Source: a bacterium (GTDB lineage Bacteria > Pseudomonadota > Gammaproteobacteria > Burkholderiales > Thiobacillaceae). Taken from it: a DNA stretch of 34,926 bases. Both the position numbers and the translations under genes were made by a program. Numbering within the stretch: position 1 is the stretch's first letter; the number at the start of each line of letters is the position of its first letter. Below, piece after piece: positions 1-34,926 of the stretch. Under the pieces are notes generated by a model. That model made no database searches. It was not told the origin of the DNA and saw only the letters and a program-made list of their open reading frames with translations. The stretch is taken from NCBI GenBank assembly GCA_009772925.1, contig WOUQ01000021.1, positions 1 through 34,926 on the forward strand, in the 5' to 3' direction.

Positions 1-373
1 ACCCAGGCCCACGCCCTGCTGCATGGCAAGGAGACCGACGTGTTTGGGGATGCCGGCTACCAGGGGGTGGAGAAACGGGAAGAGAACCAGGACAAGGCGA
101 TCAATTGGCATGTGGCCATGAAGCCCGGCAAGCGCCGTGCGCTGCCCAAGACGCCTTGGGGCGAGCTGGTGGGGCAAGATCGAGAAAGCCAAGGCCAGTC
201 ACCGGGCCAAGGTGGAACATCCCTTCCGCATCCTCAAGCGCCAGTTCGGTTTCCTGAAGACCCGTTACCGGGGTCTGAAGAAGAACACCGGGCAGATCGT
301 GACACTGTTCGCCCTGGCGAACCTGTTTCAGGCGAGGCATCGATTGGCGCAGATGGGAGGGGTGCGCCCATGA
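1..373 (+). pseudogene. IS5-family transposase, 3' part, frameshifted
   Basis: This is the C-terminal part of a DDE transposase of the IS5 type; the gene begins upstream of the window. Frame 1 encodes residues typical of the family (GDAGYQG, then [19 protein letters not shown]). The rest of the conserved end ([42 protein letters not shown]) lies in frame 2 and stops at 371-373. The catalytic Glu region of IS5 transposases corresponds to the [15 protein letters not shown] segment. The switch falls at a run of four G at 171-174; dropping one G joins the two halves without losing a residue. This could be a genuine inactivating indel or a homopolymer sequencing error. The element probably moved into, or next to, the cassette-like gene that follows. 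Confidence 0.85.
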
Positions 374-417
374 AGCGCGGGAGGGCCGGATATGTGCCCG
401 AATCCGGGCGATTGGAA

Positions 418-449
418 CCGGAGATTGCGCATTTATTGTGCAATCTCGG
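418..449. repeat. Inverted repeat downstream of transposase
   Basis: A 10-bp stem (422-431 with 437-446, one G-T wobble) closes a five-base loop and is extended by flanking G-C pairs. It may be the terminator of the insertion sequence or part of its right end. No run of T follows it, and I could not identify a matching left terminal repeat because the left end is outside the window. The rest of 374-586 shows no convincing gene. Confidence 0.5.
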
Positions 450-586
450 AACCCAGACTGGGCAGCGTGATTCGGCAACTGATTTACAACCACTCGTGTC
501 CCCTGAAATGCCCGGCTGTGCAGAGCATCCTTAGCTTCGCTTGGTGACTCCGCGTCCCTCAAGCTGCACGTTGAACTTCAATTCTC

Positions 587-1015
587 ATGGCCCAACGCTC
601 TCGTCTTTCTACTGGCTTGTGTGGTATCGCTGGCGAATATTTCGTCGCAGCCGAGTTATCACTTCGCGGCCACATTGCGTCGTTAACTCTTCGAAACACA
701 AAAGGCATTGACATACTGGCATCGAACACCGACGCAACAAAGAGCGTTGGCATTCAGGTCAAGGCCATTCAAGGCAGTGGCAAGGAATGGATTCTCAATC
801 AAAAGCACGAAACCGACATAGCAACGAATTTGTTCTTTGTGTTTATCCGCCTCAATGGTCTTCTTGCGCCCGAGTACTACGTCGTCCCACGCGAGGAGGC
901 TGTCAAGTACGCCCGAGACAATCATCAACGCTGGCTCAACACCCCAGGCCGCAAGGGGCAGCACCATCAAGACACGCCAATGTGCAAGTTTTCAGACCCA
1001 GAAAAAATACCTTAA
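587..1015 (+). CDS. PD-(D/E)XK-like nuclease-fold hypothetical protein, C-terminus frameshifted
   Basis: This encodes a 142-residue protein as read. It resembles a family of small uncharacterised proteins found in mobile DNA of Proteobacteria. The pattern GIDILA near residue 40, followed by VGIQVKAIQG near residue 55, is what a PD-(D/E)XK nuclease core would show (Asp, then Q-x-K on the next strand). The function is unknown; a restriction-like or DNA-binding role is inference. Bases 1002-1007 are a run of six A. Removing one A restores the expected ending KYLNRWELLGLD with a stop at 1041-1043, instead of the aberrant KIP ending at 1015. The gene is visibly less GC-rich than its neighbours, which fits horizontal transfer. 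It is followed at once by an attC-like structure, suggesting it is an integron gene cassette. Confidence 0.7.
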   Translation: MAQRSRLSTGLCGIAGEYFVAAELSLRGHIASLTLRNTKGIDILASNTDATKSVGIQVKAIQGSGKEWILNQKHETDIATNLFFVFIRLNGLLAPEYYVVPREEAVKYARDNHQRWLNTPGRKGQHHQDTPMCKFSDPEKIP

Positions 1016-1049
1016 TCGCTGGGAGCTATTGGGCCTTGACTGAACCAAG

Positions 1050-1133
1050 TTCTAGCATGGCGCTCAACCTCGTTCGCTTCGCTCTCTGCACGCTACGCGG
1101 TAAACCGCGCAGCGCCGGTTAGCTACGTTAATC
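1050..1133 (+). other. attC-like recombination site (cassette end)
   Basis: Just after the repaired stop codon of the preceding gene lies an imperfect palindrome of about 84 bases. The outer arms TAGC (1053-1056) and GCTA (1122-1125), and GGCGCT (1059-1064) and AGCGCC (1111-1116), pair with extrahelical bases. An inner hairpin occupies 1091-1114 (CGCT-A-CGCGG / CCGCG-C-AGCG). The right end GTTAATC at 1127-1133 differs by one base from the integron core GTTRRRY. A perfect match to that core (GTTGAAC, 570-576) lies just upstream of the gene, so the unit would be about 557 bases, a normal cassette size. The left simple site (TTCTAGC) is degenerate, so this is a candidate only. No integrase gene is in view. 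Confidence 0.45.
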
Positions 1134-1163
1134 TGAGTGCATACGCAAGGCCTAAACCTCTGG

Positions 1164-1183
1164 ATTCCGGCTTGCGCCGGAAT
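1164..1183. repeat. Short extragenic palindrome
   Basis: This is a perfect 8-bp inverted repeat (ATTCCGGC / GCCGGAAT) around a TTGC loop, in the context GGATTCCGGCTTGCGCCGGA. Sequences of this type (GGATTCC...GGAATGAC) are dispersed many times in betaproteobacterial and neisserial genomes. It lies between the cassette-like unit and aspS. Confidence 0.65.
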
Positions 1184-1241
1184 GACGTGGGTGGGGGTTG
1201 AAGTGTGTGGTGGAGAGGGAAGGGTTGCTCCCTCTCCCCAA

Positions 1242-1262
1242 CCCTCCCCCGGCGGGGGAGGG
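1242..1262 (-). terminator. GC-rich hairpin after aspS
   Basis: A perfect 9-bp stem (CCCTCCCCC / GGGGGAGGG) with a three-base loop sits nine bases past the aspS stop. It could end aspS transcription, although no T-run follows on the minus strand. The surrounding text (CCCTCTCCCCAACCCTCCCCC) is also typical of dispersed palindromic repeats, so a repeat role is equally possible. Confidence 0.5.
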
Positions 1263-1271
1263 GGTAAAACC

Positions 1272-3065
1272 TCAGCCTTGGGCCGCAGCCGTGCCCGCCG
1301 TATTGCGCAGGCGGATGTGCAATTCGCGCAACTGCTTCTCGTCCACCGCGTTGGGGGCGTCGGTCATCAGGCAGGAGGCGCGCTGGGTCTTGGGGAAGGC
1401 GATGACGTCGCGGATGGATTCGGCGCCGGTCATCAGGGTGACCAGGCGATCCAGGCCGAAGGCGAGACCGCCGTGGGGTGGGGCGCCGTATTTGAGGGCG
1501 TCGAGCAGGAAGCCGAACTTGTTGCGACGCTCTTCCTCGCCGATGTTGAGGGCGGCGAATACCTTCTCCTGCACTTCCTCGCGGTGGATACGGATGGAGC
1601 CACCGCCCACTTCCCAGCCGTTCAGGACCATGTCGTAGGCTTTCGACAGGGCCTTGCCGGGATCGCTGGTGAGGAGCGCCTCGTGGCCGTCCTTGGGGCC
1701 GGTGAAGGGGTGGTGCAGGGCGTCCCAGCGGTTCTCGTCTTCGTTGAACTCGAACATGGGGAAATCCACCACCCACAACGGCGCCCAGGCGCGGCCGTCG
1801 ACGTAGCCTTTCTCGTGGCCGATCTTGGCGCGCAGGGCGCCGAGGGCGTCGTTGACGATCTTGGCCTTGTCGGCGCCGAAGAACAGGATGTCGCCGTCCT
1901 CGGCGCCGGTGCGGGCGAGGATTTCGGCGAGCGCGGCGTCGTGGATGTTCTTGACGATGGGGGATTGCAGGCCGTCGCGGCCCTTGGCCTTTTCGTTGAC
2001 CTTGATGTAGGCCAGGCCCTTGGCGCCGTAGATCTTGACGAACTCGGTCCAGGCGTCGATCTCGCCGCGGCTGAACTCGCCGCCTTTCGGCACGCGGATG
2101 GCGGCCACGCGGCCGTTGCTGGCGTTGGCGGGGCCGGAGAAGACCTTGAAGTCGACGTCCTTCATGACGTCGGTGAGTTCGGTGATTTCCAGCGTCACGC
2201 GCATGTCCGGCTTGTCGGAGCCGAAGCGGGACATGGCCTCCTGGAAGGTCATGCGCGGGAAGGGGTTGGGCAGGTCGATGTCCTGTGCCTGCTTGAACAT
2301 GTCGCGGATCATGCCCTCGACCAGGGACATGACGTCGTTCTCCTCGACGAAGGACATCTCCAGGTCCACCTGGGTGAACTCCGGCTGGCGGTCGGCGCGC
2401 AGGTCCTCGTCGCGGAAGCACTTGACGATCTGGAAGTAGCGGTCGTAGCCCGCCACCATGAGGAGCTGCTTGAACAGCTGGGGCGACTGCGGCAGGGCGT
2501 AGAACATGCCGTCGTGGACACGCGAGGGCACCAGGTAGTCGCGCGCGCCCTCGGGGGTGGAGCGGGTGAGCATGGGGGTTTCGATGTCCATGAAACCGTG
2601 CCGGTCGAGGTAGTCGCGCATCAGCTTCGCCACCCGATAGCGCAGGCGCATGTTGTGCTGCATAGGCTCGCGGCGCAGGTCCAGGTAGCGGTATTGCAGG
2701 CGGATGTTCTCGTTGATGTTGTCCTCGTCCATCTGGAACGGCGGCGTCAGGCTGGGGTTGAGCACTTCCAGGCTCTGGGTGAGCACTTCCACCATGCCCG
2801 TCGGCAGGTTGGGGTTCTCGGTGCCGGCGGGGCGTGGCCGCACCTTGCCAACGACCTTCAGCACGAACTCGGAACGGGTTTCCTCCGCCGCCTTGAAGGC
2901 CTCCGGGGTGTCGGGGTCAATGACCACCTGCACCATGCCTTCGCGGTCGCGCAGGTCGATGAAGATAACGCCGCCGTGGTCGCGCCGGCGATGGGCCCAG
3001 CCGCACAGGGTGAGGGTCTGGCCGATGTGGTCGGCGTTGACGGCGCCGCAGTAAAGGCTACGCAT
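1272..3065 (-). CDS. aspS: Aspartate--tRNA(Asp/Asn) ligase, probably non-discriminating
   Basis: A 597-residue class II aminoacyl-tRNA synthetase that charges tRNA with aspartate. An N-terminal OB-fold anticodon-binding domain (about 1-110) precedes the catalytic core with motif 2 ([17 protein letters not shown]), the bacterial GAD insertion and motif 3 (GLAFGLDRL, from about residue 533). His30 (in RRRDHGG) and Gly81 (in RPAGTENPN) correspond to His31 and Gly82 of the Pseudomonas aeruginosa enzyme, the pair associated with charging of both tRNA-Asp and tRNA-Asn. This implies that Asn-tRNA is made by the GatCAB amidotransferase, which is not in this window. The start ATG at 3063-3065 has a good ribosome site (AGGAAA). 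It is the last gene of the operon with the DUF502 and FmdB-like genes, 20 bases after the DUF502 stop. Confidence 0.97.
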
Positions 3066-3085
3066 GCTGTTTTCCTAGATGAAAC

Positions 3086-3712
3086 TCAGTCGCCCGGATA
3101 GTTGGCGATGGCGGGTTTGATGGGCGCGGACACCACGCCCATGGAGACGATGGCCTTGAAGGCGGCGTCGATGCTCATGTCCAGCTCGATGACCGCGTCG
3201 CGCCGCACGTAGAAGTAGAAGCCGTTGACCGGGCTGGGTGTGGTGGGAATGAACACCGCCACGAAGTCGCGGTTGAGCTGGGCGTCCACCTCGTCCGGCA
3301 CGTTGGTCTGGAAGGCCAGGGACCAGGCGTCCGGGTGGGGGTAATGCACCAGCAGCACTTTCTTGAAGGCCATGCCGGAGCCGGTGAGCAGGCTGTCGGA
3401 CACCTGCTTGACGCTGCCATAGATGGATTTCACCACCGGGATGCGCTTGAACACACCCTCCCAAAACGCCACCAGGCGCTGGCCGATCAGGTTGGCGGCG
3501 AGGATGCCGGTGGCGAGAATCACCGCGGCGGTCAGGATCAGGCCAAGGCCCGGCAGGCGGAAGCCCAGCCAGGCTTCCGGCCGCCATTTTTCAGGCAGCA
3601 GCAGCAGGCTCTGGTCCAGCAGGCCGAACAGGGCCGTCATCACCCAAACGGTGATGCCCAGCGGCACCAGGATCAGCAGGCCCGTGAGGAAGTAGCGTTT
3701 CAGCGCGGTCAT
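3086..3712 (-). CDS. DUF502 family membrane protein
   Basis: A 208-residue inner-membrane protein of the DUF502 family. Two hydrophobic segments stand near the N-terminus (about residues 7-30 and 50-76), followed by a soluble domain containing the family-typical PVVKSIYGSVKQV stretch. The biochemical role is not known; in Proteobacteria the gene commonly travels with aspS, as here. I chose the ATG at 3710-3712 (MTALKRYF), which matches the usual N-terminus of the family; an upstream in-frame start would add four residues. It lies 64 bases after the FmdB-like gene and 20 bases before aspS, so the three are probably cotranscribed. Confidence 0.85.
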   Translation of the reverse strand: MTALKRYFLTGLLILVPLGITVWVMTALFGLLDQSLLLLPEKWRPEAWLGFRLPGLGLILTAAVILATGILAANLIGQRLVAFWEGVFKRIPVVKSIYGSVKQVSDSLLTGSGMAFKKVLLVHYPHPDAWSLAFQTNVPDEVDAQLNRDFVAVFIPTTPSPVNGFYFYVRRDAVIELDMSIDAAFKAIVSMGVVSAPIKPAIANYPGD

Positions 3713-3776
3713 GGCGACACACAAACAAATCGGGCAAACGCCGGCGCGTTTGCCCGAATGCGGAGGTGGCTGTAAC

Positions 3777-4028
3777 TCAGGCCGCGCAAGCCGGGCACGC
3801 GCCGGTGCCGCAAGCCGGCGAAGGCGCCTCGGCGGGCTTGGTGCCGCCGTTCTTGAAGTCGGTGGCGTAGTAGCCGTTGCCCTTGAGGGCGAAGCCGGCG
3901 GCGGTGAGCTGCTTGGCGAAGCTGGACTTGCCGCAGGAAGGGCAGTCGGTGAGCGGGGCGTCGCTCATCTTCTGCATGACATCCTGTTCGAAACCGCAGT
4001 CGGAACACTTGTAGGCGTAGATAGGCAT
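3777..4028 (-). CDS. FmdB-family zinc-ribbon protein
   Basis: An 83-residue protein with the FmdB/CxxC regulatory-protein signature: MPIYAYKCSDCGFEQD at the start, a zinc-binding pair of CxxC motifs (Cys8/Cys11 and Cys29/Cys32), and a GxGYYATDFK segment. The C-terminal tail carries three more cysteines (73, 78, 81) in ACGTGACPAC, which could bind a second metal. A regulatory role is assumed from the family name and has not been shown for most members. The start ATG has a clear ribosome site (AGGAG, 8 bases upstream). This is the first gene of the operon with the DUF502 gene and aspS. Confidence 0.88.
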   Translation of the reverse strand: MPIYAYKCSDCGFEQDVMQKMSDAPLTDCPSCGKSSFAKQLTAAGFALKGNGYYATDFKNGGTKPAEAPSPACGTGACPACAA

Positions 4029-4054
4029 GGCTGACTCCTGAAAACAACCGGTGG

Positions 4055-4063
4055 ATTATATCA
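4055..4063 (-). promoter_or_regulatory. Extended -10 promoter for the fmdB-DUF502-aspS operon
   Basis: On the minus strand this reads TGATATAAT, which is the extended -10 form TGnTATAAT with a perfect TATAAT hexamer. No good -35 lies 17 bases upstream, as is usual for this class. Transcription would start near 4048, giving a leader of about 20 bases that contains the AGGAG ribosome site. Confidence 0.6.
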
Positions 4064-4108
4064 ACGAAATCTTATATTTAGCCGCCCCCAGGCGATTTCA
4101 AGGCGTCT

Positions 4109-5650
4109 TCAACAAGTGGCGACGTCCTCGGCCCAGGACTTGAGCAGGGGGTAGTTGATCTTGCCGGTACCTAACACAGGCAGGTTCTCCACCACGCGGA
4201 TGCGCCGGGGCAGAGCGATTTCGGGGAGTTGCTGGGCGCGGGCGGCTTGGGCGAGTTGTTCCCGCGTCAGCGCGGGGTCGGTGGTGAACAACACGATCGC
4301 TTCGCCGCGGCCGGGGTCGGGCACGCAGGTGGCAGCGTGCATGGCCCCGCCGGACACTGCGCGGGCGAGACCCTCCACCACCTCCAGGGAAACCATTTCC
4401 CCGGCAACCTTGGCGAAGCGCTTGAGGCGGCCAAGGATGCTGAGATAGCCGTCGGCGTCGATCTCCGCCACGTCGCCCAGGTTGTACCAGCCCTCGCCCA
4501 GGCACGACCAGGGCGGCGAGAGGACACCGGGCTGGTCCGGCAGATAGTAGCCAGACAGCAGGTTGCGGCAGCGCACGTGCAACTCGCCACCGCGCTCGAT
4601 GCCCTCGACCGGCACCACCCGCGCCTCGATGCCGGGCAGCAGGGGCCCGACGGTGCCCGGCCGGTTGTTGTCGGGACGGTTCACCGACAGCACCGGCGCG
4701 GTCTCCGTGGCGCCGTAGCCTTCCAGGATGTCGACGCCGAATTGTTCGCGCCAGGTGCGGCGCACCGGCTCGGCCAGCTTTTCCGCGCCCGCCACCACGT
4801 AGCGCAGCGACTTCAGCTCGGCGGGCTCGGCGTGGCGTGCGTAGTGCCCCAGGAAGGTGCTGCTGCCGAAGAGGACGGTGGCCTGTTTCTCGCGAATCAG
4901 GCGGGGAATTTCCTTGAAATGCAGGGGGCTGGGATAGAGCATGAGACGGGTGCCGCTCACCAGCGGCAGCAGGGTACCCGCCGTGAGGCCGAAAGAGTGG
5001 AAGATGGGCAGGCAGTTGAACACCTTGTCGTCCCGGCCGATGGGCAGATAGGCCAGGATCTGCGCGACGTTGGCGAGCAGGGCGCGGTGCGACAGCACCA
5101 CCCCCTTCGGCCGACCTTCCGAGCCGGAGGTGAAGAGCACCACGGCGGGGGCCTCGGTATCGCCAGGGGGCACGGCAGCGCGCGGAAACCACAAGGCGAA
5201 GCCCATCAGCCAAAGCTTGTCGACGAGGCCGAAGCGGCCGCGCATATCCTCCAGGTAGAGGAGATTCACGCCGCGCAACGCGGCGGCGGCCTCCTCCAGG
5301 TTGGCTTTCTCCAGGAACAGGCGCGAGGTCAGCACCGTGCGTACCCGCGCCACCTCGCAGGCGGCCTGCATGCCCTCGGCGCCGGCGGTGTAGTTGAGCA
5401 TGCAGGGCACGCGTTTGAAGCCGGACAGGCCGATGAGCAGGGCCACCGTCGCGGCCATGTTGGGCAGCAGCACGCCGACATGCTCGCCCGGCTGCGTCAC
5501 CTTGCAGGCCAGCCGCCCCAGGGCCAGGCTCATCTTGAGGACATCGCCGTAGCTGTACAGGCCAGGCTTCATGTCCTCCCACTGGCCGGCGCCGCGCCGG
5601 CCATGCCGCTCGCAGGCCTCGACCAGGGCGGAAAACAGGGTCTCGCTCAC
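4109..5650 (-). CDS. Acyl-ACP synthetase / AMP-dependent ligase (Aas C-terminal domain type)
   Basis: A 513-residue adenylate-forming enzyme. It carries the AMP-binding signature LFTSGSEGRPKG (about 172-183), the motif YGATETAP (312-319), GDVAEIDADGYLSILGR, and the C-terminal catalytic Lys in GTGKIN (about 497). The closest family I recognise is the acyl-ACP synthetase half of the bifunctional Aas protein, which ligates free fatty acids to acyl carrier protein for reacylation of lysophospholipids. Here the N-terminal PlsC-like acyltransferase domain is absent. The substrate could instead be CoA. Translation probably begins at GTG (5648-5650), preceded by GGAG. It follows ssb by 34 bases and may be read with it. 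Confidence 0.8.
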   Translation of the reverse strand: MSETLFSALVEACERHGRRGAGQWEDMKPGLYSYGDVLKMSLALGRLACKVTQPGEHVGVLLPNMAATVALLIGLSGFKRVPCMLNYTAGAEGMQAACEVARVRTVLTSRLFLEKANLEEAAAALRGVNLLYLEDMRGRFGLVDKLWLMGFALWFPRAAVPPGDTEAPAVVLFTSGSEGRPKGVVLSHRALLANVAQILAYLPIGRDDKVFNCLPIFHSFGLTAGTLLPLVSGTRLMLYPSPLHFKEIPRLIREKQATVLFGSSTFLGHYARHAEPAELKSLRYVVAGAEKLAEPVRRTWREQFGVDILEGYGATETAPVLSVNRPDNNRPGTVGPLLPGIEARVVPVEGIERGGELHVRCRNLLSGYYLPDQPGVLSPPWSCLGEGWYNLGDVAEIDADGYLSILGRLKRFAKVAGEMVSLEVVEGLARAVSGGAMHAATCVPDPGRGEAIVLFTTDPALTREQLAQAARAQQLPEIALPRRIRVVENLPVLGTGKINYPLLKSWAEDVATC

Positions 5651-5684
5651 GCGGGCTCCGGCATTCCGGTGGGTTCAGCGGTGC

Positions 5685-6143
5685 CTAGAACGGAATGTCA
5701 TCGTCCATGTCGCCGAAACCGGCGCCGCCTCCGGCAGCGGCGGGCTTGTTGTCACGCGGCGCGTTGTCCGCCGGCGCGTCGAACTCGGTGGCACCACCGC
5801 CGCCGCCGCCACCGCGGCCGCCCAGCATCTGCATGCGGTCGCCGCGGATCTCGGTGGTGTAGCGGTCATTGCCGTCCTTGTCCTGCCACTTGCGCGTGCG
5901 CAGGCTGCCTTCGACGTAGATCTGGCTGCCCTTCTTCAGATACTGGCCGCAGATTTCCGCCTGCTTGCCGAAGAAGGCGACCGAGTGCCACTCGGTGACT
6001 TCCTGCTGCTCGCCGCTGCGATCCTTGAACTTGTCGGTGGTGGCGATGCGCAGATTGGCGACCGCGTCGCCGCTGGGCATGTAACGGATTTCCGGGTCGC
6101 GGCCCAGGTTGCCGATGAGAATGACCTTGTTGACCGAAGCCAT
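5685..6143 (-). CDS. ssb: Single-stranded DNA-binding protein
   Basis: A 152-residue SSB that coats single-stranded DNA in replication, recombination and repair. The N-terminal OB-fold (about 1-110) begins [18 protein letters not shown]. It is followed by a glycine-rich linker with a run of Gly and ends in the acidic tip DMDDDIPF, which recruits partner proteins. The ribosome site is AAGGGGGA. The start is two bases from the stop of the transporter gene upstream, so the two are likely cotranscribed. The uvrA/transporter/ssb neighbourhood is common in betaproteobacteria. Confidence 0.97.
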
Positions 6144-6145
6144 GA

Positions 6146-7531
6146 CTATCCCCCTTCAGAAATTTGCGATAACAGATGCCGAACGCCTTCCTCGTCCCAG
6201 CCGGTCTGCGCCACCTTGAGCAGGACCGCGCCCTCCTCCGCCAGCACGGTGACCGCCTCGACCCCGGCGAACACCGGCAGCGCCGCGAGCAGACGGCCGG
6301 TGTCCGCCGCGGACAGCCGCCCGACATGGAACATCTGCGTCTTCACCCGCGGCGGCGGCTTCATGCCCGCCGCCAGCAGCAGCCAGGCCAGCATCAGCGC
6401 GGCGCAGAAGACGAACACGGCGACGAAACCATGATGCTGGGCCAGCCAGCCCCCGACCAGGCCGCCGAAGAATAACCCAAACGCCTGGCTGGCGTTGTAC
6501 ACCCCCATGGCGGTGCCTTTCGCCTCGGGCGGGGCGATCTTGGAGACCAGGGAGGGCAGGGTCGCCTCCAGGATATTGAAGGCCACGAAATAGGCGAACA
6601 AAGCGGCCACCACCCCCCAGAACAGGTCCAGGGTCAGGACCAGCCCCATCTGCGCGGCCAGCATGAGGGCCACGGCGGAGACGAACACCCGCTTCAGTTC
6701 GCCCCGCTTCTCGCCATATATGATCGCCGGCACCATGAGGGCGAAGGACAGCACCACCACCGGCAGGTACACCAGCCAGTGGCGCTCCCCTTCCAGACCG
6801 CCCTGCACCAGGGCGAAGGGCACCACCACGAACATGGCCATCTGCGCCGCGTGCAGGGCGAAGATGCCCCAGTTCAGGCGCAGCAGTTCCGGCATGCGCA
6901 GCACGTCCTTGAGGCGGGCCGGATTGGCCTCGGCGTCCGAGTGGAACGCGGTCCTGCCCGGATTCGGCGTCACGTACTTCACCACCAGGATGGCCAGCAG
7001 GGCCAGCACCCCGGTCAGCGCGAACATGCCCGGCACGCCGATCCACTTGTAGAAAGCGGGTCCCGCCGCCAGGGAAAAAGCGAAGGCCAGGCCGATGGTG
7101 GAACCGATCATGGCCATGGCCTGGGTGCGCTTCTCTTCCCGCGTCAGGTCGGCCAGCAGGGCGGTCACCGCCGCCGAGATGGCGCCGGCGCCCTGCAAGG
7201 CGCGACCCAGGATGATGCCGGCCAGGGTGTCGGCGGAGGCGGCGAGGAAACTGCCCAGGGCGAAGATGACCAGACCGAAGATGATGACCGGCTTGCGTCC
7301 CAGACGGTCGGAGGCCATGCCGAAGGGGATCATCAGGATCGCCTGGGTCAGGCCGTAGATGCCCAGGGCCAGCCCGATCAGGGTGTGGTCGTCGCCTCCG
7401 GGCAGGGTTTGCGCGTACAGGGCGAAGACCGGCAAGATGAGAAACATGCCCAACATGCGCAGGCCGAAGATGCTGGCCAGCGACGCGGCGGCGCGGCGTT
7501 CGAGACGGGAGACGGGATCCGTTTGCGGCAC
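6146..7531 (-). CDS. YajR-like major facilitator superfamily transporter
   Basis: A 461-residue inner-membrane transporter with about 12 hydrophobic helices. The first helix contains [17 protein letters not shown]. The MFS motif A ([12 protein letters not shown]) follows helix 2, and [23 protein letters not shown] lies at helices 4-5. The C-terminal 70 or so residues (from about MFHVGRLS) form a soluble extension like the YAM domain of Escherichia coli YajR. The substrate is unknown; a drug or metabolite exporter is the usual guess. Translation appears to start at GTG (7529-7531) without a clear ribosome site. It is divergent from the cytochrome-globin gene across a 214-base gap. Confidence 0.88.
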
Positions 7532-7745
7532 GTTGGAGGGGCGGGAATCGGCAAAGCGCGCAGTTTAGCAACGGGCCGTTTTCCTGTGCGGGCATTTGCC
7601 GTTTTTCCGCGCAATCGCGCGCTCCCGGATGATTCCGGAGCCGGCGTCGGATTACGAGCTATCTTGAGAGTAGCCGGACGCAACACGCTCCGACACGACA
7701 AGAGGAGGCGGTAGGCCCACACCCCAAGGACTCAAGGAGGACATC

Positions 7746-8417
7746 ATGAAAGTCAGAAAGCTCGTTTCTGGCGCCCTGATCGGCGCCCTTACCCTATTCG
7801 CCGCCACATCTGCCGCCGCCGCCGGCAACGCGCAGGCGGGGTCGACCAAATCCATGTTCTGCGCCGCCTGCCATGGCATAGATGGCAACGTGCCCTACCT
7901 CAGCACACGCCTTGCCGGCCAGTCCACCGCCCGCTTCCATGACAGCATGATGGGCTTCAAGGCTGGCCGGCGCGTTCACCCGGTGATGAACATCCTGACC
8001 CTGGGCCTTACCGAGCAGGATATTCGCGATCTGGGCATGTTCTATGCCAGCCAGAAACCCGCCGATCTCAAGGATGCCAGCCTCTATTGGCGCCTGGGCG
8101 GTTCGGGTGCCCTCGGCGCGGCAGTGGATGAAACCATCAAGCTGGCCAAGGCCGATGCCCGCCTCGCGGGCCGTCTTTCCGGCGGTTGCGCCAGCAAGCT
8201 GAAGGAACAACTGTGCGCCGCCACCGGTGGCCCCTGCACCTACACCGGGCGCGACATGAAAGCCGCCCATACCGGCATGAAGATTACCGAGGCCGAGTTC
8301 GCAGCGGTGGGCGAGAACTTGGTGAAGGTGCTGGATGCCTTCAAGGTGCCGGAAAAGGAGAAGAGCGAGCTTCTGGGTTTGATCCTGCCGCTGAAACCCC
8401 AGATCGTCGGGCAGTGA
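7746..8417 (+). CDS. Exported cytochrome c fused to group 1 truncated haemoglobin
   Basis: A 223-residue protein with two haem domains. A signal peptide (about 1-26, ending ATSAAAA) directs it across the membrane. Residues about 28-107 are a class I cytochrome c: the haem attachment motif is CAACH (Cys39, Cys42, His43) and the probable sixth ligand is Met81 (HPVMN), before LTEQDIRDLGMFYASQ. From about residue 111 the sequence becomes a group 1 truncated haemoglobin: LYWRLGG, CAATGGPCTYTGRDMKAAH with proximal His175, then a helix ending GLILPLKPQIV. The usual Phe-Tyr pair in helix B seems replaced by Thr130-Ile131. A role in periplasmic O2 or NO chemistry is inference. A strong ribosome site (AGGAGG) precedes the ATG. 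A hairpin follows the stop, so the gene may be monocistronic. Confidence 0.8.
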   Translation: MKVRKLVSGALIGALTLFAATSAAAAGNAQAGSTKSMFCAACHGIDGNVPYLSTRLAGQSTARFHDSMMGFKAGRRVHPVMNILTLGLTEQDIRDLGMFYASQKPADLKDASLYWRLGGSGALGAAVDETIKLAKADARLAGRLSGGCASKLKEQLCAATGGPCTYTGRDMKAAHTGMKITEAEFAAVGENLVKVLDAFKVPEKEKSELLGLILPLKPQIVGQ

Positions 8418-8425
8418 GCGACGCC

Positions 8426-8453
8426 CATGGGTCGGCCCCGAGGCCGACCCATG
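8426..8453 (+). terminator. Hairpin after the cytochrome-globin gene
   Basis: A perfect 11-bp stem (CATGGGTCGGC / GCCGACCCATG) with a six-base loop begins nine bases after the stop codon. It is not followed by a T-run, so termination strength is uncertain. Confidence 0.6.
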
Positions 8454-8471
8454 CAGGGAAAGTCGACTGGC

Positions 8472-8501
8472 TTGGGTCAGCAGACGTCGATTGCGTATAG
8501 T
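8472..8501 (+). promoter_or_regulatory. Candidate uvrA promoter
   Basis: TTGGGT (8472-8477) and TATAGT (8496-8501) are separated by 18 bases and would start transcription near 8508, about 23 bases before the uvrA ATG. I see no LexA-box (CTGT-N8-ACAG) here. Confidence 0.45.
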
Positions 8502-8530
8502 TGGCCGTTGCCTTTCCCCGCTCACCCGCC

Positions 8531-11344
<2,814 letters not shown>

Positions 11345-11382
11345 AATCCACCGCAAGCGATCGAGATCAAGGGAGCGAGGCA

Positions 11383-11625
11383 ATGCCGGTCGTATTCCGC
11401 TGGAAAGGCTGCAAGTTCTTCTTTTTCTCGAATGAAGGCGATCCGCGCGAATCGATGCATATCCACGTTCGTTGCCACGGTGCCCGCGCAAAGTATTGGC
11501 TAGACCCGGTCGCCCTGGCCGAGAACATCGGCTTCTCGGCCCATGAACTGTCGGAAATGGCCGGCGTGGTTCGCGACAATCGGATGCATATTGAAAGGGC
11601 ATGGCATGAACACTTCGGCGACTGA
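11383..11625 (+). CDS. DUF4160 family protein
   Basis: An 80-residue protein of the DUF4160 type (MPVVFRWKGCKFFFFSNEG, then MHIHVRCHGARAKYWLDP). The function is unproven. Members are nearly always encoded beside a DUF2442 protein, and the pair has been proposed as a toxin-antitoxin-like module. The ATG is preceded by GGAG. Its last 20 bases overlap the DUF2442 gene, so translation of the two is probably coupled. It lies 38 bases after uvrA. Confidence 0.85.
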   Translation: MPVVFRWKGCKFFFFSNEGDPRESMHIHVRCHGARAKYWLDPVALAENIGFSAHELSEMAGVVRDNRMHIERAWHEHFGD

Positions 11626-11860
11626 ACTGAGCTTCGATGGCGGCATGATGTGGGTCAGCCTCGCTGACGGCCGCAGGCTGGGCGTGCCTCTCGCCTATTT
11701 CCCCCGCCTGCTGGCCGCCACAACCGAGCAGTTGAAAAACTACGAGCTATCCGGTGGTGGCACCGGGATCCACTGGGATGAACTGGATGAGGACATCAGT
11801 GTGGAGGGACTGCTCATGGGAATAGGCGATCGCACGCCCGGCAATCGGATCGCCGCCTGA
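11606..11860 (+). CDS. DUF2442 family protein
   Basis: An 84-residue protein of the DUF2442 type, recognised by MWVSLADGRRLGVPLAYFPRL and the C-terminal W-DELDEDISVEGLL pattern. The start at 11606 (MNTSATELSF) lies inside the end of the DUF4160 gene. The pair probably forms a two-component module, but which partner would be toxic is not established. Confidence 0.85.
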   Translation: MNTSATELSFDGGMMWVSLADGRRLGVPLAYFPRLLAATTEQLKNYELSGGGTGIHWDELDEDISVEGLLMGIGDRTPGNRIAA

Positions 11861-11874
11861 CCACAGCCACGAGT

Positions 11875-12840
11875 TCACGCCCGCATCACATACTCCCGCA
11901 TGCGCCGCCGCATGGCCGCATCCGGCATGCGGCCCAGCCCCGCACCCATGTTCTCGTCGAGATGATCCGGGTTGGTGGTGGCCGGGATCGCGCAGGTGAC
12001 GGCGGCATGGCTCACCACCCACTTGAGGAAGAACTGCGCCCAGTTGGCGCAATCGATCTCGCCGGCCCAGGGCGGCAGGGGCCGGCCGGCCACCCGGTGG
12101 AACAGGTTGCCACCATCGAACGGGCGGTTGACCACCACCGCCACGCCGCGTTCTGCGGCCAGCCGCAGCAGTGGCTCGGCGCTCTCGTCGACGAGGTTGT
12201 AGGTGATCTGCAGCACGTCCAGGGGCTCGTCGCGCAACAATGTCGCCACCTCGTCGTGGCGCCGGCCGTGGGAGGTGGAAATGCCGATGTAACGCAGCAG
12301 ACCGCGTTCGCGCGCGGCGCGCAGCGTCTTCAGATGAGCGCGCCAGTTGAGCAGGTTGTGCACCAGCACCACGTCCAGGCCGGGCAGGCCCCACAGCCGC
12401 AGGGAATCCTCCAACTGGCGCGGCCCGCCGGCGTCCTGCGGGGTCCATATCTTGGTCGCGGCAAACACCCGCTCGCGTCCGGGCATGTCCGCCAGCAAGC
12501 GGCCCAGCAGCCATTCCGCGCGGCCGTACATGGGCGACGAATCGACCATGCCACCGCCGTGGGCGAGAAAGCGCCGCAGCACCTCGCCCCGCCGGCGCAT
12601 GGCCTCGTAGTCGTCGCCGACGTCGAAGGTCAGCCAGGTACCCAGGCCGATCACCGGCAGCGCTGGGCCGCCGCGCGGCATGGCTTTGCGCAGTCTCGGC
12701 TGCGCGCTGGCCCCGGTCGCCAGCGGCGCAATCAGCGCGGACAACAGGGCAAGCAATCGGGCGAGAAAATGTCTGCGGTGCATGGTCGCGGAGACCAGTG
12801 CCCCGGTACGAGGTTCCTTCTGAAGGCGGAGTTGCCGCAT
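11875..12840 (-). CDS. Aldo/keto reductase with Tat-type signal
   Basis: A 321-residue NAD(P)H-dependent oxidoreductase of the aldo/keto reductase superfamily. The motifs GLGTWLTFD, the catalytic Asp-Tyr region (MVDSSPMYGRAE), VLVHNLLNW and YIGISTSHGR are present. Near the N-terminus the stretch MHRRHFLARLLALL fits a twin-arginine signal (RRxFL plus a hydrophobic segment ending TGASAQ), so export of a folded, cofactor-loaded enzyme is likely. I chose the ATG at 12838-12840 because it has an excellent ribosome site (GAGGAG, three bases upstream); a start at 12783 would give a shorter signal but has no such site. The substrate is unknown. It is divergent from the toxin-antitoxin pair. Confidence 0.82.
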   Translation of the reverse strand: MRQLRLQKEPRTGALVSATMHRRHFLARLLALLSALIAPLATGASAQPRLRKAMPRGGPALPVIGLGTWLTFDVGDDYEAMRRRGEVLRRFLAHGGGMVDSSPMYGRAEWLLGRLLADMPGRERVFAATKIWTPQDAGGPRQLEDSLRLWGLPGLDVVLVHNLLNWRAHLKTLRAARERGLLRYIGISTSHGRRHDEVATLLRDEPLDVLQITYNLVDESAEPLLRLAAERGVAVVVNRPFDGGNLFHRVAGRPLPPWAGEIDCANWAQFFLKWVVSHAAVTCAIPATTNPDHLDENMGAGLGRMPDAAMRRRMREYVMRA

Positions 12841-12889
12841 GTTCTCCTCGCCGGTAGGATGATCGGTAGTATTGTGCATAGGAATAATT

Positions 12890-13114
12890 ATGCTTGTTGA
12901 AAAACTCTCCATCTCCCTGACTCCGGACAGCGTGGCTTTCATCGAAAGCTATCGGGAATCCCACGCCATCAAGAGCCGTTCCCAGGTGGTGGAACTGGCC
13001 TTGCGAAAGCTGCGCGAACAGGAACTGGAAGCGGCCTACCGCGAAGCCTCCGGCGAGAACGACCCGGCCTGGGAACAGACCGCCGCGGATGGGCTGAACG
13101 ATGAAGCGTGGTGA
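12890..13114 (+). CDS. Ribbon-helix-helix antitoxin
   Basis: A 74-residue protein with an N-terminal ribbon-helix-helix DNA-binding fold (VEKLSISLTPDSVAFIESYRE, then SRSQVVELALRKL) and an acidic C-terminus that would neutralise the toxin. The ATG at 12890 is preceded by AGGA. It overlaps the MazF-like gene by 14 bases, the classic antitoxin-first order. It probably represses its own promoter, which must lie in the 49 bases between it and the divergent reductase. Confidence 0.85.
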   Translation: MLVEKLSISLTPDSVAFIESYRESHAIKSRSQVVELALRKLREQELEAAYREASGENDPAWEQTAADGLNDEAW

Positions 13115-13439
13115 CATCTACTACGCAGACCTGAACCCCACGGTGGGTTCCGAGATCAACAAACGCCGGCCCGTCCTCATCGTCAGCAACAACGCCAACA
13201 ACCGGGCGGCCAATACGGTGACGGTGCTCCCCATCACCTCCAACATCGCCAAGGTGTTTCCCTTCGAGGTCGCGCTCTCCCGCGAGGATTCCGGGCTGAC
13301 CAAGGATTCCAAGGCCCAGGCCCAGCAGATACGCACCATCGCCAAGGAACGCATCGCCGGGCAGCCGGCGGGCTACCTCAAGGAGGAAAAGATGCGATCG
13401 GTGGACGCGGCCATCCGGCTCCACCTGGCCCTGGCCTGA
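13101..13439 (+). CDS. MazF/PemK-family toxin endoribonuclease
   Basis: A 112-residue toxin of the MazF/PemK family, which cleaves mRNA at short sequences. Diagnostic segments are MKRGDIYYADLNPTVGSEI, the KRRPVLIVSNN strand and the VLPITSNI region. Conserved Arg (RRP) and Thr/Ser (PITS) residues correspond to the usual active site. It is translated from within the end of the antitoxin gene. Confidence 0.92.
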   Translation: MKRGDIYYADLNPTVGSEINKRRPVLIVSNNANNRAANTVTVLPITSNIAKVFPFEVALSREDSGLTKDSKAQAQQIRTIAKERIAGQPAGYLKEEKMRSVDAAIRLHLALA

Positions 13440-13443
13440 CCCC

Positions 13444-13617
13444 ATGCCCGCCCCCGCCACCCTCCTCGACCTGGTTGCCCGCTTCCGCGAGCAACTGCCC
13501 GATTACAAGCGCGGCCAGTACAACGAAACCCAACTGCGGCGCGACTTCCTCGATCCCCTGTTCCGGCTGCTGGGCTGGGACAGCGAATCCCATAGGAAAT
13601 CAATTCATCAACCATAA
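13444..13617 (+). pseudogene. N-terminal stub of an Eco57I-like restriction-modification enzyme
   Basis: A 57-codon reading frame begins with residues typical of the N-terminus of large type IIG/Eco57I-like restriction-modification proteins (LLDLVARFREQLPDYKRG, then YNETQLRRDFLDPLF and LLGWD). After about residue 48 (near base 13590) the similarity stops and nine unrelated codons lead to TAA. The rest of the gene, normally around 1000 residues, is missing. It begins four bases after the toxin stop. The stub abuts the leader of the mrr-like gene, so a deletion or replacement joined the two. Confidence 0.7.
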
Positions 13618-13639
13618 ACACCCCAGCGAGGCGAATGAC

Positions 13640-14545
13640 GTGACGATCCCCGACTATCAAAGCGTGATGAAACCCTTGCTCCGGTTCACCGCGGACAAGT
13701 TGGAACACTCCCTGCGTGAAGCGGTAGACAGCCTGGCCATCGAGTTCAGGCTGACCCAGGATGAACTCAAAGAGCTCTTACCGAGTGGACAGCAATTCGT
13801 CTTTGTGAACCGTGTGGGCTGGGCGCGCACCTATTTGAAGAAGGCCGGCCTGCTTGAGAGCACGCGCAGAAGCCACTTCCAAATCACGCCGCGCGGCATG
13901 GACGTACTCAATCAAGCACCGGATCGTATTGATGTGAAATACCTCGATCAGTTCGATGAATTCAAGGAATTCCGGAACCTGAAACGTACTCGGCTGGAAG
14001 AAGCGGTCACAGACGACCTCTCCGACAACACGCCAGAAGAGGCCCTCGAAACCGCCTACAAACAGCTTCGCGACACCTTGGCGAACGACCTGTTGCTGCA
14101 ACTCAAGGGAAGTTCACCAAGCCTGTTCGAAAAAATCGTGGTGGAACTGCTGGTCAAGATGGGGTACGGCGGCAGCCGCAACGATGCGGGCAAGGCCATC
14201 GGACGCAGCGGCGACGAGGGTATCGATGGAATAATCAAGGAAGACCGACTTGGCCTGGACATCATCTACATCCAGGCCAAGCGCTGGGATGGGACGGTAG
14301 GAAGACCCGAAGTGCAGAAGTTTGCGGGTGCCTTGCAGGGTCAGCTTGCGCGCAAGGGCATCATGATCACCACCTCCGCCTTCTCAAAGGAAGCCAACGA
14401 ATATGCTTCCAGGATCGAGAACAAGATTGTGCTGATCGACGGTGAGCAAATCGCGCAATTGATGATCGACCACGGTCTGGGCGTCAGTCCCGTTGCCATC
14501 TTCGAAGTGAAAAAACTCGATTCGGATTATTTTTCGGAGCAATAG
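13640..14545 (+). CDS. mrr: Mrr-type restriction endonuclease
   Basis: A 301-residue homologue of E. coli Mrr, a type IV-like enzyme that cuts methylated DNA. The N-terminal winged-helix Mrr_N domain spans about 1-95 (TIPDYQSVMKPLLRF, GWARTYLKKAGLLE, ITPRG). The C-terminal nuclease domain has FEKIVVELLVKMGYGGS, then GDEGIDG (Asp196) and IQAKRW (Gln212, Lys214), the D...QxK form of the PD-(D/E)XK core. Translation probably starts at GTG (13640-13642), with GAGG upstream and an N-terminus matching Mrr. The gene looks intact. Base composition is lower in GC than the ribosomal cluster, consistent with acquisition. Confidence 0.9.
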   Translation: MTIPDYQSVMKPLLRFTADKLEHSLREAVDSLAIEFRLTQDELKELLPSGQQFVFVNRVGWARTYLKKAGLLESTRRSHFQITPRGMDVLNQAPDRIDVKYLDQFDEFKEFRNLKRTRLEEAVTDDLSDNTPEEALETAYKQLRDTLANDLLLQLKGSSPSLFEKIVVELLVKMGYGGSRNDAGKAIGRSGDEGIDGIIKEDRLGLDIIYIQAKRWDGTVGRPEVQKFAGALQGQLARKGIMITTSAFSKEANEYASRIENKIVLIDGEQIAQLMIDHGLGVSPVAIFEVKKLDSDYFSEQ

Positions 14546-14744
14546 CCCCCTGTATCCCGGAGGCCTCCTATCCAAAGCCATGGCATTCAGTCCATCGGCC
14601 TCCGTGATTGCTATCGTCGAGGCGAATAAGTCCCGTCCGAGCATGACATCCGACCGCCCCCCTGTCCGTCCCTATCCGGTGGCGCCGGAAGACCGCCTCC
14701 TAGTGGAGTGAGGTGACTATCCATAGATGGAAAAAGGATAAGAC
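14546..14744. other. Gap without a supported gene
   Basis: About 199 bases follow mrr. They contain the palindrome GGAGGCCTCC (14559-14568) and a 22-codon open frame from 14643 with no ribosome site. I see no promoter or gene I can support, and the composition suggests decayed sequence. Confidence 0.4.
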
Positions 14745-15011
14745 ATGATCCATGCCGACCTCCTCGCCGCCCTCGACGCCGCCCTCGCCGGTGACTGGGA
14801 TCGCGCCCACGCCATCACCCAAAAGGATGAGCGCGATCCGCTGGCCTGCTGGATCCACGCCGTGCTGCACAAGATCGAGGGGGATGTCTGCAACAGCCGC
14901 TACTGGTACGCGCGCGCAGGCCACGACTACGACGAATACCCGGATGCGCGCGAGGAACTTGCCGCCATCCGCGCCCGCTTGGCGCCGACCTTACCGGGAA
15001 TGCCCGATTGA
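14745..15011 (+). CDS. Small conserved hypothetical protein
   Basis: An 88-residue soluble protein with an alpha-helical look. Notable segments are LLAALDAALAGDWDRAH, CWIHAVLHKIEGD and SRYWYARAG, rich in Trp and His. I recognise it as a type of hypothetical protein found in Proteobacteria but cannot give a function. The ribosome site AAGGA precedes the ATG. It lies 47 bases before the HDOD gene and may be cotranscribed with it. Confidence 0.75.
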   Translation: MIHADLLAALDAALAGDWDRAHAITQKDERDPLACWIHAVLHKIEGDVCNSRYWYARAGHDYDEYPDAREELAAIRARLAPTLPGMPD

Positions 15012-15058
15012 GCCGGGTTTAACGCTATCCTTACGCGGTTTCCGCAACGAGCATCGCC

Positions 15059-15922
15059 ATGACCCCCCAGCAACTGGTCCAGGACGTCGAACATCTTTTC
15101 AGCCTGCCGGACGTGGCCATCCGCATCAACGAGCTGATCGATCAGCCCGATACCTCCATCAAGGATCTGGTGGAGGTGGTGCAACTGGACGCCGGCATCT
15201 CCACCACCGTGCTGCGCCTGGCCAACAGCGCCTGGTACGGCCTGCCCTCGAAGGTCGACAGCATTTCCCGCGCCATCACCCTGATCGGCATGAAGGCCTT
15301 GCGCGACCTGGTGCTGTCCACTTCGGTGATCACCACCTTCAAGGGCATCTCCGCGGAATTCGTCGACATGATGGATTTCTGGGACAACAGCGTCACCTGC
15401 GGCGTGGTCAGCCGCAACCTGGCCTTGAAATGCGGCGTGCGCGAATCCGAACGCATGTTCCTGGCCGGATTGCTGCACAAGGTGGGGCGCCTGGTGTTCT
15501 ACGCCAGCCGGCCGGTGCAGTACCGCCAGGTTCTGCAGGAAAAGGATTACGGCGAGGCGGCCATCATCGAGGCGGAACGCGCGGTGTTCGGCTTCACCTA
15601 TGCCGAACTGGGCGCCGCGCTGATGCGCGCCTGGCGGCTGCCGGAGTCGCTGGATGAGCTCATCGCCCATCAGTTGCGACCCGGCGAGGCGCCGCACTAC
15701 CCGCGCGAGGCGGCCATCGTGCACGTGGCGGCGGACATCGCCTTCCACATGTCGCCGGACATCAAGGCCCGCTTCGAACTGGGCGAATACAGCCTGACCT
15801 TCGACGAGGCGGCCTGGCAAGGCCTGGGCCTGGAGCGGAGCATGCTCACCGAGATCATGCAGACCTCCCTGATCCAGTCCTTCGAGCTGCTGGAAATCGT
15901 CAATCCGCGCGCCTGCGTCTGA
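15059..15922 (+). CDS. HDOD domain protein
   Basis: A 287-residue HDOD protein, a signalling relative of the HD phosphohydrolases. The HDOD core starts near LPDVAIRINELI and contains LVEVVQLDAGISTTVLRLANS and ISRAITLIGMKALRDL. At the position of the HD metal pair the sequence reads GLLHKVG (His140, Lys141) instead of GLLHDIG, so phosphodiesterase activity is unlikely. That is typical of HDOD proteins, which act as regulators. No receiver or GGDEF domain is attached. The start is the ATG at 15059. Confidence 0.88.
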   Translation: MTPQQLVQDVEHLFSLPDVAIRINELIDQPDTSIKDLVEVVQLDAGISTTVLRLANSAWYGLPSKVDSISRAITLIGMKALRDLVLSTSVITTFKGISAEFVDMMDFWDNSVTCGVVSRNLALKCGVRESERMFLAGLLHKVGRLVFYASRPVQYRQVLQEKDYGEAAIIEAERAVFGFTYAELGAALMRAWRLPESLDELIAHQLRPGEAPHYPREAAIVHVAADIAFHMSPDIKARFELGEYSLTFDEAAWQGLGLERSMLTEIMQTSLIQSFELLEIVNPRACV

Positions 15923-15975
15923 GCGCGGGCCAGGCCCATCCACCCGCACACGATTTCCGATGAACGACGATCCTG

Positions 15976-15993
15976 CGCGCGGCGCCCCGCGCG
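15976..15993 (+). repeat. GC hairpin upstream of the pseudouridine synthase
   Basis: CGCGCGG and CCGCGCG form a perfect 7-bp stem with a four-base loop, 12 bases before the next start codon. No T-run follows. It could weakly terminate the HDOD transcript or shape the next leader. Confidence 0.35.
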
Positions 15994-16005
15994 TGTAACG
16001 GCAAC

Positions 16006-16746
16006 ATGGCTGATCATCCCGAAGGCATTCGCCTCTCCAAGCTGATGTCCGAGCGCGGCCTGTGCTCGCGCCGGGAGGCAGACGCCTACATCGAACAAGG
16101 CCTGGTGTTCGTCGACGGCCAGCGCATCTCCGAACTGGGCACGCGCGTGGACCCCGACTGCCAGATTCATCTGGCCCAGCAGGCCCGCAAACAGCAGGAA
16201 CAGCGCGTCACCGTGCTGCTGCACAAGCCGGTGGGCTACGTCTCCGGGCAACCGGAACCCGGCTACCAGCCCGCCGTCACCCTGATCCGCGACGACACGC
16301 GCTGGGCGGAGGACCGCGGCCCGCGCTTCTCGCACGGCATGCTCAAGGGCCTGGCTCCGGCCGGCCGGCTGGACATCGACTCCACCGGCCTGCTTGTGCT
16401 GACGCAGGACGGCCGCATCGCCAAGCAACTCATCGGCGACGACTCGGATGTCGAAAAGGAATACCTGGTGCGGGTCTCCGGTCAGCTTTCCGAACAAGGC
16501 CTCAAGCTGCTCAACCACGGTCTCGAACTGGACGGCCGCAAGTTGCGTCCGGCGCGCGTGAGCTGGCAGAACGAGGACCAGTTGCGCTTCATCCTCAAGG
16601 AGGGCCGCAAGCGCCAGATCCGCCGCATGTGCGAACTGGTCGGCCTGCGCGTCACCGGCCTGAAGCGGGTGCGCATCGGCCAGGTCCGGCTCGGCGACCT
16701 GCCGCTTGGCCGCTGGCGGCTGCTGCGCGAGGGCGAGCGCTTTTAA
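16006..16746 (+). CDS. RsuA/RluB/RluF-family pseudouridine synthase
   Basis: A 246-residue rRNA-modifying enzyme. An N-terminal S4 RNA-binding domain ([19 protein letters not shown], about 8-60) is followed by the catalytic domain. The motif [17 protein letters not shown] places the catalytic Asp at 123, and [11 protein letters not shown] near the C-terminus is the second family hallmark. Overall shape is closest to RluF (23S rRNA U2604), but RluB and RluE cannot be excluded. Its stop overlaps by four bases the stop of the convergent RlmN-like gene. Confidence 0.88.
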
Positions 16747-17819
16747 GCGGTACCGGTTGTGCTTTGCCGTGCGAGCGGGCTTGCATCCGGCGCCGCAACC
16801 GGCCGGGCAGGCTCGATCGGGAATTCGGCGGCGCGCGCGCGCAACTGGCCGCAGCCGCCCTGCACATCCTGGCCGACCGAGTTGCGCAGGCGGGTGAGGA
16901 TGCCGCGCCGGTTGAGCAGGCCCGCGAGTCGGACGGCGTGTTCCCAGGCCGGTCGCTGGAAACCGAAGCCCTCGTTGGCGTTGTAGGGGATGAAATTCAT
17001 CATCGCGTACTTGCCGGCGAGCAGGCGGGCGATGCCCTCCACCTCGTCCTCGCTATCGTTGACGCCGGCCAGCAGGGTCCACTGGTACTGGATGGGATAG
17101 CCGGTGGCGCGGGCATAGCGCTCGGCGCGTTCCACCAGTTCCTCCGGCGGCAGCGGCGGCGCCTTCGGCAGCAGGCGGGCGCGCAGTTCCGCGCGCGTGG
17201 AATGCAGGGAGATGGCCAGGGCGGGCTTCACCGGCCCCAGCGGCAGGCGCTCGAACACGCGGCGGTCGCCGACCGTGGAGAACACCAGGTTCTTGTGGCC
17301 GATGCCGCCCTCCGTGCCGAGGAACTCGATGGCCTCCAGGACGTTGTCCAGGTTGTGCGCCGGTTCGCCCATGCCCATGAACACCACCCGCCGCACCGTC
17401 CGGCGCGCGCGCGCCAGGACCACCTGGGCGACGATCTCGGCGGAGCCGAGCTGGCGTTGCAGGCCGTCCCGCCCGGTCATGCAGAACAGGCAGCCGACGG
17501 CGCAGCCCACCTGGGTGGAGACGCAGAGGCCGCCGCGCGGCAGCAGCACGCCCTCGACGTTCTGGCCATCCGCGAGCCGCAGCAACAGACGGGAGGAACT
17601 GTCCCCGCCCGCGTGCTCGGAAAGCAGCCGCACCAGGCCAGCCAATTCCCGTTGCAGCTCGGGCCAGGCGGCGCGCACGCGGGCGGGCAGACCATCCAGG
17701 GGAGAGCGTTGTCCCTGCGCGGGCGCGAGCGCCTGGCCCCAGCCGCGCAGCAGGCGGTGCTCGTGCATGGGCTTGGCGCCGAGGTCGCGCAGGCGCCGGC
17801 GGAGTTCTTCGATGCGCAT
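16743..17819 (-). CDS. RlmN/Cfr-family radical SAM RNA methyltransferase
   Basis: A 358-residue radical SAM enzyme of the family that methylates C2 or C8 of an adenosine in 23S rRNA or tRNA. The cluster motif is CAVGCLFC (Cys106, Cys110, Cys113). The two catalytic cysteines of RlmN have counterparts: Cys99 (LCVSTQVGC) and Cys323 (GGCGQL). Other family segments are FMGMGEP, SLHST and [12 protein letters not shown]. The residues after the cluster ([11 protein letters not shown]) differ from the canonical RlmN STAQQGFNRNL or ATGQQGFNRN form, so it may be a second, divergent copy beside a standard rlmN elsewhere. I chose the ATG at 17817-17819; a GTG six codons upstream is possible. No ribosome site is clear. 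Confidence 0.82.
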
Positions 17820-17990
17820 GGCGGCGCATGCTAACACCCACCCGGCCGCGCGACGCGGCGTTGCGCGAAGTCCATACGCGGCGGCTGGATCGCCTCACCG
17901 AGGCGGTCAGGCGGAGCGCGCCTGGCGGCACACGGGGATAATGGCGTTTTCGCATGCCCGCCCGGGCCGCTCGCGGCCACCCCACCCGAC

Positions 17991-18767
17991 ATGTCCGCCA
18001 CCCTCACGTTCCTCTTCCAAGGCGTCCTGGGCATCGCCCTCTTTTTCTTCGTCACCACCCACTTCTCCATCCTGGTGGCGCGCCATTTCGCCCTGGGCGG
18101 CGAACGCTCGCGCCACATCTACTGGATCTACCGGCAGCCTCTGCTGATCCGCCTGACCGACCGCCAGTTCATCGCCAACGCCATCCTGCTGTTCCAGTAC
18201 CGCCGCCTGACGCGACGCGTGCTGGGGCCGGCCTGCGACGTCTGCCGGGGCAAGAAGGTGTTGCAGGTGTCCTGCGCCTTCGGCGATTTCACCCGTGCGC
18301 TGGCGAGTTGCTGCAGCCGGCTGGGCTAGGTGTACGTGTTCGATCTGGTGCACGCCGAGTTGAGCCATGTCCGCCGTAAGCTGGAGCACGCGCGCGAGGC
18401 GCGGGCCTGCAGCCTCTTCCAGGGCGACGCGGTGGCCATGCCGCTGCCCGATGCGGCCTTCGACCACGTCGTCAGTTTCTTCCTCTTTCACGAGTTGCCG
18501 CCCGCGCACAAGCGACGGGTATTCGCCGAATGCCTGCGTGTGCTCAAGCCCGGCGGCACCTTCATGTACGGCGAGTTCCACCGGCCGGAAACCTGGCTGG
18601 GCCGCTTCTGGGCGAACTTCGTTTTCACGGTGTTCGAGCCCTTTGCCCGCGAGATGTGGACCTGGGATCCCCTGCGCGAACTCGACCCCGAACAATGGAC
18701 CACGCGCCGCGAACGCCTGCTTGGCGGCTATTTCCAGGTCACCTTCGTGCAAAGACGGGCGGCATGA
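17991..18767 (+). pseudogene. RquA/UbiE-like SAM methyltransferase with in-frame TAG
   Basis: One frame of 258 sense codons is interrupted by TAG at 18327-18329 (codon 113). The N-terminus has a transmembrane helix (LTFLFQGVLGIALFFFVTT). Next come YWIYRQP, DRQFIANAILLFQYRRL, and SAM motif I VLQVSCAFGDFTRAL. After the TAG the fold continues normally with VYVFDLVHAEL, GDAVAMPLPDAAFDHVVSFFLFHELPP, LRVLKPGGT, FHRPETW, FEPFAREMW and GGYFQVTFVQRR. This resembles RquA, which makes rhodoquinone from ubiquinone, or a quinone-pathway relative. The membrane anchor fits a lipid-soluble substrate. The TAG may be a real nonsense mutation or a sequencing error. The stop overlaps the glycerate kinase ATG. 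Confidence 0.6.
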
Positions 18768-20062
18768 ACGTGGCGCCCGACATGGCGCCGCGTGAACTGC
18801 TGCTCGGCGCTTTCCGCGCGGCCGTCGACGCGGTCGGCGCACGGCGCCTGTTGCCGGCGCATCTGCCGCCCCCGCCACGCGGTCGCACCCTGGTGGTCGG
18901 CGCCGGCAAGGCGGCGGCGGACATGGCCGCCTGCGTCGAGGCCCTGTGGCCCGCGACCGCGCCCCTTTCCGGCCTGGTCATCACCCGCCATGGACATGGC
19001 CTGCCCGCCGACGGCTCGCTCCGCCGCATCGAGGTGGTCGAAGCCGGCCATCCCCTACCCGACGAGGCCGGCCAGGCGACGGCGCAAGATATCCTGGACC
19101 GCCTGACGCAGGTCGGCCCCGACGATCTCGTCCTGGCCCTGATCTCCGGCGGCGGCTCCAGCCTGCTCACCCTGCCGGCGGCGGGCCTGTCGCTCGCCGA
19201 CGCGCAGGCGACGGTACGCGCCCTGTTGCACTGCGGCGCTCCCATCGCCGACATCAACTGCGTGCGCAAGCACCTGTCCCGTACCCTCGGGGGCCGCCTG
19301 GCCCAGGCCTGCGCGGCGCCGGTGACCGCCCTGCTGTTGTCCGACGTGGTCGGCGACGATCCGACGGTCATCGCTTCCGGCCCATTCGCCCCGGACCCCA
19401 CCACCTTCGCCGACGCCCTGACGGTGCTGGAGACCTGGCGCGTCGTCGTGCCGGCCGCGATCCGCGCCTATCTGGAACAAGGCGCTGCGGGTGTATTCGC
19501 GGACACGCCGAAGTCGGGCGACGCCTGCTTCGACCGCGTCGACACCCGCATCGTCGGCAATGGCGGCAGCGCTCTGGCGGGCGCGGTGGAGTATCTGCGC
19601 GGCCAGGGGGTGGAGGCGGTGGCGCTGGGTGACCACTACACCGGCGAAGCGCGGACACTGGCGGCGGAATTTGCCGCCCTGACCAGGACACAGGCCTCGC
19701 GGCGGCATGGCGATCGCCCTCTGGTCCTGCTTTCCGGGGGCGAGGCCCAGGTCACCGTGCGGGGCGCGGGACGCGGCGGACGCAACGCCGAGTTCCTCCT
19801 GGCCCTGGCGCTGGAGTTGCAAGGCATAGCGGGCATCCACGCGCTGGCGGCGGATACCGACGGTATCGACGGCAGCGAGGACAACGCCGGCGCCCTGCTG
19901 GCTCCGGACACCCTGGCGCGGGCCGCCGCGCTGGGCCTGGACGCCCGCGCCCGCCTCGACGACAACGATGCCTACGGCTTCTTCGCCGCCCTCGGCGACC
20001 TGCTGGCGACCGGTCCCACCCGCACTAATGCCAATGACTTCCGGGCGATCCTGATAGCCTGA
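18764..20062 (+). CDS. gckA: Glycerate 2-kinase (DUF4147/MOFRL family)
   Basis: A 432-residue enzyme that phosphorylates D-glycerate at C2, linking glyoxylate, tartronate semialdehyde or serine metabolism to glycolysis. The N-terminal DUF4147 domain has LVVGAGKAAADMA and LISGGGSSLLTLP. The C-terminal MOFRL domain has LLSGGEAQVTVRGAGRGGRNAEF and ADTDGIDGSEDNAGA. Older annotations call such proteins hydroxypyruvate reductase (TtuD). The ATG at 18764 overlaps the stop of the methyltransferase gene as ATGA, so translation is probably coupled. A second ATG at 18782 is possible. Its 3' end overlaps the convergent SAM hydroxide adenosyltransferase gene by 38 bases. Confidence 0.88.
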   Translation: MNVAPDMAPRELLLGAFRAAVDAVGARRLLPAHLPPPPRGRTLVVGAGKAAADMAACVEALWPATAPLSGLVITRHGHGLPADGSLRRIEVVEAGHPLPDEAGQATAQDILDRLTQVGPDDLVLALISGGGSSLLTLPAAGLSLADAQATVRALLHCGAPIADINCVRKHLSRTLGGRLAQACAAPVTALLLSDVVGDDPTVIASGPFAPDPTTFADALTVLETWRVVVPAAIRAYLEQGAAGVFADTPKSGDACFDRVDTRIVGNGGSALAGAVEYLRGQGVEAVALGDHYTGEARTLAAEFAALTRTQASRRHGDRPLVLLSGGEAQVTVRGAGRGGRNAEFLLALALELQGIAGIHALAADTDGIDGSEDNAGALLAPDTLARAAALGLDARARLDDNDAYGFFAALGDLLATGPTRTNANDFRAILIA

Positions 20063-20774
20063 CCGGGTCCCCCACCTTCAGCCCCAGCAGATCGGCGGCA
20101 CTGGCGCGGTTGGCGGCGATCTCCACCAGGCCCGCGCTGTTCACGTACCAGAAGGTCTCGCCCTTCGCCGCCTCGCTGAACACCCGCTTCCAGGCCAGGG
20201 TTGTGCCCTTGGCCTCGATGGTCACGCCGGGATCGACGAGACCGCCGCGGATGCCGGTCCAGGCGTTGCCGTAATGGTCGATGTAGAGGATGCGCGGCAG
20301 GTCGGCGGCGTCGAAGCGGACTTGCAGGGCATCCACCGGCGTCAGCCAGTCGGCGGGAATATCGCCGGCGGCGAGGCGGGCGGCCACCGGGGCGAACAGG
20401 TCGCGGCCATGGAAGCTGTCGGACAGCTCCGGCGGCCGCCAGTGGATGTGCCAGACGCGCGCTCGCTCGCTGCGCGCGGCGACGATGGACAGCAAGCCAT
20501 TGTCGGGTCCCACGAACCAGCGGCCGTCCGCTTCGACGACCGCCGCCGCGCGCGGCCCGCCCACGCCGGGATCGACCACGCAGAAGAATACCGCGCCGGC
20601 CGGAAAGGACAGCGCCAGGGCGGCGAGCAACTGGGCGCCGGCATGGGCGTTGAAATCCGGCGCCGCGTGCAGCAGGTCGATGAGGGGCACGCCGGGCGCC
20701 CGCGCGGCGAGCATCGCCTTGACCTGGCCGACGTAGGGGTCGCTCCAGCCGTAATCGGTGAACAACACCAGCAT
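20025..20774 (-). CDS. SAM hydroxide adenosyltransferase (DUF62)
   Basis: A 249-residue member of the fluorinase/chlorinase/DUF62 family that hydrolyses S-adenosylmethionine to adenosine and methionine using water or hydroxide. The N-terminal motif FTDYGWSDPYVGQVK is diagnostic. The hydroxide-type triad of the family appears to be present: Asp68 and Arg75 (VVDPGVGGPR) and His122 (SFHGRDLFAP). GPDNGL lies at about 89-94 and the C-terminal beta-barrel follows. It is separated from the ribosomal cluster by the rplQ terminator. Its stop lies inside the 3' end of the convergent glycerate kinase gene. Confidence 0.9.
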   Translation of the reverse strand: MLVLFTDYGWSDPYVGQVKAMLAARAPGVPLIDLLHAAPDFNAHAGAQLLAALALSFPAGAVFFCVVDPGVGGPRAAAVVEADGRWFVGPDNGLLSIVAARSERARVWHIHWRPPELSDSFHGRDLFAPVAARLAAGDIPADWLTPVDALQVRFDAADLPRILYIDHYGNAWTGIRGGLVDPGVTIEAKGTTLAWKRVFSEAAKGETFWYVNSAGLVEIAANRASAADLLGLKVGDPVRLSGSPGSHWH

Positions 20775-20823
20775 GGCGATGTCCTGTTGAGGTATTGCGA
20801 GGCCGCGAGCTTAGCCGGAAAAC

Positions 20824-20848
20824 AAAAAAGCCGGCCAGGGCCGGCTTT
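20824..20848 (-). terminator. Rho-independent terminator of the ribosomal protein cluster
   Basis: On the minus strand a 9-bp stem (AAAGCCGGC / GCCGGCTTT) with a four-base loop is followed by six T. It begins 18 bases after the rplQ stop and ends the alpha operon. Confidence 0.85.
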
Positions 20849-20866
20849 CTTGCGGCGAGGCCGAGC

Positions 20867-21256
20867 TTACTCGGCGGCGGCCGCTTCGGCAGCCTGGGGC
20901 GCGCGATCCACCAGTTCGACGTAGGCCATGGGGGCGTTGTCGCCCTGGCGGAAACCGAACTTGAGAATGCGCACGTAACCACCCGGGCGGCTCATGAAGC
21001 GTGGGCCCAGGTCGTCGAACAGCTTGCTCACCATGTCGCGGTCGCGCAGGCGGTTGAAGGCCAGGCGGCGGTTGGCCAGGGTCGGCGTCTTGCCCAGGGT
21101 GATGAGGGGCTCGACGACGCGGCGCAGTTCCTTGGCCTTGGGCAGCGTGGTCTTGATCGCCTCGTGCGTCAGCAGGGCGATGGACAGGTTGCGCAACAGC
21201 GCGGCACGGTGGCTGCTGGTGCGGTTGAGTTTGCGGTTGGACAGGCGGTGGCGCAT
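20867..21256 (-). CDS. rplQ: 50S ribosomal protein L17
   Basis: A 129-residue large-subunit protein near the peptide exit tunnel. It begins [17 protein letters not shown], the invariant L17 N-terminus, and has the [23 protein letters not shown] segment; the Ala/Glu-rich tail is family-variable. It is the last gene of the alpha operon, 17 bases after rpoA. Confidence 0.98.
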
Positions 21257-21273
21257 TTTCTTCTACCTCGTGA

Positions 21274-22269
21274 TCAGGGCTTGTCGAGGCCGGCGGGTGG
21301 CCAGTTCTCGAGCTTCATGCCCAGGGTCAAACCACGGGCGGCGAGCACGTCCTTGATTTCGTTCAGGGACTTGCGGCCCAGGTTGGGGGTCTTCAGCAAT
21401 TCGGTCTCGGTGCGCTGGATCAGGTCACCGATGTAATAGATGTTCTCGGCCTTCAGGCAGTTGGCGGAGCGGACCGTCAGTTCCAGCTCGTCGACGGGGC
21501 GCAACAGGATGGGATCGACTTGCGGCGAAACCGACTTCATCGTCGGCATATCGCCCCCCATGCTGACCACGCCTTGCAGATCGGCGAAGGAAGCGAGCTG
21601 CTCGATGAGGATTCGGGCGGCATGTCGCACGGCTTCGGCCGGTTCGATGACACCGTTGGTCTCGATCTCCAGGATCAGCTTGTCCAGGTCGGTGCGCTGC
21701 TCGACGCGGGCGGACTCGACGCTGAAGGCCACCTTCTTCACCGGGCTGTAGAGGGCATCCACCAGAATGACCCCGACCGGGCGGGATTCGTCGCTCTGGA
21801 CGCGGGTGCTGGCCGGCACGTAGCCGCGGCCTGCCTCGATCTTGATCTCCATCTCCAGCTTGCCGCCCTTGGTCAGGTTGGCGATGACGTGGTCCGTGTT
21901 CAGGATCTCCACATCATGACCGGCCTGGATGTCGGCGGCGGTCACGGGACCTTCGCCATCCTTGTTGATGGACAACAGGGCTTCGCCCCGGCTGTTCAGT
22001 TTGACGGCCAGGCCCTTCAGGTTCAGCAGGATATCGACCACGTCTTCCTGCACGCCGTCGAGGGCGGAGTACTCATGCACGACGCCGGCGATGCGCACCT
22101 CGGTGGGCGCGTAGCCCTGCATGGAGGACAGCAGGATGCGGCGCAGCGCGTTGCCCAGGGTGTGGCCATAGCCACGCTCGAAAGGCTCCAGAGTAATCCG
22201 GGCCTGGCGAGGGGAAATGCTGTTGACCTCGACAATACGCGGTTTCAGCAGTTCACCGGAGTTGGACAT
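21274..22269 (-). CDS. rpoA: RNA polymerase alpha subunit
   Basis: A 331-residue alpha subunit that nucleates core polymerase assembly. The N-terminal dimerisation domain (about 1-235, with [24 protein letters not shown]) is joined by a linker to the C-terminal domain (about 250-320: [23 protein letters not shown], then [12 protein letters not shown]) that contacts UP elements and activators. It is complete, 56 bases after rpsD. Confidence 0.99.
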
Positions 22270-22325
22270 AATGGGTTCCCTTTACGTTGCCCGGCCCGCC
22301 CTTGTGAGGCGGACCCGCGAGTCAA

Positions 22326-22952
22326 TTACTTGGAATAGAGTTCGACCACCAGGGATTCATTGATGGTGGCCGGCAACTCGGCGCGCTGCGGCAGCGCCTT
22401 GAAGGTGCCCTTCATGGCCTTCGCATCGACTTCCACCCATTCGGGGAAACCGCGGCCCTCGGCGGCCTCGACGGAACCCTTGAGGCGCAACTGCGCCTTG
22501 GCCTTGTCGCTGACTTCCACCACGTCGCCCGGCTTCACCAGGTAGGACGGGATATTGACGCGGCGACCGTTGACCTTGATGCCGTTGTGGCGCACCACCT
22601 GGCGGGCCTCGGTGCGGGAGGCGCCGAAACCCATGCGGTAGGCAACGGAGTCCAGGCGGGATTCCAGGATCTGCAGCAGGTTCTCGCCGGTGACGCCACG
22701 CCGACGTTCGGCTTCCTTATAGGTCAGGCGGAACTGGGCTTCCAGCACGCCGTAGATGCGGCGCACCTTCTGCTTCTCGCGCAGGTGGACACCGTAGTCG
22801 GACAGCCGCGCCTGCTTGGCGCCATGCTGGCCGGGAGCCTGGTTGCGGCGCTCGATGGCGCACTTTTCCGTGAAGCACTTCTCGCCCTTGAGGAAGAGTT
22901 TCTCGCCCTCGCGGCGGCACTGACGGCATTTGGGATCAAGATTGCGGGCCAC
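22326..22952 (-). CDS. rpsD: 30S ribosomal protein S4
   Basis: A 208-residue primary 16S rRNA-binding protein and, in E. coli, translational repressor of the alpha operon. The N-terminal zinc-type cysteines (9, 12, 26, 31) are retained ([19 protein letters not shown]). The S4 domain contains [20 protein letters not shown]. It is 11 bases after rpsK. Confidence 0.99.
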
Positions 22953-22963
22953 TTGTGCTCTCC

Positions 22964-23356
22964 TTAGATGCGGCGCTTCTTGGGCGGACGGCAGCCGTTA
23001 TGCGGCATGGGCGTCACGTCGGAAATGCTGGTGATCTTGTAACCCAGGGAATTCAGGGCGCGCACGGTCGAATCGCGGCCCGGGCCGGGGCCCTTGATGC
23101 GCACTTCCAGATTCTTGACGCCATATTCCAGCGCCATCTTGCCGGCGTTCTCGGCGGCCACCTGGGCGGCGAACGGGGTGCTCTTGCGCGAGCCCTTGAA
23201 GCCCGCGCCACCGGCGGTCGCCCAGGCCAGGGCATTGCCCTGGCGGTCGGTGATGGTCACGATGGTGTTGTTGAAGGAAGCGTGGATATGGGCGACCCCA
23301 TCGGCCACGCTCTTCTTGACTTTCTTCCGCGCACGCGCGGCGGTTGCCTTGGCCAT
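22964..23356 (-). CDS. rpsK: 30S ribosomal protein S11
   Basis: A 130-residue protein of the 30S platform. The core has [18 protein letters not shown] and [14 protein letters not shown], and the C-terminus ends [13 protein letters not shown] as expected. It is 12 bases after rpsM. Confidence 0.99.
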
Positions 23357-23368
23357 GTCGTTGTCCTG

Positions 23369-23731
23369 TTACTTCTTGATCTGCATCTGCCGACGCGGGC
23401 CCTTGCGGGTACGCGCGTTGGTACGAGTGCGCTGGCCGCGAACGGGCAGGCCCTTGCGGTGTCGGGTGCCACGGTAGCAACCCAAGTCCATGAGACGCTT
23501 GATGTTCATGGTGGTTTCGCGGCGCAGATCGCCCTCCACCGCAAATTTGCCCACGCCTTCGCGCAGTTTGTCGACTTCCGCGTCGGTCAGATCCTTGATC
23601 TTGGCGGCGGGGTTGACCCCGGCTTCCACGCAGATTTTCTGCGCGCGCGTGCGACCGATGCCATAGATCGCGGTGAGCGCGATCACGGCATGCTTATGGT
23701 TCGGGATGTTTACCCCAGCAATCCGGGCCAT
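23369..23731 (-). CDS. rpsM: 30S ribosomal protein S13
   Basis: A 120-residue 30S head protein. It has [20 protein letters not shown], the helix-hairpin-helix region [12 protein letters not shown] and the basic tail [17 protein letters not shown]. It is the first gene of the alpha operon, preceded by its own promoter in the 76-base gap after rpmJ. Confidence 0.99.
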
Positions 23732-23760
23732 GTACTAACCCCCAGCAACAAAAACAAAAG

Positions 23761-23790
23761 ATTATATTGAAACAAGCCGCACTTTGGCAA
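23761..23790 (-). promoter_or_regulatory. Alpha-operon promoter upstream of rpsM
   Basis: On the minus strand TTGCCA (23785-23790; five of six consensus bases) and TATAAT (23761-23766; perfect) are separated by 18 bases. The start site would be near 23754, giving a leader of about 22 bases before rpsM. This is the best promoter in the window and would let rpsM-rpsK-rpsD-rpoA-rplQ be transcribed separately. Confidence 0.75.
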
Positions 23791-23801
23791 GCCAAAGCGG
23801 C
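23776..23801 (-). terminator. Hairpin after rpmJ, overlapping the rpsM promoter
   Basis: Arms GCCG + CTTTGG and CCAAAG + CGGC pair with a two-base bulge and a CAAG loop, seven bases after the rpmJ stop. The minus strand downstream is T-rich but interrupted (TTGTTTCAATATAATC). It may attenuate spc-operon transcripts. It shares bases with the -35 element. Confidence 0.55.
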
Positions 23802-23807
23802 ATCCGC

Positions 23808-23921
23808 TCAGCCCTGACGCTGCTTGTGCCGGGCTTCGCTACAAATCACGCGAACCACGCCTTTGCGGCGCACGATCTTGCATTTGCGGCAAATTTTCTT
23901 TACCGAGGCTTGAACACGCAT
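23808..23921 (-). CDS. rpmJ: 50S ribosomal protein L36
   Basis: A 37-residue zinc-binding protein of the large subunit. The sequence begins [20 protein letters not shown], and the ligands Cys11, Cys14, Cys27 and His32 are all present (zinc-containing form). It lies 22 bases after infA. Confidence 0.97.
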
Positions 23922-23943
23922 GTTCTGCTCCTTTATCTAAAAA

Positions 23944-24162
23944 TCACTTCGCGCGATAGACGATGCGCGCGCGCGACAGGTCATACGGCGTGAGTTCCAC
24001 GGTCACCTTGTCGCCAGGCAGGATGCGGATGTAATGCATGCGCATCTTTCCCGAGATGTGCGACAGAACCACGTGACCATTCTCCAGTTTCACCCGGAAC
24101 GTCGCGTTGGGGAGGTTTTCAACAACCTCACCCTGCATCTGGATGACATCGTCTTTCGCCAT
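23944..24162 (-). CDS. infA: Translation initiation factor IF-1
   Basis: A 72-residue OB-fold protein that binds the 30S A site during initiation. It has [36 protein letters not shown] and ends [11 protein letters not shown]. The position between secY and rpmJ is typical of betaproteobacteria, unlike E. coli, where infA lies elsewhere. Confidence 0.99.
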
Positions 24163-24171
24163 GATCGGTGG

Positions 24172-25497
24172 TTATCGGGCAAGGAAGTTGCCACCCTTGA
24201 AGTTGGCCTTCTTAAGCAAACTTTCATATTGATGGGTCATCACATAGGCCTGCACCTGGGACATGAAGTCCATGGTCACCACCACGATGATGAGCAGAGA
24301 GGTGCCGCCGAAATAGAAGGGCACGTTCCACTTGACGATGAGGAATTCCGGAATCAGGCAGACCAGGGTGATATAGGCCGCGCCGATCAGGGTCAGACGT
24401 GTCATCACCTTGTCGATGTAGCGGCTGGTCTGTTCGCCCGGTCGGTAGCCAGGAATGAAGGCTCCGCTCTTCTTGAGGTTCTCGGCGGTCTCCTTGGGGT
24501 TGAACACCAGGGCCGTATAGAAGAAACAGAAGAAGATGATCGCCAGCGCGTAGAGCAGCACGTAGATGGGCTGGCCCGGTGACAGGGCGGCCCCCATGTC
24601 GCGCAGCCAGTACATCGATTCCTGATTGCCGAACCAGCTCGCCAGGGTGGCGGGGAAAAGGATGATGGAGCTGGCGAAGATGGGAGGAATGACGCCCGCC
24701 ATGTTGAGCTTCAGCGGCAGGTGGGAACTCTGGCCACCGTACACCTTGTTTCCGACCTGGCGTTTGGCGTAGTTCACCAGTATCTTGCGCTGGCCGCGCT
24801 CGACGAACACCACGAAGGCGGTCACCAGCAGCGCGCCGATGAACAGCAGCAGCACGAGCGGGATGGAGAAGGCGCCGGTGCGGGTCAGTTCCAGGGTGCC
24901 GCCGATGGCGCTGGGCAGACCGGCGGCGATACCGGCGAAGATGATGATGGAGATGCCGTTGCCAAGGCCGCGCTCGGTGATCTGCTCACCCAGCCACATG
25001 AGGAAGATGGTGCCGGTCACCAGCGTCACCACGGCGGTGATGCGGAACATCAGGCCGGGATCCAGGACGAGACCGGCCTGGCTTTCCAGGGCGATGGAAA
25101 TACCGATGGCCTGGAACAGGGCCAGAACCACGGTGCCGTAGCGCGTGTACTGGGTAATCTTGCGGCGTCCGGCTTCGCCTTCCTTCTTCAGGGCCTCCAG
25201 TGTGGGAGAGACCACCGTCATCAATTGCATGATGATCGAGGCGGAGATGTAGGGCATGATGCCCAGGGCGAGGACGGAGAAGCGCTCCAGGGCGCCACCG
25301 GAGAACATGTTGAACATGCCGAGGATGCCGCCCTGCTGCCCCCTGAACAGATCCTCCAGCACGGTGGGATCGATACCGGGCACCGGGATGTAGGTGCCGA
25401 TGCGGTAGACCACGAGCGCGCCCAGCAGGAACCACAGGCGACGTTTCAGGTCGCCCATTTTTCCGGACATCTGAAGCAGGTTAGCGGCTCCGGCCAA
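24172..25497 (-). CDS. secY: Preprotein translocase subunit SecY
   Basis: A 441-residue inner-membrane channel of the Sec system with ten predicted helices. Recognised by [23 protein letters not shown] at helix 1, the plug region after it ([20 protein letters not shown]), and [24 protein letters not shown]. It is 16 bases after rplO and nine bases before infA. It would export, among others, the cytochrome-globin protein of this window. Confidence 0.99.
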
Positions 25498-25513
25498 GAT
25501 CTGTTTCCTTCCC

Positions 25514-25954
25514 TCAGGCGACGGCTTCGACGCTGCCGCCGGCAGCCTCGATGGCAGCCTTGGCGCCCTTGGTGGCGCCGATACCGACCAACTTCACGGC
25601 CTTGGCGATGGAGCCGGCCAGAATAACCTTGGCGGATTTCGTCAGATGCGGCACCAGGCCGGCCTGCTTCAGCACCAGCAGGTCTACGCTGTCCACGGGC
25701 AGGGCCGCCAGATCATCCAGCCGCACTTCAGCCTTGAAAGCCTTTTCCAGGGAGACGAAGCCGCGCTTCGGCAGGCGACGCGCCATCGGCATCTGACCGC
25801 CCTCGAAACCGACCTTGTGGAAGCCGCCGGCGCGCGACTTCTGTCCCTTGTGACCGCGACCGCCGGTCTTGCCCAGGCCGGAGCCGATGCCACGACCGGG
25901 ACGCTTGCCGGACTGGACGCTGCCCGCCGCGGGTTTGATGGTGTTCAGTTTCAT
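25514..25954 (-). CDS. rplO: 50S ribosomal protein L15
   Basis: A 146-residue large-subunit assembly protein. The Gly/Arg-rich N-terminal extension ([21 protein letters not shown]) and RLPKRGF are diagnostic. The ATG at 25952-25954 overlaps the rpmD stop by four bases (ATGA), so translation is likely coupled. Confidence 0.98.
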
Positions 25955-26136
25955 TGCGCCACCTCGGCTTTGACCAGGTAGTTCACTTTGTTGATCATGC
26001 CGCGCACGGCCGGAGTGTCTTCCAGCACGCGGGACTGATGCATCTTCTTCAGGCCCAGACCCAGCACGCAAGCGCGGTGGCTTGCGATGGTACCGATGGG
26101 GCTTTTCACCAGGGTGACTTTGACTTTGCCGCTCAT
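25951..26136 (-). CDS. rpmD: 50S ribosomal protein L30
   Basis: A 61-residue L30. It contains [26 protein letters not shown] and the C-terminal [11 protein letters not shown]. It is three bases after rpsE. Confidence 0.98.
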
Positions 26137-26139
26137 GGC

Positions 26140-26652
26140 TTACTCCAGAATTTCCGCCACGGACTTGCCGCGCTTGGCCGCCACGTCGCCGGGGGTCATC
26201 ATTTGCTGCAGGCCGTTCAGCGTGGCGCGCACCACGTTGTAGGGGTTGGTGGAACCCAGGCACTTGGCCAGCACGTTGCGCACGCCCATCACTTCGAAGA
26301 CAGCGCGCATGGCGCCGCCGGCGATGATGCCGGTACCCTCGGAAGCGGGCTGGATCAACACCACGGAGGAGCCGTGCTTGCCGACCACCGCGTGGTGGAA
26401 GGTGCCGTTCTTCAGGGGCACCTTGATCATGCGGCGGCGCGCTTCTTCCATGGCCTTGGTCACGGCGACCGGCACCTCGCGGGACTTGCCCTTGCCCATG
26501 CCGACGCCGCCATCGTCATCACCGACCACGGTGAGGGCGGCGAAGCCGAGGATCCGGCCACCCTTCACCACCTTGGTGACGCGGTTGACCGAGATCATCT
26601 TTTCCTTCAGGCCATCGCCCTTGTCTTCCTGCTGCTGTACGGGTCTTGCCAT
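26140..26652 (-). CDS. rpsE: 30S ribosomal protein S5
   Basis: A 170-residue protein involved in decoding fidelity. It has the double-stranded RNA-binding-like N-terminal domain ([24 protein letters not shown]) and the loop [15 protein letters not shown], the region where spectinomycin-resistance changes occur in other bacteria. It is 11 bases after rplR. Confidence 0.99.
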
Positions 26653-26663
26653 GATGTCCTCGC

Positions 26664-27017
26664 TTAGAACTGCAAACCGTGTTCACGCGCTGCGTCGGCC
26701 AGGGCCTTGACGCGACCGTGGAAGGCGAAGCCGGCGCGGTCGAAGGAGACCTTCTCCACGCCCAGGGCCTTGGCCTTCTCCGCGATGCGCTGGCCGATCA
26801 GCTTGGCCGCCGCCACGTTGCCACCGTTCTTGATCTGATCGCGCAGTTCCTTCTCGATGGTCGAGGCAGAGGTCAGCACCACGCCGCCGCTGGCATCGAT
26901 GAGTTGCGCGTAAATGTGAGTATTGCTGCGATGCACGCACAGACGGATCGCGCCAAGCTCCGCGATTTTGGCGCGGGTTTTGCGCGCCCTGCGCAGTCGC
27001 CGGATTTTCTTGTCCAT
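26664..27017 (-). CDS. rplR: 50S ribosomal protein L18
   Basis: A 117-residue 5S rRNA-binding protein. It has a basic N-terminus ([18 protein letters not shown]), [17 protein letters not shown] and a C-terminal [21 protein letters not shown]. It is 15 bases after rplF. Confidence 0.99.
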
Positions 27018-27032
27018 TGCATTCGCTCCAGG

Positions 27033-27566
27033 TTATTTCTTCTTTGTCTCTTTGATGACCACGACCTCGTCGGCATAACGCACGCCCTTGCCCTTGTAGG
27101 GTTCGGGTTTGCGGTAGGCGCGCACGTCGGCGGCCACCTGACCGACCTTCTGCTTGTCCATGCCCTTGATCAGGATCTCGGTCTGGGTGGGGGTCTCCAC
27201 CTTGATGCCTTCGGGCATGAGATGCTCAACAGGGTGAGAGAAACCCAGGGTGAGGTTCAGCTTGTTGCCCTGAGCCTGGGCGCGATAGCCCACGCCCACC
27301 AGGTTCAGCTTCTTCTCGAAGCCCTTGGACACGCCCAGCACCATGTTGGCCAGCAAGGCGCGTGTGGTGCCGGACATGGCATGGGATGCGCGGGACTCGC
27401 CGTTGGCGGCCACCTGCAGGACATTGTTGTCCAGGGTGACCTTCACCAGACCGGTTAGCGCATGACTGAGGGTGCCCATGGGGCCCTTGATGGTAACCGC
27501 GGCGGCATCGAGCTTGACCTCGACACCGGCGGGCACGGAAATGGGGTTCTTGGCAACGCGGGACAT
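27033..27566 (-). CDS. rplF: 50S ribosomal protein L6
   Basis: A 177-residue protein near the factor-binding site. Two similar halves are visible, beginning [17 protein letters not shown]; the C-terminal hallmark is [15 protein letters not shown]. It is eight bases after rpsH. Confidence 0.99.
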
Positions 27567-27574
27567 GTCTTACC

Positions 27575-27970
27575 TCACGCCACGACGCACAGGACTTCGC
27601 CGCCGACGCCCAGGGAACGGGCCTTGCGGTCGGTCATCACACCGCGCGAAGTGGATACGATGGCGACGCCCAGCCCGTTCATGACGCGGGGCAGGTCGTC
27701 GCGGCCCTTGTAAATCCGGAGGCCGGGTTTGCTGATGCGCTCGATCTTCTCGATGACGGGGCGGCCGGCATAGTACTTCAGCGCGACCTCCATCTCGGGC
27801 AATCCGGAATTGTCGCGAACGACGAAGCCGTCGATATAGCCCTCGTCCTGCAGCACCTGGGCGATGGCCTTCTTCAGCTTGGAGGAAGGCATGCGCACGG
27901 ACACCTTCTCGGTCATCTGGGCGTTGCGAATGCGGGTCAGCATATCGGCGATGGGATCACTCATGCTCAT
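27575..27970 (-). CDS. rpsH: 30S ribosomal protein S8
   Basis: A 131-residue primary 16S rRNA-binding protein; in E. coli it represses the spc operon by binding within rplE mRNA. It has [17 protein letters not shown] and the C-terminal [20 protein letters not shown]. It is 12 bases after rpsN. A start two codons downstream (MSDPI) is possible. Confidence 0.99.
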
Positions 27971-27982
27971 CTTTTATCTCCC

Positions 27983-28288
27983 TTACCAGCTGGCCTTGAC
28001 CACGCCCGGAATCTCGCCCTTCATGGCGATCTCGCGAATCATGTTGCGGCACAGGCCGAACTTGCGGAACACACCGCGGGGGCGGCCGGTGAGCTGGCAA
28101 CGGTTGCGCAGCCGGCTTTCACTGGCGTTGCGCGGCAGGGATTGCAGCTTCAGGCGGGCATCCATGCGCTCGTCGTCATCACGCTTCACGTCCTGGATGA
28201 TCGCCTTGAGTTCGGCGCGCTTGGCGGCATACTTCTTCACCATCTTGCGGCGCTTGTCTTCACGGTTGATCAGTGCGAGCTTGGCCAT
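27983..28288 (-). CDS. rpsN: 30S ribosomal protein S14
   Basis: A 101-residue long-form S14 without the zinc-binding CxxC pairs (C-minus type). It ends [20 protein letters not shown] and [13 protein letters not shown]-like residues typical of Proteobacteria. It is seven bases after rplE. Confidence 0.98.
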
Positions 28289-28295
28289 CGCAACC

Positions 28296-28835
28296 TCAAT
28301 TCTTGAAAGGGAACTTGAACGCCGCCAGAAGGGCCTTGGCCTCTTCGTCGGTCTTGGCGGTCGTGGTGATGGTGATGTTCATGCCGCGCAGGACGTCGAT
28401 CTTCTCGTACTCGATCTCCGGGAAGATGATCTGCTCCTTCACGCCCATGCTGTAGTTGCCGCGACCGTCGAAGCCCTTGCCGCCGATGCCGCGGAAGTCG
28501 CGGATGCGGGGAATGGCGACGGTGACCAGACGGTCCAGGAACTCGTACATCTGATCCCGGCGCAGGGTCACCATGCAGCCGACGGGGTAACCGTCACGGA
28601 TCTTGAAAGTGGCGATGGACTTGCGCGACAGGGTTACCACCGGTTTCTGGCCAGCGATCTTGGTCATGTCGCCAACGGCGTGTTCCATCACCTTCTTGTC
28701 GCCGACGGCCTCTCCCACCCCCATGTTCAGGGTGATCTTGGTGATGCGGGGCACCTCCATCGGAGACTTGTAGCCGAATCGGTCGGTCAATTGCTTGGCC
28801 ACCGTGTCCTTGTAGAAATCATGCATACGCGCCAT
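28296..28835 (-). CDS. rplE: 50S ribosomal protein L5
   Basis: A 179-residue 5S rRNA-binding protein. It has [30 protein letters not shown] and the C-terminal [20 protein letters not shown]. The ATG at 28833-28835 gives the standard L5 length and has an AGGA site upstream; an in-frame start six codons earlier is less likely. Confidence 0.98.
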
Positions 28836-28845
28836 GGTCGCTTCC

Positions 28846-29160
28846 TCACGCATCCACTACTTCGCCGTTGGACTTGAAGAAGCGCACCATGCGCCCGTCC
28901 TCCAACGTTTTTATGCCCACGCGATCTCCCTTGCTGGTGGCGGGGTTGAATAACGCCACGTTGGAGATGTCGATGGGCATGTCCTTGTCCATGAAGCCGC
29001 CGGTGGTGCCGCGCATGGGATTGGGCTTCACCGCCTTGCGCACGCGGTTCACGCCTTCCACCACCAGAGCCCCCTCCAGCACGCGCAGCACGGTGCCGCG
29101 CTTGCCCTTGTCCTTGCCGGTCGTCACGATGACCTCGTCACCCTTGCGAATCTTGCGCAT
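28846..29160 (-). CDS. rplX: 50S ribosomal protein L24
   Basis: A 104-residue assembly-initiator protein with a KOW motif at the N-terminus ([21 protein letters not shown]). It is ten bases after rplN. Confidence 0.99.
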
Positions 29161-29170
29161 GATGAACTCC

Positions 29171-29539
<369 letters not shown>

Positions 29540-29663
29540 GTTCTCTCTCCAACTTGCCCGCCCTGAGGCCGGCAGTTTTGGATCCCGTTCGGGTTGAGCG
29601 CGCCATCGCTGACGCGCCGTTCAAAATAGGCCCAACGCAAGGTCGGGCGCTGAAAAGCTGACG

Positions 29664-29692
29664 ATTATGCCGTCTGCTTCAACTGAATGCAA
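29664..29692 (-). promoter_or_regulatory. Candidate promoter before rplN
   Basis: On the minus strand CATAAT (29664-29669; five of six) lies 17 bases after TTGCAT (29687-29692; three of six). It sits in the 159-base rpsQ-rplN gap and would drive the spc part of the cluster, matching the position of the E. coli spc promoter. The leader would be about 117 bases and holds an imperfect GC stem near 29560-29575. Confidence 0.45.
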
Positions 29693-29698
29693 CAACTA

Positions 29699-29971
29699 TC
29701 AGACGAAGCGCGCCTTTTCGACCAGGCGAGCCACCTTCCAGGTTTTGGTCCTGGACAGCGGGCGGCACTCCTCGATCACCACCACGTCACCGGGGTGGAA
29801 CTCGTTGTTCTCGTCGTGCGCGTGATACTTCTTGGACAGACGGATGATCTTGCCGTAGAGCGGGTGCTTGACCTTGCGCTCGACCAGGACCGTCACGGTC
29901 TTGTTCATCTTGTCGCTGACCACCGTGCCGGTGAGGGCGCGGATGTTTTTTTCGGATTGCTGTTCGCTCAT
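29699..29971 (-). CDS. rpsQ: 30S ribosomal protein S17
   Basis: A 90-residue OB-fold 16S rRNA-binding protein. It has [27 protein letters not shown] and ends [16 protein letters not shown] set the start at the ATG at 29969-29971 ([10 protein letters not shown]); the longer upstream frame overlaps rpmC and has no similarity. It is the last gene of the S10 part. Confidence 0.98.
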
Positions 29972-29981
29972 GGTGGACTCG

Positions 29982-30182
29982 TCAGTTGCCGGCCTTGAGC
30001 TTCGCGGTGGCCATGACGGTGCGCACGCGGGCGATGTCACGGCGGACCTTGCGAATCTCGTGGGTCTTGTTGGTCTGTTGGGTGGAAAGCTGCATGCGCA
30101 GGCTGAACTGGGCACGCAGCAACTCCTTGAGTTCCTTCTTCAGCTCGTCAGCGCCCTTGGTCTTCAGTTCACTGGCTTTCAT
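29982..30182 (-). CDS. rpmC: 50S ribosomal protein L29
   Basis: A 66-residue two-helix protein at the exit tunnel. It has [21 protein letters not shown] and [17 protein letters not shown]. The ATG at 30180-30182 is one base from the rplP stop. Confidence 0.98.
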
Positions 30183-30183
30183 C

Positions 30184-30600
30184 TCACACCCCAAAGTGAC
30201 GGGAAACAAACGTGGTGGCGATGGGCAACTTGGCGGCGGCCAGGCGGAAGGCCTCGCGCGCGATCTCCTCGGTCACCCCTTCCATCTCGTACAGCACCTT
30301 GCCGGGCTGGATCTCGGCGACCCAGTACTCCGGATTACCCTTGCCGTTACCCATGCGGACCTCGGCAGGCTTCTGGGAAATCGGCTTGTCCGGGAAGATG
30401 CGGATCCAGATACGGCCACCCCGTTTGATGTGACGGGTCATGGCGCGACGGGCGGCCTCGATCTGACGGGCGGTGATGCGGCCGCGGGCGATGGCCTTGA
30501 GGCCGAACTCGCCGAAGCTGACCTTGGCGCCACGCGTGGCCAGACCGGTATTCCGGCCCTTCTGTTCCTTGCGGTACTTTCTGCGATTGGGTTGCAGCAT
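30184..30600 (-). CDS. rplP: 50S ribosomal protein L16
   Basis: A 138-residue protein near the peptidyl transferase centre. It starts [17 protein letters not shown] and has [19 protein letters not shown] and [19 protein letters not shown]. It is five bases after rpsC. Confidence 0.99.
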
Positions 30601-30605
30601 GACGG

Positions 30606-31313
30606 TTACTCCTTTCCGGCGCGCGGCGCGGACGGACGACGGGGCCGGCGCTCGGGCTCGGGCGCTGCCACGGGCTTGTCGCCACGCGCCAGGCTTTCGC
30701 CCTTGTAGACCCACACCTTGATGCCGATGACACCGTAGGTGGTATTGGCCTCGGAGGTGGCGTAATCGATGTCGGCGCGCAGCGTATGCAGGGGCACGCG
30801 GCCTTCGCGGTACCACTCGGTACGGGCGATTTCCGCGCCGTTCAGCCGGCCGGCGGACATCACCTTGATGCCCTGTGCGCCGAAACGCATGGCGTTCTGC
30901 ATGGCGCGCTTCATGGCGCGGCGGAACATGATGCGCTTCTCCAGCTGGTTGGCGATGGAGTCGGCAATCAACTGGGCGTCGGTCTCGGGCTTGCGCACTT
31001 CCTCGATGTTGAGCGTGACCGGCACCGACATGAGGGCGTTCAACTGCTTGCGCAGGGACTCGATGTCCTCGCCCTTCTTGCCGATGACCACACCGGGACG
31101 GCTGGAGAACAGCGTGATGCGCGCGTTCTTCGCCGGACGCTCGATGATGATTTTGCTGATGGAGGCGTGCGCCAGTTTCTTCTTCAGGAACTGGCGAACC
31201 TTGATGTCCTCGTTCAGGGTCGTGGCGAAGCCCTTGCTATTGGCGAACCACTTCGACGTCCAGCCCTTGTTGACGCTGAGCCGGAAGCCGGTCGGATGAA
31301 TCTTCTGTCCCAT
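30606..31313 (-). CDS. rpsC: 30S ribosomal protein S3
   Basis: A 235-residue mRNA-entry protein with a KH domain ([20 protein letters not shown]) and the C-terminal domain [19 protein letters not shown]. The start at 31311-31313 ([12 protein letters not shown]) is the family start; an upstream in-frame codon would overlap rplV. The tail is Pro/Arg-rich. Confidence 0.99.
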
Positions 31314-31323
31314 GTGCCTTCCT

Positions 31324-31653
31324 TCAGTCGCCAACCGTCACGGTAATGTGACAGGTGGGTTTGCTAATGCGGTTGCCGCGGCCCTTGGCGCGCGCGGTGA
31401 AGCGCTTCAGGGTGGCGCCCTGGTCGACGTAAATGGTCTTCACCTTCAGCTCGTCGATGTCCGCGCCCTCGTTGTGCTCGGCATTGGCGATGGCGGACTC
31501 CAGCACCTTCTTGATGGTGAAGGCGGCCTTCTGGGGGGAGAAGGCGAGGATGTTGAGGGCCTGGTCCACGGGCTTGCCGCGCACCAGGTCGGCGACCAGG
31601 CGGGCCTTCTGGGAGGACAGCCGCGTACCGCGCAAAATGGCAGAAACTTGCAT
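31324..31653 (-). CDS. rplV: 50S ribosomal protein L22
   Basis: A 109-residue protein whose loop lines the exit tunnel. It has [25 protein letters not shown] and the C-terminal [18 protein letters not shown]. It is 11 bases after rpsS. Confidence 0.99.
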
Positions 31654-31664
31654 CGCTGTGCTCC

Positions 31665-31943
31665 TTATTTCTTCTTGGCCTTCTTGTCGGCGGCGTGACC
31701 CTTGAAGGTGCGGGTCAGCGAAAATTCGCCGAGCTTGTGGCCAACCATGTTTTCCGTGACGAACACGGGGATGTGCTGCTTGCCGTTGTGCACGGCCAGC
31801 GTCAGCCCGATGAAATCGGGCAGGATGGTGGAGCGGCGGGACCAGGTCTTCACCGGCTTCTTGTCGCCGGTGGCCAGGGCGGCCATCACCTTTTTCATCA
31901 GATGCCCGTCAACGAAGGGGCCTTTTTTAACGGAACGAGCCAT
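31665..31943 (-). CDS. rpsS: 30S ribosomal protein S19
   Basis: A 92-residue head protein beginning [19 protein letters not shown], with [20 protein letters not shown]. The ATG at 31941-31943 follows AGGTGA at good spacing; an ATG two codons upstream is less usual for the family. Confidence 0.98.
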
Positions 31944-31956
31944 ATCCACTCACCTC

Positions 31957-32781
31957 TTACGCTTTGTGACGGCGGCGCACGATCATGCCGTCGGTCCGCT
32001 TGTTGTTGCGGGTGCGATAACCCTTGGTGGGCTGACCCCAGGGAGACACGGGCACGCGCCCCTCGCCGGTGCGGCCCTCGCCACCGCCATGCGGGTGGTC
32101 GATGGGGTTCATCGCCGTGCCGCGCACCGTCGGTCGGATGCCGCGCCAGCGGTTGGCGCCGGCCTTGCCGATGGAACGCAGGCTGTGCTCTTCGTTACCG
32201 ACTTCGCCCAGGGTGGCGCGACAGTCGATATGCACCTTGCGGATTTCGCCGGAGCGCAGCCGCAACTGCGCGTAGCTGCCCTCGCGCGCCAGCAGCTGCA
32301 CGGAAGCGCCGGCGGAGCGGGCGATCTGCGCGCCCTTGTTGGGCATCATCTCGACGCAGTGCACGGTGGAACCGACCGGGATGTTGCGCAGCGGCAGACA
32401 GTTGCCCGGCTTGATGGGCGCCTCGGCGCCATTCATCAGGGTGGCGCCCACCTCGACGCCACGGGGCGCGATGATGTAGCGGCGCTCGCCGTCGGCGTAG
32501 CAGAGCAGCGCGATGTGCGCGCTACGGTTGGGGTCGTACTCGATGCGCTCGACGCGGGCGGCGATACCGTCCTTGTTGCGCCTGAAGTCGATGATCCGGT
32601 AGTGCTGCTTGTGGCCACCGCCCTTGTGCCGGGTGGTGATGTGACCGTTGTTGTTGCGCCCGGCCTTGCGGTTCTGCTTCTCCACCAGGGTCGCTTCGGG
32701 CTTGCCCTTGTGCAGGCCCGGCGTGACCACCTTGACGACGGCGCGACGGCCGGCGGAGGTCGGTTTGACTTTGACCAGCAT
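31957..32781 (-). CDS. rplB: 50S ribosomal protein L2
   Basis: A 274-residue protein essential for subunit association and peptidyl transfer. It has [20 protein letters not shown] and the C-terminal [17 protein letters not shown] that contains the conserved functional His. It is three bases after rplW. Confidence 0.99.
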
Positions 32782-32784
32782 GGC

Positions 32785-33096
32785 TTATTCTCCTGCCGCG
32801 AAGTTGAGTTCCTGGCCCGGCTTCAGGCAGACGAAGGCCTTCTTCCAGTCGGAACGGCGGCCGGTGAAACGGCCGAATCGCTTGTTCTTGCCCTTCACGT
32901 TGGCCACCTTCACATCCTTGACCTGGACCTTGAAGAGCAGCTCCACGGCGGCCTTGATCTCGGGCTTGGTGGCGTCGGTGGCGACACGGAAGATGACCTG
33001 CTCGCGCTTGTCGGCCAGCATGGTCGCCTTTTCGGAGATGATCGGCGCCAGAATGACCTGGAGCAGGCGCTCCTCTTTCATCGGCGTGGCGTTCAT
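32785..33096 (-). CDS. rplW: 50S ribosomal protein L23
   Basis: A 103-residue exit-tunnel protein, docking site for trigger factor and SRP. It has [17 protein letters not shown] and a C-terminal [17 protein letters not shown]. The ATG at 33094-33096 overlaps the rplD stop by four bases (ATGA); a second ATG at 33081 would give a protein five residues shorter. Confidence 0.97.
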
Positions 33097-33716
33097 GCGT
33101 ACATCTCCTCGAAGGACTTGACGGCGTCGCGGGTCATGAGGACGCGGTCGAAACGGATCAGGCTGACAGGATCGGCCTGCTGGGGCTCGAGCACCAGGAC
33201 GTTGTGCATGTTGCGGGCGGACAGCCAGAGGTTGTCGTCCACCACCGGGGAAATGATCAACACCCGATCGGTCATGCCCATGCTCTTCAGCTTGCCGGCC
33301 AGGATCCTGGTCTTGGGGGCGTCGACGCCCAGGCTTTCCACCACGGAAAGACGACCATCGGCCGCCAGACGCGAAAGAATGGAGGCAATGCCGGCGCGGT
33401 ACATCTTGCGGTTGACCTTCTGCGCGAAGTTCTCGTCCGGCTTGTTCGGGAAGGCGCGGCCGCCGCCACGCCACAAGGGCGAGGAAGTCATGCCGGCGCG
33501 GGCGCGGCCGGTACCTTTCTGACGGAAGGGCTTCTTCGTGCTGTGGCGCACCTCGGCCCGCGTCAGCTGGGCGCGATCGCCTTGCCGTCCATTGGCCATG
33601 TAGGCGGTCACCACCTGGTGCACCAGCGCTTCGTTGTATTCACGGCCGAACAGGCTGTCGGCCGCGCTCACGGCGCCCGCGTCCTGGCCTTGATCATTGA
33701 TGAGCTTGAGGTCCAT
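33093..33716 (-). CDS. rplD: 50S ribosomal protein L4
   Basis: A 207-residue protein whose extended loop reaches the exit tunnel; in E. coli it also represses the S10 operon. It has [20 protein letters not shown] and [15 protein letters not shown]. The ATG overlaps the rplC stop by one base (TGATG arrangement). Confidence 0.99.
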
Positions 33717-34360
33717 CAGGCACCTCCTTTCACGGCAGGCAGCACGACGACATCGCCACCCTTGGCGCCGGGCACGGCACCCTTGATCAGGAGCAGCTGA
33801 CGCTCGGCATCCACGCGCACCACTTCCAGGTTCTGCACGGTGCGGTTGACCGCGCCATAGTGACCGGACATGCGCTTGCCGGGAAAGATGCGGCCAGGGT
33901 CCTGGGCCTGGCCGATGGAGCCGGGCACGTTATGGGAGCGGGAGTTGCCGTGCGACGCGCGCTGCGAGCTGAAGTTGTGCCGCTTGATGGTGCCGGCGAA
34001 ACCCTTGCCCTGGGTAACCCCGGACACATCGACCATCTGGCCCGCCTGGAAAATTTCCACGCTCACCGCGACGCCGGGCTGATATTGGGCCAGCACGTCC
34101 TCGCCGACACGGAACTCGGTCATGCCGATGGCGGCTTCGACGCCCGCCTTGGCGTAATGACCGGTCTCGGGCTTGCTGACGCGACTGGGTTTGCGCTTGC
34201 CATAGGCGACCTGGAGGGCGGTATAGCCGTCCGTGGCGGTCGTCTTGACTTGACTGACGCGGTTGTTCGACACGTCCAGCACGGTCACCGGGATGGAAGC
34301 GCCATCCTCGGCGAAAATGCGGGTCATGCCGATCTTCCGACCGACAAGGCCTAGACTCAT
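33716..34360 (-). CDS. rplC: 50S ribosomal protein L3
   Basis: A 214-residue early-assembly protein. It has [18 protein letters not shown], the central loop [18 protein letters not shown] (the Gln is the site methylated by PrmB in E. coli) and [17 protein letters not shown] 94-base gap separates it from rpsJ. Confidence 0.99.
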
Positions 34361-34454
34361 CTTCTAGTTTCCTTCTTAAGGCGCCGACTGCAATTGGCCG
34401 GCAGGTTCAAATTCGGGGACTTGGGCCGCCCCCAGGGCCTGTATTGCTTACCGC

Positions 34455-34766
34455 TTACTGCAACTTGATCTCGACGTCGACCCCGGCGGGCAGATCCAGC
34501 TTCATCAAGGCATCCACCGTCTTGTCGGTAGGATCGATGATGTCCATCAGGCGCTTGTGGGTGCGAATCTCCAACTGATCGCGGGAGGACTTGTTCACAT
34601 GCGGCGAGCGCAGGATATCGAAGCGCTCGATGGCGGTCGGCAGGGGGACGGGACCCTTGACCACGGCGCCGGTGCGCTTGGCGGTGTCGACGATCTCCAT
34701 GGCCGACTGGTCGATCAGCTTGTAATCGTAGGCCTTGAGCCGGATACGGATTTTCTGGCTTTGCAT
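34455..34766 (-). CDS. rpsJ: 30S ribosomal protein S10 (NusE)
   Basis: A 103-residue head protein that also joins the NusB antitermination complex. It has [34 protein letters not shown] and [26 protein letters not shown]. It is the first gene of the S10 operon here, 61 bases after tuf and behind a terminator hairpin. I find no clear promoter in that short gap. Confidence 0.99.
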
Positions 34767-34784
34767 TGCGTTTCCCGAAACAGG

Positions 34785-34809
34785 AAAAGGCGGGATTTTA
34801 CCCGCCTTT
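34785..34809 (-). terminator. Terminator/attenuator between tuf and rpsJ
   Basis: On the minus strand a 9-bp stem (AAAGGCGGG / CCCGCCTTT) with a six-base loop is followed by a short T-run (TTTTCC). It lies 18 bases after the tuf stop and should end most tuf transcripts; the weak T-run may allow read-through into rpsJ. Confidence 0.7.
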
Positions 34810-34827
34810 CCGGAGTTGAATCAAGCT

Positions 34828-34926
34828 TTACTCGATAATCTTCGCCACCACGCCGGCGCCGACGGTACGGCCGCCTTCACGGATGGCGAAGCGCAGACCT
34901 TCTTCCATGGCGATGGGGGCGATCAG
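34828..34926 (-). CDS. tuf: Elongation factor Tu, C-terminal end (partial)
   Basis: The last 32 residues of EF-Tu and its TAA stop; the gene continues beyond the window edge. The segment [20 protein letters not shown] and the ending AKIIE are the invariant C-terminus of domain III. Its place before rpsJ is the normal str-S10 junction. Confidence 0.97.

Follow-up and report, generated by a model that had tools for sequence, protein, structure and literature searches.

The locus described here raises the question whether a truncated haemoglobin has been joined to a c-type cytochrome in a single exported protein, and what such a protein would do. The gene lies in a stretch of 34,926 nucleotides (the window) from a bacterium of the family Thiobacillaceae. 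A preliminary description, made from the letters alone, had proposed a signal peptide, a class I cytochrome c with the motif CAACH and Met81 as a plausible ligand and, after almost no linker, a group 1 truncated haemoglobin with His175 as proximal ligand, all encoded by a gene with a strong ribosome site and transcribed alone. The features of the gene and of its N-terminal part are the following.

7734-7740, + strand: ribosome site AAGGAGG, 5 nt before the ATG (from sequence)
7746-8417, + strand: cytochrome c–truncated haemoglobin fusion gene, open reading frame of 223 amino acids (Pfam, PDB, Foldseek, genome survey, dN/dS)
7746-7823, + strand: signal peptide, residues 1-26, by eye (basic start, hydrophobic core, SAAAA|G)
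7824-8063, + strand: class I cytochrome c domain, residues 27-106, resembling one half of cytochrome c4
7860-7874, + strand: haem c attachment motif CAACH, residues 39-43 (C39, C42 and H43 in 14/14 fusions)
7986-7988, + strand: Met81, likely second axial ligand of haem c (14/14 fusions; aligned with a Met of 8uf3 domain 1)
8426-8453, + strand: perfect 12-bp inverted repeat with a 4-nt loop, 8 nt past the stop codon, no T run

The AAGGAGG sequence bears out the strong ribosome site. The terminator scan called no terminator at the inverted repeat behind the gene, and uvrA (open reading frame from 8501) follows on the same strand. Transcription of the fusion gene on its own agrees with the pattern of neighbours across the loci, the flanks being short in several of them. 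In five comparisons dN was 0.14-0.37 as against a dS of 0.82-1.16; the gene is under purifying selection. Among the 14 fusion proteins found in the survey described below, 52 residues are invariant, haem ligands included, at identities down to 43%. Elsewhere in the window a PemK/MazF-like toxin gene was noted at 13101-13436 (Pfam 2.6e-32), overlapped upstream by a small open reading frame (region 12872-13436) of antitoxin-like appearance, which had no Pfam match. A weak DDE transposase match, below cut-off, occupies the left contig end (1-531). PADLOC returned no defence-system match.

The signal peptide, judged by eye, makes export of the protein likely. None of residues 1-26 is invariant in the 14 fusions, and G27 is. 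The following domain is c4-like by PDB search: phmmer found cytochrome c4 (8uf3) with an E value of 1.4e-14 for the whole chain and one of 1.4e-9 for the better-matching half, aligned to residues 35-106. Further matches include other c4, c552 and c554 proteins. With the Pfam model Cytochrom_C the window protein scored 17.8 bits over residues 37-95, below the cut-off of 21.3, and three of the five other fusions scanned scored above it (L064, L066 and L067, not L009 and L055). The NCBIfam matches to cytochromes were weak and all below their cut-offs; among the weak matches was the model of the dihaem shuttle PdsA (23.7 bits, cut-off 330). The whole protein contains one CxxCH. By alignment the haem ligands would be His and Met, and covalently bound haem c is a candidate cofactor. 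The window's own genome carries CcmF, a cytochrome maturation gene.

The C-terminal half has the following features.

8079-8414, + strand: group N (group 1) truncated haemoglobin domain, residues 112-223 (Pfam, PDB, Foldseek)
8268-8270, + strand: His175, proximal haem ligand F8 (14/14 fusions, 49/49 stand-alone rows)

The Pfam family Bac_globin matched residues 114-218 (E 1e-6, 29.3 bits, cut-off 21), the PDB sequence search found group 1 truncated haemoglobins over residues 112-222 (E 1e-13), and Foldseek, run with the predicted model, which contains no haem, placed HbN of Mycobacterium tuberculosis first (TM 0.80 by target). H175, G118-G119 and G161-G162 are invariant in the 38 rows of alignment A1. 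About five residues separate the matched cytochrome and globin stretches of the window protein, and in L066 and L067 there are six fewer columns between them. The model based on alignment A3 was good in the globin, with ten-residue pLDDT means of 80-95 over residues 111-220; A3 misplaces the gap of the CD region inside helix E. When the gap was correctly placed (A4) the model was poor (pLDDT 57.9, pTM 0.35). Residues 1-49 of the predicted model, CAACH included, have pLDDT values below 50, which was counted against reading the protein as a two-haem redox protein. The domain architecture originally proposed is borne out, and the protein is probably exported.

To see how widely the fusion occurs, genomes of the family, the order and the phylum were searched. 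The whole fusion was present in 14 of 117 genomes of the family (E 1e-35), the window's own among them: 12 belong to the window's genus, represented by 23 genomes, and one each to two other genera. It was found in 4/399 genomes of the order sample, all from the same genus, and in 1/398 of the phylum sample, namely the window's own; no fusion outside the genus appeared in either at E 1e-35. The two samples overlap, and the best few candidates per genome were scored. Within the samples searched, therefore, the fusion is found in one family only. It was not found in 11 of the 23 genomes of the genus, four of which are at least 98% complete, so it is dispensable. A search of genome contigs for related loci gave 46, of which seven (L009-L015, the same records as L056-L062) are whole fusions and 39 match through the globin part; among the latter the alignment begins earlier in L019 (residue 51) and in L047 and L048 (residue 78). 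There was no CxxCH in the 48 open reading frames that match from query residue 90 or later to beyond residue 200, nor, by eye, in L019. Carriage on plasmids was considered and rejected: of 58 matching plasmid records none covers more than 80% of the query.

Where the two halves came from was approached with trees. The globin tree, read without a root, comprised 63 domains (14 fusion, 49 stand-alone). The 14 fusion globins form one side of a branch with support 98/91, next to the lipoprotein-like globins of the genus, among them L002 of the window's own genome (96/95). Because of this neighbourhood the globin half was most likely derived from the exported globin of the lineage itself. The cytochrome half is 52% identical, over residues 11-105, to a monohaem protein of the same genome (L003, C20:113908). 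In trees of the cytochrome halves (31 and 26 rows) the 14 halves formed one clade in 0% of the bootstraps, and a single clade was not rejected (p-AU 0.42). Since these trees neither show nor reject a single clade, it is the globin tree alone that speaks for a single fusion event.

Gene neighbourhoods tied the fusion to no substrate in the 14 loci. No neighbour is common to all, several flanks being only about 1.5 kb long. Downstream, uvrA was seen in the window and in L055; ruvC is common to L009, L011, L013 and L014. In 6/14 loci a convergent open reading frame of about 700 amino acids with a BTAD domain, of transcriptional activator type (L014:5679-7793), lies downstream on the opposite strand, adjoining the fusion in L010, L012, L013 and L014 and at a greater distance in L009 and L015. 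Next to the window's fusion gene no sulphur gene turned up. On another contig of the same genome (C4, L083:1559-3186) a flavoprotein gene and a small cytochrome c gene resemble, by eye, a flavocytochrome c sulphide dehydrogenase; roughly 5 kb separate them from the gene of the lipoprotein-like globin. SoxB scored above its cut-off in the window's own genome and in 13/14 fusion genomes, and a link with Sox was rejected, as SoxB did so in 100/117 genomes of the family. A link with denitrification was likewise rejected. The window's own genome has proteins with a cytochrome d1 domain, and in a search over the 23 genomes of the genus such proteins (E 1e-100 or better, a cut picked by eye) occurred in 8/12 genomes with the fusion and in 7/11 others, showing no association.

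The preliminary description had drawn attention to helix B, where it placed Thr130-Ile131 instead of the usual Phe-Tyr pair and took this as a sign of altered ligand chemistry. Comparison of the haem pockets drew attention to other residues.

8187-8189, + strand: Cys148, distal position E7 (14/14 fusions, 0/49 stand-alone rows)
8196-8198, + strand: Lys151 at E10, possible endogenous distal ligand (residue comparison of fusions)
8214-8216, + strand: Cys157 (E16), possible disulphide partner of Cys164 (14/14 fusions)
8235-8237, + strand: Cys164 (EF loop, GGPC; 14/14 fusions)

The positions of Thr130 and Ile131 (B9-B10) were correctly assigned and the B10 residue is as described; as a trait of the fusion it fails, since all 49 stand-alone relatives compared lack Tyr at B10 as well. 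It agrees with the hydrophobic B10 of the TrHbN-2 subgroup, in which B10, E7 and E11 are hydrophobic (PMC11904497). The real peculiarity of the fusion, judged from the aligned residues and absent from the earlier reading, lies elsewhere in the pocket: the Cys at E7, the loss of Phe at CD1 and the frequent Lys at E10. Position E7 is Leu in 37, Phe in seven, Ile in four and Met in one of the stand-alone rows. All 14 fusions have Leu or Ile at CD1, a position held by Phe in 36/49 stand-alone rows, and E10 is Lys in ten fusions, Gln in three and Met in one. B10 is Ile or Leu and E11 is Leu throughout the fusions; the polar distal net of part of group N (Tyr B10 with Gln E7 or E11) is absent from all 14. 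As the fusion globins descend from one lineage, the change at E7 counts as one event that was kept, not as 14 events.

The register that assigns Cys148 to E7 was checked by three means. Stand-alone L017 aligns without gaps to HbN of Shewanella benthica, in which Val42 is E7, Met45 is E10 and Cys51 is E16 (PMC11904497), and its residues 1-112 align without gaps to residues 14-125 of M. tuberculosis HbN. When the fusions (A2) were aligned with the stand-alone globins (A5) by hhalign, a four-residue gap fell just before Gly147, with Cys148 opposite E7. Four residues are missing from the CD region in the 12 fusion proteins of the genus; L066 and L067 are without this deletion, yet have Cys at E7. 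In A1 and A3 MAFFT had put the gap elsewhere; the shared C-x3-L-x3-L-C was the reason for treating this as a misalignment. Positions in B and CD were counted at a fixed distance from the domain start, so that in rows with inserts the figures for CD1 are approximate. The residue counts and the globin tree were made without L032, which a text pattern had missed, without the fragments L052 and L054 and without L008-L015, which repeat other rows.

The other two cysteines go together. In the stand-alone rows Cys157 and Cys164 are both present in 40, both absent from seven, and in two Cys157 (E16) occurs alone; this co-occurrence suggests that they may form a disulphide. The E16 Cys of S. benthica HbN is too distant from the other Cys of that protein (F10) for a bond (PMC11904497), and the second Cys of the fusion sits elsewhere than F10. 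As to Cys148, it could ligate the iron. The endogenous ligands named in PMC11904497 sit at E10, which makes Lys151 its rival; such a ligand may give a six-coordinate haem and ease the steps of electron transfer (PMC11904497). A search of the open-licence literature yielded no truncated globin with a distal Cys.

How the protein compares with known systems can now be stated. The joining of globin and cytochrome had been presented as unusual, and here the earlier reading has to be corrected: cable bacteria are reported to contain exported pentahaem cytochromes with terminal truncated haemoglobin domains (lPHCtX, tHgb-PHC), for which a role as oxidase was suggested (PMC11976967), a suggestion repeated in PMC13047784 (Kjeldsen 2019, as cited there and in PMC11976967). 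Truncated haemoglobin is also named in the O2 reduction of cable bacteria in PMC12093952 and PMC11247825. According to PMC11976967 the composition of multihaem cytochrome and globin has been shown only in cable bacteria. Like the fusion, lPHCtX combines a periplasmic c-type cytochrome with a truncated globin and is proposed to pass electrons to O2. It differs in having a pentahaem ExtKL-like domain with one or two globins, whereas in the fusion a single class I haem c is paired with a single globin; the proteins come from different bacterial groups and are likened by architecture, not by globin sequence. No version with a class I cytochrome was found in the open-licence literature. With S. benthica HbN (8ugz) of the TrHbN-2 subgroup the fusion shares the fold, the F8 His, hydrophobic B10 and E11 and the Cys at E16; it differs in its signal peptide, cytochrome, Cys E7 and Leu/Ile CD1 and, in the genus's proteins, in having four CD residues fewer. 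The tree neighbours, such as the lipoprotein-like L002 (C4:109099-109470), share the Cys157/Cys164 pair; L002 lacks a cytochrome and has Phe at E7. Cytochromes c4 and c552-c554 and L003 have the CxxCH and Met pattern without a globin.

The reading we favour, at a probability of about 0.5, is an exported, soluble two-haem redox protein of the periplasm in which the cytochrome exchanges electrons with a globin haem acting on a small molecule. The N-terminal domain would be a His/Met class I haem c carrier and the C-terminal group N globin would bind haem b through His175, and the very short linker would make the cytochrome the built-in electron partner of the globin haem. Haem c would exchange electrons with the periplasmic cytochrome pool and pass them over the short link to haem b, which would carry out redox chemistry on a small molecule, in the simplest case reduction of O2 or NO. 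The Cys at E7, the Leu or Ile at CD1 and the frequent Lys at E10 would probably serve electron transfer, not O2 storage, by tuning the iron or ligating it. We infer that two haems are bound, that electrons pass between them and that Cys148 or Lys151 ligates the iron; direct transfer between cytochrome and globin, as proposed earlier, is plausible. A hydrophobic pocket is associated with a low affinity for O2, which suits transport and storage (PMC11904497); for the globin family in general this argues for storing or carrying as its role. Because the fusion has a built-in donor, redox work on a small molecule is preferred for it. As for the substrate, reduction of O2 or NO would be the simplest guess, and the most daring one would be sulphur chemistry.

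If the globin haem were closed by Lys151 or Cys148 and no outside ligand were in use, the protein would be a pure electron carrier, a small two-haem shuttle resembling a cytochrome c4 in which a globin has replaced one of the halves. The closeness of the first half to one half of cytochrome c4, the weak PdsA match and an E10 residue able to ligate iron (Lys or Met) in 11/14 proteins fit this; Gln, a poor ligand, stands at E10 in the other three, and a globin is an unexpected fold for a protein that does no more than carry electrons, so that we regard this as possible, though improbable. The apolar pocket, without Tyr B10 or Gln E11 and with a low O2 affinity to be expected from PMC11904497, would also suit a periplasmic gas sensor or scavenger, in which O2 or NO bound to haem b alters the redox state of the cytochrome or its partner without turnover. 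This is unlikely, given that the protein has no output domain and the fusion loci no common neighbour. The failure to find it in 11/23 genomes of the genus and the four missing CD residues of its 12 proteins are what one might expect of a decaying or chance fusion with no function, an explanation contradicted by the selection seen in all five dN/dS comparisons and by the 52 invariant residues and hardly credible in consequence.

The boldest alternative takes Cys148 as the centre of an enzyme. The thiosulphate dehydrogenase TsdA has two CxxCH motifs and both its haems in a cytochrome c fold, unlike the fusion, which has one CxxCH and whose haem b would sit in a globin. The likeness is therefore one of analogy only, in the layout of two haems, one His/Cys (haem 1) and one His/Met (haem 2 in Campylobacter jejuni) (PMC6879331). 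Here Cys148 would ligate ferric haem b opposite His175, as in TsdA haem 1; thiosulphate, sulphide or a thiol would displace it or bond to it, and electrons would leave through the fused His/Met haem c. More generally, the Cys at E7 would be an iron ligand or a covalent catalyst acting on sulphur or another thiol-reactive substrate. Its presence in every fusion and in none of the 49 relatives speaks for such a role; the SoxB matches in the fusion genomes point the same way, yet are little informative in a family where SoxB is so common. The endogenous ligand of truncated globins in PMC11904497 is at E10, not E7, the window shows no sulphur gene beside the fusion, and the TsdA model is absent from the NCBIfam matches, so that both forms of this proposal are best treated as long shots. 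Were it true, TsdA-like chemistry would have arisen independently on the globin fold in sulphur-oxidising bacteria.

Other fused globins turned up among the related loci. Lipoprotein-like truncated globins of Myxococcota carry a C-terminal cupredoxin-like region (L021:4854-6245, L018:2180-3583, L038:4875-6230), and L022 and L032 have open reading frames similar to this type by eye. The C-terminal region had cupredoxin or copper-binding Pfam matches below the cut-offs (E 0.01-0.02), and a CarboxypepD_reg match, also below cut-off, scored better. For one such region all ten PDB matches at E values up to 10 (best 0.0011) were blue-copper proteins or copper nitrite reductases, and the three regions aligned all retain His, Cys, His and Met. 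These proteins are perhaps a further case of an exported truncated globin joined to an electron carrier. In two proteins of Planctomycetes (L047:4644-5753 and L048) two tandem truncated globin domains follow an N-terminal region with a signal-like start; the Cys pair of E16 and EF is absent from both.

The fusion is thus real and belongs to a rare but known kind of architecture, of which the version with a class I cytochrome is new; cytochrome-globin fusions extend beyond cable bacteria. Because the covalent link fixes the electron partner, the question of what the globin does with electrons is directly testable in one small protein, and it is the Cys at E7, invariant among the 14 fusions, that deserves an experiment. 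In a sulphur-oxidising bacterium such a protein could supply electrons directly to an extracytoplasmic haemoglobin or draw them from it.
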